From NCBI RefSeq assembly GCF_900129315.1, contig NZ_FQUS01000003.1, positions 124,001 through 188,000 on the forward strand: 64,000 bases of DNA. Reading direction: 5' to 3'. Origin of the DNA: Fodinibius roseus (GTDB taxonomy: Bacteria > Bacteroidota > Rhodothermia > Balneolales > Balneolaceae). The notes under the pieces were generated by a model that was not told the origin of the DNA, searched no databases, and saw nothing but the letters and a program-made list of their open reading frames with translations. A program made the position numbers and the translations under genes. Shown piece after piece: positions 1 to 64,000 of this stretch (position 1 is its first letter; each line of letters opens with the position of its first letter).

Positions 1-180
1 ATCTCAAATCTTATTTCAAAAAGCAGGGGATCAATGTATTTTTTTAATGTGATTATACTTGTATGTTATAACCATAAGAACTTCAATGGTTATCTGTATG
101 TAGGGATATAAGAGTAAAAATGTTAACAACAATATCCATTCCACATGACCATGACAGTCGTGTGGGAGGGTTAACGAACC

Positions 181-210
181 TTGGTTTATTTGCTCTATAT
201 TTTATCTTAT
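181..210 (+). promoter_or_regulatory. Candidate Bacteroidota-type promoter for the first gene
   Basis: TTGG at 181-184 is separated by 18 bases from TATCTTAT at 203-210. This resembles the Bacteroidota pattern TTTG-N19-21-TAnnTTTG. Transcription would begin near 215-220, which favours the ATG at 242 over the ATG at 209 as the start of the downstream gene. It is a pattern match only. Confidence 0.35.
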
Positions 211-241
211 GGAAGCATACAATGGGAAAATCGAAGACAGT

Positions 242-1879
242 ATGGGCTTTACCGTTAGGAAAGCGATCAATAATATCGTAACCGGAGTCTTCTGCCTCAC
301 TCTGATTTCCTGCGCCATCCTGTCTGATATGCCGGCAGGATCTGAATATGATTATGATACCATCATTACCAACGGCCGAGTCCTCGACGGCACCGGCAAT
401 CCCTGGTATTATGCGGATATAGCCATAAAAGGCGACGAAATCGTAACAATCGGTGAAGTGCAGGGGGAGGTGGCCCGAGACACCATCGATGCGACGGGCC
501 TGTATGTGACCCCGGGCTTCATCGATGTGCACTCCCACGCCGGCTCGGGCCTTACCGATCCGGAGCTCAGCGGGGCCAAACCGTTGCTACTGCAGGGCAT
601 TACCACGGTTTTTGTTAACCCGGACGGGGGTGGAGCCGTCGACCTGGAGCAGCAGCGGCGGGAACTGCTTGAAGATGGTATCGGAGTTAACGTGGCACAG
701 ATGGTTCCCCACGGGTCAATCCGCGGGGAAGTAATAGGGATGGAGGATCGTGCGCCTGCTCCGGATGAGATGAGGGAGATGAAACGATTGGTCCGGGAAG
801 GCATGCGGGCCGGGGGCTTCGGGCTTTCCAGCGGTCCGTTCTATTCGCCGGGCAGTTATGCCACCACCGGAGAACTGGTCGAGCTGGCCCGGGAAGCGGC
901 CGCATACGACGGGGCCTACACCAGCCATATCCGGGATGAATCCAACTACACCATCGGGCTGGAGGCGGCCGTCGATGAGGTCATTCAAGTTGCCCGGGAA
1001 GCCCGGCTGCCGGGAGTGGTTACTCACATCAAAGCACTGGGGCCGCCGGTATGGGGACTTTCGGAGACGATCGTGGCGAATATCGAACAGGCGCGCGCGG
1101 AAGGCGTCGAGGTGTTCGCCGACCAATACCCCTATATGGCTTCCGCTACCGGGCTTATTCCAGCCCTGGTGCCGCGATGGGCTGAAGTAGGGGGGCATGA
1201 TGAGCTGGTTGAACGGCTGGAGGATCCGGAGCTGTTTCCAAAAATTCGATCCGGGATGAAGGAAAACCTGGCTCGCCGCGGGGGTGCGGACCGGATACAG
1301 TTCCGTTATTATCGTCCCGATGCCACCATTGAGGGCAAAACCCTGCAAGAGGTCGCCGGTGCCCGAAACAGATCGCCGCTGGAGATGGCCATTGAACTTA
1401 TTAAAGAGGGCAGGCCCGGCATCGTATCGTTCAACATGACCGAAGAGGATGTCCATCGTTTCATGCGTCAGCGCTGGACCATGACGAGCTCTGACGGGGG
1501 ACTGGTACCTTTGGGGCAGGGCGTGCCACATCCCCGGAATTACGGTACATATCCCCGTAAAATAAAGAAATATGTGACGGAAAAGGAAGTGATCGATCTG
1601 CCTTCTGCCATTCGCAGCATGACTACCCTCCCGGCACAGGTTTTCGGCCTCACAGACCGGGGACAACTCCGGGAGGGAGCGAAAGCCGACTTTGCTATGT
1701 TTGATTTGGAACAGTTTGCAGACAAGGCCACGTTTCAAGAGCCGCACCAGTATTCAACGGGCATGGAATATGTGCTGGTAAACGGCACGGTTGTGGTTCG
1801 GGAAGGTACATTCTCATCCAAACGCGCCGGCAGGATTCTACGTCATATAGCAGAAAAGGATGATAAAGAACGGAAATGA
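242..1879 (+). CDS. Exported N-acyl-D-amino-acid deacylase / D-aminoacylase-family amidohydrolase (lipoprotein)
   Basis: The 545-residue protein belongs to the amidohydrolase superfamily. It has the small N-terminal beta domain (TIITNGRVLDGTG), the metal-binding GFIDVHSH with HSH at residues 97-99, then SSGPFYSPGSYA, SHIRDES, THIKALG and a late MTSSDGG. This order is typical of D-aminoacylase and dihydroorotase-like enzymes that hydrolyse N-acyl-D-amino acids or related amides. The N-terminus is a signal peptide ending in LISC, a lipobox with Cys24, so the enzyme probably works in the periplasm or on a membrane surface. I chose ATG 242 because the ATG at 209 overlaps the candidate promoter and adds a hydrophilic stretch before the signal peptide. 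A DapB-fold dehydrogenase and an NhaC antiporter follow on the same strand. The exact substrate cannot be read from sequence. Confidence 0.85.
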   Translation: MGFTVRKAINNIVTGVFCLTLISCAILSDMPAGSEYDYDTIITNGRVLDGTGNPWYYADIAIKGDEIVTIGEVQGEVARDTIDATGLYVTPGFIDVHSHAGSGLTDPELSGAKPLLLQGITTVFVNPDGGGAVDLEQQRRELLEDGIGVNVAQMVPHGSIRGEVIGMEDRAPAPDEMREMKRLVREGMRAGGFGLSSGPFYSPGSYATTGELVELAREAAAYDGAYTSHIRDESNYTIGLEAAVDEVIQVAREARLPGVVTHIKALGPPVWGLSETIVANIEQARAEGVEVFADQYPYMASATGLIPALVPRWAEVGGHDELVERLEDPELFPKIRSGMKENLARRGGADRIQFRYYRPDATIEGKTLQEVAGARNRSPLEMAIELIKEGRPGIVSFNMTEEDVHRFMRQRWTMTSSDGGLVPLGQGVPHPRNYGTYPRKIKKYVTEKEVIDLPSAIRSMTTLPAQVFGLTDRGQLREGAKADFAMFDLEQFADKATFQEPHQYSTGMEYVLVNGTVVVREGTFSSKRAGRILRHIAEKDDKERK

Positions 1880-1909
1880 ACGTTTTTTTTGATTGAAGTG
1901 TGGAATACA

Positions 1910-1940
1910 TTGATCTGAAATTTATTTATCTCTACACTTA
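1910..1940 (+). promoter_or_regulatory. Candidate promoter for the DapB-fold dehydrogenase
   Basis: TTGA (1910-1913), a 19-base spacer, then TACACTTA (1933-1940), a partial match to TAnnTTTG, about 43 bases before the start codon. It is a weak pattern match, supported only by spacing equal to the better promoters in the window. Confidence 0.25.
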
Positions 1941-1983
1941 GAGCTCATTTTACTTCACACACATAACCAACAGACTTCGCATC

Positions 1984-2979
1984 ATGATTAACGTAGTACA
2001 AATAGGGGTCGGGCCCCTGGGCCAGAAAATTGTAAACTATGCTCTTGATCGAAAAAGCATCGAAATAGTAGGAGCAGTGGATCTCGATCCCCGGAAAGTG
2101 GGACAAGACCTGGGAGAACTGTGCACTACCGTACCGCTGGGCGTGACCGTCAAAGAAACGCTGGAGGAGGCCGTGGGTGATCGGGATGTTGATGTTGCCG
2201 TGGTTGCCACGCTTTCAAGCATAGAAGACATAGAAGAACAGATTACAGATATTGCAACGGCGGGACTGGATATCGTATCGACCTGTGAAGAACTTTCGTA
2301 CCCGTGGGAAACACAGCCGGAGATTGCCAAACGTATTGATGAGGCCTGTGAGAAGCAGGGCGTTACCTGTCTGGGGACCGGCGTCAATCCGGGCTTCCTG
2401 ATGGATTATCTGCCTTCGGTGCTCAGCTCGGTTTGCCAGGAGGTGGAGCGGATTAAAGTGACACGCGTACAGGATGCTTCCATCAGGCGGATCCCTTTTC
2501 AACAAAAAATAGGAGCCGGTTTAACGGAAAAACAGTTTGAGCAACAGGAAAAAAACGGCACGCTTCGTCATGTGGGTCTGCCTGAATCGGTGCATATGAT
2601 AGCGAAGGCCCTTAACTGGACCTTGGACCGGGTGGAAGAAACCCTTGATCCGGTGCTGGCCACAGCTGATATCCTTTCGGGGTATAAGGAGATCGGGCAA
2701 GGCCATCCCAGTGGCGTTGAGCAGTATGGCAGGGGATTCGTCGACGGAAAAGAAAAAATAACGCTTCATTTTCGAGCAGCGGTAGGAGAAGAGGAAGCGT
2801 ATGACAAGGTTGAAATTATTGGGACGCCCACTTTTAGCTCTACGATTGAGGGGGGAATAAATGGTGACATTGCCACCAGTGCGATCACCGTCAATGCTAT
2901 TCCTTCGGTGACAAAAGCCCGGGCGGGACTCAAAACCATGCTGGAGGTGCCGGTGCCATCATGTTTTTCCGAGGTTTGA
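1984..2979 (+). CDS. DapB-fold NAD(P)-dependent dehydrogenase (2,4-diaminopentanoate dehydrogenase-like)
   Basis: This 331-residue protein opens with a Rossmann nucleotide-binding site (IGVGPLGQ, residues 7-14) followed by VDLDPRKVGQDLGEL, as in dihydrodipicolinate reductases. It is longer than true DapB (about 250-270 residues). It resembles the 2,4-diaminopentanoate dehydrogenase / NAD(P)H-dependent amine dehydrogenase branch, with CLGTGVNPGFLMDYLP in the middle. Those enzymes deaminate amino acids bearing a second amine. It starts 104 bases after the D-aminoacylase-like gene on the same strand, so the two may act together in catabolism of unusual amino acids; that link is inferred. A dap-pathway role is unlikely given the length and the absence of dap neighbours. 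Confidence 0.7.
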   Translation: MINVVQIGVGPLGQKIVNYALDRKSIEIVGAVDLDPRKVGQDLGELCTTVPLGVTVKETLEEAVGDRDVDVAVVATLSSIEDIEEQITDIATAGLDIVSTCEELSYPWETQPEIAKRIDEACEKQGVTCLGTGVNPGFLMDYLPSVLSSVCQEVERIKVTRVQDASIRRIPFQQKIGAGLTEKQFEQQEKNGTLRHVGLPESVHMIAKALNWTLDRVEETLDPVLATADILSGYKEIGQGHPSGVEQYGRGFVDGKEKITLHFRAAVGEEEAYDKVEIIGTPTFSSTIEGGINGDIATSAITVNAIPSVTKARAGLKTMLEVPVPSCFSEV

Positions 2980-3010
2980 TTTGATAGCTGTTGATATAAG
3001 CCCTTTACTA

Positions 3011-3195
3011 CCACTTTTGGGTCGCCAAAAGTGGTGCAAAAACGACCGACTAAGGGTTCTTCGCCTGAGTGTCGCCCGCTCGAACCGGTAAAAAGGCAAA
3101 ACTCGCTTTCTCCGGTCGCTCAGACAAGCCTATTTACGGGCGTTTTCGCGGACTCACTGCGGGCGGCTCATAACCCAAGGTCGGGGGATAGTTTT
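3011..3195 (+). repeat. Interspersed repeat, copy 1: stem-loop plus conserved tail
   Basis: A perfect 10-bp stem (CCACTTTTGG / CCAAAAGTGG at 3011-3020 and 3025-3034, loop GTCG) is followed by a tail of about 145 bp from 3048. The tail matches 25742-25885 at roughly 80% by eye, sharing GGGTTCTTCGCC, GGCAAAACTCGCT and the block GCTCAGACAAGCCTATTTAC. The stem differs completely from copy 2 yet folds the same way. No reading frame explains it. It lies 31 bases after a stop codon. Confidence 0.75.
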
Positions 3196-3358
3196 CTTGT
3201 ATATTGAGTAAGGGCCGCGGGCAAACAGAAATTATCCTCAAAAAGCCTGTTTCTTTAAGAACAATAATTCAGAGGTCTGGGGAATAGTGGAAAAGCAGTT
3301 TTTCCGAAAGGATCTTGTCACTTTTAATAAGGAGAAAAGCTCAGTCCTGATCTTTTAC

Positions 3359-3386
3359 GTACCTTTTGGATCAGGCCAAAAGATAC
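3359..3386 (+). repeat. Stem-loop related to the 3.0 kb and 25.7 kb repeats
   Basis: GTACCTTTTGG (3359-3369) pairs with CCAAAAGATAC (3376-3386) across a six-base loop with one mismatch. The stem shape is the same as in the longer repeats but the conserved tail is absent. It lies in the 500-base gap 2980-3478 before the NhaC gene; apart from this hairpin and the repeat at 3011-3195 I see nothing else there. Confidence 0.5.
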
Positions 3387-3478
3387 AGCGTATTTTTAGA
3401 GCAGGCGCAGGGAACACCGGCACAACTTATTCAACCGATAAACATGAGAGTATCAAATGTTAATCAAATCAAGTCTGT

Positions 3479-5017
3479 ATGAATACCATTGGATGGGAGG
3501 CGTTCTCTAAAGGAAACCGGATCAATATCGGAATATCACTGCTGGTTATCATCCTCGGCGTTATTTTTGCCGGGGATATCCCCCGTCAGGGCGATCATTT
3601 CGGTTTCTGGTCGGTATTGCCGCCCCTGGTGGCTATCGTCCTGGCGTTCTGGACCCGGGAAGTGGTCAGCGCCCTTTTTGTCGGTATCGCCCTCGGGGGT
3701 GTCATATCGGGAAACCTGAATATTGTCCAGGAATACCTGATTCCTTCGATCGGTACCGAAGATTTTGCTCTGATACTGCTGGTATACCTGTGGTCGCTCG
3801 GCGGACTCATTGGCATATGGACGCGAACGGGGGGGGCTCAAAAATTCGCCGCCTGGGCCAGCGACAAGATCGTCCGGGGACCCAAGACGGCTAAATTTTT
3901 TACTTGGCTGATGGGACTTATTTTTCACCAGGGCGGGACAATAAGCACGGTATTAACCGGGGCTACCGTCCGACCCATTACAGACAAACACGGGGTGTCT
4001 CACGAAGAAACCTCCTATATGGTAGACTCGACCGCATCCCCGGCCGCTACGGTCATCCCGTTTAATGTTTGGCCGATTTATATCGGAGGACTGGTGGTCG
4101 GGACCATCCCTATGTTTGAGACCTCGCAAGATGGGATTGCTTTCTTCTTTTCCGCGTTGCCGTTTAACTTTTACGGTATTTTTGCCCTGGTTGTGACCCT
4201 TCTCTTTGCGTGGGAGCTCCTGCCCTGGATCCCCGGGAAAAAAATGAGGGCGGCGATCAAGCGTGCTAAAGAGACCGGCAAATTGGACCGGGACGAATCC
4301 GAGCCGCTGGCCGCCACCGAACTCACGGAGATGAAGGTTCCTGACGATTATCAACCCGGATTGGTTGATTTTTTCGGCCCCATCGGCACCCTACTGGGGA
4401 TTGCGATCATTCCCTATATTGTTACTTTTTATATTATGGGACAGGAAGATCCGCTCTTAATGATTGCGGAGGCCTTTGTGCTGGCCGTGCTGGTAGGGAT
4501 GTTTCTGGCCCTGTCCAAAGGGATGGAACTCAAAACTGTGATGGAGGGCTTTATCGATGGCTGTAAGGGCGTGACGATCGGCGCTATTATCCTTGCGCTG
4601 GCGGTTTCCCTGAAAAGCGTAGCCGATTCGGTGGGCACGGCCGCCTATATTATCGAATTGGTCGGTGACGCCATTATTCCCGCGGCCCTTCCCGCTATCC
4701 TAATGCTGCTTTGCATTATTATCGCCTTTTCTACAGGGACTTCGTGGGGCACTTACGCGGTTGTTTTTCCGGTAGCGGTTCCACTGGTCTGGGCCGTACT
4801 TCCTGATCCCTTTTTTCTGACGGTCTGTTTTGGAGCCGTGGTGGGCGGGGCGGTGTTCGGGGACCAGTGTTCGCCTATTTCCGATACGACAATCCTTTCA
4901 TCACTGGCTACCGGCTGTGACCTCATGGATCATGTCTACACCCAGGCCCCGCTGGCTATTCTCGCCGCAAGCATAGGGGCCGTGCTATCGACGTTGATGG
5001 TGGTATTTTTTGTATGA
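3479..5017 (+). CDS. NhaC-family Na+/H+ antiporter
   Basis: This 512-residue, highly hydrophobic protein has about 11-12 predicted membrane segments and typical NhaC-family features: HQGGTISTVLTGATVRPITD in the first half, then STGTSWGTYAVVFPVAVPL and GAVFGDQCSPISDTTILSS in the second. NhaC family members exchange Na+ for H+ or couple Na+ flux to organic acid or amino acid transport. A Na+-rich habitat would fit. The ATG at 3479 gives a plausible N-terminus (MNTIGWEAFSKGN) before the first membrane helix. Its stop codon lies inside the left end of a 152-bp inverted-repeat element. Substrate coupling cannot be told from sequence. Confidence 0.85.
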   Translation: MNTIGWEAFSKGNRINIGISLLVIILGVIFAGDIPRQGDHFGFWSVLPPLVAIVLAFWTREVVSALFVGIALGGVISGNLNIVQEYLIPSIGTEDFALILLVYLWSLGGLIGIWTRTGGAQKFAAWASDKIVRGPKTAKFFTWLMGLIFHQGGTISTVLTGATVRPITDKHGVSHEETSYMVDSTASPAATVIPFNVWPIYIGGLVVGTIPMFETSQDGIAFFFSALPFNFYGIFALVVTLLFAWELLPWIPGKKMRAAIKRAKETGKLDRDESEPLAATELTEMKVPDDYQPGLVDFFGPIGTLLGIAIIPYIVTFYIMGQEDPLLMIAEAFVLAVLVGMFLALSKGMELKTVMEGFIDGCKGVTIGAIILALAVSLKSVADSVGTAAYIIELVGDAIIPAALPAILMLLCIIIAFSTGTSWGTYAVVFPVAVPLVWAVLPDPFFLTVCFGAVVGGAVFGDQCSPISDTTILSSLATGCDLMDHVYTQAPLAILAASIGAVLSTLMVVFFV

Positions 5018-5164
5018 GAGAGTTTTCCCAAAACCGCTTTTTTGATCAATGTCGGCGTTACCGGTCGGTTGAAATCCTCACATATAGGCTATATGCTCCG
5101 GTTTCAACCAACCTCTGGCCTTGATCTTTAACAAAATTTCTGGTTTTTCAAAGCCCTCTATGAG
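5013..5164. repeat. TIR hairpin element, copy A (152 bp)
   Basis: The left end is TATGAGAGAGTTTTCCCAAAACC and the right end GGTTTTTCAAAGCCCTCTATGA; they are imperfect inverted repeats of about 22 bp. Inside, GATCAATGTCGG pairs with GGCCTTGATC, and GGTTGAAATCC with CCGGTTTCAACC, so the whole element can fold into one long hairpin. It fills the gap between the convergent nhaC-type and mscL genes almost exactly and supplies the last codon and stop of the former. Copy B at 48.5 kb shares the block GGTCAATGTCGGCG and the right end. Confidence 0.75.
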
Positions 5165-5167
5165 CCG

Positions 5168-5629
5168 TTAGCTTTCGGTATCGAGCCGGGAGGTACAGTG
5201 CGGGCAGCGGGTAGCCTGTATCGGAATATCGGAATAGCAGAAGCCGCACTTTTTAACGATAGGCGACACCGGTTCAGGCGTCTGCTTTGGATCTCTAAGC
5301 TTATTGATATAACGTACCAGCACAAAAACGGCAAAGGCAACAAGCGCAAAACTGATCAGCGAATTTAAAAAGGTCCCATAACGAAGAATGGCAGCGCCCG
5401 CCTCTTCGGCCACCTGAAGGGAGGCGTAAGGCCCCGGGGCCGTTCCTTCGCTGAGCACCAGGAACGCATTACTGAAATCGATATCACTGGTCAGCAATCC
5501 CAGTGGCGGCATTAGGATATCTTTTACCAGCGACTGCACCACCGTCGTAAAAGCCGCCCCGATGATGATACCCACCGCCATATCAATGACGTTGCCGCGA
5601 ACCGCAAAGGCTTTAAACTCTTTCCACAT
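5168..5629 (-). CDS. mscL: Large-conductance mechanosensitive channel with C-terminal zinc ribbon
   Basis: The 153-residue protein matches MscL. The N-terminal MWKEFKAFAVRGNVIDMAVG and first membrane helix GIIIGAAFTTVVQSLVKDIL are followed by a periplasmic loop and a second helix (LISFALVAFAVFVLVRYINKL). MscL opens under membrane tension and releases solutes during osmotic downshock. The usual C-terminal helical bundle is replaced or followed by a ribbon CGFCYSDIPIQATRCPHC, two CxxC pairs expected to bind zinc. I chose the ATG at 5629 over an upstream in-frame TTG at 5638 because family members begin MWKEF. It is convergent with the NhaC gene, and ftsH lies upstream on the same strand. Confidence 0.93.
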   Translation of the reverse strand: MWKEFKAFAVRGNVIDMAVGIIIGAAFTTVVQSLVKDILMPPLGLLTSDIDFSNAFLVLSEGTAPGPYASLQVAEEAGAAILRYGTFLNSLISFALVAFAVFVLVRYINKLRDPKQTPEPVSPIVKKCGFCYSDIPIQATRCPHCTSRLDTES

Positions 5630-5644
5630 GATAATCAATGTTAA

Positions 5645-5720
5645 GTGAGACTTGGAAAACCATTAAAAGAAATCCTTCGACTATGTTCAGGAGGAGATCC
5701 GGTTTTCAAAGTCCTCTTTC
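5645..5720. repeat. TIR hairpin element, short copy H
   Basis: GACTTGGAAAACC near 5649-5661 and GGTTTTCAAAGTCCTC from 5701 are inverted repeats resembling the ends of copy A, with only about 40 bases between them. It lies between the mscL start and the ftsH stop. It could act as a hairpin terminator-like structure after ftsH or be a deletion derivative of the longer element. Confidence 0.5.
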
Positions 5721-5780
5721 TATAAAGTGGAGCAGTCATTCATATGCATACGGAGGAATCGGAATCGGGGAGATCCGTTG

Positions 5781-7823
5781 TCACTCCTCTTCGCCGGATC
5801 CGGATCTGCCGGGAGCCGCCCCTTTTCCATTTTTCTTCTCATCCTCTGATTCTACTCCACCTCCTGTTTCTTCTCCCTCTGCATCCCCCTTATTATCTCC
5901 TTCTTCATCCTCAAACGGGCCCAGATCCCCATTCATCCACTGCATCACTACTTTGCCGGAAACCTCCTCTTTTTCCACTAGCTCATCCGCCAGCTTATCG
6001 AGGACATCCCGGTGTTCATTGATCGCTTCAAGGGCCCTGTCGTAGGCTGTTTTAAGAATCTGGTGCACCTCCTGGTCGATCTCGCGGGCGGTACTGTCGC
6101 TGTATTCCTGTTGGCTGCCCATCTGTTCGCCGAGGAAAACCTGCTCCCGCTGTCCTCCGAAGGCAATATTATTGAATTTATCGCTCATACCCCAGTCCAG
6201 CACCATCTTGCGGGCGAGTTTTGTGATCTGCTTGAGGTCATTTTCGGCCCCGCTGGTGGCCGTGTCAAAAATAAGGTTTTCTGCCGCTCGTCCCCCCATC
6301 ATAACGGCCATGCGGTCAAGCATATATTTTTTTTCATACAGCAGTTTTTCTTTTTCAGGCAGCTGCATGGTGACTCCCATGGCTTTGCCCCGCGGGATTA
6401 CGGTAACCTTGTGGATAGGATCGGTATCGGGCAGGGCAGCAGCGACAATAGCGTGGCCTGCTTCATGGTAAGCCAAAAGCTTTTTCTCGTGGTCCGACAA
6501 GCGAATCCCCTCTCGTTTGAGTCCCATCATTACTTTATCGCGAGCCTGGTCAATATCCTGCTGTTCCACCGCTTTGCGCTTGTACCGAGCAGCGATAAGA
6601 GCGGCTTCGTTGAGCAGGTTTTGAAGATCCGCGCCACTGAAGCCGGGCGTGGACCGGGCGATTTCTCCAAGGTCGATATCATCGGAAAGCTTTTTGTTCT
6701 TGGCGTGGATCTCTAATATTTCTTCCCGGTGTTCCTGGGTGGGCAAATGAACGGTAATCTGGCGGTCAAATCGTCCCGGTCGAAGCAGGGCCTTGTCCAG
6801 TATGTCGGGCCGGTTCGTCGCAGCCATCACAACGACTCCTTCATTGGGTTCAAAGCCGTCGAGTTCAGCCAACAGCTGATTGAGCGTTTGTTCGCGCTCA
6901 TCGTGTCCGCCTCCCAGTCCTGCTCCCCGTTTCCGTCCGATAGAATCAATTTCATCAATGAAAATAATACTCGGAGCTTTTTCTTTGGCTTTATTGAACA
7001 TGTCACGCACACGCTTGGCCCCGACGCCTACAAACATTTCCATAAAATCCGACCCGGTAATGGTAAAAAAGGGAACCCTGGCTTCGCCTGCCACAGCACG
7101 AGCCAGCAGTGTCTTGCCGGTGCCGGGCGGACCCACCATCAACAGTCCCTTGGGAATTTCCCCGCCAAGCGAATCAAACTGGTTGGGATTTTTGAGGAAT
7201 CCCACGATCTCCTGGAGCTCCGTTTTGGCCCCTTCCAGTCCGGCCACGTCTTCAAATGTGGTATTGACTTTCTCCGCATCCTGCAGTTTGGCCTTGCTTT
7301 GACCGATCTTAAACATATTTTGTCCCTGCATACGCATCTGCCTGAAAAACTGGATGCCAATGATGATAAGGAAGATCAGAGGAAGCCCCCATATAAGAAT
7401 AGTCCACCAGTTGTAGTCGCTTTCAGGGAGGGTCTGTACTTCCACATTATTGGCTTCGAGCATATCCATGAGCTTTTCGTCGCCAAAAGAGGGCAGATAC
7501 GTCGAAAACTGGTTGTACCGGGTAGTATCATCTTCAGAGGCTTTAAGAGCAGTTTTCTGCTTAAGCTCCCCGTCGATCTGTTCGCCGCGAACCGTTACTT
7601 TCTGTACATTACCAGCCTGAATTTGTTCGCGAAAGGTGCTGTAATCAATGGTGGGGGGACCGCCGAACAGCCCGCCCTCCTGTGAGCTAAAAAGCCAAAA
7701 AGCAAGGAGGGTGGCAATAATGATCCAATAGAAGCTATACTGATATTTGCCGCCCGGACTTTTATTTCCTTTTTTATTTTGTGGAGTATTACTGTCCGAT
7801 GATTGTTTCTTGTTCTCGGCCAT
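5781..7823 (-). CDS. ftsH: ATP-dependent zinc metalloprotease FtsH
   Basis: This 680-residue membrane-anchored AAA+ protease degrades damaged membrane proteins and short-lived regulators. It has two N-terminal membrane helices (about 31-46 and 140-160) flanking a periplasmic domain, a Walker A motif GPPGTGKT at 231-238, Walker B IIFIDEID at 286-293, the second region of homology ([18 protein letters not shown]) and the zinc site HEAGH at 453-457. Length is normal. The C-terminus ends in a low-complexity acidic and glycine-rich tail of about 45 residues, common in Bacteroidota FtsH. ATG 7823 follows a good Bacteroidota-type promoter by about 50 bases. Confidence 0.98.
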
Positions 7824-7883
7824 AAATATGAGTTAAATAATAAGATAGAAAAAGATTCAAATAGAGTATGTCCCCTTTCAACA

Positions 7884-7915
7884 CAAAACTAAGGGAGTGT
7901 AATTCCATACCTCAA
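7884..7915 (-). promoter_or_regulatory. Promoter of ftsH, Bacteroidota type
   Basis: On the minus strand TTGA (7915-7912), a 20-base spacer and TAGTTTTG (7891-7884). This matches the Bacteroidota primary-sigma consensus TTTG-N19-21-TAnnTTTG with the -7 box complete. The expected start site is near 7876, giving a leader of about 50 bases. Confidence 0.55.
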
Positions 7916-7982
7916 GTATACGAATAGCAAGATGGAATTGCGATGAATTGAACAGTTGAAAGTACCATATTCAAATAGTGCT

Positions 7983-8019
7983 TAAAAAAAGCCCCTGAGG
8001 CTATCAACCACAGAGGCTT
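7983..8019 (-). terminator. Rho-independent terminator after tRNA-Lys
   Basis: On the minus strand AGCCTCTG pairs with CAGGGGCT (one G-U pair), followed by a run of seven T. It lies about 20 bases past the tRNA 3' end. Confidence 0.75.
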
Positions 8020-8039
8020 AAGAGAGAGTGTCATAGATG

Positions 8040-8112
8040 TGAGTCGGGAGGGGATCGAACCCTCGACCCACGGCTTAAAAGGCCGTTGCTCTACCATCTG
8101 AGCTACCGACTC
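8040..8112 (-). tRNA. tRNA-Lys (anticodon TTT)
   Basis: A 73-base cloverleaf on the minus strand. The acceptor stem is GAGTCGG/CCGACTC with discriminator A, the D-arm contains AGCTCAGATGGTAGAGC, the anticodon stem-loop CGGCCTTTTAAGCCG carries TTT, and the T-arm has GGTTCGATCC. The 3' CCA is not encoded. A promoter match lies just upstream and a terminator just downstream, so it is a single-gene transcript. Confidence 0.96.
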
Positions 8113-8131
8113 TCCAACTCAAAAGAGATTC

Positions 8132-8163
8132 CAAATATACGGCTTTAATGGGTTGAATTTCAA
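8132..8163 (-). promoter_or_regulatory. Promoter of tRNA-Lys, Bacteroidota type
   Basis: On the minus strand TTGA (8163-8160), 20 bases, TATATTTG (8139-8132): the same elements and the same spacing as the ftsH promoter. The predicted start site is about 10 bases before the mature tRNA. Confidence 0.6.
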
Positions 8164-8454
8164 CTGAAAAACGGGAAAAATTTATCTGCCGGGAGTTTCG
8201 GCTGGTTTTGATCTTCCGGCAGCATTAAATTTGACCTAAAGTTCAGTACCTTTTTCCCTTATATTCAGACAACCTCGTTATGCGGTTATCATAAAAAACC
8301 GGTCTGACAGCGTACCAACGGACGTCGGTTTCTCCCAATGGCTTTACCAAACGATACTTTCAGGTCTTGAGGACATAAAAAGTTATTTGGAAACCAATCG
8401 CAAAAAGGGGTTTTAGATAATAAGAACAGATTAAAAAAAGAAACCTGGTTCGAT
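8164..8454. other. Intergenic stretch with no recognised feature
   Basis: About 290 bases between the tRNA promoter and the metallo-beta-lactamase-fold gene. The last 84 bases stay open in the frame of that gene but contain no ATG or GTG in frame. I see no RNA gene or repeat. Confidence 0.4.
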
Positions 8455-9414
8455 TTGCAGCTGCCTTCTTTCGCCCGTGATTATGTCTACCCTCTTCAGA
8501 TCTCCACCCCCTTTGCTGTGGGTGATGTGTTCAGTTATCTTCTCTTGGACGAAAAGATTGTGCTTATTGATTGTGGGCATTATGCCGGGGATTCCCGTGA
8601 GCAGCTGAAGTCTCACCTGAGAGAACATGGATTGACGGTTAACGATCTGGATGAAATCTGGCTGACCCATGGACATCCCGATCATTTCGGGCAAGCGGCA
8701 TGGCTGGCAGACAAGTCGGGGGCGGAGGTGTTTGGACATCCCAAGGAGCGGGTTAATTTTGCGGGAAACAGCGATCGCGAGCTGTTCCGGGATTTCTTTT
8801 ATGCGCATGCACTCCCGCCATCGCTGGTCGACCAAATGCTGGATCAGTTAGAGTGGCTGCAGCAATACCAGCTGCCCATAGAACCTCAATGGGTCCGGGA
8901 CGATGAACAACTAACGAGCGGTCGTCTTTCTGTACGTGTCAGATTAACGGCGGGACATGCACCGGGACATATCGTTTTTGACAGCGGAGAGGGACTGCTG
9001 TTCGGCGGGGATCTCTTGCTAAAGCAGATCAGTACCAACGCTTTGATAAATTTTGACCCCGATTCAGGGGAACGGAATAAAAGCCTTCTGCAATACCGGC
9101 AATCGCTGAAGTGGATGGCAAAGCAGCAGGGAATGGTATTACCGGGACACGGGAAAGGAATCCGTAATATTGTTGAAGTGACGCAGCATCATTTGCGTGA
9201 GCATGAACAGCGGTATCGGGGTATTCAGCAACTATTGGAACAGCACCCAAAGAGCCTGATGGAGCTGTCCCGGCACCTGTTTGCCGATGCTATCGAGCAG
9301 GGCGCCCTGTTTTTGGTACTGTCGGAGATATTGGGATATTTGGACTGGGGAGAGCGGGAAGGGACCATTCGGCAAGTAAATACATCGGGAGGGATTCTGT
9401 ATGAAAAGATATAG
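8455..9414 (+). CDS. Metallo-beta-lactamase-fold hydrolase
   Basis: This protein of about 319 residues carries the metal-binding motif THGHPDHFG (from residue 71), a later TAGHAPGHIVF, FGGDLLLKQIS and PGHGKG, the full ligand set of the MBL fold. A C-terminal helical domain after residue 230 resembles the winged-helix tail of LACTB2-like hydrolases and related thioesterases. It probably hydrolyses a thioester or phosphodiester in the cytoplasm; the substrate is not evident. The start is uncertain: there is no in-frame ATG or GTG near the 5' end. The TTG at 8455 is the first usual alternative start, and the frame stays open back to 8371. The HIT gene follows 240 bases later, past a hexamer array. 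Confidence 0.8.
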   Translation: MQLPSFARDYVYPLQISTPFAVGDVFSYLLLDEKIVLIDCGHYAGDSREQLKSHLREHGLTVNDLDEIWLTHGHPDHFGQAAWLADKSGAEVFGHPKERVNFAGNSDRELFRDFFYAHALPPSLVDQMLDQLEWLQQYQLPIEPQWVRDDEQLTSGRLSVRVRLTAGHAPGHIVFDSGEGLLFGGDLLLKQISTNALINFDPDSGERNKSLLQYRQSLKWMAKQQGMVLPGHGKGIRNIVEVTQHHLREHEQRYRGIQQLLEQHPKSLMELSRHLFADAIEQGALFLVLSEILGYLDWGEREGTIRQVNTSGGILYEKI

Positions 9415-9549
9415 TTTTAGGAATTGGGAATTGGGAATCAAGAATGGAGAGCCGGGAGCTTGAAATTGGAAAGTGCAAATTTCAAATTGAAAATGAAGCC
9501 TAAAAATATGCCATTACGATTTGACAAATAGGCGAGCTATGACCAGATT

Positions 9550-9645
9550 CCGTAACCGTAACCGTAACCGTAACCGTAACCGTAACCGTAACCGTAACCG
9601 TAACCGTAACCGTAACCGTAACCGTAACCGTAACCGTAACCGTAG
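9550..9645 (+). repeat. Hexanucleotide tandem array (CCGTAA)15
   Basis: Fifteen perfect CCGTAA units at 9550-9639 plus a final variant CCGTAG. The array ends 12 bases before the ATG of the HIT gene. Just upstream, 9418-9440 contains a short GGAATTGGGAATTGGGAAT tract. Being a multiple of three, length changes would not shift a frame, but they would alter spacing upstream of the HIT-aroQ pair. Confidence 0.95.
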
Positions 9646-9657
9646 AACCTGTACCCT

Positions 9658-10056
9658 ATGTCAACCATTTTCACTAAAATTATTGAGGGCGAAATTCCCT
9701 GTCATAAAGTGGCAGAAACCGACGATCATATTGCTTTTTTGGATATTAATCCTATTGCGGAGGGACATACACTGGTGGTGCCTAAACAGGAGGTGGATTA
9801 CTTCTTTGACCTGCCGGATGCGCTAATGAAGAGTACGATGGATTTTTCCCGAACCATTGCCCGTGCGCTCGATGAAGCCCTTGCCCCGCTTCGTACCGGC
9901 GTGATCGTGCAGGGACTCGAAGTGCCGCATGCGCATGTTCACCTGATCCCGTTGTATGAAACCCATCAGGTGATGGCGCTGGGACATAATGTCTCCGTAA
10001 GCGAAGATCGAATGGAAGAGCTGAAAGAGCTAATCAGTAAACAGGTAACCCTATGA
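9658..10056 (+). CDS. HIT family nucleotide-binding protein
   Basis: A 132-residue histidine-triad protein of the HinT branch: FTKIIEGEIPCHKV at the N-terminus, FLDINPIAEGHTLVVPK in the core and the catalytic triad HAHVHL at residues 91-96. HinT-like proteins hydrolyse nucleoside phosphoramidates and acyl-adenylates. ATG 9658 directly follows the hexamer array. The stop overlaps the aroQ start by four bases (ATGA), so the two are co-transcribed and probably translationally coupled. Confidence 0.93.
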   Translation: MSTIFTKIIEGEIPCHKVAETDDHIAFLDINPIAEGHTLVVPKQEVDYFFDLPDALMKSTMDFSRTIARALDEALAPLRTGVIVQGLEVPHAHVHLIPLYETHQVMALGHNVSVSEDRMEELKELISKQVTL

Positions 10057-10487
10057 AATTATCCGTACTAAACGGTCCGAACCTGAATATGCTGGGCACC
10101 CGTGATCCCGAGCAATACGGGTCAGATACGCTTGAGCATATTGAACAGCTGCTGATCGACACCTTCCCCGATGATGAAATGGTTTTCTTCCAGAGTAATC
10201 TGGAGGGCGAGCTTGTAGAGGCGATCCAGTCCCTTTTGAAAAGCGACGTAGACGGACTCATAGCTAACTTTGGCGGTTACTCACACACGTCGGTAGCCAT
10301 TCGCGATGCCCTGGAACTGCTGGAAATACCGATCGTGGAGGTCCACCTGTCCAATATTCATGCGCGCGAAGAATTCCGCGAGCAAACGCTCACCGGCAGC
10401 GTCGCCAATGGCATTATTACCGGCTTTGGGAAACACAGCTACGTCTTGGGCGTATATGCCATGGAAAGACTGTTGGGAAATAGCTAA
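10053..10487 (+). CDS. aroQ: 3-dehydroquinate dehydratase, type II
   Basis: This 144-residue enzyme converts 3-dehydroquinate to 3-dehydroshikimate in the shikimate pathway. The type II signature is complete: LNGPNLNMLGTRDPEQYG with Tyr22, NFGGYSHTSVAIRDAL and the catalytic-histidine segment EVHLSNIHAREEFR. Length is normal for the dodecameric type II family. It overlaps the HIT gene by four bases. No other aro genes are nearby. Confidence 0.96.
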   Translation: MKLSVLNGPNLNMLGTRDPEQYGSDTLEHIEQLLIDTFPDDEMVFFQSNLEGELVEAIQSLLKSDVDGLIANFGGYSHTSVAIRDALELLEIPIVEVHLSNIHAREEFREQTLTGSVANGIITGFGKHSYVLGVYAMERLLGNS

Positions 10488-10642
10488 AAGCTGAATATCC
10501 GCGCAACTCAAGTTGTTTATCTGTTATTTCACTGGACCGGAATAAAAAAATTTATATCACATTCAGGTTAATAGACTGTAAGACGATCGGTTCATTCAGG
10601 TTCAGGGGCGTGAAAAAGGCATTCTTATAACGAACATTCACC

Positions 10643-12112
10643 TTGAAAAAACTTAAAGAACTTCTTTCCGACACGCTTGTTTACGGTATCAGCAGTGTTC
10701 TGGCCCGATTTATCGGCTACCTGCTTGTGCCTCTGCATACCAGTGGGGTATTTGAAACATCTGAATACGGAATTGTTAGTCTTGTTTACGCCGGACTCGC
10801 TTTTCTGAACGTGATTTTTACCTTCGGGATGGAATCAGCCTACCTGCGGTATGCCAAGGACCGGGACCTTGCAAAAGATGTGTTCAAAACACTTCAGACT
10901 GGATTGGCCGGGCTTTCTTCCATACTCGTATTGTTACTCATTTTGGCGGCCCCGTTTCTAATGCCAACTATGAATCTGGAGGCTTCGGGCAACCAAAATT
11001 TATATTGGATGATGCTCGGAATACTCTGGTTTGATACCATGGTCTTAATTCCTTTTGCGGAGCTACGGCTGGTACAGCGGCAATGGCTTTTTGCTATAAT
11101 TAAAACGGGTAACATCCTGATTAACGTTGGATTGCAGTTCTATCTTATTCTGGGGCTGAACTGGGGGATTCAAGCGGTATTTTTTGCCAGTCTGGTGGCA
11201 TCGGGACTCACCGCGGTGGTCCTCTGGATCGTTACAGCGGATATGTTTTCCGGTTCCTGGGATACGCCGGTCCTCCGAAAAGCGCTCTGGTTTGGCTTGC
11301 CTTTTGTGCCGGCGGGATTGGGATTCGTTATCAACGAGACCCTCGACCGTTTTTTCCTGGGTAATTACCTGTCGCAGTCTACCGTTGCGAAACTGTATTC
11401 CGCCGATCTGATTCCTGCTGATATTGTGGGTATCTACAGTGCCAGCTATAAGGTATCGGTTTTTATGCTGCTGCTGGTACAGATGTTCCGGATGGCCTGG
11501 CAGCCCTTTTTCCTGCGGGAGTCCGATGACCCGGAAGCACCGAAAACCTATCGGGATGTGTTTCGGTATTTCAACGTCGTCGCAGCAATATGCTTTCTGG
11601 TGGTAGCGCTGTTTGTTCAGCAAATTGTCCAAATTAGAGTCCCCCTGCTCGACGCCTACCTGGTGGGGGAGGAATACTGGATGGGCCTGCATATCGTACC
11701 GGTGCTGCTCGGGGCTTACTGGTTTCACGGGTGGTATATGAACTTCTCTGCCGGCATCTTCATAGAAGAGAAAACGAAAGTTCTGCCTGTTATTACACTT
11801 ATCGGTGCGGGAGTTACGATTGCGGTTAATCTCGTACTTATCCCTTATTATGGCATGATGGGGTCAGCCGTCGCAACCCTTGTCAGCTACGCTGCGATGG
11901 CGTTACTGCTCTACTATCAGAGCATAAAAATATATCCGGTGAATTACCAGATTCACCGGGCCTTCGGAATGATGCTTCTTGCCGTTCTCTGTTGGTATTT
12001 CCAGCCCTACCTGACCTACTGGATTCCCGGGGAATGGATGAGCCGTACAATTATGTTGATAATTGGTATAGCAGGCTTCCTGTGGCTATCCCGGCCTACA
12101 GGTGAGAAATAG
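10643..12112 (+). CDS. Polysaccharide flippase (Wzx/MATE-like, MVF superfamily)
   Basis: A 489-residue integral membrane protein with about 13-14 hydrophobic segments. The N-terminus (LLSDTLVYGISSVLARFIGY) is the usual opening of oligosaccharide flippases, which move lipid-linked sugars across the inner membrane for capsule, O-antigen or exopolysaccharide. The start is a TTG at 10643; no better ATG lies nearby, and the next Met is too far inside the first helix. No glycosyltransferases flank it, so it is an orphan of its pathway here. Confidence 0.85.
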   Translation: MKKLKELLSDTLVYGISSVLARFIGYLLVPLHTSGVFETSEYGIVSLVYAGLAFLNVIFTFGMESAYLRYAKDRDLAKDVFKTLQTGLAGLSSILVLLLILAAPFLMPTMNLEASGNQNLYWMMLGILWFDTMVLIPFAELRLVQRQWLFAIIKTGNILINVGLQFYLILGLNWGIQAVFFASLVASGLTAVVLWIVTADMFSGSWDTPVLRKALWFGLPFVPAGLGFVINETLDRFFLGNYLSQSTVAKLYSADLIPADIVGIYSASYKVSVFMLLLVQMFRMAWQPFFLRESDDPEAPKTYRDVFRYFNVVAAICFLVVALFVQQIVQIRVPLLDAYLVGEEYWMGLHIVPVLLGAYWFHGWYMNFSAGIFIEEKTKVLPVITLIGAGVTIAVNLVLIPYYGMMGSAVATLVSYAAMALLLYYQSIKIYPVNYQIHRAFGMMLLAVLCWYFQPYLTYWIPGEWMSRTIMLIIGIAGFLWLSRPTGEK

Positions 12113-12208
12113 GTTATTTATTATCCATTATTTGTTCAGGGTGACAAAAAAAGCTCACCCGCCGGTAATAAGCTATTATTAAGAATTATAAATAGAGAGG
12201 AAATTATT

Positions 12209-13018
12209 ATGGAAGGTAATGTTGGTATTTTCGTCGATGCCGTAAATGTAACGATGAACGGAGGGTTCGGTTTGCGATATGATATTTTGCGAAAATTTGC
12301 CTGCCGCGACGGCCGATCGCCTTCACGCATGAATGTGTATCTTGGCTATGATCAACAGAGGGCACAGGAGGATGAATCTTATCAGGCCAAGACCGAACGA
12401 TTCAGCGAGGTATTGCGCGATTTTGAGTACAAGGTTATAGAAAAGCCGATGCAATATTATGAAGATAATGAGACGGGCGAGGTTATTACAAAGTCGACCG
12501 TGGCGATGGATATGGCAGTGGACATGCTGACACAGGCCGATCAGCTGGATAATATCGTGCTGCTTACCAATGACGGAAGCTATGTCAGCGTGATCAAAGC
12601 GATTCAACAGAAAGGTACGCGGGTGGAGCTGGTGGGTTTTGATGATATGCCCTCAGAGCTTCGCAAGGAGGCGGATCTGTATATCTCCGGCTATCTTATC
12701 CCCGGACTGCTGCCTATTGAGTCGCCCTATCGGTGGGGCGAAGTGGGATCGCGTGTACGCGGGGTATGCTATGATTTTTCCCATGACGACGGCTACGGCT
12801 TCATGCGTTACCTGGTTGCGCTGAACGAAAAGCTCTGGATTACGGATTCGCGCTTCGAAGAATCGCCCTACAAAACGGTGTTCGCCCATATCTCGCAGTT
12901 CGAAAGCGACTTTGAGACCAGCTTTCTGCCGAGTCGCCATCTTATTTTTGAATTTGACCTGATTGAAAATGAAAAGGGACTGGTGGCGGAAAATATAGTG
13001 CTTATAAGCGCACCGTGA
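12209..13018 (+). CDS. NYN-domain (PIN-like) ribonuclease fused to a cold-shock-like domain
   Basis: The first 165 of 269 residues form a NYN/LabA-like PIN fold. Acidic and Asn residues of the expected active site are visible in NVGIFVDAVNV (Asp10, Asn13), AMDMAVDML (Asp101) and VLLTNDGSY (Asp122). From about residue 180 the sequence reads as a divergent cold-shock/S1-type OB fold: GVCYDF, GYGFMR, VFAHISQF, then LIFEFDLIENEKGLVAENI, mirroring the RNP1/RNP2 and C-terminal strands of CspA-like proteins. The combination suggests an RNA-targeted metal-dependent nuclease. The start ATG 12209 follows AGAGAGGAAATTATT. It is convergent with mdh. Target RNA unknown. Confidence 0.85.
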   Translation: MEGNVGIFVDAVNVTMNGGFGLRYDILRKFACRDGRSPSRMNVYLGYDQQRAQEDESYQAKTERFSEVLRDFEYKVIEKPMQYYEDNETGEVITKSTVAMDMAVDMLTQADQLDNIVLLTNDGSYVSVIKAIQQKGTRVELVGFDDMPSELRKEADLYISGYLIPGLLPIESPYRWGEVGSRVRGVCYDFSHDDGYGFMRYLVALNEKLWITDSRFEESPYKTVFAHISQFESDFETSFLPSRHLIFEFDLIENEKGLVAENIVLISAP

Positions 13019-13075
13019 GGAGTAGAAAGTAGCAAGTTTTAAGTAAAAAGTTTGAAGGGCCCATCCTAAAATAGG

Positions 13076-13180
13076 TTGAAAAAAATAAACACATTAAGTC
13101 AACCGATAACACCCACAGGAGGTATTACCCGAAGATACAGCGATGCCTTCCAACGTCAGGCTGTGGAATCCGTCAAATAA
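13076..13180 (+). pseudogene. Transposase N-terminal remnant
   Basis: A 34-codon open frame from TTG 13076 to TAA 13178 ends ITRRYSDAFQRQAVESVK, which matches the opening of IS3-type OrfA helix-turn-helix transposases (RRYSxEFKxxAVxLV). The frame then stops, and the next 140 bases do not continue a transposase in any frame I can follow. No terminal inverted repeats were found, so this is a decayed insertion-sequence fragment. Confidence 0.55.
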
Positions 13181-13321
13181 GAACAGTACAACCAACCAAC
13201 AATAAGCAGCTGATTTGTATGGATGCTCCCGGAAAAGCATTCCCAGCTCGTGGAAGAGTGTGGAATAATACTTGGCAATAAAGTAGCTACGTATTCAACC
13301 TGTTGATAAAGTCGGTAAACC

Positions 13322-13357
13322 AAAAAAGGCTCCGCTATGGTCGGCGGAGCCTTTTTT
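13322..13357. terminator. Bidirectional terminator between the NYN gene and mdh
   Basis: AAAAAAGGCTCCGC (13322-13335) pairs perfectly with GCGGAGCCTTTTTT (13344-13357) around an eight-base loop. A-run and T-run on either side allow termination of both convergent transcripts. Confidence 0.85.
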
Positions 13358-13405
13358 AAAAAATGCAAGTAGTGAAGAAGCCTTACGTCTTCAGTTTATT
13401 GCGAT

Positions 13406-14362
13406 TTATTTATCCATCAGCTCGCGGAATTCTGCAAGGACAGAATGCACGTGATCTGCCGATGTATCCATAAGGTCTTGTTCTTCTGCGATTAAGTCAA
13501 CCTCGATTATTTGCTTGATGCCGCCTTCGCCCAATTTCACGGGAACGCCCAGAAACAGGTCTTCGTGGCCGTATTCGCCGTTCAGGTAGGCCGCGCAGGG
13601 AAAGATTCGGTTTTGGTCGAGCATAATGGCTTCCACCATTTGTGCTGCAGCTGCACCGGGAGCATACCAGGCTGAGGTACCCATCAGGTTGACCAGCTCT
13701 CCGCCGCCGCCTTTGGTGCGTTCGACAATTTCCTCCAGCTTCTCATCATCGATAAACTGGGTGACCGGCATTCCTGCGATGGTCGTAAAGCGGGGCAGGG
13801 GTACCATGGTGTCTCCATGTCCCCCCAGCAGAAGCGCCTGAATATCTTTGGGTGATACATCCAGCTCTTCGGCCAGGAAGGAACGGTATCGTGCGGTGTC
13901 CAGAATGCCTGCCATGCCCATCACCCGGCTGGAATCCAGTCCACTGGTTTCATAGGCAACCTGGGCCATAACGTCGAGCGGGTTGGAAACAATAATAAGT
14001 ATCGTATCGGGCGAATGTTCGATGAGCTGTTCGGTGACGGACTGTACGATGTTGGCATTGGTTTCCAGCAGATCATCGCGACTCATCCCGGGGCGGCGCG
14101 GCACTCCGGCCGTAATCACACAGACGTCAGACCCCGCTGTGTCTTCATAGTCGACGGATCCGGTGAGCTTGGTATCAAATTTGTGAATGGGCGATGATTC
14201 CCACTGGTCGAGCGCCCGGCCTTTTGACGGATAGATTTTATTACCATTTTTTTCCTGCACGATATCGACCATGACGACCTCTTTGGCAAAATCGCGCTGT
14301 GCCACGGCCATCGACACCGTAGAACCGACATTACCGCCGGCACCAACTACTGTTACTTTCAT
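13406..14362 (-). CDS. mdh: Malate dehydrogenase (LDH-like type)
   Basis: This 318-residue NAD-dependent enzyme interconverts malate and oxaloacetate in the TCA cycle. Visible are the Rossmann motif VGAGGNVGS (residues 6-14), ITAGVPRRPGMSRDDLL with the two substrate-binding arginines, VSNPLDVMAQVAY, MAGILDTARYRSFLA, and the catalytic histidine in LLGGHGDTMVPL. The MAGILD motif and single-subunit length place it in the LDH-like tetrameric MDH group found in Bacteroidota and Chlorobi. ATG 14362 starts directly with MKVTVVGAGG. nadK ends 84 bases upstream on the same strand, with a candidate promoter in between. Confidence 0.97.
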   Translation of the reverse strand: MKVTVVGAGGNVGSTVSMAVAQRDFAKEVVMVDIVQEKNGNKIYPSKGRALDQWESSPIHKFDTKLTGSVDYEDTAGSDVCVITAGVPRRPGMSRDDLLETNANIVQSVTEQLIEHSPDTILIIVSNPLDVMAQVAYETSGLDSSRVMGMAGILDTARYRSFLAEELDVSPKDIQALLLGGHGDTMVPLPRFTTIAGMPVTQFIDDEKLEEIVERTKGGGGELVNLMGTSAWYAPGAAAAQMVEAIMLDQNRIFPCAAYLNGEYGHEDLFLGVPVKLGEGGIKQIIEVDLIAEEQDLMDTSADHVHSVLAEFRELMDK

Positions 14363-14396
14363 ATTGACTGACTTTTTTAAGTGTTAAAATTTTGCC

Positions 14397-14428
14397 TAAA
14401 GATAATGGTAAAATTCGTGAATGTCAGA
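14397..14428 (-). promoter_or_regulatory. Candidate promoter for mdh
   Basis: On the minus strand TCTG (14428-14425), 20 bases, TATCTTTA (14404-14397). The -7 box is the same variant as that proposed for carA. It would give a leader of about 28 bases before the mdh ATG. Confidence 0.35.
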
Positions 14429-14446
14429 ACGGATACGAATGAAAAA

Positions 14447-15316
14447 TTAAGCTTCTCGTGAATCCATGCCCCACATCAGCTTATGACGGAGGGTATCGAA
14501 GTAGCTTTGCGTGGGCAGTTCGATCAGATCAACCGTAAAGTTGGAGCGCTTTATATTCACTTCAAAAGGATAGGATTCGATCTCCTTGATGAGACCGTCG
14601 TAGGAGAAAAGGACGTCATGGTCCTGCTTTTCCACTTTGATTTTCAGCGACTTGTTGGAAGAGAGTACGAGGGGACGAGTCGTCAGCGTATGGGGATTGA
14701 TCGGGGTCAGGACCATCACATTCGTATTCGGCATTACGATGGGGCCGCTGGAGGAGAGATTATAAGCCGTAGATCCGGTCGGGGATGCCACAATCAGCCC
14801 GTCCGCCCAATAGTTATTGATAAACATATCATCGTATTCCGCACTGACATTTACCATGGAGGTGGAATCCTTTTTCGCAAACAGGAATTCGTTCAAGGCG
14901 TGGTAGATCGTGCCCTCGCTATCTTCGGCCTCCAGGAGGTATCGCTTGTCAATACGGTAGTTCCCCTCCCTGAGGTCGGTCAGCGCCTGCGCAATATTTT
15001 CCTTCTGTGTATACGCCATAAAGCCCAGTCGTCCGCTGTTAACGCCCAGTATCGGCTTCTGGATGTTCTTCATCAGGCGGGCCGTATAGAGCATCGTCCC
15101 GTCGCCCCCCACCGCAATAACGATATCCGCCTGATCTATAGCCTCTTTTTCGCTGTCTGTGACAATAGCGGAGGGATGTTCCTCGCCCCGGTACAGTTCG
15201 TGCAGTTCAGAACAAAATACAATATGCACATCATGATCATCGGCCCAGGACAGGATGTCGATAAAAGATTCTTTAACAGAATATTTTTTGGGGTTTGCTA
15301 TAAGCGCGAGTTTCAT
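14447..15316 (-). CDS. nadK: NAD kinase
   Basis: The 289-residue enzyme phosphorylates NAD to NADP. Diagnostic motifs are AVGGDGTML (from residue 68), the substrate loop LGVNSGRLGFMAY, ALNEFLFAKKD and DGLIVASPTGSTAYNLSSSGPI. Length is normal. The ATG at 15316 overlaps the stop of the upstream peptide-binding lipoprotein gene by four bases (ATGA), so the two are one transcript and probably translationally coupled, although their functions are unrelated. Confidence 0.97.
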   Translation of the reverse strand: MKLALIANPKKYSVKESFIDILSWADDHDVHIVFCSELHELYRGEEHPSAIVTDSEKEAIDQADIVIAVGGDGTMLYTARLMKNIQKPILGVNSGRLGFMAYTQKENIAQALTDLREGNYRIDKRYLLEAEDSEGTIYHALNEFLFAKKDSTSMVNVSAEYDDMFINNYWADGLIVASPTGSTAYNLSSSGPIVMPNTNVMVLTPINPHTLTTRPLVLSSNKSLKIKVEKQDHDVLFSYDGLIKEIESYPFEVNIKRSNFTVDLIELPTQSYFDTLRHKLMWGMDSREA

Positions 15317-16812
15317 AAGGGTCTGTTTATATTTTCGAAGGCCGGGAGTTCCACTCCGCGCAGGTCAATCCACCACGGGTATTGGTTGGCTGGAAGATCG
15401 TCAATGTCCTGTCGCTTCAGTGAAAACTGCTGCACGGTGAAGGTGATCAGCGGGGGATGGTCAGCCCATTCCATCGGAGGGAAAAGCTCCGGATGCTCGG
15501 TAAAAAATAGCCCGGTCCGTTGCGTGGGCACCCGGATGCCGGTTATGTCCAGCTCCCCGCCTTGTCCTTCCAGCAGATCAGACAGCTGCTGCAGGAAAAC
15601 TTTACCATAGGGATGTTCCGTGGCCGGCACTTCCAGGCTCAGGTCACTCATTGCTGCTATTTTGGAATCATCGGTAAAAAATGAGGTATCCGTGATGGCG
15701 GGACCCAACGGGTCAAAAAGGGAGGAGGCATTGTTTTTGGCCAGTTGCGCAATGTCAGCGCCGCGATCCTCCGACACATCGGATGAAGGGTAACGCCGGA
15801 GGGCAAACATAGTGCTGCCTGTTTGAGAAAGAATATAGCGATCGCTGTATGGGGAGGCCAGGCTGCGCTCTTCCGTTAACAACTGCCGCGAAAGTGCGGG
15901 ATCAAGTTCCGGCAATAAGTGGACGTTGCCCGCCTCCATTGCATTCAAAAAGCTTAAAGGGGTGTCACTGATAATCATATCCACCCGGTTGAGCCGGATG
16001 TCGGAAGCGGCATAATAGTTTTGGAACTTCGAAAAGACAAAGGTAGAATCACTGGACCGCTGCGCAAAGGTAAAAGGTCCGCTGCCCACCGGGGTGAAAT
16101 CCCCTGTGCTTGTCCCGACCGCTTCTTTCGGGTAGATGACCGCCAGGGGAAGAGCCAGCTTTTGAAGAAAATCAGGATCCGGCTGATCCAACTCAAAAAC
16201 CACCGTTGTGTCGTTGGGCGTCTGAATGCCGGAAATACGGTCCAGCTGTCTTAGCGTCGGGTTATAGACGTGCCGCTGTTCCCGGAAATACTCATCAAAG
16301 CCTTCAATGTTCATAAACAGCCCGGCGGCCCGGGGGGGCACCGCATTGTTGGCCATCCGTTCGAAAATAAAGGGCACATCGTCGGCGGTAAGCTTTCGTC
16401 CCGTCCCGCTTCCAAAGATGTCGCTGTCGTGGTAATACACATCCGGTCGAAGATGAAAGGTATACCTGCGATCATTGGCTCCCACCGACCATTTTTGAGC
16501 AATGGCGGGAGCGATGGTTCCCGCTTCATCAAATCGAACCAGTCCCTCATAGACCAGCTGAATGGCCCGGATATTGGTGGCGTTGTCGGCCAAAAGCGGA
16601 TCCAGCGAGCGGATGGGCTGATACTCCCCGATATTGAGCTGCCGAAATCCGGCATCCTGTTGTTCCGCAGCCGGGAATTGTTCCACAGTGTCAGCGGCCG
16701 TTGTTTCGGGATCGCGATCGACTACGATCGTTTCCGGCTGTTTACAGGCCGCAGCTACTGCTACGATAAAAAAAAAGGTCATTACACGGTTGGCAGGGGA
16801 AAATAGATTCAT
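15313..16812 (-). CDS. ABC-transporter peptide/solute-binding lipoprotein (SBP family 5)
   Basis: A 499-residue protein with signal peptide and lipobox VAAAC (Cys23). It follows the family-5 (DppA/OppA-like) plan: RSLDPLLADNATNIRAIQLV near the N-terminus, then EGLVRFDEAGTIAPAIAQKW and YTFHLRPDVYYHDSD, and PVGSGPFTF in the second lobe. Such proteins bind oligopeptides or other large solutes for ABC importers, but no permease or ATPase genes are next to it. It lies between ddl (45 bases upstream) and nadK (4-base overlap), so a role in recycling cell-wall peptides is possible but only inferred. Confidence 0.85.
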   Translation of the reverse strand: MNLFSPANRVMTFFFIVAVAAACKQPETIVVDRDPETTAADTVEQFPAAEQQDAGFRQLNIGEYQPIRSLDPLLADNATNIRAIQLVYEGLVRFDEAGTIAPAIAQKWSVGANDRRYTFHLRPDVYYHDSDIFGSGTGRKLTADDVPFIFERMANNAVPPRAAGLFMNIEGFDEYFREQRHVYNPTLRQLDRISGIQTPNDTTVVFELDQPDPDFLQKLALPLAVIYPKEAVGTSTGDFTPVGSGPFTFAQRSSDSTFVFSKFQNYYAASDIRLNRVDMIISDTPLSFLNAMEAGNVHLLPELDPALSRQLLTEERSLASPYSDRYILSQTGSTMFALRRYPSSDVSEDRGADIAQLAKNNASSLFDPLGPAITDTSFFTDDSKIAAMSDLSLEVPATEHPYGKVFLQQLSDLLEGQGGELDITGIRVPTQRTGLFFTEHPELFPPMEWADHPPLITFTVQQFSLKRQDIDDLPANQYPWWIDLRGVELPAFENINRPL

Positions 16813-16857
16813 AATCCTGATAAGTTAGAGGTCAATGGGAAAACCAAGACGTATCGG

Positions 16858-18060
16858 TCATTCTGATGGTTGTTTGGTTCCTTTGAGTCCCTTGATACCT
16901 TTAACGGCCTTCTCACTGAGCAGGTTGGTATCATAGGAGCGTATACGCCCTATCTTTAATTTATGTTGCTGCAGGGCGATCTCAATAAGTGTTAGCATTA
17001 ATTCCCGCATATTCATTCCGTTTTCCTCCCACAAATAAAAGGAAAACGACCCGGGAATGGTATTGATTTCGTTAAAATAGACCTCTTTGGTATCGGCATT
17101 CACCAGGAAGTCGAGCCGGGCGACCCCGCTGGCGCGGAAGATGGTAAATATATTGCGGGAAAGCGACTGAATGTGCCCGGCAAGTTCGTCAGAAATATCA
17201 GCCGGGATCACGCGATCGGCCGAAGCCATGCCTTTTGGTCCCCCGCCGTCACTTTGATACTTGTCCTCGAACGAAAGGGTTTCCTCCTGTCCCAGGGGAC
17301 GCTCGCAGACGCTCGTCTGCATCTTCTCGGGGGTCCCCAGCACCGAACAGTTGATTTCCATGAGCGGGGTAACAGCCTGTTCGATCATCAGGTTATTGTC
17401 GTAGCGGAAAGCCGTTTCCACCGCTTCTGTCAATGCTTGTTCATCTTCCGCCTTCGCTACCCCGATGCTGCTGCCCAGGCTAACAGGCTTAACCATGACG
17501 GGATAGCTGATCTTTTCGGCATAATGAAGCACGGACTGCCGGTCTTTGACCCATTCCCTTTCATAGAAATCAAATTCATCGACGACCGGCAGGTTATGAG
17601 CCCGGCACAGCTCTTTGGCTTTCACTTTGTCCATGCCCAGGCTCGAGGCGAGTACCCGGCTGCCGGCATAGGCGATATTGTACATTTCGCAGGTCCCCTG
17701 AAAAGCCCCGTTTTCGCCTTCCGAGCCGTGAAAGGCCGGTATCACCGCATGGATGGGATGCTGCTGCGGCGAGCGAAATAATCCTTTCTTTTCCGTTTCC
17801 TGCAGCACCGGCTTGCCCAGATCATTATGGGCGAAGGTACAGGCCGTGGCCCGGTTGACCAGCGCATCCAGGTCCTGGTAGTTTTCCAGGTCAAGCAGCG
17901 GAGGACCCGTCAGCCACCGGCCCGATTTAGAGATGTACAGGGGAATGATGGTGTAGTCGGTATCCTCCAGGGAGGACATAGCCTGCATGGCCGAGAGTAC
18001 GGATACCTCGTGCTCGGGAGAGACGCCCCCAAAGGCGACAACAATGTTTCTGTGACTCAT
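16858..18060 (-). CDS. ddl: D-alanine--D-alanine ligase
   Basis: This ATP-grasp enzyme of 400 residues makes the D-Ala-D-Ala dipeptide for peptidoglycan. The N-terminal FGGVSPEHEVSVLSA, the HGSEGENGAFQG loop, YAGSRVLASSLGMDKVKAKEL, and the metal-binding C-terminal end FNEINTIPGSFSFYLWE are all present. It is longer than the typical 310-370 residues because of a C-terminal extension after EIALQQH and a few insertions, as in the VanA/Ddl-II-like branch. ATG 18060. A -7-like TACGTTTG lies about 30 bases upstream but without a clear partner box. Confidence 0.95.
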   Translation of the reverse strand: MSHRNIVVAFGGVSPEHEVSVLSAMQAMSSLEDTDYTIIPLYISKSGRWLTGPPLLDLENYQDLDALVNRATACTFAHNDLGKPVLQETEKKGLFRSPQQHPIHAVIPAFHGSEGENGAFQGTCEMYNIAYAGSRVLASSLGMDKVKAKELCRAHNLPVVDEFDFYEREWVKDRQSVLHYAEKISYPVMVKPVSLGSSIGVAKAEDEQALTEAVETAFRYDNNLMIEQAVTPLMEINCSVLGTPEKMQTSVCERPLGQEETLSFEDKYQSDGGGPKGMASADRVIPADISDELAGHIQSLSRNIFTIFRASGVARLDFLVNADTKEVYFNEINTIPGSFSFYLWEENGMNMRELMLTLIEIALQQHKLKIGRIRSYDTNLLSEKAVKGIKGLKGTKQPSE

Positions 18061-18210
18061 AACATCTTATCATCGTTAAGTTTATTCAAACGTAATGATA
18101 AGAAAAGATCTTCTTTGATGTGATATAAATGACCGAAGTTTACAAGCGATAAAAACAGGCCGCTGTTTCATATGCTGCCTGTTGTGGAGGAAGTTTATGA
18201 GCGTTCCGCA

Positions 18211-20388
18211 TCAATCCCTGTTCTGCGCCATATAATACAGCTGCATCACGCGCAGTTCGCTGTAGCCGATGGTCTTGTCCAGCTTGTTATAGACAATACG
18301 CAACATCCGGGCGCCCACCTCATCCATAACGTCCATCACTTCATCGCGTTTTCGGACGGAAAGCGAAGAGGCGGCGGCGATTCCTTCGGTTCTCAGGTCA
18401 TTTCCTTCTTCCAGATAGGTTTTCAGGTGTTTGATGATGGTCACTTCCTTGACGCCGTGCTCTTCGGCCAGGTGATCGATCGACTGTCCCTTGTTGAAGG
18501 CCTCGCCCACCTGTTGAAATTTTTTGGCAGACGATTTTTTCTTCTTCTTTTTCTTCAGGGACTTTTGACGCGGCTCCACGTCATTTTCCTCGGCGTATTT
18601 TCCGATGAGTTTCAGAAAATCCTTCCCGTATTTCTTTTGCTTGACCGAGCCCACGCCGTAGATAGCCAGCAGATCGTCCTCGTCCCGGGGAAAATAATAG
18701 GCCATCTCCATGAGCGTCGTATCGGGGAAAATGACGTAGGGAGGAATGCCCTGCTGGTCGGCCATCTCCTTGCGTTTTTCGCGCAGCTGCTCAAAGAGGT
18801 CCCGTTCGTAGTCGTTCTCTACATCCGAAGAAGTGCGTTCGATCGCATCATCCCCGATGACGGTGTCGGTGCGGTCGAGTACGCCGAATACATTTTCCTG
18901 CCCGTTCAGTACCGCCCGGGCCTGTTCGGTGAGTTTCAACGAACCGTAATTTTCGTCGCGGCTCAGGTAATCCTGCCGCACGAGCATGCGTCCCAGCAGG
19001 ATCCACTGCTCTTTCGACCATTCATTGCCGATATCATAGGTTGAAAGCTCGTTATGACCGTTCTCAATCACTTTTTTGGCCGAAGAACCGCGCAGCACGT
19101 CCGCGATGTGATAGGCCCCGAATTGTTGGTCTGTCCGGGCCACACAGGAGAGAAATTTTTGTGATTGCACCGTCAGGTCTTCCACTTCCGCATCCACCGA
19201 GAGGCAGTTATCGCACATGCCGCACTCGTCGTGGGGATAGGTTTCGCCGAAATAGTTCATCAGGGGTTTGCGGCGACACTCATCGGTTTCCAGGAATTTC
19301 ATCAGGTCTTTCAGGTGTTTTTCAGCCACCTCCTTCTCCTGGCCCTCTTTCTGGTTGATAAAATACTGGATTTTTTGCTTGTCGGACCGGCTGTAGAGCA
19401 GCAGGCAATCGGAACGCAAGCCATCGCGTCCCGCCCGGCCGATCTGCTGGTAATACGATTCTATATTCTTGGGCATATCGTAGTGCATGACAAACCGCAC
19501 ATTGGGCTTGTCGATGCCCATCCCGAAAGCGATGGTTGCCACAATGATGGAGATGTCGTCACGAATAAAAAGTTCCTGGTTGCGGGCACGTACCTTCTTT
19601 GAAAGTCCCGCGTGGTAAGGCTTCACTGAGTGCCCTTCCTTTTTCAGCTCCACATACAGTTCCTCAACCTGCCGGCGCGAAAAACAGTAGATGATGCCGG
19701 ACTGTTTTTTCCGGGTATAAAGGAAATCGAGCGTCTGTTCTACCGGGTCGTCCTTGTCGGCCACCTTTAAAAACAGGTTTTTCCGGTCGAAGCTGGCCAG
19801 AAACGTTTCGGAATTGTCCAGATCAAGAATCTGCTCGATGTCCTTTCGAACGCGGGGGGTGGCAGTGGCCGTCAGGGCAAGACAGGTGGCATCCGGAAAA
19901 TCCTCGCGCACTTCGTTCAGCTGCCGGTATTCGGGGCGAAAATCATGCCCCCATTCCGAAATGCAATGCGCCTCGTCAATGGTAAACAGGTCCACCTGCA
20001 GGTTGCTGAGCAGCTCCCGGGTCTGAGGCATAAGCAGCGTTTCGGGGGCCAGGTACAACATTTTGACTTCCCCGCGCTTCAGCTTGGCCACATTGGCCTG
20101 GTACTCCTCGGGGGAAAGCGAGCTGTTCAGGTAGATAGCGGGAATCTCGTACTGGCGGAGCTGCTCAACCTGGTCCTTCATCAGGGATATGAGGGGAGAG
20201 ACGACAATGGTCAGTCCGTCAAAAAGCAGCGCGGGGATCTGGTAGCAGAGCGACTTTCCCCCGCCGGTCGGCATAATGACGAGCGCGTGTTTTTTTCCCA
20301 GTACCCGGGTGATGACATCCTCCTGGAGGGGACGAAAGTCTTCGTAGCCAAAAACATTATTGAGCTTGTTTCGTGCTTCTTTAATCAT
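18211..20388 (-). CDS. recQ: ATP-dependent DNA helicase RecQ
   Basis: The 725-residue 3'-5' DNA helicase is used in recombination and repair. The helicase core shows FRPLQEDVI (motif 0), MPTGGGKSLCYQ (Walker A, 40-50), DEAHCISEWGHDFRPEY (from 138) and QQIGRAGRDG (motif VI). The RQC zinc site is visible as CRRKPLMNYFGE...CGMCDNC, followed by a winged helix and an HRDC domain (VIFPDTTLMEMAYYFPRDED). A lysine-rich linker (KKKKKKKSSAKK) leads to an extra C-terminal helix-turn-helix domain, as in other long Bacteroidota RecQ proteins. Confidence 0.97.
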   Translation of the reverse strand: MIKEARNKLNNVFGYEDFRPLQEDVITRVLGKKHALVIMPTGGGKSLCYQIPALLFDGLTIVVSPLISLMKDQVEQLRQYEIPAIYLNSSLSPEEYQANVAKLKRGEVKMLYLAPETLLMPQTRELLSNLQVDLFTIDEAHCISEWGHDFRPEYRQLNEVREDFPDATCLALTATATPRVRKDIEQILDLDNSETFLASFDRKNLFLKVADKDDPVEQTLDFLYTRKKQSGIIYCFSRRQVEELYVELKKEGHSVKPYHAGLSKKVRARNQELFIRDDISIIVATIAFGMGIDKPNVRFVMHYDMPKNIESYYQQIGRAGRDGLRSDCLLLYSRSDKQKIQYFINQKEGQEKEVAEKHLKDLMKFLETDECRRKPLMNYFGETYPHDECGMCDNCLSVDAEVEDLTVQSQKFLSCVARTDQQFGAYHIADVLRGSSAKKVIENGHNELSTYDIGNEWSKEQWILLGRMLVRQDYLSRDENYGSLKLTEQARAVLNGQENVFGVLDRTDTVIGDDAIERTSSDVENDYERDLFEQLREKRKEMADQQGIPPYVIFPDTTLMEMAYYFPRDEDDLLAIYGVGSVKQKKYGKDFLKLIGKYAEENDVEPRQKSLKKKKKKKSSAKKFQQVGEAFNKGQSIDHLAEEHGVKEVTIIKHLKTYLEEGNDLRTEGIAAASSLSVRKRDEVMDVMDEVGARMLRIVYNKLDKTIGYSELRVMQLYYMAQNRD

Positions 20389-20429
20389 AGATCGCGGATT
20401 CTATTGATTGATCTGATTACTCAGATATT

Positions 20430-20820
20430 CTATCTGAAATCACTGTTAATAAAACGTTTAAAGTTCAGGCTGTTCTCACCGAAATTAATGAGGAGCCCAA
20501 TTTCTAACTGAAAGGCTGTTAAATAGTTCAGAATTTGATTGTAATGAGTTTCGTTACTTTCTGAAATTGTTTTGAGTTCAACTTAAATCTTTTCTTCTAC
20601 TAAGAAATCGACTCTTCGTTTACCGACGGATCCTCCTCTATTATAGTACAAAGGCATTGGAGGCTTCTCGACTATAGATAATTCTTACCGCTCGAAATTC
20701 TATAGCCAAACTTCGTTGATAAATAACCCCGGGAAATCCATTCCCGAGTGATGAATGAACCTTCATTGCACTACCGATGATATTACCGGTAATGTTGCGG
20801 TATTTATAATTTTAGTCCAT
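20430..20820 (-). pseudogene. Decayed GxxExxY family gene (PD-(D/E)XK nuclease-like)
   Basis: Reading the minus strand from ATG 20820, the third codon is TAA. The same frame then reads NITGNIIGSAMKVHSSLGNG, FPGVIYQRSLAIEF and YSREAS. A one-base frame change near 20670 brings PPMPLYYNRGGSVGKRRVDF, LVEEKI, a TAA, then VELKTISESNETHYNQILNY and LEIGLLINFGENSLNFKRF to a stop at 20430. This is the full order of the GxxExxY family (TIGR04256-like), including the VDFLVE core and INFG block. The signature Glu is a Gly here. Two stops, one frameshift and a lost motif mean the gene is dead. It fills most of the gap between recQ and carB. Confidence 0.8.
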
Positions 20821-20918
20821 AAGATTACTGATTTATTAGTAAGATACTAATAAGAACCAAATCCTTACATAATAACAATAAATCGATGTAATCAGCTTAA
20901 TCAATAGAATCAGCGATC

Positions 20919-23756
20919 CTACTTGCTTAGATACAGGTTTTTGAACTCGTACGGCTTCTTGAAATGTTCGTCGTTGAAATCTTCCATGAAGTAGATTGTT
21001 TCACCGGTCGACTTCATCTCCGGTCCAAGCTCCTTCTTTACCTCGGGAAATTTGTCGAAGGGAAAAACCGGCTCCTTGATCGCCCATTTGTCGAGAGTGG
21101 AAGTCAGCTCTTCTTCGCTGAAGTCCTTTAATTTGGCGCCCAGCATCACCTTTACAGCGATTTGGGCTTCCGCACGTCCGGTAGCCTTGGCCAGGAAGGG
21201 GATGGTCCGGGTCGATCGCGGGTTCGCCTCCAGCACATACACCTCATCCCCTTTCACGGCATACTGCACGTTCAGGAATCCTATGATACCCATGTGTTTG
21301 GCAATCTTCTCGTGATAGGTCCGGATTTTATCCAGCGCCTCATCACTGAGCGAGTAGGTCGGAATGACCGCCGTGGAGTCGCCCGAATGCACGCCCGCCG
21401 GTTCGATATGCTGCATGATACCCGAGATATGGAGCTGCTCGCCGTCATAAACGGCATCCAGGTCTACCTCAACGGCATGCTCTAAAAACTTGTCGATGAG
21501 GAAAGCGTTTTCGGGATGAGTGGCAAGGACGCGCTCGGTATAATACTCCAGCTCTTCCTGTTTTACGGCGATACGCATCCCTTGTCCCCCGAGCACATAA
21601 CTGGGACGAATGAGGACGGGATAGCCGATGCGGTCGGCAATTTCAAGGGCGCCTTCCACATCTTCGGCGGTGCCGTAGGAGGGAAAGGGAATATCCAGCT
21701 TCTTGAGAAATTCGGAAAACGACCCGCGGTCTTCCGCAAAATCAATCATCTCAAACTCGGTGCCGAAAATGTGAATCCCCTCTTCCACAAACCGCTTGCC
21801 GAGCTTCAGGGCCGTTTGTCCCCCCACCTGCAGGATGACCCCCTCGGGCTGCTCATGCTCGTAAATATCCAGCACGCGCTCCCAGAAGACGGGCTCGAAG
21901 TAGAGCTTGTCAGCAATGTCGAAGTCGGTGGAGACCGTTTCGGGATTACAGTTCACCATAATAGCCTCGTATCCCATATCCTGGGCCGCCTTGACCGCGT
22001 GCACGCAGGAGTAGTCGAATTCAATACCCTGCCCGATGCGGTTGGGTCCGCTGCCCAGGATCATCACTTTCTTCTTGTCCGACGTCTCGCTTTCATTTTC
22101 TCCCTCGTAGGCAGAATAAAAATAGGGCGTTTCGGCCGGAAATTCAGCGGCACAGGTATCCACCACTTTGAAGGAGGGTTTCAGTCCCAGCTCCTTGCGC
22201 CGGGCCCGGACTTCATTTTCGGTTACCTGGCCGTTGCTCTGGCTGAGCATCCAGGCAATCTGCCGGTCGCCGAATCCGGCCTGTTTAAGCTCAAAAAAGT
22301 CCTCTTTGGGTATCCCCTCCAGCGTTTGTCCCTCTGTGCGGTTTTCGAGGGATACCATGTAGCGGATCTGCTGCAGAAACCAGGGGTCGACTTTGGTGAT
22401 ATCGGCGATCTCTTCGACAGAGGCTCCCAGCTTGAAGGCATTGCGGATATTCAGCATGCGATCCCAGTACGGTTTGAGGAGTCGCTGGCGCACATCCTTG
22501 CGATCCAGCTCATTGTAGCCGTCCGCCCCAAGCCCGGCGCGGCCGATTTCGAGCGATTGAAAGGCTTTGTTCAGCGCTTCGGGAAAATTACGTCCGATCG
22601 ACATCGCTTCCCCGACGGCCTTCATCTGGGTAGTGAGTTCTTCGTCAACGTTGGGAAATTTCTCAAAGTTAAATCGCGGGGTCTTGACAATCACATAATC
22701 GATGGAGGGCTCGAAGCAGGCCGAGGTGTTGCCGGTAATCGGATTGGGTAATTCGTCGAGGTTGTAGCCCACCGCCAGCTTGGTGGCGATTTTGGCGATC
22801 GGGTAGCCGGTGGCTTTGGAGGCCAGGGCAGAAGAGCGGCTTACCCGCGGGTTGATTTCAATAGCCACATAGCGGTCGCTGCCCGGTTCAACAGCGAACT
22901 GAACGTTACACCCGCCCGCAAAGGTACCGATGGAGCGCATCATCTTGATAGCCGCATCGCGCAGCATCTGGAACTGCTTGTCGGTAAGGGTCTGTGAGGG
23001 GGCTACGGTAACCGAGTCGCCGGTATGCACGCCCATGGGATCGATATTTTCGACCGTACAGATAATAACGACGTTATCGTTGGGGTCGCGCAGCAGCTCG
23101 AGCTCGTACTCTTTCCAGCCGAAAATGGATTCCTCGATAAGCACGCGGTGTACGGGACTCATTTCCAGCCCGCGGCGCACTTTTCGCTCGAATTCATCCT
23201 GTTTCCATACGATACCGCCGCCGGCCCCGCCCATCGTAAAAGAGGGACGAATGACAATCGGGAGTCCCCCCAGCTCTTCGGTAATCTCTTTGGCCTCCAG
23301 CAGCGATTCGGCCGCGCGGCTGCGGCACTGCGGTATGTCGATCTCATCCATCAGGTCGCGAAACTGTTGTCGATCTTCGGTGATATCCACCGCGGCAATA
23401 TCCACCCCGATAATCTGGATGCCACGCTCCGTCCAATAGTTTTCCTGCTGGAGATCACGCGTCAGGTTCAGCCCGGTTTGTCCCCCCATGGTAGGCAGGA
23501 CCGCATCCGGCTGTTCTTTTTCGACAATTTCTTTAATGGATTCGATGGTCAGCGGCTTCAGATAAATCTCATCGGCCATCATCGGGTCGGTCATAATAGT
23601 AGCCGGATTCGAGTTGATCAGCACTACCCGGTACCCGTCCTCTTGCAGGGAACGGCAGGCTTGCGATCCGGAGTAATCAAATTCGCAGGCCTGACCGATC
23701 ACAATAGGCCCTGATCCGATGATGAGAATGGTGTTGATGTCGTTGCGTCGTGGCAT
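20919..23756 (-). CDS. carB: Carbamoyl-phosphate synthase large subunit, lacking the C-terminal allosteric domain
   Basis: The 945-residue ATP-grasp enzyme makes carbamoyl phosphate for arginine and pyrimidine synthesis. Both synthetase halves are intact: MPRRNDINTILIIGSGPIVI, PTMGGQTGLN, SFTMGGAGGGI and EINPRVSRSSALASKATGYP in the first, then LGSGPNRIGQGIEFDYSCVH, VGGQTALKLG, SYVLGGQGMRI and EANPRSTRTIPFLAKATG in the second. After GPEMKSTGE the chain runs only about 25 residues and ends. The MGS-like regulatory domain (about 130 residues in E. coli CarB) is absent, with no remnant downstream. I believe short forms occur elsewhere in Bacteroidota. It follows carA on the same strand after 123 bases. 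Confidence 0.96.
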   Translation of the reverse strand: MPRRNDINTILIIGSGPIVIGQACEFDYSGSQACRSLQEDGYRVVLINSNPATIMTDPMMADEIYLKPLTIESIKEIVEKEQPDAVLPTMGGQTGLNLTRDLQQENYWTERGIQIIGVDIAAVDITEDRQQFRDLMDEIDIPQCRSRAAESLLEAKEITEELGGLPIVIRPSFTMGGAGGGIVWKQDEFERKVRRGLEMSPVHRVLIEESIFGWKEYELELLRDPNDNVVIICTVENIDPMGVHTGDSVTVAPSQTLTDKQFQMLRDAAIKMMRSIGTFAGGCNVQFAVEPGSDRYVAIEINPRVSRSSALASKATGYPIAKIATKLAVGYNLDELPNPITGNTSACFEPSIDYVIVKTPRFNFEKFPNVDEELTTQMKAVGEAMSIGRNFPEALNKAFQSLEIGRAGLGADGYNELDRKDVRQRLLKPYWDRMLNIRNAFKLGASVEEIADITKVDPWFLQQIRYMVSLENRTEGQTLEGIPKEDFFELKQAGFGDRQIAWMLSQSNGQVTENEVRARRKELGLKPSFKVVDTCAAEFPAETPYFYSAYEGENESETSDKKKVMILGSGPNRIGQGIEFDYSCVHAVKAAQDMGYEAIMVNCNPETVSTDFDIADKLYFEPVFWERVLDIYEHEQPEGVILQVGGQTALKLGKRFVEEGIHIFGTEFEMIDFAEDRGSFSEFLKKLDIPFPSYGTAEDVEGALEIADRIGYPVLIRPSYVLGGQGMRIAVKQEELEYYTERVLATHPENAFLIDKFLEHAVEVDLDAVYDGEQLHISGIMQHIEPAGVHSGDSTAVIPTYSLSDEALDKIRTYHEKIAKHMGIIGFLNVQYAVKGDEVYVLEANPRSTRTIPFLAKATGRAEAQIAVKVMLGAKLKDFSEEELTSTLDKWAIKEPVFPFDKFPEVKKELGPEMKSTGETIYFMEDFNDEHFKKPYEFKNLYLSK

Positions 23757-23879
23757 TGCGTTGGTAAGTTTCTTTGTTAGCTGATTAACGTGTTTTTTGA
23801 AATGTGAGTCGTCGCCGGAATGCGGCGTGAGATGCCCACATGTGTGTATGAGCAGCTCGTGCCGTGCCCGTGCTGTTCC

Positions 23880-24998
23880 TTAAGCCATTTCCTTTTTCCC
23901 TTCTTTGATCATATCCATGAACTGGTTGAAGAGATATCGCGAATCATGGGGTCCGGGCGAGGCCTCGGGGTGATACTGTACCGAAATGCCGGGAAAGTTT
24001 TTGAACCGAAGTCCCTCGATCGTCCCGTCGTTCAAATTTTTGTGCGTAATATCCACCCTGGACTCGTCCAGCGCCTCTTCATCTACTGCAAAACCGTGAT
24101 TTTGGGTGGTGATTTCCACCAGACCGGTATCCAGGTTCTTGACCGGGTGGTTGGCGCCGCGGTGACCCACGAACATTTTTTTGGTAGAGATCCCTTCCGA
24201 GAGGGCCATCAGCTGGTGTCCCAGGCAAATACCGAAAATCGGCTTGCCGGTCTCTTTGGCATAGTCAACGATATCCAGCGCATATTTGGCCGTGGCATCC
24301 GGATCGCCGGGCCCGTTGCTAAAGAAGAAGCCGTCGGGGTTCCACTGTTCGAGTTCTTCCCGGAAATCGCCTTTGGCCGGAAAAATCCGGAGCGTGCAGC
24401 CCCGTTTTACAAAATTGTCGATAATACTTTGTTTGATGCCGTAGTCGAAGGCAGCCACTTTGAAAGGGCCGTCGCTGTGTACGGTTTGCGGCTCGTCGCG
24501 GGTGACCTCCGTAGCCAGCTCAAGCCCGACCATATCGTCCCAGTCCCGGGCTTTTTGCACAAGCCGTTCTTCATCCAGCTCATCGGATGAAATAACGGCG
24601 TTCATAACTCCTTTTGATCGGATATGACGAACGAGCTTGCGGGTGTCGATACCGGTGATACCGACCACCTCATTGCGTTCCAGGTATTGCTGGAGGTTGC
24701 CGTCGGCTTGCGAATTGCTGTGTTCCCACGAAAAAGAGCGAACAATGAGTCCCGCTATCATGACGCGCCGGGCTTCGTCATCGCGGCTCATCGTGCCGTA
24801 ATTTCCGATATGCGGGTAGGTCATCATCATAAGCTGACCGTAGTAACTGGGATCGGTAAATATTTCCTGGTAGCCGACCATGCTGGTGTTAAAGCAGAGC
24901 TCACCACCGGTGGTTCCTTTTTTGCCGATGGCATAGCCATGCTCTACGGTGCCGTCGGAGAGCGCAATGATCGCTTTATCTCGTGAATACAGTGACAT
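23880..24998 (-). CDS. carA: Carbamoyl-phosphate synthase small (glutaminase) subunit
   Basis: The 372-residue subunit supplies ammonia from glutamine to CarB. The N-terminal domain carries GELCFNTSMVGYQEIFTDPS and GITGIDTRKLVRHIR. The class I amidotransferase domain has FFSNGPGDPDA, the nucleophile elbow GICLGHQLMAL and the His-Glu end QYHPEASPGPHDS. Length is normal. ATG 24998 sits about 50 bases after a terminator hairpin in a leader of about 250 bases, so expression is probably set by attenuation. Gene order carA-carB is standard. Confidence 0.97.
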   Translation of the reverse strand: MSLYSRDKAIIALSDGTVEHGYAIGKKGTTGGELCFNTSMVGYQEIFTDPSYYGQLMMMTYPHIGNYGTMSRDDEARRVMIAGLIVRSFSWEHSNSQADGNLQQYLERNEVVGITGIDTRKLVRHIRSKGVMNAVISSDELDEERLVQKARDWDDMVGLELATEVTRDEPQTVHSDGPFKVAAFDYGIKQSIIDNFVKRGCTLRIFPAKGDFREELEQWNPDGFFFSNGPGDPDATAKYALDIVDYAKETGKPIFGICLGHQLMALSEGISTKKMFVGHRGANHPVKNLDTGLVEITTQNHGFAVDEEALDESRVDITHKNLNDGTIEGLRFKNFPGISVQYHPEASPGPHDSRYLFNQFMDMIKEGKKEMA

Positions 24999-25039
24999 AT
25001 TATTGAAAAGAAATTTTTGTAGGGTTCAAATTTAGACAT

Positions 25040-25073
25040 AAAAAAAATCCGGCAACGAAATAGATGCCGGATT
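25040..25073 (-). terminator. Terminator hairpin in the carA leader (candidate attenuator)
   Basis: On the minus strand AATCCGGCA (25073-25065) pairs perfectly with TGCCGGATT (25054-25046), followed by a run of eight T. It lies between the predicted promoter and carA, about 50 bases before the start codon. A transcript from that promoter must read through it to express carAB. The upstream CPXCG gene could alternatively be the terminated gene. Confidence 0.7.
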
Positions 25074-25094
25074 CAGGGAAAGGGGGAGGTGTGC

Positions 25095-25114
25095 TGACCA
25101 TCGGGAAATGGTCA
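25095..25114 (-). promoter_or_regulatory. Second leader hairpin upstream of the carA terminator
   Basis: TGACCAT and ATGGTCA form a perfect 7-bp stem with a six-base loop, 21 bases before the terminator stem on the transcript. It could be a pause or regulatory hairpin of the attenuator. I did not find an obvious alternative pairing with the terminator stem. Confidence 0.4.
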
Positions 25115-25256
25115 AATATTTTTTGAGCGTGCTGGAAGCCGTAATGACTCCCGCTTTTGGTAAAAAGTGTGTGCGTGCAGGCCAAGTGTTGTGTTTGTTA
25201 TTCGCCTATTGTTAACCTTTTTGTGCGTGAAACAGTAATTCCAGCGCAAAACTGCA

Positions 25257-25287
25257 TAAAGATACAAATCGCATATTTGAATTCCAA
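25257..25287 (-). promoter_or_regulatory. Candidate promoter of carAB
   Basis: On the minus strand TTGG (25287-25284), 19 bases, TATCTTTA (25264-25257), close to TTTG-N19-21-TAnnTTTG. It lies just after the stop codon of the CPXCG gene and would give a leader of about 250 bases containing two hairpins. Confidence 0.4.
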
Positions 25288-25310
25288 CGGAATCTTAGGG
25301 GAAATTTCAT

Positions 25311-25520
25311 TTATTGTGAAGGCTGGGCCTGGATGAGAAATTCCCTGGTTTTATAGTCGTAGGAGACGGAGAGCTCATTGGGCCGGCAGCAAACCTGGCA
25401 GTCTTCGATATATTTCTGGGTTTTACCCTGCGAAGGGTCGACAAATGTTGCGTTCACTTCTCCGCAGTAGGTGCAGGTGAAGGAGGGGCTGTCGGTATGT
25501 TCAGGCTTCATGGGGGGCAT
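25311..25520 (-). CDS. CPXCG-type small cysteine-rich protein
   Basis: A 69-residue protein with a zinc-ribbon-like pattern: CTYCGEVN early, then DPSQGKTQKYIEDCQVCCRP and a C-terminal strand rich in basic and polar residues. This is the CPXCG/Cys_rich_CPXG family, whose function is unknown. The first CxxC here is CTYC and the second CQVC, so the classic CPxCG is not literal. Start ATG 25520 was chosen over an in-frame TTG at 25526; ATG 25511 is also possible. It lies upstream of the carA leader on the same strand. Confidence 0.8.
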   Translation of the reverse strand: MPPMKPEHTDSPSFTCTYCGEVNATFVDPSQGKTQKYIEDCQVCCRPNELSVSYDYKTREFLIQAQPSQ

Positions 25521-25698
25521 GATCAACCTATGTTAATCGGTGGATGATTACTTTTGTAATCTACAGGCTTTGTTGAACTATTGAAAGCCTGGTAATGAAA
25601 TCAAAAAGATTTTTTTATGTTCATCCCGTGGTATCATGGCTCAGGGAAGCTTTTCTCGCTACTTTGGTATGGGTTCCCTTTTTTCTACTAAAGGTTCC

Positions 25699-25885
25699 AT
25701 TCCTTTTTTCGATGATGAAAAAAGGAATCAAAAAAATCACCGGCTGAGGGTTCTTCGCCGGAGTGTGGCCGCTTCGAACCTGTAAAAGGCAAAACTCGCT
25801 CTCTCGGATCGCTCAGACAAGCCTATTTACGGCCGGTTCTTGCGGCCTCCCTCTGGGGGGCTCACAACTCAAGGCCGGAAAATGA
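25699..25885 (+). repeat. Interspersed repeat, copy 2: stem-loop plus conserved tail
   Basis: A perfect 12-bp stem (ATTCCTTTTTTC / GAAAAAAGGAAT, loop GATGAT) is followed from 25742 by the tail shared with 3048-3195 (about 80% by eye). The stem sequence is unrelated to that of copy 1 but has the same place and shape. It occupies the 650-base gap 25527-26177, in which I see no gene; an open frame of 61 codons at 25840-26025 crosses the repeat and looks accidental. Confidence 0.75.
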
Positions 25886-26177
25886 GTTTTCATTATTTTC
25901 AAGGCCGTATATTTCTGTTAAAAAAAATAACAAGTTCTATTCAGGGAGATTCTTTTTTAGTACGACAGACTCCAACGGAGGGGTTTGTGATTGGCAATCC
26001 ATGTATTAAAGATATATTTTTGTAGCAATCCCAGGTCAACTAACCCCTCTTTATCTCCTCTTTACAAGAGCAGGCATAACCAAATTATCGGTGTTCTTAT
26101 CCTTATGGCAGGGGAATGGGAGGGGCGTTGGCTATTAAAAACTATTTCAAATCTCTAAGGATGTTTTAATATATATT

Positions 26178-26615
26178 ATGAAATATGCATATACAGTTAT
26201 TATCGGGGGATTGTTATTATTTACGGCTTGTAAGGATCCATCTGAAAAGTCTGAAATAGCTAAGGATAGTACGGCAGCAGCAACTAAAAAAGACAGCAGT
26301 ACGTATCTAAAGCCGGGTTTCGACTACGTAACGCAAGTTCCTGACAGCCTAAAGACTCCTGAACAAAAAAAGTTAGCAAAGCAACTCCTGGAAATAAGTA
26401 TCGAACACATAAAGGTGGTCGATAATCGCATGGTCTTCGATATGTCAAGAGACGAATTTTTGAAGACCAGTATTCCTATTGAATATTATGATCTTTTTAA
26501 AAAGGACATGAAAAATAACAATAGGTATATAAAAGAACAGAGTATCAAGAATGTAGATGAAATGATAGAGGAATATCGCCGTAATACCCGAGAGGTGTTG
26601 AAAGAGAAGTATTAA
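26178..26615 (+). CDS. Small hypothetical lipoprotein
   Basis: A 145-residue protein with signal peptide and lipobox FTAC (Cys18), then a Lys/Ser/Thr-rich linker and a mostly helical, charged C-terminal part (EIEYYDLFKKDM-like composition). I do not recognise a family. The gene is visibly richer in A and T than its neighbours and is flanked by repeat-laden intergenic DNA, which hints at later acquisition. Start ATG 26178. It is convergent with the membrane-protein gene at 26630, with 14 bases between the stops. Confidence 0.7.
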   Translation: MKYAYTVIIGGLLLFTACKDPSEKSEIAKDSTAAATKKDSSTYLKPGFDYVTQVPDSLKTPEQKKLAKQLLEISIEHIKVVDNRMVFDMSRDEFLKTSIPIEYYDLFKKDMKNNNRYIKEQSIKNVDEMIEEYRRNTREVLKEKY

Positions 26616-26629
26616 TCAATAACTACGCC

Positions 26630-26977
26630 TTATATATTGCGATTAAAGAACACTTTCTTGAAGAAGTAGCCCGTCAGGGTCGAAAGTCCGCCTGCCATAC
26701 CGCCTGCCACGACGGTACCGGTAATAACCAGAAAAGGATAAGGGAGGCTAAAAAGCTCAGCGATACGCATAGTGAGAATCCCGTCATTAGCGAAGTGTAT
26801 ATAGGCCGTTTGGAGGAGCCATAATCCCCCTATTCCCAAAAATCCGTAACCGAAGGAGTTCCATCCGGTTTTGCCCATCCACATTCCCAGAAGAAGGGCG
26901 GGGATCGCCAGCGACCACCAGGGCAGAATAAAACTCAACATCCAGGCGGAGAGTGCGAGCAGGATCGCTAAAATCAT
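26630..26977 (-). CDS. Small integral membrane protein, unknown function
   Basis: A 115-residue protein with four hydrophobic segments (about 1-16, 20-35, 42-64, 79-105) connected by short loops, ending FFKKVFFNRNI with positive charges expected on the cytoplasmic side. No family recognised. Start ATG 26977. The 525 bases upstream hold no other gene. Confidence 0.65.
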   Translation of the reverse strand: MILAILLALSAWMLSFILPWWSLAIPALLLGMWMGKTGWNSFGYGFLGIGGLWLLQTAYIHFANDGILTMRIAELFSLPYPFLVITGTVVAGGMAGGLSTLTGYFFKKVFFNRNI

Positions 26978-27111
26978 GATTGTGTTACTGCTATACGTTG
27001 TCGTTTATGGATACAGTAGTGTAAGAATATAAGGTTTCCCATAAAATACAGATTACGTTATTCCGTTTTTTCAGTCATAAAAACCCCGACTGAATAAATT
27101 GATACTACTGA

Positions 27112-27151
27112 TTTTTGGTTCATTTTTCCAGGATGAAAAACGAACCAAAAA
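27112..27151 (+). repeat. Long stem-loop related to the interspersed hairpin repeats
   Basis: TTTTTGGTTCATTTTTC pairs with GAAAAACGAACCAAAAA over 17 positions with one mismatch and a six-base loop. It has the same pyrimidine-rich left arm as the repeat hairpins at 3.0, 3.36 and 25.7 kb, but no conserved tail. Confidence 0.6.
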
Positions 27152-27502
27152 CTTCCTGGGGAATAGCAAAATCTTGTACTTGTCAAAACTTTTCCTCTGG
27201 GATAGCTCTTCCCCAATAGTACTTTTTTAAAAAAACCTTCGCGTTATTCCACAGACCCCGTTACTTATTAATACCAGGTATCGCATTTTCTTTCATCCCA
27301 GGCAGATACAAGAACATCTAACGCTTCGGCTCCGGTCACTCGTTTCATCATAATGAATGAGGCCGGGTGGGGTTGTCGCTAATATCAGAAAATTCCACTA
27401 TCGCTTAGCACTGCTTTCTACCTGATACTTTTTACTAAATACTAAAAAAGTTCATTCGCTTCGCTCATTTCTCTCAGAACGACAGTTTTTTGCTGCTTTT
27501 AT
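27152..27502. other. Intergenic stretch after the stem-loop
   Basis: About 350 bases with no gene. It holds low-complexity tracts such as TACTTTTTACTAAATACTAAAAAAG (27423-27450, related on the other strand to 13021-13055) and TCATTCGCTTCGCTCATTTCTC before the stop of the penicillin-acylase gene. Confidence 0.4.
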
Positions 27503-29938
27503 TTAAGGCTTTCGCAAAACAATAGAATAAGCCACCGAATCGGCACGGGCAGGTTGCTGTTTCGGAAACCAAAGCGGGTAGAGGGTCCCTTTAGTCCACT
27601 CGTCGATCATATCATCATAATGGGGCGAGCCCGGGTTGCCGGACTGTCCCCCGGGATAGATACCGTAGGCCCGGGGCCGGGGCCCCAGTTCAACGACCAT
27701 GCGCCAGGAGGGACCGTGACTGCCCCGGACGGCATTGACGGATTCCGCCGCGCCCCCGGTAAAGACCTCCCGGCGGCCCAGGCCCGGAACCCGTGCCAGG
27801 TGACCGATATTCGTGTTATTGACATAGCCCCATTTCCAGTGTTCCCCGAAGGATCCGAATTCGCGGCTAAGCTGCCGGAAGGCCCGGTGAAACGATTGTT
27901 CAATAAGATCATCCAGTGTTTCCGTTTCCACTGTGTTCATATCATCGTACCACCGGGCGGCCGAATCGGCCAGGATCATCCGGGCCGTCTGATCGCGGGC
28001 CGGCCGCTCCATCGGGGCGTCAATAGCGTGATACTCATCATCCCAGATGGCCGCTTCAAGTGCCTCCCACCAGTAGGCAAAGAGGGAGGGAGCGATAAGA
28101 TCGCCCTTGTTTTCATAGTTCCAGCTGGTGAGCTTTTGCAGCGCTTCCCGCTTGCGGCCGGACAGCGTATGGCCTTTCAGGTCTTCCAGCAGCCGGGGGA
28201 GCACCGTCCGGGCGTGATAGCTGTAGGTGTCCATTTGCAGCTGCTGCATATCCTCCGGGGTAATATCATCCATCCCCGCAAGCCGGTCGTTGATGCGCCG
28301 TCCCCGTTCATAGGGAGCAAAATCATCATCCAGGTAGTAGGGGTAGGCATCGCCCGTGGGATCCTGGTTGGCCGAGCTCACGAAACCGCGCTTAGGGTTC
28401 CTGACCGAGGGAATGTGATCGAAGGGAATCCATCCCTGCCAGTCGTAGCGGGGATCGGAACCGTCGCTGACAAATCGTCCCTGCTGCTCCCACTTCAGCG
28501 GGTACCTACCGGCAACCGTCAGTGCAATATCGCTGCTGTCGGCAAACACCCAGTTTTGAGCGGGACTCCGGTAATGGGTTAAGGCCCGCCGGTAGTCTTC
28601 ATAGTTTTCCGCCTTGTTGATATCCAAAAAGTAACGGAGCTCGTTGGACGGTTCATAGGCAATCCACCGCATGGCATGGAATTTCGGGATATGCGAGCGC
28701 ATCGGTTCCTTCCCGGAGGTCTGCACAACCGGACCGTGATGGGTATAGACCACCGTGTCAACGACCGTTTCCTGTCCCCGTACCTCGATCTGTTCCACCC
28801 GTTTCTGCGTTGATCTCCACGTCCCGTCGTACCGGTATTCGGAAAGCGTGGAGTCGCGGAAGGTCATTTCATACCAGTCCCAAACGTCGGCGCTGACATT
28901 GGTCGTGCCCCAGGCCACCTCTTCATTAAAACCAACAATGACGGAGGGGGCCCCGGGCAGGGAAACGCCCATCACATTTTGTGCCGGGCTGTGCAGCTGC
29001 ACGGCGTACCAGATGGAGGGCAGGGTCATATTCAGGTGGGGATCGTTTGCGAGGAGAGGATAGCCGCTGGCTGTTTTGGAGCCGCTGACCGCCCAGTTGT
29101 TGCTTCCGTTGAGCGGGTCGGGCCGGAAGGGTGGGATATCATCCACAACGGAGGGCCTGAAGGTCGAGTCAGGCTTTTGGACCGGAATCGGATCGAAGGA
29201 CCACTCGGTGCCTGCCGGAATAACCGGGTCATTCAGCCGGGGATCCGGATCAAGCACCTGACGGATAAAAGCGTCGCCGAAAAACGCCCTGGTGTTGCTC
29301 ATCTGCAGATCCTGGTTGCTGCCCGCCAGCGTGTACGTCATACTTTTCAGAAGCAGGGCGGTTTTCAGGGGGGTCCACCGCTCGGGTTCATAATCGAGTA
29401 TCTTGTACTCCAGTGGATAATCGGCCTTTCCAAGCTCGTTAATCCAGGCGTTCACACCGTCCGCATAAGCCCGGACGGCAGCAGCTGTTTCCGGGTGGCC
29501 GAGCATCTCTTCCCGGGCCTGTTCAGCGGCATACACCATCCCGATGCGCCGCCGGTAGCGGTCGTATTCCAGGGCACCGGGACCTATGATCTCGGAGAGT
29601 CTTCCCGCTGCCGCGTGCGTCTGAAATTCCATTTGCCAGAGCCGGTCGCGGGCGGTGATATATCCCTGGGCAAAATAGAGGTCCCGGTCGTTCGCGGCAA
29701 AAATATGCGGGATGTTATGCTTATCGACATGGATACCGACCGTATCCGCAAGGGCACCGGCCGGCAACGTCGTGATGCGGTCGGCCGGCTTATCCGTAAC
29801 CGCATTCGCCCAGAAGCCGGTAGCGGGATTCAGAAAAGGTCCCAGTGGAGGAGCAGGTCCCACTCCAATGGAAAGAAGCCAAAAGAGCAGCAGGGTAGCT
29901 GCTGCTGAAACAAGCAGCCGAATCACATGATTGGCCAT
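27503..29938 (-). CDS. Penicillin acylase family N-terminal-nucleophile hydrolase
   Basis: An 811-residue precursor of the penicillin/acyl-homoserine-lactone acylase family. After an N-terminal hydrophobic signal (residues 5-25) come the alpha-chain motif FAQGYITARDRLWQMEF and the autocleavage site NGSNNWAVSG, where Ser279 would become the beta-chain N-terminal nucleophile, followed by GYPLLANDPHL. The beta chain has GVSLPGAPSVIVGFNEEVAW and YTHHGPV. These enzymes cleave amide bonds of acylated small molecules in the periplasm; substrates range from beta-lactams to N-acyl-homoserine lactones and lipopeptides, and cannot be fixed here. It is monocistronic by spacing. Confidence 0.93.
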   Translation of the reverse strand: MANHVIRLLVSAAATLLLFWLLSIGVGPAPPLGPFLNPATGFWANAVTDKPADRITTLPAGALADTVGIHVDKHNIPHIFAANDRDLYFAQGYITARDRLWQMEFQTHAAAGRLSEIIGPGALEYDRYRRRIGMVYAAEQAREEMLGHPETAAAVRAYADGVNAWINELGKADYPLEYKILDYEPERWTPLKTALLLKSMTYTLAGSNQDLQMSNTRAFFGDAFIRQVLDPDPRLNDPVIPAGTEWSFDPIPVQKPDSTFRPSVVDDIPPFRPDPLNGSNNWAVSGSKTASGYPLLANDPHLNMTLPSIWYAVQLHSPAQNVMGVSLPGAPSVIVGFNEEVAWGTTNVSADVWDWYEMTFRDSTLSEYRYDGTWRSTQKRVEQIEVRGQETVVDTVVYTHHGPVVQTSGKEPMRSHIPKFHAMRWIAYEPSNELRYFLDINKAENYEDYRRALTHYRSPAQNWVFADSSDIALTVAGRYPLKWEQQGRFVSDGSDPRYDWQGWIPFDHIPSVRNPKRGFVSSANQDPTGDAYPYYLDDDFAPYERGRRINDRLAGMDDITPEDMQQLQMDTYSYHARTVLPRLLEDLKGHTLSGRKREALQKLTSWNYENKGDLIAPSLFAYWWEALEAAIWDDEYHAIDAPMERPARDQTARMILADSAARWYDDMNTVETETLDDLIEQSFHRAFRQLSREFGSFGEHWKWGYVNNTNIGHLARVPGLGRREVFTGGAAESVNAVRGSHGPSWRMVVELGPRPRAYGIYPGGQSGNPGSPHYDDMIDEWTKGTLYPLWFPKQQPARADSVAYSIVLRKP

Positions 29939-30031
29939 AGTATTTCATTCAGGTTATTATTAATTACCGGAGGATGCCGGTTGTTAACTCCTCCCAAGGA
30001 CTAATATCAATTATTTTCTATTAGGAATCAT

Positions 30032-30209
30032 GGGTCGTGAGTATTGAGTCATGAGTAAAAAACAATAATTAAAAAAGGATAAATGGGACCACTGGTGTTC
30101 TGAATACATTATCTCAACCTCAACCTGTAACGTTCAACTTAATCAGCTTAAGACTTAGCACTTCTCGCGCTTTTCTGAACTCACTACTCAATACCTACGA
30201 CTCATGACT
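30032..30209. repeat. Pair of inverted short repeats
   Basis: GGGTCGTGAGTATTGAGTCATGAGT (30032-30056) recurs in inverted orientation at 30180-30209 with about 22 of 27 positions matching. The arms enclose about 120 bases without a gene, in the 280-base gap between the penicillin-acylase and amidinotransferase-fold genes. Confidence 0.5.
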
Positions 30210-30218
30210 ATGATCCCG

Positions 30219-31118
30219 CTACCACAGGAGCATCTTCATGCAGAAGACACTCCCCCCGCTTTTCAGAAACTCAGACGTGCTGACCTCGTGAACCGAAAAA
30301 CCGGCATCCTGTAATTTTTTATTAACATCCGTGCATCCCTGCTGTATGATGACATTGCGTCCGTCGGGACAGCAGGCGTTGCAGGCAAAGAGCTCTTCGG
30401 CCTCATATTCCGCCGCTTCAATTACCCGATTAAAGACCGCGTGGATGAGCTCCAGCCCGTGCTCCGTGAACGCTTCCGGGTAGATCAGCGCGGTATGTTC
30501 ATCCAGCACGCAGAAGCAGGTATCGAGATGGTAGAATGTTTCATCCGCCAGTTCAAGCGTGATCACCGGCACGTTAAAAGTATCCGAAATGGTTTGATAG
30601 GCATCCAGTGAAGAACGATGACCATATCCGCCCCAGAGCAGGCGCCTTCCGCTGTGCCAGATGGCATCCCCGCACCCTTCGAAATTTTCGATCTTACGTT
30701 CATCCAGGTAATGGATCTCATGGCCGTTCTGGCGATACCACTGCTCGAAGTAGGGCACCTCTTTTTTGCGCTGTTCCGCATGCATGATACTCATAAAAAC
30801 GTGCCGGTGATCCTCCTCATTGATATACGGCAGGCTTTGGTTGGCACAGAATACCATATCGGGCAATCCATCCTGGTCTTCGATAATTCGTACGTTGAGG
30901 CCGATCCGGTCGAACAGCGAGCGCACCATTTTCCATTCCTTGTGGGCCTCTGTGGTATCCACTTTTCCCACCTGGTTCGCCATATGGGGATTGATCACGT
31001 AATCCACCGAATAGTGCAGGGGACGGACCATCAGTACGTCCGTGGGCAGCGGCATGGAGGAAAGGTCATCAATGCTATTAAAAAAGAGCTGTTCAGCAGT
31101 GGTAATGAGTTGCGGCAT
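30219..31118 (-). CDS. Amidinotransferase-fold enzyme (dimethylarginine dimethylaminohydrolase-like)
   Basis: A 299-residue protein of the guanidine-modifying superfamily. The catalytic set is visible: FEGCGD (Glu147, Asp151), FYHLDTCFC with His197, and the nucleophile in SGGSVFC (Cys293). Other family marks are DMVFCANQSL and CPDGRNVII. The usual members hydrolyse N-methylated arginines to citrulline or act on arginine/ornithine; no other arginine genes flank it. The gene starts 36 bases after the SDR gene stop on the same strand, so the two are probably one transcript. Confidence 0.85.
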   Translation of the reverse strand: MPQLITTAEQLFFNSIDDLSSMPLPTDVLMVRPLHYSVDYVINPHMANQVGKVDTTEAHKEWKMVRSLFDRIGLNVRIIEDQDGLPDMVFCANQSLPYINEEDHRHVFMSIMHAEQRKKEVPYFEQWYRQNGHEIHYLDERKIENFEGCGDAIWHSGRRLLWGGYGHRSSLDAYQTISDTFNVPVITLELADETFYHLDTCFCVLDEHTALIYPEAFTEHGLELIHAVFNRVIEAAEYEAEELFACNACCPDGRNVIIQQGCTDVNKKLQDAGFSVHEVSTSEFLKSGGSVFCMKMLLW

Positions 31119-31154
31119 AAGGTTTGTCTTGCTGTTTTACCATTAAATTTTGCG

Positions 31155-31949
31155 TCAGGTGACCTCTGTTTTTAACAGCAGCTTGTTAAGCAGGCCCGGG
31201 GCCCATCGCTTGAGATAAACGCCCGCAATTTCCCTGCCCCCGATATAGATTTCATTTTTTTGTTTGGCAATCCTGGGAAGCAGCTTCTCTGCAAACTCGC
31301 CCGGCAGCATCCCCTCTTGTTGTCCCCTGCCCATTTTGTCGTGTTTGCTTCCGTCGCCTTCCAGCGCATTTCGGGTGATATCGGTTTTTATATAACCGGG
31401 GCAGACCAGCGTAACGGTAATATTATGCTCGTGTACTTCCTGGCGCAGGCAATCGAAATAACCGTGCAGGGCGTGTTTGGAAGCGGCGTAACTGGACCGC
31501 AGTCGCGTGCCGAATTTCCCCATAACGCTGCTGGTCACCACAATATGTCCCCCTTGCCGTTCAATCATAGCGGGCAGCACGGCCTTGGTCAGCGCCACGG
31601 AACCGAAGAAATTGACTTCCATCACCTTCCGTACGACCTCCAGTTTGGTATCCACGGCCAGGGAGCGCTGGCTGATGCCCCCGTTATTAAACAGGTAGTC
31701 GATGCGGCCATACCGGTCGCGTGCCTGCCGGGCTTTATCGTCCAGGGCATCGGTCTCCGTCAGGTCCAGCGGCAGGATGTGAATATCTTCCGGGGAACCG
31801 GCACAGTTGCTCTTTACCTCCTTCAGGGCTTCCTCCCGGCGCGAGGATAAAATGAGCCTGGCCCCGCGCTCATGCAGAGCGTACGCCAGGGCTTCCCCGA
31901 TGCCGGAAGAAGCCCCGGTAATCCAGATTGCCTTATTTTTGAATGTCAT
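31155..31949 (-). CDS. Short-chain dehydrogenase/reductase
   Basis: A 264-residue classical SDR: TGASSGIG at 11-18 for cofactor binding, NNGG at 88-91, and the catalytic Ser140/141, Tyr154, Lys158 (YAASK). The C-terminal part (GYIKTDITRNALEG, ending with a basic amphipathic tail) resembles the DHRS7-like branch acting on lipids or steroids. The basic arginine pattern SSRREE after strand 2 suggests NADP(H). Substrate unknown. It is the first gene of a two-gene unit with the amidinotransferase-fold enzyme. Confidence 0.9.
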   Translation of the reverse strand: MTFKNKAIWITGASSGIGEALAYALHERGARLILSSRREEALKEVKSNCAGSPEDIHILPLDLTETDALDDKARQARDRYGRIDYLFNNGGISQRSLAVDTKLEVVRKVMEVNFFGSVALTKAVLPAMIERQGGHIVVTSSVMGKFGTRLRSSYAASKHALHGYFDCLRQEVHEHNITVTLVCPGYIKTDITRNALEGDGSKHDKMGRGQQEGMLPGEFAEKLLPRIAKQKNEIYIGGREIAGVYLKRWAPGLLNKLLLKTEVT

Positions 31950-31983
31950 GTGATATATGATATAAATATTAACAGTAAAATCA

Positions 31984-32322
31984 GTATGAGAGAGCTTTGC
32001 AAAGCCGTTCTTTTGGCGAGGAGCTTGTCGGACTTAGCAAAATCTACTGCGAGTCCGTCGTGTTTGGCCGGATTCCGAGTTCTTTTTCGTTAAATTAGTA
32101 GGTGTTGGGTATTGCTCGTCGGTTCAGGTAAGATGTTGAAACAAGCAGAAGATGACAAGGTTTATTTTGCAAGAGGCCGTGGCAAAATCGTTGTTTTGTT
32201 CAGTGGCTACATGTTCACAGTTTCACTATCCTCCTCATCATCATGTATCGTCTGTTTATACACTGTGGGTTACCATTGTTCCGGCTTTGGTATCGAACAA
32301 AATCCCCGGTTTTTCAAAAGCC
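31984..32322. repeat. Composite repeat D: TIR-type ends enclosing a GTCGGAC-type repeat
   Basis: The left end GTATGAGAGAGCTTTGCAAAGCC (from 31984) and right end CCGGTTTTTCAAAAGCC (32306-32322) match the ends of copies A-C. Inside, 32023-32098 matches 53887-53960 closely (GTCGGAC-TAGCAAAATCTA...GGCCGG-TTCCGA...TTTCGTTAAA). The segment is longer than the simple elements, suggesting one repeat inserted into another. The surrounding gap 31950-32542 has no gene. Confidence 0.55.
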
Positions 32323-32542
32323 ACTGGGTATCAATGAGAAGTTCAGATACTCTGTAAAGTTTACTATCTTACCAACGATTTCGGGCGGAGCACTGTTTGA
32401 TATGCTTCTATAGCCTGAATTATTCATAAATAATAAGGAATCATTCGTAATCCTATTATTTTTTAAAGCCTTAGCGCATAGTTAAGTCTTCTTTGTGAAT
32501 AATCCGGGTAGCTGTTTCAGAATGTAACCAAAATTAGTTGTC

Positions 32543-33244
32543 GTGAAACCCAGACACAGTATATTATTAGTCGAAGATGAAGAGGAATCGGCCGAAATGC
32601 TGGCTAACTTCCTGGAAATGAATGATTACGAGGTCCTTGTTGCTCATGAGGGGAACCGGGCGCTGGAGCTGATCGAGCAGCACGCAGGCGAAATACATCT
32701 TGCCATACTGGATATCATGGTCCCCAACGTGAATGGGAAAGAGATCTGTCGTCATATCCGCAAGCATCCCGTATTGCATGATATTCCCGTTATTTTCCTG
32801 ACTGCCAAAGACGAAGAACAGGATGAGATCGAAGGCCTTGAGCTGGGAGCCGACGACTATATTCCCAAGCCGGCCAGCCTCAACCTTGTGAAGGCCCATG
32901 TGGAATCACTGCTTCGTCGGCAGAGCCCGCAGAAGGCCAACTGGCTGCAGTACGGGGATACCTATCTCGATACTGACGCCAAGGAACTGTATGTGGAAAA
33001 TGAGAAAATTGACCTCACCTCAACGGAATACACCCTGATCGAGCTCTTTTACAAAAATCCGAAACGCGTCTATACCCGGCAGGAGATCCTGGAACACATT
33101 ACCGAAGAAGACCGGTTTGTGTTTGACCGGACCGTGGATGTGCATGTTAAAAATCTCCGCCTGAAAATGGAAGATGCGGGTGAAATTATAAAAACCTACC
33201 GCGGCATCGGTTACGGACTGAACCGCGAAATCGTCAAGGTATAG
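32543..33244 (+). CDS. OmpR-family response regulator
   Basis: A 233-residue two-domain regulator. The receiver domain shows the acidic pocket EDEEE (11-15), phosphoacceptor Asp57 in LDIMVPN, the LTAKDEE switch region and GADDYIPKP. The C-terminal winged helix reads DLTSTEYTLIELFYKNP and VFDRTVDVHVKNLRLKM, ending IKTYRGIGYGL, the OmpR/PhoB DNA-binding form. The start is GTG 32543 (VKPRHSILLVED). The sensor kinase follows after 160 bases. The regulated genes are unknown; the heme cluster lies downstream of the pair. Confidence 0.96.
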   Translation: MKPRHSILLVEDEEESAEMLANFLEMNDYEVLVAHEGNRALELIEQHAGEIHLAILDIMVPNVNGKEICRHIRKHPVLHDIPVIFLTAKDEEQDEIEGLELGADDYIPKPASLNLVKAHVESLLRRQSPQKANWLQYGDTYLDTDAKELYVENEKIDLTSTEYTLIELFYKNPKRVYTRQEILEHITEEDRFVFDRTVDVHVKNLRLKMEDAGEIIKTYRGIGYGLNREIVKV

Positions 33245-33404
33245 TGCTGGAATGCATCTGTCCTGTCAGGCTGAGGAGCGGATACTTTTGTACGGTTGAC
33301 GGCTCTGGCAGCGTTTCAACGAGAGTCGGCTCCTGCCGGCATTTTAACAATACAATACTTCCGGGATTTTTGTACACTGAAAGACTATTTGGAAATAAGC
33401 GGTT

Positions 33405-34802
33405 ATGAGTATACGTTCAAAATTGGCGTGGACGTTTATCCTGCTGTTGATCTTCGGGATTACCTCCATCAGCAGTTATTCCATCCTGTTTATCCGGGAT
33501 TACCTTCTGGAAGAGGGACGGACCGAGATGGAGCGGGACACGCGCTGGCTGGCGGTAACCGTAGCCAACCTGACCAACGACGAGCAGTTTTCCACCCGCT
33601 TTAAAGAAGCCGCACAGACTTCCGGCTATCAGCTGGCGCTGTACGACTCGTCGGGACAGCTGACAGAGGCCTACCGGGATAGCGATACTACCTTCGTGCC
33701 CCCCCAAAACTTGACGGCCGGGATCCTGGAAAGCATCAGCGCGCGCGAGGGACTTCCACTGCTGCCGCGTAATCCGGATTCGGATCTGTTAACCAGCTAT
33801 ATTGAACTGCAGGATGCGTCCGGCCACATTCGGTACCTGCATGTCGGGCAGCTGAAAGACCGGATTTATGCGCCTATAAAAACAATCCGGTGGATCATCT
33901 ACTACGGCATGTTTATCTCTGTCGGACTGGTCGTGATCGTAAGTATCTGGATTTCGCGATATCTCACCAGGCCGATCACGCAAATTAAAAATGCCGCACA
34001 GGATATTGCCGAGGGGGATGTGGAGCGGGAAATCGATCTCAACCGAAGCGACGAATACGGCACCCTGGCAACTTCGCTCAACCAGATGGCTTCCCGGCTT
34101 CGCGAGGATACCCGCCAGATCAAGCAGTTTGCCGAAAAACAGCAGCAGTTTTTTGCCGATATCACCCATGAAATCCGCAACCCGCTCCACAATATTTCAG
34201 CGGCCCTGGATATGCTGGAGCTGAAAGAGCTTTCGTCCGAACAAAAGGAAAAGTATATCCGGTCGGCTAAAAACCAGACCAAGCGGATCTCTCGTCTCTT
34301 CAGGGATTTGAAAACCCTGCAGCGCTACGACTCTGACGAGTATTTCGTGGAAATGACGAAATTTGATCTTTCTCAGATTGCCCGGCACATGCGGGAATGG
34401 TATTCCGACAAGGCCCGGGAAAAAGGCATTGCGCTTCATATAGATGACCAACCCTGCCGGGCTGTCGGCGACCCCGGAAAGATAGAGCAGGTAATTGACA
34501 ATCTTGTTTCCAATGCCTTGAAATATACGAACAAGGGGGAGGTACGCCTGCAGTATATCGAACAGGAAAAGGAAGTGACCATTGAGGTATCTGATACGGG
34601 CATTGGTATTTCCGAAGAACACCTTGACCGGCTTTTCGATCGTTTCTACCGCACGGATAAAGCCCGGTCGAGGGACAAGGGGGGCACGGGACTCGGGTTG
34701 GCGGTAGTCGAAAGTATCCTGAAGGCCCATGATACAGCTATCCATGTTGACAGCAAGAGGGGAGAGGGTACCCGGTTTTGGTTTAGGTTGCCGAAGGGAT
34801 AA
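33405..34802 (+). CDS. Sensor histidine kinase (HAMP, HisKA, HATPase)
   Basis: A 465-residue membrane kinase with two helices (about 8-30 and 163-183) around a 130-residue periplasmic sensor, a HAMP linker (ITQIKNAAQDIAEGD), the dimerisation/phosphoacceptor segment ADITHEIRNPLHN with His255, then N box QVIDNLVSNALKYT, G1 DTGIGI, F box and G2 GGTGLGLAVV. It pairs with the response regulator upstream. Periplasmic sensing of an envelope signal is inferred from topology. Start ATG 33405. Confidence 0.96.
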   Translation: MSIRSKLAWTFILLLIFGITSISSYSILFIRDYLLEEGRTEMERDTRWLAVTVANLTNDEQFSTRFKEAAQTSGYQLALYDSSGQLTEAYRDSDTTFVPPQNLTAGILESISAREGLPLLPRNPDSDLLTSYIELQDASGHIRYLHVGQLKDRIYAPIKTIRWIIYYGMFISVGLVVIVSIWISRYLTRPITQIKNAAQDIAEGDVEREIDLNRSDEYGTLATSLNQMASRLREDTRQIKQFAEKQQQFFADITHEIRNPLHNISAALDMLELKELSSEQKEKYIRSAKNQTKRISRLFRDLKTLQRYDSDEYFVEMTKFDLSQIARHMREWYSDKAREKGIALHIDDQPCRAVGDPGKIEQVIDNLVSNALKYTNKGEVRLQYIEQEKEVTIEVSDTGIGISEEHLDRLFDRFYRTDKARSRDKGGTGLGLAVVESILKAHDTAIHVDSKRGEGTRFWFRLPKG

Positions 34803-34967
34803 CCAACAGCTGTTGTTGCCCCGGCAGGGAACCCGGCAAGTTTCGTTCTATGTCTTGATTTACCTGTGTATGCAGCGAGTAATAGTTATTTTGTCGCAGG
34901 AAAAATAAATTCAAAAATAATACTGAATCAAATTATCAGCGATTATTTGTCAGGGATGCGGGTTAAA

Positions 34968-34987
34968 TATTAGACTCGTTCTAAATA
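34968..34987. promoter_or_regulatory. Candidate operator upstream of the heme cluster
   Basis: TATTAGA-CTCGT-TCTAAATA is an inverted repeat (TTAGA / TCTAA, five-base spacer), overlapping a second one, TTCTA-AA-TAGAA (34979-34990). It lies about 130 bases before hemH in the 317-base gap 34803-35119, which has no other recognisable feature. Its form recalls metal- or iron-regulator boxes, but the cognate regulator is unknown. Confidence 0.35.
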
Positions 34988-35119
34988 GAATTCATTCGTC
35001 TTTCTTCAAATTCCCTTCACAAAGAATGGATTTATTTACCCTGATGACCAGTAAACTGCAAACAGATCAAAGTAAACAGCAACAAGGCCTTGTTTGCCTT
35101 AGATTAAGCGATTACGTCC

Positions 35120-36244
35120 ATGGCTACTGAAAATGACAAGCGAATCGGGGTCGTGCTTATGAATATGGGCGGCCCCACGGCCGATTACGCGGTACGCCCC
35201 TTTTTAAACAACCTCTTCCGCGATGAAGATATTATTAAAATGGGCGGAGGAAAAATACAGGAGCTGTTTGCAAAGATTATATCTAAATTCAGGGCCCCGA
35301 ACGTGCAGGAAGATTACGAAGAGATCAACGGTTGTCCCCGCGGCTGTATGGGCAACAAGCACTGCCTGAACCGCAAGAACAGCGTGGTGTCAACCTGCTG
35401 TTCCCCCATCAACAGTTTGACGGAGCAACAGCGGCGTGCCCTGGAAAAGCATTTTAAAAAGACGATGCCCGAACAACACGTGAAGGTCTACACCTGCATG
35501 CGTTACTGGCTGCCGTTTGCGGGTACGACCATGGATGATATGGTGGAGGACGGTATTACCCACGCTGTTATGGTGCCGCTGTACCCGCACTTTTCATGGA
35601 CGACGACCGGCAGCAGTTTCCGGGATTGGGAAAGCACGCGCAAAGAGAAGTTCGGGGGGCAAGCGCCCTGGAAAGAATTTCATGTCAAAAATTACCATCT
35701 CGACGAGCATTACTTGAGCGCCATGAACGATCGTATCGATGAGGCGCTGGCCGGGATGAATGAAGAAAGGCGTAATAAGACCCATTTTATTTTCAGCGCT
35801 CACGGTACGCCTATGCTCGAGGTGCGAAGCGGAGATCCGTATACGGCGGAAATTAACCAGACCATGGAAGCGATCATGGAGATGCGCGGTTACGATCACG
35901 AGTACTGGCTGGGGTATCAGTCGAAAGTGGGTCCTCAAAAATGGACCCAGCCCAATACGGCCGAGCTGGTTGAGCGCCATATTGAATACGGCATTAAAAA
36001 TTTCCTGATGATTCCGATCGCTTTTGTAACCGACCATATTGAAACGCTCTACGAACTGGGCGTCGAGCTGGCAGAGGATCTTGAAGAGGAGGGGTATGAC
36101 TTTGAACACATAACGGTTATGCCGGGGATTAATGATCATCCCGACTATATTCAGGCGCTGGCCGGCCAGGCCATGGATAAACTGGACCATGAAATTAACG
36201 TTGAAACGGGAACCAATCCACAATCTGAAAAGGTTTCGGCTTGA
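35120..36244 (+). CDS. hemH: Ferrochelatase with an internal cysteine-rich insertion
   Basis: The 374-residue enzyme inserts Fe2+ into protoporphyrin IX, the last step of protoheme synthesis. Family marks are MNMGGPTADYAVRPFLNNLF, VPLYPHFSWTTTGS, the catalytic FSAHGTP and WLGYQSKVGPQKW. Between YEEING and SPINSLTEQQ there is an insertion of about 24 residues carrying Cys72, Cys76, Cys82, Cys93 and Cys94, absent from the standard enzyme and possibly a metal or Fe-S site. It is longer than usual (310-345). It is the first gene of the heme cluster; hemA follows after 3 bases. Confidence 0.95.
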   Translation: MATENDKRIGVVLMNMGGPTADYAVRPFLNNLFRDEDIIKMGGGKIQELFAKIISKFRAPNVQEDYEEINGCPRGCMGNKHCLNRKNSVVSTCCSPINSLTEQQRRALEKHFKKTMPEQHVKVYTCMRYWLPFAGTTMDDMVEDGITHAVMVPLYPHFSWTTTGSSFRDWESTRKEKFGGQAPWKEFHVKNYHLDEHYLSAMNDRIDEALAGMNEERRNKTHFIFSAHGTPMLEVRSGDPYTAEINQTMEAIMEMRGYDHEYWLGYQSKVGPQKWTQPNTAELVERHIEYGIKNFLMIPIAFVTDHIETLYELGVELAEDLEEEGYDFEHITVMPGINDHPDYIQALAGQAMDKLDHEINVETGTNPQSEKVSA

Positions 36245-36247
36245 AGC

Positions 36248-37513
36248 ATGAGATTAGATCCGCCTAACATAGCTGATTTTTGTGTCGTTGGAGTCAACCA
36301 CTGGGAAGCGACCATCGATGTGCGTGAGCGCTTCAGCCTGACGAGTGCGCAAAAGAAAGAGCTTATTCAGGGCGCAGAGCGCGAGGGCATCAACAGTCTT
36401 TTTGTGATCTCTACCTGCAACCGCACGGAGATTTTTGCCCGGGATGCCACGCCCCAGGAGATTATTCGCCTGCTGGTCGCTTATTCCGGGGCTACGCTGG
36501 AGGAATTCCACAACTACGGCTTTGAGAAAGAGGGACAGCGGGCCGTCGAGCATCTTTTCCAGGTTACGGTGGGACTTGATTCCCAGATTTTAGGCGATCT
36601 TCAGGTCGTAAAACAGGTCAAGGAAGCATATGAACGGTCCAGCAGACTGGATGCGGTTGATGGTGAACTGCATCGGCTGATGCAGCATGTGTTTCGGGCC
36701 CACAAGCGGTCCCGAAATGAGACCTCCCTGGGCGAAGGCGCTGCCACCACGGCCTATGCCGCCGTCAAGTTTGCCATCAAGACGTTCGAAAACCTGAAGA
36801 ATAAGAATATTCTGCTGGTCGGGACGGGCAAAATAGGGAAAGTGACCTGTAAAAACCTGATCAACCTCGGAGCCCGGAAACTGACGCTGATCAACCGCAC
36901 GCGCGACCGGGCGGAGTTTGTGGCTGAGAAGTACAACCTGCAGGTGGCGGGGATGGAGCGGCTTCCGCAGGAGATCGCCGAGGCGGATCTGGTGATCGTA
37001 GCTACCGGTTCCAAGGAGCCGGTGATTACGCTTGACGATATGAAGCCGTCGCTTCTGAACCCGAAATTCAAGGTGATGGTCGACCTGTCGGTGCCCCGCA
37101 ACATCGACCCGGAAATTGACGATCTGAATTTTGTGGATCTGGCGAATATGGATTTTCTCACGGATGTCACCGATGAGGCGTACCGGCGGCGCGAAGAGAA
37201 TATCCCGCTGGTTAAAAAGATTATTGAAGATGAACTGACCGACTACAAAAACTGGCTCAGCAAGCAAAAAGTGGTGCCCACCATCAAGGCACTGACGGCC
37301 AAGTTCGATACGATCCGTGAAGATGAGTTCGAATTTTTTAAAAATAAAATTTCAGAGACGGATAAAGAAAAGGTTGAGAATCTGACTCGTCGTATTGTCA
37401 ATAAAATTGCCGCTTACTCCATTGAACACCTGCGCGACCATCACGAGTCGGAACAGGTAACGAAGGTGGTACATGATATGTTTAAGTTAGAGTTGAAAGG
37501 CGATAATGAGTAA
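36248..37513 (+). CDS. hemA: Glutamyl-tRNA reductase
   Basis: The 421-residue enzyme makes glutamate-1-semialdehyde from Glu-tRNA, committing carbon to the C5 tetrapyrrole pathway. The catalytic STCNRTEIFA (Cys57), GLDSQILGDLQVVKQVK, the NADPH site LVGTGKIGKVTCKNL and the C-terminal dimerisation helices are present. Length normal. The start is ATG 36248, three bases after hemH. Its end overlaps the hemC start by 8 bases. Confidence 0.97.
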   Translation: MRLDPPNIADFCVVGVNHWEATIDVRERFSLTSAQKKELIQGAEREGINSLFVISTCNRTEIFARDATPQEIIRLLVAYSGATLEEFHNYGFEKEGQRAVEHLFQVTVGLDSQILGDLQVVKQVKEAYERSSRLDAVDGELHRLMQHVFRAHKRSRNETSLGEGAATTAYAAVKFAIKTFENLKNKNILLVGTGKIGKVTCKNLINLGARKLTLINRTRDRAEFVAEKYNLQVAGMERLPQEIAEADLVIVATGSKEPVITLDDMKPSLLNPKFKVMVDLSVPRNIDPEIDDLNFVDLANMDFLTDVTDEAYRRREENIPLVKKIIEDELTDYKNWLSKQKVVPTIKALTAKFDTIREDEFEFFKNKISETDKEKVENLTRRIVNKIAAYSIEHLRDHHESEQVTKVVHDMFKLELKGDNE

Positions 37514-38429
37514 GCATTCTGCGATTCGTATTGGGACCCGCAAGAGTCAGCTGGCGACGTGGCAGGCCCGACAGGTGGCCCGAAAACTCCGGGAGATCGG
37601 CCACGAGACCGAACTTATTTTTGTTACCTCGGAGGGTGATATAGACCTGACGACCCCGCTTACCGAAATGGGGGGCAAGGGCGTATTCACCAAAGCACTC
37701 GATAACGCTCAGCTAAACGGCGAGGTTGATATAGCGGTTCATTCCTTTAAAGATCTGCCGACCGAAAATCCCCTTCCCCTCAAGGTAGCGGCTGTTATGG
37801 AACGGGCCGATCCGCGTGATTCCCTGGTGGCCCCCGGCGGCCCCGGTTTTTTGAGTGACTCCGATTACCGGGCCACCATCGCCACCAGCAGTAATCGCCG
37901 GCGTGCCCAGTGGCTGCACCGCTACCCGAATCACGAAATCGTAAATATCCGCGGGAATGTGAATACCCGCCTGGAAAAAGTGGAAACCAACGACTGGGAC
38001 GGGGCTATCTTTGCCGCGGCGGGACTCCAGCGTATTGATCTGGGTCATCATATAAGCGGGTACCTGGACTGGATGGTGCCGGCTGCGGCCCAGGGAGCAA
38101 TGGCGGTGATGGTTCGGGAAGATGACGGAGAGATGGACGAGATTGTTGCGCAGTTGAACCACGATGATACGGCGTTATGCACGGGGATCGAGCGTGATTT
38201 TCTGCACGACATGGAAGCCGGCTGCAGCGCTCCGGTCGGCGCCTACGCTTTCATTGAAGAGGAAAACGTCCACTTTAAGGCAGTGGCCCTGACCCTGGAC
38301 GGGCGTGAGCGATACGACTGTGAAGAACGGGTCCCCGTCAGTGAAACCGGGGAATTGGGTCATGCCGCCGCCCGGACCCTGCTCAGCAAAGGAGCTGACA
38401 CCGTTATTGACGAGATGAAATCGGACTAA
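37506..38429 (+). CDS. hemC: Hydroxymethylbilane synthase (porphobilinogen deaminase)
   Basis: The 307-residue enzyme polymerises four porphobilinogens. It opens RIGTRKSQLATWQARQV and has HSFKDLPTE, SSNRRRAQWL, IRGNVNTRLEK and the dipyrromethane cofactor cysteine in EAGCSAPVGAY (Cys240). Length normal. It overlaps hemA by 8 bases, implying translational coupling. Confidence 0.97.
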   Translation: MSKHSAIRIGTRKSQLATWQARQVARKLREIGHETELIFVTSEGDIDLTTPLTEMGGKGVFTKALDNAQLNGEVDIAVHSFKDLPTENPLPLKVAAVMERADPRDSLVAPGGPGFLSDSDYRATIATSSNRRRAQWLHRYPNHEIVNIRGNVNTRLEKVETNDWDGAIFAAAGLQRIDLGHHISGYLDWMVPAAAQGAMAVMVREDDGEMDEIVAQLNHDDTALCTGIERDFLHDMEAGCSAPVGAYAFIEEENVHFKAVALTLDGRERYDCEERVPVSETGELGHAAARTLLSKGADTVIDEMKSD

Positions 38430-38519
38430 ATATGAAGCAGTTTAGGTTGATCTAACGAATAAATCTCAGCGTAACCAAATCACTCAGGTTAATCAGACAA
38501 CAAGGTTAATCCCCGATCA

Positions 38520-39260
38520 ATGAGACAAAACAAGCAAAATATTTTAGTCACACGCCCCTTGTCCGCGCAGCAGCTGGAATATGCCCGTATCCTGGGACTG
38601 GAACCGGTGGTCGAACCCGCCCTTGAATTCAATTTCCCGGATTACTGGGATGGCGTCCTCAAGGTGATCAATGATCATCTCAAGTCGGACTGGGTGTTTA
38701 CCAGCGCCAACGGGGTAAAGGCTCTGGGAGAGCTGATGAGGGCCGGCCTGCAGGTGCGTCCCGAAACACAGCTTTTTGCGGTGGGAGCCAAAACCCAGGA
38801 AGCCCTGGGGGAACTGGGGCTTGAATCACGGATTCCGCGCATACAGGATGGCAAACACCTGGCGGAGCTGATCGTCGAGGAGGGAAAAATAAATTCGGTG
38901 ATCTATTTTCATGGGAACCTGAGCCGCGATGAAATGACCGATCGTCTGGTGGATGAAGGAATTGAAGTTATCGAGCTGGAGGTCTACGAAACCGTCATAC
39001 ATCCCGTCTATCTGCCCGATAAGCCGGTCAGCGGTATCCTGTTTTACAGTCCCAGTGCGGTAGAGGGCTTTAAGAGGGGGGAAGGGTTTGATCACGACCA
39101 TCTGCCCCCGCTGTTTGCCATCGGTCCCACTACCGCAAAGATCCTGAAAGAGGAAAGCAACCAGCCGGTGGAAACTGCCCGGCAACCCGATACCGAAGTC
39201 CTCCTCCGCACGGCGGCCAACTATATTTTTAATGATAATAATAAAGCAGAAAGCATCTAA
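38520..39260 (+). CDS. hemD: Uroporphyrinogen-III synthase
   Basis: A 246-residue protein between hemC and hemE. HemD is poorly conserved, but ILVTRPLSAQQLEYA, VFTSANGVKAL, FAVGAKTQEAL, LFYSPSAVEGF and FAIGPTTAKIL match its two-domain plan. It closes and inverts ring D of hydroxymethylbilane. ATG 38520, 90 bases after hemC. Position in the cluster strengthens the call. Confidence 0.9.
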   Translation: MRQNKQNILVTRPLSAQQLEYARILGLEPVVEPALEFNFPDYWDGVLKVINDHLKSDWVFTSANGVKALGELMRAGLQVRPETQLFAVGAKTQEALGELGLESRIPRIQDGKHLAELIVEEGKINSVIYFHGNLSRDEMTDRLVDEGIEVIELEVYETVIHPVYLPDKPVSGILFYSPSAVEGFKRGEGFDHDHLPPLFAIGPTTAKILKEESNQPVETARQPDTEVLLRTAANYIFNDNNKAESI

Positions 39261-39302
39261 CTACAGGGTAGCATTATAACAGCGAAACGCTGACCGTATC
39301 GC

Positions 39303-39463
39303 GGATGTTGAAAAACCGGGAGTTTGGTCGATATCAAAACTCTGGACTCATTCGTAACCACAACATATAATATAAAAGTATAAGTTAGGCGAGAGTGAGA
39401 ACATTGAATACGCGACGATGCAGAGACAGGCCGGAAGGACGATTTTGCAAAGCTCTCTGCTAC
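39303..39463. repeat. TIR hairpin element, copy G (inverted)
   Basis: The element is present in the opposite orientation: TTGAAAAACCGGGAGTTTGGTC (39308 onward) corresponds to the right end of copy C read on the other strand, and GATTTTGCAAAGCTCTCTGC (39441-39460) to its left end. It sits inside the heme cluster, between hemD and hemE, and covers an ATG at 39418 that would otherwise extend hemE. Confidence 0.55.
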
Positions 39464-39510
39464 AGTTAGCTTTTTTAATTTTTAAGAACCTGGGACAGAT
39501 AAAAAATAGT

Positions 39511-40566
39511 ATGAAAAATGCATTTCCCGAATTGAAAAACGACTTGTTACTGCGGACCCTCAACGGCCGGGAAGTCGAACGTCCCCCGGTGTGGATGATG
39601 CGCCAGGCGGGACGGTATCTGCCCCAGTACATGGAAATCCGGAAGAAATATACCTTCTTTGAACGGGTGGAGACGCCCGAGCTGGCCTGTGAAATCACGA
39701 TCCAGCCCATCGACGAGCTCGGCCCGGATGCCGCAATTATTTTCTCAGACATCCTGACGGTCCCGCAAGCCCTCGGCATCGATGTAGACCTGGTGAAGGG
39801 CAAGGGACCGGTGATCGACAATCCGATCCGCAGCGTGGACGATGCTTTTGCCATTTTAGCCCGGGACGTGCCCGGGAAGCTGAATCACGTGATGGAAGCG
39901 ATAACGCTGACGCGCAGGGAGCTCAACGGGCGGGTACCGCTGATCGGTTTCGCCGGGGCGCCGTGGACGCTTTTCTGCTATATGGTGCAGGGCGAGGGAT
40001 CCAAGAATTTTGCCAAAGCCAAAGCGTTTATGTACCAGCATCCGGATGCGGCGCGTCATGTCATGAAGGAATTGACAAAGGCTACGATTGACTATCTGAA
40101 GGCCCAGGTTTCAGCCGGGGCCCAGGTGGTGCAGCTTTTTGATTCCTGGGCGGGCCTGCTGGGTCCCGAAGATTTCAACGAGTGGGCGATGCCCTGTCTA
40201 ATGGAAATTTGTGATGCAGTGGATGAGGTACCGCTGATCCTGTTTGCCAAAGGCAGCTGGTACGCCCTGGAGCGGCTCAGCTTCAAAAGCGGCGCTGCGG
40301 CAGTGGGACTCGATTGGACGATTACCCCCGAATACGGGCGGGAGGCTACCCGGGGCGAAATCGTGCTGCAGGGGAATTTTGATCCCTCCAAGCTGATGAT
40401 GCCGGCGGATGAGATTAAGCGTCAGACAACGCGGATGATCGACCGCTTTGGGCCTCAAAAATATATCGCAAACCTGGGACATGGAATCCTGCCGAACATC
40501 CCTGTGGATCACGCCCGTGCTTTCATCGACGCCGTAAAGGAGTATGAGCCCAGGAAGGTCGTATGA
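39511..40566 (+). CDS. hemE: Uroporphyrinogen decarboxylase
   Basis: The 351-residue enzyme converts uroporphyrinogen III to coproporphyrinogen III. The hallmark PVWMMRQAGRYLPQYMEIR is present, with ITIQPIDELGPDAAIIFSDI, IGFAGAPWTLFCYM, LFDSWAG and NLGHGILPNIP. I place the start at ATG 39511 (MKNAFPEL), which matches family N-termini; the open frame extends to 39418, but that part lies in repeat copy G and adds 31 residues of unrelated sequence. Confidence 0.96.
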   Translation: MKNAFPELKNDLLLRTLNGREVERPPVWMMRQAGRYLPQYMEIRKKYTFFERVETPELACEITIQPIDELGPDAAIIFSDILTVPQALGIDVDLVKGKGPVIDNPIRSVDDAFAILARDVPGKLNHVMEAITLTRRELNGRVPLIGFAGAPWTLFCYMVQGEGSKNFAKAKAFMYQHPDAARHVMKELTKATIDYLKAQVSAGAQVVQLFDSWAGLLGPEDFNEWAMPCLMEICDAVDEVPLILFAKGSWYALERLSFKSGAAAVGLDWTITPEYGREATRGEIVLQGNFDPSKLMMPADEIKRQTTRMIDRFGPQKYIANLGHGILPNIPVDHARAFIDAVKEYEPRKVV

Positions 40567-40583
40567 AAAAGCTTTGAAAAACC
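40560..40583. repeat. Single end of a TIR element (copy F)
   Basis: GTATGAAAAAGCTTTGAAAAACC overlaps the hemE stop codon exactly as copy A overlaps the nhaC-type stop. No matching right end was found before hemF at 40735, so this is a solitary end or remnant. Confidence 0.45.
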
Positions 40584-40734
40584 ATAAATGTTACATTTAG
40601 CCTGCCGAAGCATCTCCCGGATACATTTTCTGTTCCTGCAAGCTGGAGATCCTTCAACGATGGTCAGGGTGACAAACAGGGGGATTAAAAATCCTGTTTG
40701 ATATAGATGAAAGAAAAAAGACAAGATAGCATGT

Positions 40735-41682
40735 ATGACGATTAAGGATAGATTTACCGATTACATCCTAAACCTGCAGGATGAGATCTGCGACCGGCTG
40801 GAGGAACTCGAGCAAAACGCCCGGTTCCGCCGCGATGACTGGGATCGCGAAGGCGGGGGCGGGGGACACAGCCGTGTGATTGAAAAGGGAGCTGTTTTTG
40901 AAAAAGGCGGGGTCAACATTTCTACGGTTCACGGCGAATTGCCGGAACTGATTCGCAGGCGTTTTGAGGTAGAGCAGGGTTGGTTCTGGGCCGGGGGACT
41001 TTCGCTGGTGATTCATCCCCGGAGTCCGATGGTGCCCACGGTGCACGCGAACTACCGGTATTTTGAACTATATGACGATGCCGCCATGAATGAGGTCCGG
41101 GACTGCTGGTTTGGCGGCGGGGCCGATCTGACGCCATACTACCTGCGGGATGAAGATGCGGTGCATTTTCACCGGGTGCTGAAAACGGCCTGTGACAAGC
41201 ACGGCAGCGAGCTGTATCCCCGGTTCAAAAAAGAGTGCGATGAGTATTTTTATAACGAGCACCGCTCCGAGGGGCGCGGGGTGGGGGGACTCTTTTTCGA
41301 TTATTTGCGTCCCACCGGGAACCGATCTCCCGAAGACTGGTACGCCTTTACCACGGAAGTGGGCGACGGGTTTCTGGAGAGCTACCTGCCTATCGTAAAA
41401 CGGCGAAAGGAGGAATCCTATACCGACCGGCAGCGATATTTTCAGGAGATCCGTCGCGGCCGGTATGTGGAGTTTAATTTAATTCACGATCGCGGTACCT
41501 TGTTTGGTCTGAAAACGGAAGGACGAACGGAGTCTATTTTAATGAGTCTGCCCCCGCGCGTGCGATGGGATTATGACTTCCAGGTGCCGGAAGACAGCGA
41601 AGAAGCCTATTTGATCGAGCGGCTCAAAAATCCTGTAGACTGGATCGCATATGGCAAAGAATTGGAAATGGAAGAGCCATAA
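40735..41682 (+). CDS. hemF: Oxygen-dependent coproporphyrinogen-III oxidase
   Basis: The 315-residue enzyme oxidatively decarboxylates coproporphyrinogen III. Conserved marks include GGGGGHSRVIEKGAVFEKGG, the HANYRYFEL strand, WFGGGADLTPYYL, and VEFNLIHDRGTLFGLKT near the C-terminus. Use of the O2-dependent enzyme indicates an aerobic lifestyle. ATG 40735 was chosen over an out-of-frame ATG four bases earlier. Confidence 0.96.
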   Translation: MTIKDRFTDYILNLQDEICDRLEELEQNARFRRDDWDREGGGGGHSRVIEKGAVFEKGGVNISTVHGELPELIRRRFEVEQGWFWAGGLSLVIHPRSPMVPTVHANYRYFELYDDAAMNEVRDCWFGGGADLTPYYLRDEDAVHFHRVLKTACDKHGSELYPRFKKECDEYFYNEHRSEGRGVGGLFFDYLRPTGNRSPEDWYAFTTEVGDGFLESYLPIVKRRKEESYTDRQRYFQEIRRGRYVEFNLIHDRGTLFGLKTEGRTESILMSLPPRVRWDYDFQVPEDSEEAYLIERLKNPVDWIAYGKELEMEEP

Positions 41683-41819
41683 GGCGGATGGAGCAGGTCC
41701 GGGTCAACCGGTAATATAAATATTATATGGTCAATGGTAACAAGATGAATATATTTGTTGGGTGCGACTCGTTCGCCCCGGGTCACCGGTAATCTGTCAA
41801 TATCAATAAACGTATTTTT

Positions 41820-42812
41820 ATGACACACGGACAATTTCCCTATATACGCGGACGGCGGCTGCGGGCCAGTGCGGCGGTCCGCCGGATGGTCGCAGAGCAC
41901 GATCTGAAACCAGCGGATTTTATCGCCCCGGTCTTTGTGATGGAAGGAGAAGATGAGAAAATCGAAATTCCCTCCATGCCCGACTACTACCGCCATACGC
42001 TCGATTTGCTGCTTGAGGAGGTCAAAGAGCTGAAGGAAGCGGGAATCCAGTCGGTATTGATCTTTGCAAAAGTGCCGGAGGAGAAGAAAGACAATAAAGG
42101 CTCCGAAGCGTTGAATCCCGGGGGCCTGATGCAGCGGGCGGTCCGGGCCGTCAGGGACGCATTTCCCGGGATGCTGGTTATGACCGACATCGCAATGGAT
42201 CCGTATTCCAGTTACGGCCACGACGGCATCGTAGAAGATGGAGAAATAGTAAACGACGAGTCGGTGGAGGTGCTGGCCAAAATGGCCGTAAGCCACGCTG
42301 AAGCCGGAGCTGGTATGGTGGCCCCTTCTGATATGATGGACGGTCGTATCGGAGCTATGCGGGAAGCCCTTGACGAGGCTGGTTTTGAGCACACCGGCAT
42401 TATGGCGTACAGCGCCAAGTATGCCTCGGCGTATTACGGGCCCTTTCGGGATGCCCTGGATTCCGCCCCCGGTTTCGGGGATAAAAAAACGTATCAGATG
42501 GATCCCTCCAATGTCCGGGAAGCCGTTAAGGAGGCAACCCTGGATGAACAGGAGGGAGCCGATATTGTTATGGTAAAACCGGGTATGCCGTACCTGGATG
42601 TTGTCAGGGCCGTTAAGGAGCAGGTATCGGTGCCGGTGTCGGTATATAATGTTTCCGGTGAATACGCTATGTTAAAAGCCGCTGCAGAGAAGGGCTGGCT
42701 GGACGAAGAGGAAGTGATGATGGAGGCGTTAATCGGCTTCAAGCGGGCCGGCGCGGATTTGATCGCTACCTATTTTGCAAAGGACGCGTCGAAAGTACTG
42801 AATGGCTCGTAA
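41820..42812 (+). CDS. hemB: Porphobilinogen synthase (5-aminolevulinate dehydratase), metal site of Mg type
   Basis: The 330-residue enzyme condenses two 5-aminolevulinates. The two active-site lysines lie in AYSAKYASAYYGPFRDA (about Lys199) and MVKPGMPYLD (about Lys252). The metal-site segment reads DIAMDPYSSYGHDG with Asp where Zn-type enzymes have Cys, so it should be Zn-independent. ATG 41820, 137 bases after hemF. Confidence 0.96.
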   Translation: MTHGQFPYIRGRRLRASAAVRRMVAEHDLKPADFIAPVFVMEGEDEKIEIPSMPDYYRHTLDLLLEEVKELKEAGIQSVLIFAKVPEEKKDNKGSEALNPGGLMQRAVRAVRDAFPGMLVMTDIAMDPYSSYGHDGIVEDGEIVNDESVEVLAKMAVSHAEAGAGMVAPSDMMDGRIGAMREALDEAGFEHTGIMAYSAKYASAYYGPFRDALDSAPGFGDKKTYQMDPSNVREAVKEATLDEQEGADIVMVKPGMPYLDVVRAVKEQVSVPVSVYNVSGEYAMLKAAAEKGWLDEEEVMMEALIGFKRAGADLIATYFAKDASKVLNGS

Positions 42813-42851
42813 CCGGCCTTATATTATATTTAGAAAATCAAAAATCACTTC

Positions 42852-44144
42852 ATGTTGGAAACAAGCAAAACATTATTTGAACGGGCACAGCAATCCATTC
42901 CCGGCGGGGTAAACTCCCCAGCGCGGGCTTTCAATTCGGTAGGCGGCGCACCCGTTTTTCTGGAACAGGCCCGGGGATCCGTCCTTACGGATGTCGATGG
43001 CAAGGAGTATATCGATTATGTGGGGTCGTGGGGGCCGATGATCCTGGGGCACGCCTACGGGCCGGTGATTGAAGCGGTACAGGAAGCGGCGGCGAAGTCC
43101 ACTTCATTCGGAGCCCCGACTGAGATTGAAGTGAAGATGGCGGAACTGGTTAAACAGATGGCGCCCGGCGTCGACAAGATCCGCATGGTGAATTCAGGGA
43201 CGGAAGCCTGTATGAGTGCTATTCGTGTAGCCCGGGGCTATACCGGGAGAGATAAGGTCATCAAGTTCGAAGGAAACTATCACGGCCACGGCGATTCGTT
43301 CCTGATTAATGCCGGCAGTGGGGCCCTGACCCTCGGAACGCCCAGCAGTCCCGGGGTAACCGAGGGAACGGCCAAAGATACGTTGACGGCCGATTTTAAC
43401 GACCTTAATTCTGTTAAAAAGCTGTTAAATGAGTACAAAGGGGAGGTCGCCGCTATCATAGTGGAACCGGTGGCCGGTAATATGGGGTGTATTCCACCAC
43501 AGAAAGGGTTTTTGGCGGGTCTCCGTGAACTTTGTGATGCGCAGGATACCGTACTTGTTTTTGATGAAGTGATGACGGGATTTCGAGTGGCCCAGGGGGG
43601 TGCCCAGCAGCGGTTTGGGGTCACTGCTGATATAGTGACCTACGGAAAAATTATTGGTGCGGGTCTGCCGGTGGGGGCGTTTGGCGGCAGCCGGGAGATT
43701 ATGCAGGTGGTATCCCCCGATGGTCCGGTATACCAGGCCGGCACGCTGTCCGGAAATCCGCTTGCGATGGCTGCAGGTTACGCATTGCTTTCGGAACTGT
43801 ATGAAAATCCAGTTCATTATGATGAGCTGGAAGAAAAGACCACCTATCTTTTCCGGGGAATGAAAGAAGTTTTTGAACATCATGAGGTATCAGCCACCAT
43901 CAATCGCGTGGGATCGATGATGAGTGTCTTTTTTACCCGGGAAGAAGTAAGAGACTTTCAAACTGCTCAAACAACGAACCGGGAACTGTTCAGGGATTTT
44001 TTTCATGGAATGTTGACGAACGGTGTGTATCTTCCGCCGTCTCCTTTTGAGTCGTGGTTTTTAGCAAACTCACATACCGAAGCGATGCTTGATGAAACAA
44101 TAACAGCAGCTGACACGGCTATAGCTGATGCTATCAACAGTTAG
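42852..44144 (+). CDS. hemL: Glutamate-1-semialdehyde 2,1-aminomutase
   Basis: The 430-residue PLP enzyme converts glutamate-1-semialdehyde to 5-aminolevulinate. Motifs include [56 protein letters not shown] and the PLP lysine in [17 protein letters not shown] (about residue 265). It is the last heme gene of the cluster, 39 bases after hemB. Confidence 0.97.
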
Positions 44145-44302
44145 CTGATAAAAAAGAGTAGAAGGACGTTGTACAGTCTTCGTGTTTTAATTTATAAGAG
44201 AAGATTGAGCCTGTTGTGTTGTATACTGCTTCTGCTTACGGACAGCCGGAACAGGGGAAGGGCAGGCAACCGCAGTAATTTTTTGTAATCTGGAATTGAT
44301 AC

Positions 44303-44629
44303 ATGAGTAAACTGATTGAAAAATTAATGAAGCGGTGGGGGGTCGAAAGTTACGGCGGCCTGCTGCTTATTCTGGTTATTTTTTCATTAACGGGCATCAC
44401 CGTCCTTTACGTGCGAAAGTTTATGTTCGGGTGGATAGGAGTGAATGCCGAGACGCCCATCCTGGTCGAAATTGTCGCCTGGATTATTATTGTCTTTCCG
44501 GCCTACCAGGTTCTGCTCCTGCTGTACGGGTTTATTTTGGGCCAGTTCGAGTTCGTGTGGAACTTTGAGAAAAAGAGCCTCCATCGTATAAAAAGCTTAT
44601 TTGTCCGCGGCGAAAATACTCAGCCTTAA
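44303..44629 (+). CDS. Small two-helix membrane protein (DUF6787-like)
   Basis: A 108-residue protein with two hydrophobic segments (about 19-36 and 54-82) and a basic C-terminal tail following GQFEFVW. The order (basic N-terminus, long helix, GWIGV..., second helix, LGQFxFxW) resembles a short family common in Bacteroidota that I believe is DUF6787. It follows hemL after 158 bases on the same strand. Function unknown. Confidence 0.6.
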   Translation: MSKLIEKLMKRWGVESYGGLLLILVIFSLTGITVLYVRKFMFGWIGVNAETPILVEIVAWIIIVFPAYQVLLLLYGFILGQFEFVWNFEKKSLHRIKSLFVRGENTQP

Positions 44630-44631
44630 TC

Positions 44632-44997
44632 TCAGCTTTCCTCCATTTTTTCCAGTTTTTTTTGCTTTTTTCTTGACAGTCCGTCCACCACTAAACTATA
44701 CGAATCCTTGATCCATTCTTTAATCAGCTCTTCATCGAGGGCTCCTTCGGGATGGATCGTGTTCCATTGACGCTTATCCATGTGTCGGCTGGGCTGAACT
44801 TCCTTATAAAGATTGCGAAGCATGGAAGCCTTTACGGGGTCGCACTTCAGTTCAATGTTTTTAAATTTATCTGCATCGGCAATGGCATAGATTTTATCCA
44901 TCACTTTAAATGCTAAGATATCTTTGTCCTCAAAAGGAGAATGTTCGGTTGTACCTTTGAAAGAGAGACAAAATTCTCGAAAATCTTCTATGTTCAT
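44632..44997 (-). CDS. MmcQ/YjbR family protein
   Basis: A 121-residue protein with the family pattern: FREFCLSFKGTTEHSPFEDKD at the N-terminus, AFKVMDKIYAIAD, LKCDP, PSRHMDKRQWNTI and EWIKDSYSLVVDGL. These proteins adopt a CyaY-like fold and may bind DNA; no role is established here. ATG 44997. Convergent with the membrane-protein gene, stops two bases apart. Confidence 0.9.
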   Translation of the reverse strand: MNIEDFREFCLSFKGTTEHSPFEDKDILAFKVMDKIYAIADADKFKNIELKCDPVKASMLRNLYKEVQPSRHMDKRQWNTIHPEGALDEELIKEWIKDSYSLVVDGLSRKKQKKLEKMEES

Positions 44998-45012
44998 GAA
45001 TGTTTAATTGCT

Positions 45013-45534
45013 TTAGTTATTGATTTCGTTATAATCATGGATAAACTCCTGAAGGAGATCTTCGGCTGCCTGGTCTATGAGCTGCAGCTTATCGTAGGAG
45101 ACAATGCCCACTGTGCCGCTTTCCCAGGTGTTGGCTGTAGTTTGTAAATCCTGGTTCAGCACAAGTTTTACAGGCTGATAGAAGTATAAGTTTACAGCAA
45201 AAGGTACAAGTCCCTCTCCGGCATCCATGGCATTAATATGCAGATACAATAGCGGGATTTCATCGGACTGCCTGACTTCTTCCCTCGGGACGACTCGTAT
45301 ACCGCCTTCCTGCAGGGCCCGTTTGCCTTTTTCCTGTAGGGACGGGACGTTAATGTTCGTTTTTTCCGTCAACGGGGCGTTGGCCTCGTAGTTGACCGAA
45401 AGTCCCATCGATTGAATGCCTTTCAGGGAACTTCGCTCGCGAGCCACTTCATTTTGTGCAAAAACAAGCATCGGAATCAGCCATAGCATCAGCACCAGCA
45501 AGAGTCGCTCGTTTATTTTTATGGATATACTCAT
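45013..45534 (-). CDS. Exported hypothetical protein
   Basis: A 173-residue protein with a clear signal peptide (basic start, hydrophobic 11-24, cleavage after VFA-Q). The mature part has alternating strands and a helical C-terminus (LIDQAAEDLLQEFIHDYNEINN). No family recognised; the plan recalls small periplasmic proteins with an anticodon-binding-like alpha/beta fold. It lies 15 bases upstream of the YjbR gene on the same strand and may be co-transcribed. Confidence 0.6.
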   Translation of the reverse strand: MSISIKINERLLLVLMLWLIPMLVFAQNEVARERSSLKGIQSMGLSVNYEANAPLTEKTNINVPSLQEKGKRALQEGGIRVVPREEVRQSDEIPLLYLHINAMDAGEGLVPFAVNLYFYQPVKLVLNQDLQTTANTWESGTVGIVSYDKLQLIDQAAEDLLQEFIHDYNEINN

Positions 45535-45705
45535 ATACTGTGACTTTCACCGCATGGGGTTTCTGATACTGGCTAAGTGCCTATAGAACGGGTTTTAACC
45601 GTCTCCCAGGCTTTTAAAAGCACTTATTTAATTAGTGTTAAGTTATAATAATGAATGGGAACTGCAAGTATGAATTTTGCCCGTAGAAATGATGGTTACC
45701 ATCGG

Positions 45706-46080
45706 TTATATATTTTTCCAAACTGTTACCGCAAATAATATCCATGAGGCGATAAAACAAAGTCCCCCGACAGGCGTAATCGCCCCCAGCCAGCGGATGC
45801 CGCTGACCGAAAGCAGATATAAACTTCCTGAAAATACAATGATACCGGCGAGCATCAGCCATCCCGACCACGATAACAGTGCGGAGTCGGGCAGGTAACG
45901 TGCAACGATCCCGATAACCAGCAGCCCGATGGCATGGTAGAAATGATAGGTGACGCCGGTTTCAAAGATGGTCAGCATCTCCTCTGAAAGTATTTTTTTA
46001 AGGCTGTGGGCTCCAAAAGCACCCAATATCACGGCCAGAGCCATGGCGACGGATCCGATTGTTAAAAATAGTTTTTGCAT
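45706..46080 (-). CDS. DUF423 family membrane protein
   Basis: A 124-residue protein with four membrane helices typical of DUF423/YgdD: SVAMALAVILGAFGAHSLKK, then TYHFYHAIGLLVIGI, and GAITPVGGLCFIASWILFAV. Function unknown. The frame is open upstream to 46212, but the ATG at 46080 gives the standard family N-terminus (MQKLFLTIGS); the longer form would overlap the CDGSH gene stop region. Confidence 0.9.
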   Translation of the reverse strand: MQKLFLTIGSVAMALAVILGAFGAHSLKKILSEEMLTIFETGVTYHFYHAIGLLVIGIVARYLPDSALLSWSGWLMLAGIIVFSGSLYLLSVSGIRWLGAITPVGGLCFIASWILFAVTVWKNI

Positions 46081-46099
46081 AGTATAAGTTGATTTAATA

Positions 46100-46756
46100 T
46101 TACCCTTCAAAGCCCACTTCCTTATGCGTGCCGTCACAGAAAGGTTTGCCAGAGGAGCTGCCGCAGCGGCAGAGGGCGATATTCCTGGTACTGGCCGCCG
46201 GCTGGGCCGCAATAGAATATACCCGGTAGGCTCCTTCTATTAAGGCAGGTCCGTTTTTCATCAATTTCACCACAAGTTTGGATTGGTCCTTCTCTTTTGC
46301 GGCATCGGAAGGTTTTAGCTTGCTTTCATCAAAAGAAGCGGGGGCTTCAAATGCGATATCCCGGTGTGAATTATCACAGAGCGGTTTGTTCCGGGATTCC
46401 CCGCAACGGCACAAGGCCAGGCGCGTATCCTTCAGGACCGTTTCTCCCTCGGCATTATGCACTTCGATATCTCCGCGCAGAAAGACGGGACCATCAGGCG
46501 AAATGATAATGGCATTCCGCGGTTCCGGTCCTTCCAGTGGTTCGGTATCGCGATATTTTAGGGCGCCTGTGGGACAGCTGTGTATTACTTTTTTTATTTG
46601 ATCGGGGGACGCATGTTCAGGTTGAATCCACGGCCGTTTGTCCGGATCAAAAACCGACGGTAGGTTCTTAACACATTCCGCGGCGTGGATACACCGCTCC
46701 TGGTCGTACTCTATGGTGATATCATCCGCCTGATAGCTGTAAATATCTAATTTCAT
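46100..46756 (-). CDS. Iron-sulfur protein: Fer4-like domain plus two CDGSH domains
   Basis: A 218-residue protein with three cluster sites. Residues 12-68 form a Fer4_19-type domain (Cys22, Cys28, Cys61). Two CDGSH sites follow: CRCGESRNKPLCDNSH (116, 118, 127, 131) and CRCGSSSGKPFCDGTH (196, 198, 207, 211), each with the 3Cys-1His ligand set for a [2Fe-2S] cluster. Such proteins are thought to transfer electrons or clusters in the cytoplasm. The next gene on the strand, DUF423, starts 19 bases later, so the two likely share a transcript. Confidence 0.92.
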   Translation of the reverse strand: MKLDIYSYQADDITIEYDQERCIHAAECVKNLPSVFDPDKRPWIQPEHASPDQIKKVIHSCPTGALKYRDTEPLEGPEPRNAIIISPDGPVFLRGDIEVHNAEGETVLKDTRLALCRCGESRNKPLCDNSHRDIAFEAPASFDESKLKPSDAAKEKDQSKLVVKLMKNGPALIEGAYRVYSIAAQPAASTRNIALCRCGSSSGKPFCDGTHKEVGFEG

Positions 46757-46856
46757 GGTTTTCTGGGATTTTGCATAAAATTTAAGGTTAAAACAAGGTG
46801 ATCCGCGGGATAAAAGCCCCGGTTAGTTCTCCCGCAAGCGGGCGGGGTAAACGGTC

Positions 46857-47672
46857 CTAAAAATCCATCGGATTCGGGTACTTGAACTCGTAGTCGAGCA
46901 TGTGCTTGAGCTTCAGGTTGGAGACGACTTTATAGTCCTTCCCCTCGTCCCGGGCGTATTCCGGGGGACTGAGGTCCTTTGCTTCTGCAATCGCCGGATA
47001 ATACATCTTTTTGGGCGGATGTCCGTCGGAAACCCCGTTAAAAATCTGATTACGGATATCGCTGTCGATTAATGCCCGGATAATGCCGATGCAGTCATCC
47101 TGATGGATCAGGTTCACAGGGGCATTGCCCCTGCTCAGGTTCGTCCGTCCCGCCAGGTGATTGACGGGATGCCGATCATAGCCGTACAATCCGCCAAATC
47201 GTATCACCGTTGTCTCAAATGAGGAGTGATTCATGAGTAATTGTTCCGCTTTTAGCAGGGCATTGCCGGTATCGCGGACGGCCTCGCCCGGTTTGGTATC
47301 CTCTTCGCCTACAATATCCGGTTTTTCGGGGTACACCGAGGTAGAGCTTACAAATATGACCTCACCAATCGAGGATTCCTGAAGCCGGTTGACGACGGAC
47401 TGAATTTGCCGCAGGTGGAAGGCCTCTACATTCTCACGGCCTCGTCCGGGAGGAATATTCAGAACAAGCAGGTCGGCGTCCCAGAACCCGGGATCGGCGT
47501 CCGCATTGAGATCGGGATCCAGCCGGATCAGGTATGGCTGAATGTTTTTGCCTTTGAGGAGAGCCAGCTTCTCCCGGGAAGTGGTCGAACCTTTGATACT
47601 GTGACCGCTGTCCCGAAGGTGTTCGGCAAGGGGGAGGCCCAGCCATCCGCAACCTAAAATACTAATAATCAT
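46857..47672 (-). CDS. Atypical SDR / NAD-dependent epimerase-like protein
   Basis: A 271-residue protein starting with a Rossmann site ISILGCGWLGLPLAEHL. The segment VIFVSSTSVYPEKPD gives the Ser-Tyr region of extended SDRs, followed by RFGGLYGYDRHP and the domain LIHQDDCIGII. The form resembles the YeeZ-like group of atypical epimerases. Substrate unknown. ATG 47672. Single gene by spacing, with repeat copy C directly upstream. Confidence 0.85.
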   Translation of the reverse strand: MIISILGCGWLGLPLAEHLRDSGHSIKGSTTSREKLALLKGKNIQPYLIRLDPDLNADADPGFWDADLLVLNIPPGRGRENVEAFHLRQIQSVVNRLQESSIGEVIFVSSTSVYPEKPDIVGEEDTKPGEAVRDTGNALLKAEQLLMNHSSFETTVIRFGGLYGYDRHPVNHLAGRTNLSRGNAPVNLIHQDDCIGIIRALIDSDIRNQIFNGVSDGHPPKKMYYPAIAEAKDLSPPEYARDEGKDYKVVSNLKLKHMLDYEFKYPNPMDF

Positions 47673-47688
47673 AATGAAACGTGTCTGT

Positions 47689-47835
47689 GAGTAGAGAGCT
47701 TTGCAAAACTTTTTTTTGCCAATCCCTTCTTTCTCGCGAATTCAACATCTTTACAAATGCTTTTTATATGCTACTGTTTTGAATGCGCTCAGGGGTTGAT
47801 ATTGACTAAAATTCCTGGTTTTTCAAAGCCCCGGG
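47689..47835. repeat. TIR hairpin element, copy C (147 bp)
   Basis: The left end is GTAGAGAGCTTTGCAAAAC and the right end CCTGGTTTTTCAAAGCC. It occupies the first half of the 308-base gap 47673-47980 between the divergent epimerase and coiled-coil lipoprotein genes. The interior has diverged from copies A and B but the right end and the preceding TTGACTAAAATT are close to copies A and G. Confidence 0.65.
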
Positions 47836-47980
47836 TAAATATATATAAGAGAAGTTATAGTACAAAAAGGAGCAGAGATTAAAAGAGATTAAAAATGTGT
47901 TGAACAGGGAACATCTGAACAGTAAATGAATAACAGGGGTTGAAGATGCTAACAGTAATATAAATGAACGTATCAGTATT

Positions 47981-48424
47981 ATGAAACGGATTACAATTGC
48001 AGTAATTGTACTATCGGTAGGATTGTTTTTCGGATCTTGCAGTGAGAAGTCGGATGACCAAATAAATGAGATGCAGGAGCAGGCTGAGCAATCCGCCAAT
48101 GAGTCCATGAGCTCGATGGAAGAGGGAGCGGAAACGATAAACGATAAATTTGTGCAATATGTGGAAAAACAACGTGAGGCCCTGAATGAAGAGATGGAGG
48201 ACATTGAGGCGGCCCTTAATGAACAATCAGATGCCCTGGAGCCCGCCCTTGAAGAACGCTGGAACGAGTTGAAGGACCAAAAGGAAGAGCTGGATGAACA
48301 ATACCAGGAAATAAAAGAAAGTACTGGTGAGAATTTTGAAGAAACAAAGGCCGATTTACAGGATCAGGTGAGCAGCTTGAAAGATGAATTGGCTCAGCTT
48401 AAGCAGGAGTTGGGTATCGAGTAA
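47981..48424 (+). CDS. Coiled-coil lipoprotein, unknown function
   Basis: A 147-residue protein with lipobox FGSC (Cys20) and a mature part made almost entirely of Glu/Gln/Lys-rich heptads from about residue 35 to the end (DLQDQVSSLKDELAQLKQEL). It resembles small periplasmic coiled-coil lipoproteins in form only; no family recognised. ATG 47981. A terminator follows 33 bases after the stop. Confidence 0.75.
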   Translation: MKRITIAVIVLSVGLFFGSCSEKSDDQINEMQEQAEQSANESMSSMEEGAETINDKFVQYVEKQREALNEEMEDIEAALNEQSDALEPALEERWNELKDQKEELDEQYQEIKESTGENFEETKADLQDQVSSLKDELAQLKQELGIE

Positions 48425-48456
48425 TCGTAATAGGGTTGCTCATTTTCGGTTAAGGG

Positions 48457-48488
48457 AAGGCCCGGTCATCGCGATCGGGCCTTTTTTT
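48457..48488 (+). terminator. Rho-independent terminator
   Basis: AGGCCCG pairs with CGGGCCT around a short loop, followed by seven T. It lies directly after the coiled-coil lipoprotein gene. Confidence 0.85.
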
Positions 48489-48490
48489 GT

Positions 48491-48641
48491 GTATGGAAGC
48501 CTTTGCAAAACCTTTTTTGGTCAATGTCGGCGCTATCGATCGATTAAATCTTCGTCTGTGGTCGATATGCTGCGACTGCAATCTCTCTGGCCTTGAAATT
48601 TCCCGATGCTTCGGGTCTGGTTTTTCAAAGACTTTGTATGG
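48491..48641. repeat. TIR hairpin element, copy B (151 bp)
   Basis: The left end is GTATGGAAGCCTTTGCAAAACC and the right end GGTTTTTCAAAGACTTTGTATGG. Shares TTTGGTCAATGTCGGCG and CTCTGGCCTTGA with copy A. It lies immediately after a terminator T-run and before the dnaE promoter region. Confidence 0.75.
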
Positions 48642-48755
48642 TAACAGGGCAGCATAAAGGAAGGCACCGGGATCCGGGGGCCCTGGGAGCTGTATCACGT
48701 CCCCGGGGGGGAGGGATAAATCAAAAAGGAGATTCATTTCTCCAAAATATTCCCT

Positions 48756-48763
48756 TAATTTTG
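48756..48763 (+). promoter_or_regulatory. Candidate -7 box for dnaE
   Basis: TAATTTTG matches TAnnTTTG and lies about 55 bases before the dnaE ATG. No convincing TTG element is present at the right distance, so this is tentative. Confidence 0.3.
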
Positions 48764-48818
48764 TGGTTAAGGAATGGTATAATAATGCGAACAAGATCAC
48801 AAACCTCAGGTAAGCCGG

Positions 48819-51800
48819 ATGGATTTTTCACACCTTCATTGTCACACCCAATTCAGCATGCTCGATGGTGCGGCCAGCATCAGCCAGCTTGTCAAAAAGT
48901 CGAAGAATGAAGGGATGCCGGCTATTGCCATTACCGATCACGGTAATATGTTTGGGGTGCCCAAGTTTGTCAATGAAGCCCATAAGCAGGGCGTAAAACC
49001 GATTATCGGCTGCGAGTTTTATGTGACGCCCTCGGGCATGGACGACAAGAAGGATACCACACGCTATCACCAGGTGCTGCTGGCAAAGAATATGACAGGC
49101 TACCGCAACCTGTCCAAGCTTTGTTCGCTGGGATATACCGAGGGGATGTACTATAAGCCACGCATTGACAAGCCGACGCTGGCGGAACATGCCGGGGGAC
49201 TCATTGCCACGACCTGCTGCATCGCCAGTGAAATCAACCAGAAGATCATTAAGGAGGGAGAAAGTCAGGCGCGGCCGCTGTTTGAATGGTACCTGAACGT
49301 GTTCGGGGATGATTATTACATCGAGCTGCAGCGGCACGGGCTGAAAGACCAAAACCGGTGTAACGAGGTGCTGGTCAGGTGGGCAAAAGAATATAACGTG
49401 AAGATGGTCGCCACGAACGACTCGCATTATGTGGATGAGGAAGATTCGGAGGCGCACGATATTCTGCTGGCGCTGCAGACCAATGCCGATATTGATGACC
49501 CCAATCGTTTCCGGTTTACCGATGACAACAACAATCTGAACACCGATTACTACCTGAAGAGCCCGGAAGAGATGGAGGAGCTGTTCGACGACCAGCCCTC
49601 GGCCATCGACAATACCAACGAGATTATCGAAAAAGTCGAGGATATTGATCTCAGCTCGGAACTGCTGCTGCCGCATTACAGTATCCCCGACGAGTACGAT
49701 TCGATGTACGATTATCTGCGCCAGCTTACCTACGACGGCGCCCGGGAGCGCTACGGGGAGATAACCCAGCAGGTAAGCGAGCGGATTGAGCAGGAGCTGA
49801 CGATCATTAAAGAGATGGATTTTGTCGGCTACTTCCTGATTGTGCAGGATTTTACCACCGAAGCCCGCCGCCGTGACGTGTTTGTGGGGCCCGGCCGGGG
49901 ATCGGCCGCCGGCTCCATTGTGGCGTACTGCCTGGGCATCATCAATATCGATCCGCTGGAACACGACCTGCTGTTCGAACGATTCTTGAATCCCGAGCGG
50001 GTGAGTCCCCCCGATATCGATATCGACTTCGACGACAGCGGCCGCCAGGAAGTGATTGATTACGTGGTGGAAGAGTACGGCCGCAATAATGTCGCCCAGA
50101 TTGTGACCTATGGCACCATGAAGGCCAAGACATCAATCCGCGATGTGGGACGCGTGCTGGGTGTTCCGCTGGAGGAGGTGAACCGCATCACCAAGATGTT
50201 TCCGGACGGTCCCGGCTTTACGGAGTTTGAAGATGTACTGGACAGCCGAAAAAACCCGGAGTCGGCCAAGGATATCCAGCAGCTCTTCGAGCATCCCGAC
50301 CCGCAAATACAGAAGATGATGCGTTTCGCGCGGACCCTGGAGGGATCGGCGCGGCAGACCGGCATTCATGCGGCGGGCGTGATCATTGCGCCCGGCGAGA
50401 TCAGTGAATATGTCCCGGTGGCGCTGTCCAAAGACAAGGAACTGATTACCCAGTACGACGGTCCCCACGCCGAGGAATGCGGACTGCTGAAAATGGATTT
50501 CCTGGGGTTGAAAACGCTGTCCATCCTGAAAACGGCCATTAAGTATGTGGAAGAGAACCACGGCGTTCATTACGAACTGGATGAGATTCCCCGGGATGAT
50601 GAGAAGACCTTCGAGCTGTATCAGAAAGGAAATACGATCGGGACTTTCCAGTTTGAGTCCGACGGCATGCGGAAATATCTCAAACAGCTGAAGCCGACGT
50701 CACTGGACGATCTCATCGCCATGAACGCCCTGTACCGGCCGGGACCGATGCAGTTTATTCCCGAATATATCGATCGCAAGCACGGGCGAAGCGAAGTGGA
50801 ATACCCGCATCCCGACCTGGAGGAGCTGCTGAAGCCGACCTACGGCATTATGATTTACCAGGAGCAGATTATGAAAGCCGCCCAGATTATTGCCAACTAT
50901 TCCCTGGGCGAAGCGGATTTGCTGCGTCGCGCCATGGGAAAGAAGAAGCAGAAGGTGATGGCCAAACAGCGGAAGGTCTTCACCGAGCGGGCCATCGAGA
51001 ACGGGGTATCGGCGGATAAGGCCGAAGAGCTCTTCGATATCATGGCCGAGTTTGCGAACTACGGTTTCAACAAGTCGCATTCGGCGGCTTATTCGGTGGT
51101 GGCCTATCAAACGGCCTTTTTCAAGGCCAACTATACCCCGGAGTATATGGCGGCCGTACTGACCCATAACATGGGGGATATTGACAAGGTATCCAAGTTC
51201 ATCGAGGAGTGCTACCACAACGGCATCACGGTGGATCCGCCGAATATTAATACGGGTGCCGGCAAGTTTGTGGCCGTGGACGGACGTATCCAGTACGGGA
51301 TGGAGGCGATCAAGGGGGTGGGCTCCAATGCCGTTGAGGAAGTCGTAAAAGAGCGCAGAGCAAACGGTACCTTTGAATCCATATATGATTTTGCCCGCCG
51401 CATTGATTCGAGAATTTGCAATAAGCGGACCCTCGAGAGCCTGATCCAGGCGGGCGCCTTTGATGATTTTAATAAGAACCGCCGGCAGCTGCTTCACAAT
51501 ATGGAGGTGATCATCAGCTATGGTTCGCGGGTACAGGAGATGGAGAACTCCAACCAGTCCGACCTGTTCGGGGACGGCAGCGGCAATGCTTCGGCTATTG
51601 ATGAGCCGGTGCTGGAAGAGATTCAGCCGTGGTCCAATATTGAGCGGCTCAACAAAGAGCGCGAGCTGATCGGCTTTTACCTGAGCGGACACCCGCTGCG
51701 CAAGTATGAAGAAGATGTGGAAATGTTTTGCTCGCATACGCTCGATGCCGGGGAGCTGGAGCAGCTCAACGATCGTACCGATGTGCGCTGCGCGGGCATT

Positions 51801-52301
51801 ATCACGCAGGTCAAGCGGGTAACCGATAAAAAAGGACGTCCCTTTGCCTTTCTGCAGATGGAGGACCTGCACGGGACCGTAGAGGTGATTGCTTTCAACG
51901 AGGTCTATGACCGTAACCTGGGAATGATCCAGGTCGATACCCTGGTGGTGGTTGATGGCAGCATTGACACCCGCCGCGGTAAACCGCAGATTATCGCCAA
52001 CAGTTTTGAACGAATCGAAAGCATGCGAGAGAAATACCAGGATCAGATTGAGCTGAAACTGGATATTGACACCTCGCAGATAGGTGAGGAGGAGCTGCAC
52101 GAGATGGCCAGTCTGTTTGAGCAGAACCTGGGACAAACGAATGTGCGCTTTAATGTGTTGAGCAGGGAGGCCAAACGCCCCTTTGTCATGCACGTTCGGA
52201 AGTTTGTAGTCGATCCCAACGAAGAGTTGATGGGCGGACTCAAGTCCCTGTTGGGCAAGGGATCGGTGGCCCTGAAGCGAAGCGCCGGTAACGGGAGATA
52301 A
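48819..52301 (+). CDS. dnaE: DNA polymerase III alpha subunit
   Basis: The 1160-residue replicative polymerase. The N-terminal PHP domain begins FSHLHCHTQFSMLDGAAS; the palm catalytic aspartates lie in PDIDIDFDDSGRQEV near residue 397. Further motifs are GPGRGSAAGSIVAY, NALYRPGPMQFIPEYI, YQEQIMKAAQIIANYSLGEA and GYGFNKSHSAAYS-type helix-hairpin region, with a C-terminal OB fold (VRCAGIITQVKRVTDKKGRP). Length is normal for DnaE1. ATG 48819. trxA follows after 113 bases. Confidence 0.98.
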   Translation: MDFSHLHCHTQFSMLDGAASISQLVKKSKNEGMPAIAITDHGNMFGVPKFVNEAHKQGVKPIIGCEFYVTPSGMDDKKDTTRYHQVLLAKNMTGYRNLSKLCSLGYTEGMYYKPRIDKPTLAEHAGGLIATTCCIASEINQKIIKEGESQARPLFEWYLNVFGDDYYIELQRHGLKDQNRCNEVLVRWAKEYNVKMVATNDSHYVDEEDSEAHDILLALQTNADIDDPNRFRFTDDNNNLNTDYYLKSPEEMEELFDDQPSAIDNTNEIIEKVEDIDLSSELLLPHYSIPDEYDSMYDYLRQLTYDGARERYGEITQQVSERIEQELTIIKEMDFVGYFLIVQDFTTEARRRDVFVGPGRGSAAGSIVAYCLGIINIDPLEHDLLFERFLNPERVSPPDIDIDFDDSGRQEVIDYVVEEYGRNNVAQIVTYGTMKAKTSIRDVGRVLGVPLEEVNRITKMFPDGPGFTEFEDVLDSRKNPESAKDIQQLFEHPDPQIQKMMRFARTLEGSARQTGIHAAGVIIAPGEISEYVPVALSKDKELITQYDGPHAEECGLLKMDFLGLKTLSILKTAIKYVEENHGVHYELDEIPRDDEKTFELYQKGNTIGTFQFESDGMRKYLKQLKPTSLDDLIAMNALYRPGPMQFIPEYIDRKHGRSEVEYPHPDLEELLKPTYGIMIYQEQIMKAAQIIANYSLGEADLLRRAMGKKKQKVMAKQRKVFTERAIENGVSADKAEELFDIMAEFANYGFNKSHSAAYSVVAYQTAFFKANYTPEYMAAVLTHNMGDIDKVSKFIEECYHNGITVDPPNINTGAGKFVAVDGRIQYGMEAIKGVGSNAVEEVVKERRANGTFESIYDFARRIDSRICNKRTLESLIQAGAFDDFNKNRRQLLHNMEVIISYGSRVQEMENSNQSDLFGDGSGNASAIDEPVLEEIQPWSNIERLNKERELIGFYLSGHPLRKYEEDVEMFCSHTLDAGELEQLNDRTDVRCAGIITQVKRVTDKKGRPFAFLQMEDLHGTVEVIAFNEVYDRNLGMIQVDTLVVVDGSIDTRRGKPQIIANSFERIESMREKYQDQIELKLDIDTSQIGEEELHEMASLFEQNLGQTNVRFNVLSREAKRPFVMHVRKFVVDPNEELMGGLKSLLGKGSVALKRSAGNGR

Positions 52302-52414
52302 GTTTTTGCAATCTGCCCTATAGCAAGAAATGATATGATTGTCAATATATATTGTACGATATTGATCTGAAATAATTAAAGAGTTTAACCTTAACTAACG
52401 AATAAGATGTTATT

Positions 52415-52750
52415 ATGAGTAAAGCACTTGAATTTACAGATGAATCGTTTGAAGAGGATGTCCTGAATGTGGATTCCGACACTCCTGTGTTGGTGGACTT
52501 CTGGGCCGAATGGTGTGGCCCGTGCCGGATGGTGGGTCCCGTCGTGGAGGAACTGGCCGGTGAATTTGAAGGCAAAGCCAAAGTCGGGAAAGTGGACGTG
52601 GATTCCAATCCCGAAACATCGACCAAATACGGCATTCGAAGTATCCCCTCCCTGCTCATTTTTAAGGATGGGGAAGTGGTCGACCAGATCGTAGGAGCCG
52701 TGCCGAAGGCACAGCTTAAAAAGCAGCTGGAAGCACAAGTCCAGAATTGA
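52415..52750 (+). CDS. trxA: Thioredoxin
   Basis: A 111-residue thioredoxin with the redox site WCGPC at 33-37, the cis-proline region [15 protein letters not shown] and C-terminal helix. It reduces protein disulfides in the cytoplasm. ATG 52415. A terminator lies about 40 bases after the stop. Confidence 0.97.
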
Positions 52751-52791
52751 TGACCATGTGATCAGGCGGCGACATAGTAGTATTTGTATAG

Positions 52792-52822
52792 AAAAGGCGG
52801 TGGGTTATCCATCGCCTTTTTT
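52792..52822 (+). terminator. Rho-independent terminator after trxA
   Basis: AAAAGGCGGTGG pairs with CCATCGCCTTTT (one G-U pair), loop GTTAT, followed by T-rich sequence. Confidence 0.8.
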
Positions 52823-53305
52823 GTTTGGGTTAATCCTGGTTTCTCACCAAGAATTTAGTTGTACGGGAAATCCGGGTTATCCCGTATCACCATATCCTTT
52901 AGACTTTCCATCCCGTCGTACTTATCCTATTCAGGCTGAACGTTACGCTGATGTTACCGGTTTTGAATAAAAGGCGGAAGGGCCTGGATTCCCGGAGCAT
53001 AAGCTGCTTACAGAAACCGTATTACGGTCTGCTTGCATTGAGGCTTTTAAAAAAAATAAAGGCGGATGACAGATCATAATTATTTAGGATGTATATTGGA
53101 GGTACTTTATTAATTGGCAATAGTCCATTATTATCATTTAATTAGACTATAAGAAGAGATTGGCTATAAAAAAATAGTGCGAAAGGCGAATATAAACTTT
53201 GGTGGCCTGGTAAGGAGGGATCTGCAACAGGAATAAATAAATTTATATGGAAGATTAGTTACAGCCTAATTTCTTGTATTTTTATTTTAAAAGGATAGGT
53301 AGAAC
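52823..53305. other. Gap with a possible unrecognised gene remnant
   Basis: In one + strand frame the stretch from about 52836 to 52967 reads as protein-like sequence (CTGNPGYPVSPYPLDF...QAERYADVTGFE), then a TAA, then 32 further codons (KAEGPGFPEHKLLTETVLRS...) to a TGA at 53067. It may be the decayed end of a gene, but I do not recognise it. From 53070 to 53305 the DNA is AT-rich with no feature other than the leader of the sigma gene. Confidence 0.25.
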
Positions 53306-53884
53306 ATGGTAGATTACACGTCAAATGAGCAGCGACTCTGGGAGTCTTTTCTGAAGGGCGATTTGAAGGCCTGGGAACAGATTTTTAAGTTGTTTTACAA
53401 GGATCTGTATGGCTACGGTATAAAATTGTCGTCTCGGCCGGAGTTCACCAAAGACTGTATTCATGAACTTTTTGTCGTACTGTGGGATCGCAGAGCACAT
53501 TTGGATGAGGTAGAATCTGTCAAGGCCTATCTTTTGGCTTCCCTGCGTAGAAGTCTGCTGAAGAAGATCAGGAAAAAGCGAAAACATTATGTAGACTGGG
53601 ACGAAAAAGTACATACCACGGTCGATATCCAGTTTTCGCCGGAAGAGGTCATCATCAGGGACGAAATAAAAGCGGATAAGCGAAATGCCTTGTACAAGGC
53701 CCTTGATTCCCTTCCCGATCGACAGAAAGAGGTGCTTTACCTGAAATATTTTAACGGTATGAGTTATGACGAAATAGAAGAAATTCTGGGGATCAATTAT
53801 CAGTCCATACGTAATCATATGTACCGGGCGGTGAAAAGGCTGAAGAAAATTATGAACGATCAATTTTCTGAAATTGCCATCTAA
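53306..53884 (+). CDS. ECF-type RNA polymerase sigma factor
   Basis: A 192-residue two-domain sigma factor. Region 2 (residues 7-80) has FLKGDLKAWEQIFKLFYKDL and ELFVVLWDRRAHLDEV; region 4 (132-185) has LPDRQKEVLYLKYFNGM and the helix-turn-helix SYDEIEEILGINYQSIRNHM. This is the Bacteroidota SusCD-linked ECF type. It should direct transcription of the fecR-susC-susD locus when released by the FecR-type anti-sigma factor encoded next. ATG 53306. Confidence 0.95.
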   Translation: MVDYTSNEQRLWESFLKGDLKAWEQIFKLFYKDLYGYGIKLSSRPEFTKDCIHELFVVLWDRRAHLDEVESVKAYLLASLRRSLLKKIRKKRKHYVDWDEKVHTTVDIQFSPEEVIIRDEIKADKRNALYKALDSLPDRQKEVLYLKYFNGMSYDEIEEILGINYQSIRNHMYRAVKRLKKIMNDQFSEIAI

Positions 53885-53886
53885 AA

Positions 53887-53960
53887 GCCTGTCGGACGTA
53901 GCAAAATCTATTGCGATTCCGTCTAATATGGCCGGGTTCCGACGTTCTTTCGTTAAAGAG
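53887..53960. repeat. GTCGGAC-type repeat, copy E
   Basis: GCCTGTCGGACGTAGCAAAATC and the rest to CGTTAAAGAG match 32023-32098 at about 80% by eye. CGGACGTAGCA...TGCGATTCCG is an imperfect hairpin. It begins three bases after the sigma-factor stop. The rest of the gap to 54393 has no convincing gene; an open frame on the minus strand (53985-54206) is rich in Arg and unsupported. Confidence 0.6.
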
Positions 53961-54393
53961 ATCCACTATTTGCCTCAAAAAAAATTAAAAATTTGATTCA
54001 ACCCGTCTGACCCTCCCCGCGTCCCCTAAGACAGATAGACTCCTATCCGCTCTCATTCTCTTGTTTGTTCCTTTTTGAAGTGTTTTGAATCGTTGTGGTT
54101 CATTATAAAGCGAATGTTGAACAACCGTTCGTTCGGCTTTGCGTGTCAGCCGTTCCTGAATGGAGACTGCGCGAACAACTCGAGCTTGTTTCAGTAATGC
54201 CCGCACACAAGAGCAGCCATTTTCACCTGTAGTAGAGCGCTTCCTGAAGTAATGTTTACGTCACAAGGTATCGTTAACGTCATATAACCGCCTTTTCAGT
54301 GTAAATAGAAAAAAATAAAATTAGGGTGAGTACAAAATGATTTGAATTGCTCTATGGTAGTGAATGAAGATTTTTTCAAACCGATGATTCAGC

Positions 54394-55452
54394 GTGAAAG
54401 AAAAAAGGCATATCATAGGGCAATTGCTTGATGACCCCTCCTTTGTCAGGTGGGTGGAGGGAGATTTGAATCGCCGCCAGGCTAAGCGGTGGAACCGGTG
54501 GGTTCAGAAAAGCGAACAGAACCGGAAATTGGCGAAAGAAGCTCAAAAAAGAATTACGGGTTTCTCTTTCGGGGATCCGGTGCTGCCTGATGTTCAGTCT
54601 GAATGGAAGAACATTTATCGTGAGGTTGCCTCAAAAAAGGAAGCGCGAGGGATAGCACAGAAGATGAGTAACGACCAAAATCGCGATCCGCTCAGTATGG
54701 TCTTAAAAGCGGCGGCCGTTCTTTTGGTCGGGGCCTTTATGGGCCTGGCTGCTTATATGTATCAGGAACCGGTACCCGAAGAGGAGCCTGTAGCTTTGCG
54801 AACTGTTCAAACGGAGTATGGTGAAAAAAGGACGATTAATCTTTCTGATGGATCGACCCTTATCCTGGCTCCCAAATCCAAAATCACCTATCGGGAAAAC
54901 TGGTTGGAAAAGCCGGTAAAACGAATTAATTTGGAGGGAGAAGCGTATTTCTCTATTGCATCTCAGGGAACTACAGGGCAACCTACCTTTGTCGTTAATA
55001 CCGAAGATGGTTCCGCTTCTGTCTGGGGAACCCGGTTCACGATGGATACCTACGGAACTGGGACCAGGGTCGTTTTGGAGGAGGGAGAAGTACGGATCCT
55101 TTCAGAAGAAGCTGAAGCCACAGAAAAATCCGCAACGACCATACAGCCCGGCCAGATGATACGCTACAGTAAATCCGATAATACGGTAGAACTCAAAGAG
55201 GTAAATCCAAGGGTATACACCTCCTGGTCCACGAATGAACTCTTTTTCGATAACACGCCCCTGTCGGTGTTGACAAATCGGATTGAACGCACCTATGGTG
55301 TAGAAGTTAAAGCAGAAGACGATGAGCTGTTGCAGAAAAAACTGTCCGGATCCGTAGATTTCAGGAGCCTGGAAGGATTAACGAGTGCGGTAGCGGAAGT
55401 TTTCGAAATTCAAATTCATCGATCAGGGGAGACCCTCATTATCAAACAATAA
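54394..55452 (+). CDS. FecR-family anti-sigma factor
   Basis: A 352-residue inner-membrane regulator. A cytoplasmic N-terminal sigma-binding part is followed by one membrane helix (about 102-123), the FecR domain (VQTEYGEKRTINLSDGSTLI, SVWGTRFTMDTY) and a C-terminal DUF4974-type domain (FFDNTPLSVLTNRIERTYGV). It should hold the ECF sigma factor until the SusC protein signals substrate binding. The start is GTG 54394. susC follows after 16 bases. Confidence 0.95.
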   Translation: MKEKRHIIGQLLDDPSFVRWVEGDLNRRQAKRWNRWVQKSEQNRKLAKEAQKRITGFSFGDPVLPDVQSEWKNIYREVASKKEARGIAQKMSNDQNRDPLSMVLKAAAVLLVGAFMGLAAYMYQEPVPEEEPVALRTVQTEYGEKRTINLSDGSTLILAPKSKITYRENWLEKPVKRINLEGEAYFSIASQGTTGQPTFVVNTEDGSASVWGTRFTMDTYGTGTRVVLEEGEVRILSEEAEATEKSATTIQPGQMIRYSKSDNTVELKEVNPRVYTSWSTNELFFDNTPLSVLTNRIERTYGVEVKAEDDELLQKKLSGSVDFRSLEGLTSAVAEVFEIQIHRSGETLIIKQ

Positions 55453-55468
55453 TAAGAACAAACAAGGC

Positions 55469-58400
55469 ATGATTATGAAAAGGTACAAATGGATAGCAAG
55501 TCTGATTGTTTTTCTGGTCGCTTTTACGCAATGGACGGCGGCCCAGAATAACCAGAGTAACAATAATGTATATGTCACTGCCAGCGACTGGAGCACGCAA
55601 AACCTGCATGAAGTTGCAGAAGGAACCAGCCTGCAGGAGGTTCTCTCCCTGGTTGAGGAAGAGTATAATGTTAACTTTTTGTTTGACAGCAAGCTGCTTG
55701 CCGACCGGCACCTGTCTGAAAATAAGATACTATACCTGAATCGTGATCTGTTTGATATTCTTGACCGGTTGCTTACCGAATTCGGTTTTACCTATAAAAA
55801 GCTTACCCACCGGACCTTGGGGATCGTTCCGGCAGAGTTGGCTTTGGAAGAGACGATATATATGGAAGTGATCTCAGGTACCGTAACGGATGCCCAGACC
55901 GGGGAACCCCTGCCGGGTGTGAACGTGATGGTCAAAGGGACGACTATTGGTTCCTCAAGTGATGCCGATGGTGCTTTTGAGTTTAATGCCCCGTCATTGC
56001 AGGATACCCTGATCTTTTCATTTATTGGCTACCAGACCCAGGAAGTGCCTATCAATGGACGCACGACCATAAATGTTGAATTGGTACCTCAGGCCATATC
56101 GGGTGAAGAAGTGGTCGTTACGGCTTTCGGTATAGAACGGGAAACGCAGTCACTGACCTACAGTACGGAAAGTGTGGACAGCGAATCGCTGACGGAAGCA
56201 CGGGAGTTGAATGTCGTGAACTCGCTTTCCGGTAAAGTGGCGGGAATGCAGATAAACCAGGCCGGTACCGGGGTCGGCGGTGATACCCGGGTGGTTCTCC
56301 GCGGGAACCGATCTATTTCGGGGAGCAGCCAGCCGCTGTATGTCGTCGACGGGGTGCCCATTCGCGGGGATATCAGCAATATGAACCCGGATATTATAGA
56401 AAGCATCAACGTACTGAAAGGACCGAATGCGGCCGCCCTTTACGGTAGTGAGGCCCAGAACGGCGCGATCGTCGTTACGACGAAAAGAGGCCAGGCGGGA
56501 GAAATAGATATTAGTTACAGCAGCAATTTTATGTTCAGGGATCCCCTGTTGTTAACTGAATATCAGAACCAGTACGGTCAGGGGACGTCCGGTGAATATG
56601 CTCCCAGCTCCGAGTCGAGCTTTGGCCCCAGAATGGATGGACGAATGGTAGATCACTGGTCGCCGAATCCTGAAAGGGACGGGGAACAGTACGCCTTCAA
56701 CCCCCAGCCGGATAATGTACGGGATGCTTTTCAAACCGGCTATAATTCCTCCAATAACCTGACGGCCAGTATGGGAAGCGAGAATATTCAGGCTCTCTTC
56801 TCATATACCTTTACCAATTCAGAAGGCGTGGTGCCCGGTAATGAACTGGATCGCCACAACATCAGCGCCCGCGTAAACAGCCAGCTGTCGGACAAATTGT
56901 CGCTGGACAGCAAGCTGTCTTATATGCGCCAGAGCATTGATAATCAATTGTTTACGGGCGAGAATTTTGCCAATCCTATCCGGCATATTTACCGCATGCC
57001 GCGGAATATCCGGACGGCGGATGCCGAAAACTTTGAGTATTTTACACCGGAGGGGACCCGGCGCCAGCACTACTGGAACCCGCTTTCCAACGGAGGCGCG
57101 AACCCGTACTGGACTATGAACCGGAACCTTAGAGAGAATGTCGGCGATCGCATTAATGCACTGGCTTCGCTGACCTACGATTTTACGGATTACCTGAGCC
57201 TGATGGTCCGTTCCGCCTATGACGGGGGAAGCGGAGAAGCCGAAATAAGGCGCTATAACGATACGTATGTAATCGCTCAGAATGGATATTATCAAATTAA
57301 CCAGAGCACTGGCTATGAGTGGAACAGTGATTTCCTGCTTTCGTACAACCAGGATCTTACCGAAGACTGGTATGTGGAAGCCAACCTCGGGGGGAACATC
57401 AAGCAGGAGCGTAACTCCGGTATGAGTTCAAATACGAATAACGCCCTGACGATCCCCAACTTTTTTGCCATTTCCAATACGCAGAACGTAGCGGCCAGCG
57501 AAAATATCGGATCCCCGATGGACATTTATTCGGCCTATGCATTTGGACAACTGGTCTGGAAGGATGCCATCTACCTGGATGTCTCCGGGCGTAATGACGT
57601 CAGTTCCACCCTTCCCGAAGACAACCGATCGTATTTCTATCCTTCAGTCGGATTGTCCGCAAGTTTAACGGAGTTAATTCCCGGGATGCCGGAGGTCCTA
57701 AATAACGCTCGGATCAGGGGATCCTGGGCGAAGGTGGGGAACAGCGCCCCTCCTTTTATGACCATCCGGACCGCCAGTCTTTCCGCCGGGGGTAATAACG
57801 GCTTTCTGCAGCTGGACACCACCCTGCCCAATGAAAACCTGAAACCTGAAGAAACGGAGTCGTTTGAACTGGGGGCCAATGTCCAATTTCTGGAAAATCG
57901 ACTGGGGCTGGATTTCACCTATTATAAAACCAATACCCGGGATCAGCTGTTCCAGGTGGCTGTACCGGTAGGCTCCGGCGCCAGCTCCTTCTTTACGAAT
58001 GGCGGAGATGTATCAAACGAAGGGTATGAAATCCTTCTGAACGCAACGCCGGTACAAAACCGGGACTTCAACTGGGATCTGAACGTGAACTATTCTACCA
58101 ATGAAAATATGGTGGAAAAGATTTCGGAAGATCAGCCTCGCCTGACACTGGCCACCGATTTTCTTCGCGCTTTTCGCATTGAAGAGGGTAAACCCTTCGG
58201 ACAGGTTTATTCCAGGGGCTGGGAGCGAACAGAAGATGGACGGGTGATCGTAGGAGAGGATGGCATTCCGGAGGTAACCGGCGGACTGACCGTCCCCGTC
58301 GCGAATTTTTCTCCCGACTGGAGAGGAAGTATTCGCAGTACTTTTTCCTACAAGAACCTGAGCATGAGCTTTCTGATCGATCACCGCCAGGGAGGAAGCA

Positions 58401-58888
58401 TTGCTTCTCTTACGAATGCCATCCTGTTTGACGATGGCCTGACCAAGCAAACGCTGAAAGGGCGTGAAGGGGGTATGGTGTTCGGAAGGGACATTTACAG
58501 TAATCTTGATGCGGTGGTGCGAACCGGCGGGACCGATGAAAATCCCGAGTATAGCGAGAATACCACGCCAATCAGTTCCCAGCAATTGTGGACATCGATC
58601 GGGGGACGTAATACGCCGGTGGGGGAAGCGTTTGTCGTAGATGCCACCAACACCCGGTTGCGGGAGCTCACGCTCGGTTACACGTTGCCGCAGAGCCTGA
58701 TTTCCACGCTTCCTGTTTCCAACGTGAAATTCTCGCTGGTGGGCAGAAACCTGCTCTTTATCCACCGGGCATCCGAGAACCTGGATCCCGACCTTATGAC
58801 CGGAACGAATGCCGCGGCCGAAGGATTTGAATCCTTTACTCCGCCATCAAGCCGTACGTTCGGTGCGAACATCAAGATAGATTTTTAG
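55469..58888 (+). CDS. SusC/RagA-type TonB-dependent outer membrane receptor with STN domain
   Basis: The 1139-residue outer membrane transporter works with the SusD protein that follows. It has a signal peptide (to about residue 25), an STN domain (about 45-120) for trans-envelope signalling, a carboxypeptidase-regulatory-like domain (about 135-208: ISGTVTDAQTGEPLPGVNVM), the plug with the SusC-type GNRSISGSSQPLYVVDGVPI and MNPDIIESINVLKGPNAAAL, and a 22-strand barrel ending in FGANIKIDF, with terminal Phe. The STN domain and adjacent sigma/anti-sigma genes mean ligand binding controls expression. ATG 55469; ATG 55475 is an alternative. Confidence 0.96.
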   Translation: MIMKRYKWIASLIVFLVAFTQWTAAQNNQSNNNVYVTASDWSTQNLHEVAEGTSLQEVLSLVEEEYNVNFLFDSKLLADRHLSENKILYLNRDLFDILDRLLTEFGFTYKKLTHRTLGIVPAELALEETIYMEVISGTVTDAQTGEPLPGVNVMVKGTTIGSSSDADGAFEFNAPSLQDTLIFSFIGYQTQEVPINGRTTINVELVPQAISGEEVVVTAFGIERETQSLTYSTESVDSESLTEARELNVVNSLSGKVAGMQINQAGTGVGGDTRVVLRGNRSISGSSQPLYVVDGVPIRGDISNMNPDIIESINVLKGPNAAALYGSEAQNGAIVVTTKRGQAGEIDISYSSNFMFRDPLLLTEYQNQYGQGTSGEYAPSSESSFGPRMDGRMVDHWSPNPERDGEQYAFNPQPDNVRDAFQTGYNSSNNLTASMGSENIQALFSYTFTNSEGVVPGNELDRHNISARVNSQLSDKLSLDSKLSYMRQSIDNQLFTGENFANPIRHIYRMPRNIRTADAENFEYFTPEGTRRQHYWNPLSNGGANPYWTMNRNLRENVGDRINALASLTYDFTDYLSLMVRSAYDGGSGEAEIRRYNDTYVIAQNGYYQINQSTGYEWNSDFLLSYNQDLTEDWYVEANLGGNIKQERNSGMSSNTNNALTIPNFFAISNTQNVAASENIGSPMDIYSAYAFGQLVWKDAIYLDVSGRNDVSSTLPEDNRSYFYPSVGLSASLTELIPGMPEVLNNARIRGSWAKVGNSAPPFMTIRTASLSAGGNNGFLQLDTTLPNENLKPEETESFELGANVQFLENRLGLDFTYYKTNTRDQLFQVAVPVGSGASSFFTNGGDVSNEGYEILLNATPVQNRDFNWDLNVNYSTNENMVEKISEDQPRLTLATDFLRAFRIEEGKPFGQVYSRGWERTEDGRVIVGEDGIPEVTGGLTVPVANFSPDWRGSIRSTFSYKNLSMSFLIDHRQGGSIASLTNAILFDDGLTKQTLKGREGGMVFGRDIYSNLDAVVRTGGTDENPEYSENTTPISSQQLWTSIGGRNTPVGEAFVVDATNTRLRELTLGYTLPQSLISTLPVSNVKFSLVGRNLLFIHRASENLDPDLMTGTNAAAEGFESFTPPSSRTFGANIKIDF

Positions 58889-58926
58889 AAATAATATTAA
58901 TGCAAATGTCTTAAGGGAATTACATT

Positions 58927-60534
58927 ATGAATAGACTTAAAAATAATACACTTACAATGGTGAGCATGGGTCTGCTGGTCATGCTCTTTATGGCGGGTTG
59001 CAACGACCTTGAGGAATTGAATACGCCGGATGACCAGCTGGTCGCAAATAACCTGGAGGCTCCTCAATTGGGTCAGGCCTTTGCACAGGCCCAGTTTTTC
59101 GGGATGTATGGAAGTCCGGGTCCTTTTCAGCTTATGCAGTCGCTGCATGCGGATATTTACGCCCAGTATTTTGCAACGACGGCAGCAAATTTTGATTCTG
59201 ATCAGTTTGTGATGATCGGGAGGTGGCAGGACGGGGCCTGGAATGGCTTCTATGGCACGGCTGCACCCCAGCTCGATTTTGTCGAGAATTTTACCGCCGA
59301 AAACGGGATGGACCTCGAGAATGCTATCGCCAAAGTGATGAGGGTACAGCTCTATCACCGCATTTCCGACTACTGGGGACCCATTATTTACTCGGAGTTT
59401 GGCAATGGAGAGACCAGCGTACCCTACGATTCCCAGGAAGAAGTGTACAATAACTTTTTCGCCGCCCTCGATTCAGCGGTCACGGTCCTGCAATCCAATG
59501 CGGGCGGCAATGCATTCGGCAGCAATGACCAGATTTACGAGGGAAACGTGGATCAGTGGCTGACGTTTGCCAACTCCCTGCGGCTTCGCCTGGCGATGAG
59601 AGTCAGGTATGTTGCCCCGGATTTGGCACAGACCGAAGCCGAGAAAGCGGTCAGCGCGGGTGTTATGATGGCCAATTCGGATAATGCCGATCTGCTGACC
59701 ACCCAGAATTCCAGGAATCCCTATACGACCATTACCGACTGGGGCGAATTCCGCATGAGTGCGGCCATGGAAAGCGCGCTTGACGGCTATGAAGATCCTC
59801 GCCGGTCAACATACTTTCAGCCCGCGGCCAATGGGGATCAGGACGGGGACGGTAGCGCCTACGAAGGATTCCGCAACGGCTTGCCCAAAACCCAGAAAGA
59901 GGCAGGCGTAGGTGAAGGAGAAGAAAAGGAGGGTCTAAACGACCGGTATTCGGATATGGGCATCGACTGGATGAATAGTAGCAGTGGCGGTTCCAATCCC
60001 GCTATCGATATTATGGATGCTTCTGAAGTCTATTTCCTGAGAGCCGAAGGAGCGCTGATCGGCTGGAATATGAATGGAACGGCCGAAGAGTTGTATGAAG
60101 AGGGTATTCGCCTCTCCATGCAGGAAAATACCTCGGCTTCTTCTGCAGAGATCGAGGCCTACATAGAAAGCGGTAATACGCCCGCCTCCCCGGATGATGT
60201 GTGGAACAGCCCGGCCTTGTCCGACATTCCGGTGGCCTTTAATAATTCTGGCAGTGTAGAGCAGAGACTGGAGCAGATTATTACCCAGAAATGGCTTGCG
60301 CTCTATCCCAACAGCATGGAAGCGTGGGCGGAATACCGCCGAACGGGATACCCCACCCTGTACGACCCGATTAATTCCCTGAACTCCGATATTCCGGTAA
60401 CTGACCGGGTAAAACGTATTCCTTTTGTCAGCAGTGAATACTCGGATAATGCAGAGGCTGTGCAAAATGCAGTACAGTTACTGTCATCCGGATCGGATGA
60501 TGAGACTACCGAACTTTGGTGGGACGCAAAGTAG
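58927..60534 (+). CDS. SusD/RagB-type surface lipoprotein
   Basis: A 535-residue lipoprotein with lipobox MAGC (Cys25). It follows the SusD-like plan: LEELNTPDDQLVANNLEAPQ after the anchor, YHRISDYWGPIIYSEFGNGE in the TPR-like helices, DVWNSPALSDIPVAF, and the C-terminal ITQKWLALYPNSMEAWAEYR. It caps the SusC barrel and captures ligand at the cell surface. The pattern fits the SusD_2 subfamily often seen with peptide or small-molecule transporters. ATG 58927, 38 bases after susC. Confidence 0.95.
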   Translation: MNRLKNNTLTMVSMGLLVMLFMAGCNDLEELNTPDDQLVANNLEAPQLGQAFAQAQFFGMYGSPGPFQLMQSLHADIYAQYFATTAANFDSDQFVMIGRWQDGAWNGFYGTAAPQLDFVENFTAENGMDLENAIAKVMRVQLYHRISDYWGPIIYSEFGNGETSVPYDSQEEVYNNFFAALDSAVTVLQSNAGGNAFGSNDQIYEGNVDQWLTFANSLRLRLAMRVRYVAPDLAQTEAEKAVSAGVMMANSDNADLLTTQNSRNPYTTITDWGEFRMSAAMESALDGYEDPRRSTYFQPAANGDQDGDGSAYEGFRNGLPKTQKEAGVGEGEEKEGLNDRYSDMGIDWMNSSSGGSNPAIDIMDASEVYFLRAEGALIGWNMNGTAEELYEEGIRLSMQENTSASSAEIEAYIESGNTPASPDDVWNSPALSDIPVAFNNSGSVEQRLEQIITQKWLALYPNSMEAWAEYRRTGYPTLYDPINSLNSDIPVTDRVKRIPFVSSEYSDNAEAVQNAVQLLSSGSDDETTELWWDAK

Positions 60535-60566
60535 AGATTAGATTAGAAAAGTAATATATAGTACGT

Positions 60567-60600
60567 AACAGGGAGTAAAGGAACCCCTTTACTCCCTGTT
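60567..60600 (+). terminator. Stem-loop after susD
   Basis: AACAGGGAGTAAAGG and CCTTTACTCCCTGTT form a perfect 15-bp stem with loop AACC. No long T-run follows, so it may terminate or protect the 3' end of the susCD message. Confidence 0.7.
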
Positions 60601-60714
60601 ATACCTATTAGTTAGAGTAATACTGCTCTTCTGTAGTCTGATGACATGTATGTTATAATCGATGTATCAAACTTTTTTTAGCTCTGTTAATATTTATCAA
60701 ACCTCTCCGCATTT

Positions 60715-61308
60715 ATGAAACACACTCTTTACAGAAGTCTGGCAACACCTGCTCTGTTATTCTTTCTGGTTGTTACCCTGCTTGCCTGCGGCTCCAATGA
60801 CGCCGGTCAGCCGGTCAGCGATAACGAGCCCGACAATTATGATTACGATGTCGAGGAACGGCTGTCAGAGCTGGGTATCGAACTCGACGAAGAACCCACC
60901 CCGCCTGTGGCGAACTATGTGCCCAGCGTGCGAACCGGCAATCTCATCTTTCTGTCGGGGCACGGTCCCGATAAGCCGGATGGAAGCCAGGTGATCGGCA
61001 AAGTGGGAGAGGAGCTTTCTATTGAAGAGGGCCAGCAGGCGGCTCGTTTAACGGCTATTTCTTTGTTGACCTCCCTTAAAGCCGAAATCGGCGACCTCAA
61101 CAAGGTCAAACGCGTGGTCAAGGTTTTCGGTATGGTCAACGCCACCAGTGACTTTACGGAGCACCCGCAGGTCATCAACGGCTTTTCTGATCTGATGGTT
61201 GAAGTGTTCGGCCCAAAAGGAAAACACGCCCGTGCTGCTGTAGGTATGGGTTCGCTGCCGGGCAACATACCGGTTGAAATTGATATGATCGTAGAAGTGG
61301 GCGAGTAG
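60715..61308 (+). CDS. RidA family protein carried on a lipoprotein
   Basis: The 197-residue protein has a signal peptide with lipobox LLAC (Cys25), a polar Asp/Glu-rich linker, then a RidA/YjgF-like domain from about residue 60 (LGIELDEEPTPPVANYVPSV, GNLIFLSGHGP, VKRVVKVFGMVN, GKHARAAVGMGSLPGNIPVE, IDMIVEVG). The form with Leu-Gly-Ile-Glu-Leu and the conserved Arg in HARAAVG fits the YjgH/TdcF-like branch. RidA proteins hydrolyse reactive enamines and imines released by PLP enzymes, normally in the cytoplasm. Export is unusual. It lies 180 bases after susD and two genes before an exported SelA-like PLP enzyme. Confidence 0.9.
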   Translation: MKHTLYRSLATPALLFFLVVTLLACGSNDAGQPVSDNEPDNYDYDVEERLSELGIELDEEPTPPVANYVPSVRTGNLIFLSGHGPDKPDGSQVIGKVGEELSIEEGQQAARLTAISLLTSLKAEIGDLNKVKRVVKVFGMVNATSDFTEHPQVINGFSDLMVEVFGPKGKHARAAVGMGSLPGNIPVEIDMIVEVGE

Positions 61309-61495
61309 TTTTTACGGCTTTCTTCTCATACAAACCCTGCTTGCCTCCGCGTTTCTGTGGCATAAACACCTCTTGGGAGGGATACTGCGGCATGCCGTAA
61401 GTCCCTAAAAAGACGGGTGCGTTCTTAATTGTTGCACAGAAGCCAGGCGCTAACAATATCCAGAAAATGTTAAATTATTTTTCCAACCAAATGGC

Positions 61496-63238
61496 ATGAA
61501 CCGAATAGCTAATTCTCCCCTGAAAATAGTACCGTTTTTTCTTTTGGTTGTCCTGTTGACAAACTGCAGGGTAGCGGATGATGGTACCGGTACCAATACG
61601 GATTCCGAGAATGCCGGTTTGTTGGTGCCGGAGGGATTTGAAGTTACCATCGTGGCCGACAGCATCGGCAAAGCCCGCCACCTGGTTGTTAATGATAATG
61701 GAGACATTTATGTAAAAATGAAGTCCTCCGACGATCAAAAGGGAGCCCTGGCGCTGCGTGACACCACCGGGGACGGCGTCATGGATGTCGTCAAGAGATT
61801 CGGCAACAGGGACGGAAATTTTGCGGAAACCGAAATGACCATCCATGACGGCTATCTTTACTATACTTCCAGCTTGCGTGTTTACCGCCAAAAACTTATT
61901 CCCGGTCAGCTGCTCCCCGATGCAGAAGTGGATACCATTCTGATCGATGATCATGAACACGGCGACCATGAACACAATACCAAACCCCTTGCATTTGATG
62001 GAAAGGGCCACATGTATGTGCCTTTTGGCGCTCCGAACAACGCATGCCAGGAGCCCAAGCGAACGCCGGGGATCCCCGGACTGGACCCCTGCCCGATACT
62101 CGAGAATCACGGCGGAATTTGGCGGTTTGAAGATGACAAAAAGAATCAAAAGCAGGGAGACGGCGAACGCTTTGCCACAGGAGTGCGAAGCATCGTTGCG
62201 ATGAGCTGGAACCCGGCTGATGACCATTTGTATCTTGTGATGCACGGCCGGGACGATTTGCACCGGTTGTTTCCGAATGAATTTTCTCCCTGGGAGAATG
62301 CCGTGCTGCCCTCAGAGGAGTTCATGAGAGTCACCGAGGGATCTGATTTCGGCTGGCCCTATTGCTATTACGATCATATTCAGCAAAAGAAAGTATTGGC
62401 CCCGGAGTACGGGGGAGACGGCGAAACGGTGGGACGGTGCCGTGAATATGATGATCCCATACTGGGATTTCCGGGTCACTTTGCACCTAATGACCTGCTT
62501 TTTTACCAGGGCGATCAGTTTCCGGAGCATTACCGGAATGGAGCCTTTATCGCCTGGCATGGCTCCACGATTCGAAGTCCCTATCCCCAGGCGGGGTATT
62601 TTATTGCTTTTGTGCCGTTCGAAAATGGAAAAATATCCGGGGAGTGGGAAGTGTTTGCCAATGGTTTTGCCGAAACAGACCCGATTATCAACACCAGCGA
62701 TGCCGAACACCGTCCCTCGGGACTGGCCGTTGGCCCTGACGGTTCCCTGTATATTACGGAAGACCGAAACGGGCGGATCTGGAAAGTTAGCTTTACCGGG
62801 GACAAAGCGGCGTTCGGGGAGGAGCAGCTGGCCCGGATGAGAGAGGAAAAGCAGACCGCAAGCAATATTCGCCGGCCTGATCCAGAAGAAGATAATTTAC
62901 AAAAGGGGGAGATCGCGGGCGGGGAGCAGATATACCGAACCTATTGTGCCTCCTGTCACCAGCGTGATGGACAGGGGACGGACCGGTTTCCTCCGCTGGC
63001 TGGCACGGACTGGGTGACCGGCGACAAGAATCGACTGGTCGGGGTCATCCTGAACGGACTGGAAGGCAGTATCGAGGTCAAGGGACAGCAATACAATAAT
63101 GTGATGCCTCAGCACAGTTTTTTAAGCGATGAGGAGGTCGCTGAGGTGCTGACGTATATCCGGCAGAATTTTGATAATGACGCAAGTGCCGTTACCCCGG
63201 AAGAAGTGAACGATATTCGCCAGCGCATGCAGAACTAA
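61496..63238 (+). CDS. Exported sugar-dehydrogenase-like beta-propeller with C-terminal cytochrome c domain
   Basis: A 580-residue protein with an N-terminal lipoprotein-like signal ending LTNC (Cys24). Residues about 40-450 are a PQQ-dependent sugar/sorbosone dehydrogenase-like propeller (LLVPEGFEVTIVADSIGKAR, FATGVRSIVAMSWNPADD, PSGLAVGPDGSLYITEDRNG). The C-terminal domain holds a heme c site YCASCHQRDGQG (Cys484-His488) and a likely Met ligand in NVMPQHSF. Such fusions oxidise a sugar or other substrate in the periplasm and pass electrons to the respiratory chain. ATG 61496, between the RidA-like and SelA-like genes. Confidence 0.85.
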   Translation: MNRIANSPLKIVPFFLLVVLLTNCRVADDGTGTNTDSENAGLLVPEGFEVTIVADSIGKARHLVVNDNGDIYVKMKSSDDQKGALALRDTTGDGVMDVVKRFGNRDGNFAETEMTIHDGYLYYTSSLRVYRQKLIPGQLLPDAEVDTILIDDHEHGDHEHNTKPLAFDGKGHMYVPFGAPNNACQEPKRTPGIPGLDPCPILENHGGIWRFEDDKKNQKQGDGERFATGVRSIVAMSWNPADDHLYLVMHGRDDLHRLFPNEFSPWENAVLPSEEFMRVTEGSDFGWPYCYYDHIQQKKVLAPEYGGDGETVGRCREYDDPILGFPGHFAPNDLLFYQGDQFPEHYRNGAFIAWHGSTIRSPYPQAGYFIAFVPFENGKISGEWEVFANGFAETDPIINTSDAEHRPSGLAVGPDGSLYITEDRNGRIWKVSFTGDKAAFGEEQLARMREEKQTASNIRRPDPEEDNLQKGEIAGGEQIYRTYCASCHQRDGQGTDRFPPLAGTDWVTGDKNRLVGVILNGLEGSIEVKGQQYNNVMPQHSFLSDEEVAEVLTYIRQNFDNDASAVTPEEVNDIRQRMQN

Positions 63239-63270
63239 CGTCAAAATGTTAATGTAAAACCAAGATCGTT

Positions 63271-64000
63271 ATGATTAGCCGGAAAAAAATGTTGAAAATA
63301 CTGGCCGGATTTCCTCTCTTTGGTGGAATTGCGGCAGCTAAGATAGGAGATGCTGATGCTCAAACCGCCTCAACTTCGTCGGTTTCGGCGGTAGCTGAAA
63401 GGGACCTGTTTGAGGAGCTGGGCATTGAAACGCTGATAAACGGGAGGGGCACACTAACCTTTCTGTCCGGCTCGCTGATGCAGCCGGAGGTGGTGAAGGC
63501 CATCAAGTCTACCTCCGATGAGTTTGCCAACCTGTATGAAGTGCAGGATAAAGTAGGCCGGCGCATCGCCGAGTTGCTGAACTGTGAAGCAGCTATGGTC
63601 ACTTCCGGGGCTGCCGGAGCTCTCACCCTGGGTACGGCAGCGACGATTACCGGGACGGATGAAGAAAAGATTAAAAAGCTTCCCAACCTGCCGGGACCCC
63701 GGCGGGAAGTGATCATCCAGAAACGACACCGGTACAGTTATGATCACGCGGTTCGGAACACAGGCATCAGGATGGTTGAGGTAGAAAGCGCTGCGGAGAT
63801 GGAAGAGGCCATCAATGATCGGACGGTGATGTCCCTGTTCTTTAACGCGGCTGCCCAGTTTGGCGGATTCGAGCACAGCATAGGCCACGAGGAATTTGTA
63901 GCTATCAGCCGAAAGCACGACATCCCCTCCTTTATCGATGCGGCTGCGGACGTGCCCCCGCCGGAAAACTTATTCAAGTATATTGAGATCGGGTTTGACC
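63271..64000 (+). CDS. Exported SelA-like PLP-dependent enzyme (partial, runs off the window)
   Basis: 243 codons are visible from ATG 63271. The N-terminus MISRKKMLKILAG has a Tat-like motif (SRKKMLK, with Lys for the second Arg), a hydrophobic core and a cleavage site near ADA-QT. The mature part matches the selenocysteine synthase / D-glucosaminate-6-phosphate ammonia-lyase-like family of fold-type I PLP enzymes: LGIETLINGRGTLTFLSGSL, LNCEAAMVTSGAAGALTLGT, and the PLP-contacting FIDAAADVPP. The catalytic Lys would lie past the window end. These enzymes catalyse beta-elimination or ammonia loss. Neighbours suggest a periplasmic catabolic role; this is inferred. Confidence 0.85.
   Translation, partial: MISRKKMLKILAGFPLFGGIAAAKIGDADAQTASTSSVSAVAERDLFEELGIETLINGRGTLTFLSGSLMQPEVVKAIKSTSDEFANLYEVQDKVGRRIAELLNCEAAMVTSGAAGALTLGTAATITGTDEEKIKKLPNLPGPRREVIIQKRHRYSYDHAVRNTGIRMVEVESAAEMEEAINDRTVMSLFFNAAAQFGGFEHSIGHEEFVAISRKHDIPSFIDAAADVPPPENLFKYIEIGFD

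Follow-up and report, generated by a model that had tools for sequence, protein, structure and literature searches.

A conserved gene cluster of Fodinibius roseus predicted to export a PLP lyase-type enzyme together with Rid proteins

The accepted role of Rid proteins is to guard PLP enzymes in the cytoplasm, which raises the question of what they might do where both guardian and enzyme carry export signals. Such an arrangement is found near the end of a 64,000-nucleotide stretch of Fodinibius roseus DNA (the window). The host, of the genus Fodinibius or close to it, is a salt-loving bacterium. A first-pass annotation had described an apparently exported RidA and an apparently exported SelA-like PLP enzyme which, with a cytochrome-linked dehydrogenase, would form a periplasmic elimination pathway downstream of a SusCD system, and this interpretation is partly supported by the present analysis. 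Were a PLP enzyme to be exported along with Rids of its own, a single producer, a single reactive product and a single candidate target would be set apart where other PLP enzymes are few, and the question of what a Rid protects would be open to direct testing.

Upstream of the locus, and on the forward strand like all genes described here, are ORFs for a putative ECF-type sigma factor (53306..53884, by position and length), a putative FecR-like anti-sigma factor (54394..55452, by position), a SusC-like outer-membrane transporter (55469..58888) and a SusD-like lipoprotein (58927..60534). The locus itself starts with Rid-1, a predicted Rid-superfamily lipoprotein (60715..61308), followed by a predicted lipoprotein with PF07995 and cytochrome c matches, a GSDH-type sugar dehydrogenase fused to cytochrome c (61496..63238), and by the DgaE-like PLP enzyme, of which the window holds 63271..64000; these three ORFs lie where the first-pass annotation had placed them. 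The genome sequence beyond the window edge completes the PLP enzyme gene (G000:C23:187271-188512 = L008:11272-12513, where L008 is C23:176000-195999 and window position equals L008 position + 51999). It also adds, outside the window, genes for an SMP-30-like lipoprotein of lactonase type (L008:12671-13636), a second Rid protein, Rid-2 (L008:13697-14191), an EF_0837/cog3964-type amidohydrolase (L008:14295-15623), an RraA-like protein of aldolase type (L008:15862-16812) and a BASS transporter (L008:17004-18158), with a single orientation from Rid-1 through the transporter. A promoter and terminator scan gave counts close to those in shuffles.

Export signals, scored by motif, hydrophobicity and conservation, are present on all seven soluble proteins of the locus. 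Rid-1 has the lipobox LLAC with Cys25, as first reported, the dehydrogenase has LTNC with Cys24, and Rid-2 carries the canonical Tat signal SRRSIIK. The N-terminus of the PLP enzyme (ORF from 63271) reads MISRKKMLKILAGFPLFGGIAAAKIGDADA and contains a Tat-like motif of the RK type, SRKKMLK. A Tat-like motif with a hydrophobic stretch was found in 23/23 DgaE homologues with an intact N-terminus (18 RR, 5 RK) and in 12/12 Rid-2 homologues. By comparison, among 114 other ORFs of 250 aa or more in these loci 6 show it, and several of those have the look of genuine Tat proteins; the signals are thus beyond chance. TatC is encoded in the genome. Export of the PLP enzyme and of the Rids, together with the linkage of their genes, is well supported at the sequence level.

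Regarding linkage, each of three proteins (PLP enzyme, Rid-2 and amidohydrolase) is encoded in the identical seven of 296 genomes in the phylum, which fall into four families (f1, f21, f26 and f44). The chance of an identical seven-genome set is 2.7e-14, assuming independent genomes, which related genomes are not. Among carriers, the genes are clustered in the neighbourhoods examined and their products carry export signals. The neighbourhood is kept in Fodinibius sediminis, whose strain DSM 21194 holds an 86% identical copy, and likewise in Rhodohalobacter, in Balneolaceae MAGs and in distant Bacteroidota; the clusters of certain relatives are without RraA, BASS or one Rid within the stretch seen, and a Granulicella plasmid (Acidobacteriota) holds the exported set with a different lactonase family. 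Of the three contrary outcomes that the first-pass annotation had named, homologues consistently without the N-terminal extension and an unconserved gene pair were put to the test, and neither occurred. The SusCD pair was rejected as a member of the conserved core. Close orthologues immediately upstream of the cluster were seen only in the nearest relatives, L025 (85% for SusC, 80% for SusD) and L035 (73% and 69%), while the pair is absent from the stretch seen in L028 and L037 and more distant pairs are present in L027, L041 and L042.

Both Rid proteins are assigned by profile to the Rid superfamily, with scores for Rid-1 of 63.3 bits to PF14588 (cut-off 35) and 48.6 bits to PF01042 (cut-off 27.3), and for Rid-2 of 69.4 bits to PF01042 (same cut-off). 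Neither would be RidA in the strict sense, as defined by TIGR00004 (32.1 and 60.8 bits, cut-off 106), and the original call of an exported RidA is accordingly retained for its lipoprotein signal and superfamily but not for its name. The counterpart of the substrate-binding Arg105 of E. coli RidA is Arg173 in 61/61 Rid-1 rows and Arg139 in 22/22 Rid-2 rows. Rid-1 homologues are found in 90 of the 296 genomes at E<=1e-25 and its relatives split cleanly into exported and non-exported members, a single origin of export being neither shown nor ruled out. Rid-1 belongs to an exported Rid subfamily that is widespread in Bacteroidota and extends beyond this locus. It was rejected as the specific partner of the PLP enzyme because its subfamily occurs in many genomes without that enzyme, and the cluster-specific partner would be Rid-2. 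The pairing of an exported Rid with the PLP enzyme thus stands as a conserved gene set, but with its specific member outside the window. It is conceivable that the Rids of the locus are not enamine/imine hydrolases but have binding, chaperone-like or regulatory functions and that the linkage reflects another role; other roles have been reported within the superfamily, and Rid-1 is both under the TIGR00004 cut-off and part of a subfamily mostly found away from DgaE. Nevertheless, this is very unlikely, given that the catalytic arginine is present in all rows, that Rid-2 co-occurs strictly with the PLP enzyme and that Rid and DgaE genes are again neighbours in Alphaproteobacteria and haloarchaea. 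In Rhizobium plasmids, for example, adjacent signal-free Rid and DgaE genes lie beside ABC importers.

The complete PLP enzyme has 413 aa, and the PLP lysine sought past position 64000 is K251, within SGGKA and beyond the window edge; it is kept in 21/21 aligned rows. The top sequence match is PDB 7lc0 (E 4e-32), which is also the best PDB match (TM 0.83/0.85) of an AF2 model with pLDDT 91, predicted from an alignment that left out rows from plasmid records. By sequence and by fold DgaE is closer than SelA, so that SelA was rejected as the identity of the enzyme while its Tat-like signal was confirmed, and a DgaE-like, PLP lyase-type assignment is supported. However, the TIGR01437 match (E 3.8e-56) is under the cut-off, as are scores of 149.7 and 190.5 bits against the TIGR01437 and NF047797 cut-offs (including 385 bits), and the reaction may therefore differ. 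The characterised enzyme DGL shares with the window enzyme its fold, its PLP lysine and about 25% whole-chain identity, but has no N-terminal extension; it also possesses an SHH motif (His162/His163) and phosphate-site arginines which are not conserved in window-type enzymes (PMC9529869). The SHH motif is replaced in 20/21 exported homologues, so that loss of His163 is a feature of nearly all exported copies but not of every one. In copies from Balneolaceae the loop is reshaped and holds a different His, which is H202 in the window enzyme. The 6-phosphate arginines 301/332/346 are not kept as a set, which fits an unphosphorylated substrate.

The second-best sequence match is Cap15 (8t7j), an O2-dependent PLP enzyme that is about equal by fold (TM 0.85/0.88). 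The exported enzyme might then oxidise a beta-hydroxy amino acid with oxygen, leaving the Rid to handle an oxidation-derived imine. Cap15 lacks the SHH motif as well, and an extracytoplasmic site would be accessible to oxygen. DGL is, however, the better match by sequence and E-value, and deamination to a keto acid is favoured by the presence of an amidohydrolase partner and by the parallels in haloarchaea, rhizobia and the ong pathway, which makes an oxygen-dependent reaction quite improbable.

The remaining enzymes suggest what a lyase-type reaction may be part of. In the dehydrogenase, the CxxCH haem motif at 484-488 (CASCH) and Met537 are invariant in 10 aligned rows; its GSDH activity and PQQ binding, like the aldolase activity of the RraA-like protein, are predicted from family membership. 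No PqqE over the cut-off was found in the genome, and the dehydrogenase would thus depend on an imported cofactor or on a different one. The amidohydrolase scores 422 bits against NF006689 (cog3964/EF_0837 family, cut-off 371), and its metal ligands (His, His, Lys, His, His/Tyr, Asp) are present throughout, except in one L034 paralogue. From this gene set we infer, with moderate confidence, an extracytoplasmic, non-phosphorylative catabolism that starts from a 2-amino-2-deoxy sugar, with a GlcNAc-type sugar the most likely, or from its C1-oxidised acid. In keeping with this, GlcNAc-epimerase-like, GSDH or PIG-L genes adjoin other DgaE copies. The lipoprotein dehydrogenase would oxidise C1 of the sugar and pass electrons to its own cytochrome c, the SMP-30-like lipoprotein would open the lactone and the amidohydrolase would N-deacylate the D-configured 2-acylamino acid so formed. 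The PLP enzyme, having bound its cofactor and folded in the cytoplasm before export by Tat, would then eliminate water to yield an enamine/imine, which one or both exported Rids would hydrolyse to a KDG-like keto acid and ammonia. The keto acid may be cleaved by the RraA-like aldolase and would be imported by the BASS transporter. The elimination pathway first proposed thus remains plausible with a PLP lyase-type enzyme and a cytochrome-linked dehydrogenase, but the set is larger, since an amidohydrolase, a lactonase, an aldolase and a transporter belong to it.

The same elimination is possible for any D-2-amino-3-hydroxy acid. The exported machinery could therefore serve other N-acyl-D-3-hydroxy amino acids (N-acyl-D-serine or N-acyl-D-threonine, or other aldonic amino acids), with the dehydrogenase and lactonase acting on an unrelated neutral sugar. 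The OngC deaminase of Pseudoalteromonas also accepts D-serine and D-threonine (PMC9537276). In addition, each genome holds several paralogous amidohydrolase/DgaE pairs, suggesting several substrates. No GH20 hexosaminidase was found in the genome, leaving a chitin-oligosaccharide source unsupported. However, a dehydrogenase and a lactonase accompany the set in different families, and in one haloarchaeon DgaE-Rid lies beside members of unrelated dehydrogenase, lactonase and deacetylase families. This points to a sugar that undergoes C1 oxidation and deacetylation and makes the other substrates unlikely.

Enamines of the kind expected in the proposed amino-sugar route break down by spontaneous hydrolysis within seconds, and why a Rid would be needed is thus not obvious. 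Hydrolysis by Rid would speed product formation and may also protect the exported PLP enzyme, but the enamine that H163A DGL forms does not inactivate this variant (PMC9529869), which counts against self-protection. DGL without His163 does release free enamine, at millimolar level (PMC9529869). The link between SHH loss and Rid presence is imperfect, as Rhizobium DgaE retains SHH yet has a neighbouring Rid and Balneolaceae copies have the other His. It is tentatively suggested that a full amino-sugar-acid pathway operates outside the cytoplasm, with a PLP lyase, exported by Tat and without the protonating histidine of DGL, setting enamine free and depending on two exported Rids; the separate exported Rid subfamily across Bacteroidota would serve other uses. 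If so, amino-sugar deacetylation, deamination and carbon-chain cleavage would be possible outside the cytoplasm, with electrons going straight to cytochromes and the keto acid alone being imported.

PLP enzymes outside the cytoplasm do exist, such as the Tat-exported PvdN of Pseudomonas and broad-specificity periplasmic racemases, but these are of other families and functions and are not known to have a Rid partner. EF_0837-EF_0839 type pairs (TIGR01437, TIGR03583) combine a PLP enzyme with an amidohydrolase, and both have relatives in the window locus; signals and a dehydrogenase, lactonase and Rid set are not known for these pairs. An exported Rid or a pathway of this kind was not found reported in the open-access literature searched, and the 2015 Rid family survey makes no mention of signal peptides or the periplasm. 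The Dga pathway differs from the proposed route in being cytoplasmic and in using a phosphorylated substrate. In the haloarchaeal clusters a DgaE-like enzyme, a Rid, a sugar dehydrogenase, a lactonase and a deacetylase adjoin, as in the window locus. Chitin-using Natrarchaeobius has DGA, GDH and RutC (a Rid family) within chitinase clusters, the RutC being interpreted as a transcription repressor (PMC12343721), and a Halosolutus plasmid brings together a PIG-L deacetylase, a DgaE-like enzyme, a Rid, a glucose 1-dehydrogenase and a lactonase. The haloarchaeal DgaE and Rid are, however, signal-free, and glucose 1-dehydrogenase takes the place of the cytochrome-linked lipoprotein. The proposed chemistry itself, deacetylation followed by elimination/deamination to KDG without prior phosphorylation, is shared with the Pseudoalteromonas ong system (OngB, OngC, OngD, KdgK), in which N-acetylglucosaminate use via KDG depends on deacetylase, PLP deaminase and Rid protein together, the Rid, OngD, being essential in vivo but of unknown role (PMC9537276). 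The ong enzymes are cytoplasmic and GlcNAc1A is imported first, whereas all soluble parts of the window locus have export signals. Moreover, OngC is of fold-type III and OngB is a D-aminoacylase relative, in contrast to the DgaE-like PLP enzyme of SelA fold and the cog3964-type deacylase of the window locus, which would at most have an ong-like mode of working and not an ong pathway. A PLP enzyme that is exported along with Rids of its own may help to explain why OngD is essential in oxidative chitin use.

On the forward strand, the three open reading frames placed within 60715-64000 by the first-pass annotation agreed in position with an ORF check, and the sequence (window, C23:124001-188000; genome, 5.08 Mb) was read on past the window edge into L008 (C23:176000-195999; L008 position + 51999 = window position). 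A lipoprotein Rid (Rid-1, 60715-61308) is followed by a GSDH-type dehydrogenase that carries cytochrome c at its C-terminus and is also a lipoprotein, and by a DgaE-like PLP enzyme (from 63271). Beyond these, on the same strand, lie an SMP-30-like lipoprotein (L008:12671-13636), a second Rid with a Tat signal (Rid-2, L008:13697-14191), a cog3964/EF_0837-type amidohydrolase (L008:14295-15623), an RraA-like protein (L008:15862-16812) and a BASS transporter (L008:17004-18158). Since intergenic gaps measure 32-238 bases and a consensus scan found no promoters beyond shuffle level, the locus is likely to be transcribed as a single transcript; terminator-like sites in the same scan slightly exceeded shuffles. 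Just downstream, in the opposite direction, lies a large VCBS/ASPIC-UnbV-like repeat protein gene (L008:18332-19999 continuing into L009:1-1787, minus strand), and beyond it a further SusC/SusD pair. The nearest named relative at the locus is Fodinibius sediminis, whose PLP enzyme is 86% identical.

Judged on motif, hydrophobicity and conservation, all seven soluble locus proteins have a lipobox, Tat-like or Sec-like start, including, by eye, a GSGC lipobox (Cys34) in the SMP-30 protein. The Tat-like signal proposed earlier for the PLP enzyme was borne out by Tat-like starts in 23/23 DgaE homologues with intact N-termini (18 RR, 5 RK), although the window motif, SRKKMLK, is the RK variant and not RR; F. 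sediminis has SRRKMLK. Tat-like starts also occur in 12/12 Rid-2 homologues, compared with 6 of 114 other long ORFs from the same loci, and TatC is encoded in the genome. Cluster Rid-1 proteins have a lipobox in 9/12 cases and a hydrophobic start in the remaining three. Export of the PLP enzyme and both Rids is thus predicted with high confidence.

An even sampling of the phylum (296 genomes) places the PLP enzyme (E<=1e-30), Rid-2 (E<1e-40) and the amidohydrolase (E<=1e-60) in one identical set of seven genomes, from four families. Only 8/92 genomes of the own family hold the PLP enzyme, and the locus is therefore accessory and patchily distributed; one of the eight (G331, Balneolaceae) has 10 DgaE-like copies, a marked expansion. 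The genes are clustered in nearly all neighbourhoods examined, with varying order and membership; the copy at L036, close to a contig end, has no further locus gene within the sequence inspected. On a plasmid of Granulicella (Acidobacteriota), genes for RraA, Rid-2, amidohydrolase and lactonase accompany two DgaE-like enzymes, the second of them long; Tat-like signals are present on both DgaE-like enzymes, Rid-2 and lactonase, and a Sec-like signal on the amidohydrolase. Long DgaE-like members (about 530-575 aa; L034:8737-10413, L040:11735-13456, L042:9169-10848, L123:13707-15305) form a subfamily with an extra C-terminal domain and a Tat-like start. In a Balneolaceae MAG, a DgaE-like gene broken into two ORFs (L030:10001-11206) is a pseudogene or an assembly error. 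At a second locus in the own genome (L033:10036-12672, contig C28), adjoining sulfatases, PIG-L deacetylase and TctABC genes, the amidohydrolase is 93% identical to that of the window but the DgaE only 48%, suggesting that one partner alone was recently duplicated, transferred or gene-converted.

Rid-1-like proteins are present in 90/296 phylum genomes; of 60 examined, 43 carry a signal and 17 lack one. Eleven cluster Rid-1 rows group in one supported clade (99/93); the G134 copy falls elsewhere. As exported Rid-1-like members are mostly distant from any DgaE, Rid export is a broader trait of the phylum, and the pathway-linked Rid is Rid-2. Exported Rid-1-like proteins are common across Bacteroidota in DgaE-free contexts (L052-L118), and a Rid-2-like lipoprotein (MKRLIPLLSVFVLVGCAAPQ; L090:1330-1902, genome G183) adjoins an apparent GMC-type oxidoreductase, possibly a further exported Rid pairing. 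No exported Rid turned up in a limited search of the open literature. All aligned rows keep the Rid arginine, and the amidohydrolase metal ligands are conserved, one paralogue excepted.

The PLP lysine, K251 (213 by 7lc0 chain count; Lys-217 in the DGL paper, PMC9529869), is invariant in 21/21 homologues. In DGL, His163 of the SHH motif donates the proton, and free enamine is released by the H163A variant (PMC9529869). The motif is replaced in 20/21 homologues and the set of 6-phosphate-adjacent arginines is not conserved, consistent with release of enamine from an unphosphorylated substrate, and hence with a Rid partner. Against a link between SHH loss and Rid, the Rhizobium DgaE retains SHH yet has a Rid, SHH is also absent from Cap15 and haloarchaeal enzymes, and a His (H202) sits in a reshaped loop of the Balneolaceae copies. 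An AF2 model (pLDDT 90.8) best matched 7lc0 (TM 0.83/0.85), but O2-dependent Cap15 matched equally by fold. The enzyme counts as a relative of DGL but not as a proven member.

As families, SMP-30 proteins are lactonases, RraA-like proteins can be pyruvate aldolases and BASS carriers transport keto acids; the deacylase, by its family, would act on D-configured N-acyl amino acids. An extracytoplasmic, non-phosphorylative amino-sugar-acid pathway, predicted from these genes, is moderately favoured, and a GlcNAc-type substrate is about an even prospect; the genome's lack of PqqE and GH20 counts against the pathway. Products of two KDPG-aldolase-family genes in the genome could handle any keto acid taken up. 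Cytoplasmic counterparts occur on Rhizobium plasmids, where a Rid-1-type gene lies immediately 5' of a DgaE-like gene, neither having a signal, and ABC importer genes adjoin. A Halosolutus plasmid groups PIG-L deacetylase, a DgaE-like enzyme, Rid, glucose 1-dehydrogenase and lactonase, and Haloprofundus has DgaE and Rid as neighbours. Chitinase clusters of chitin-growing Natrarchaeobius contain a 'RutC' gene alongside those for glucose dehydrogenase and the DgaE homologue (PMC12343721). This assembly of an equivalent functional set from different families supports oxidation, lactone opening, deacylation and elimination as the probable reactions of the pathway. The locus is proposed to work like the cytoplasmic ong pathway for N-acetylglucosaminate in Pseudoalteromonas, which has an essential Rid protein, OngD, of unexplained role (PMC9537276), but differs from it in the fold of the PLP enzyme and in compartment.
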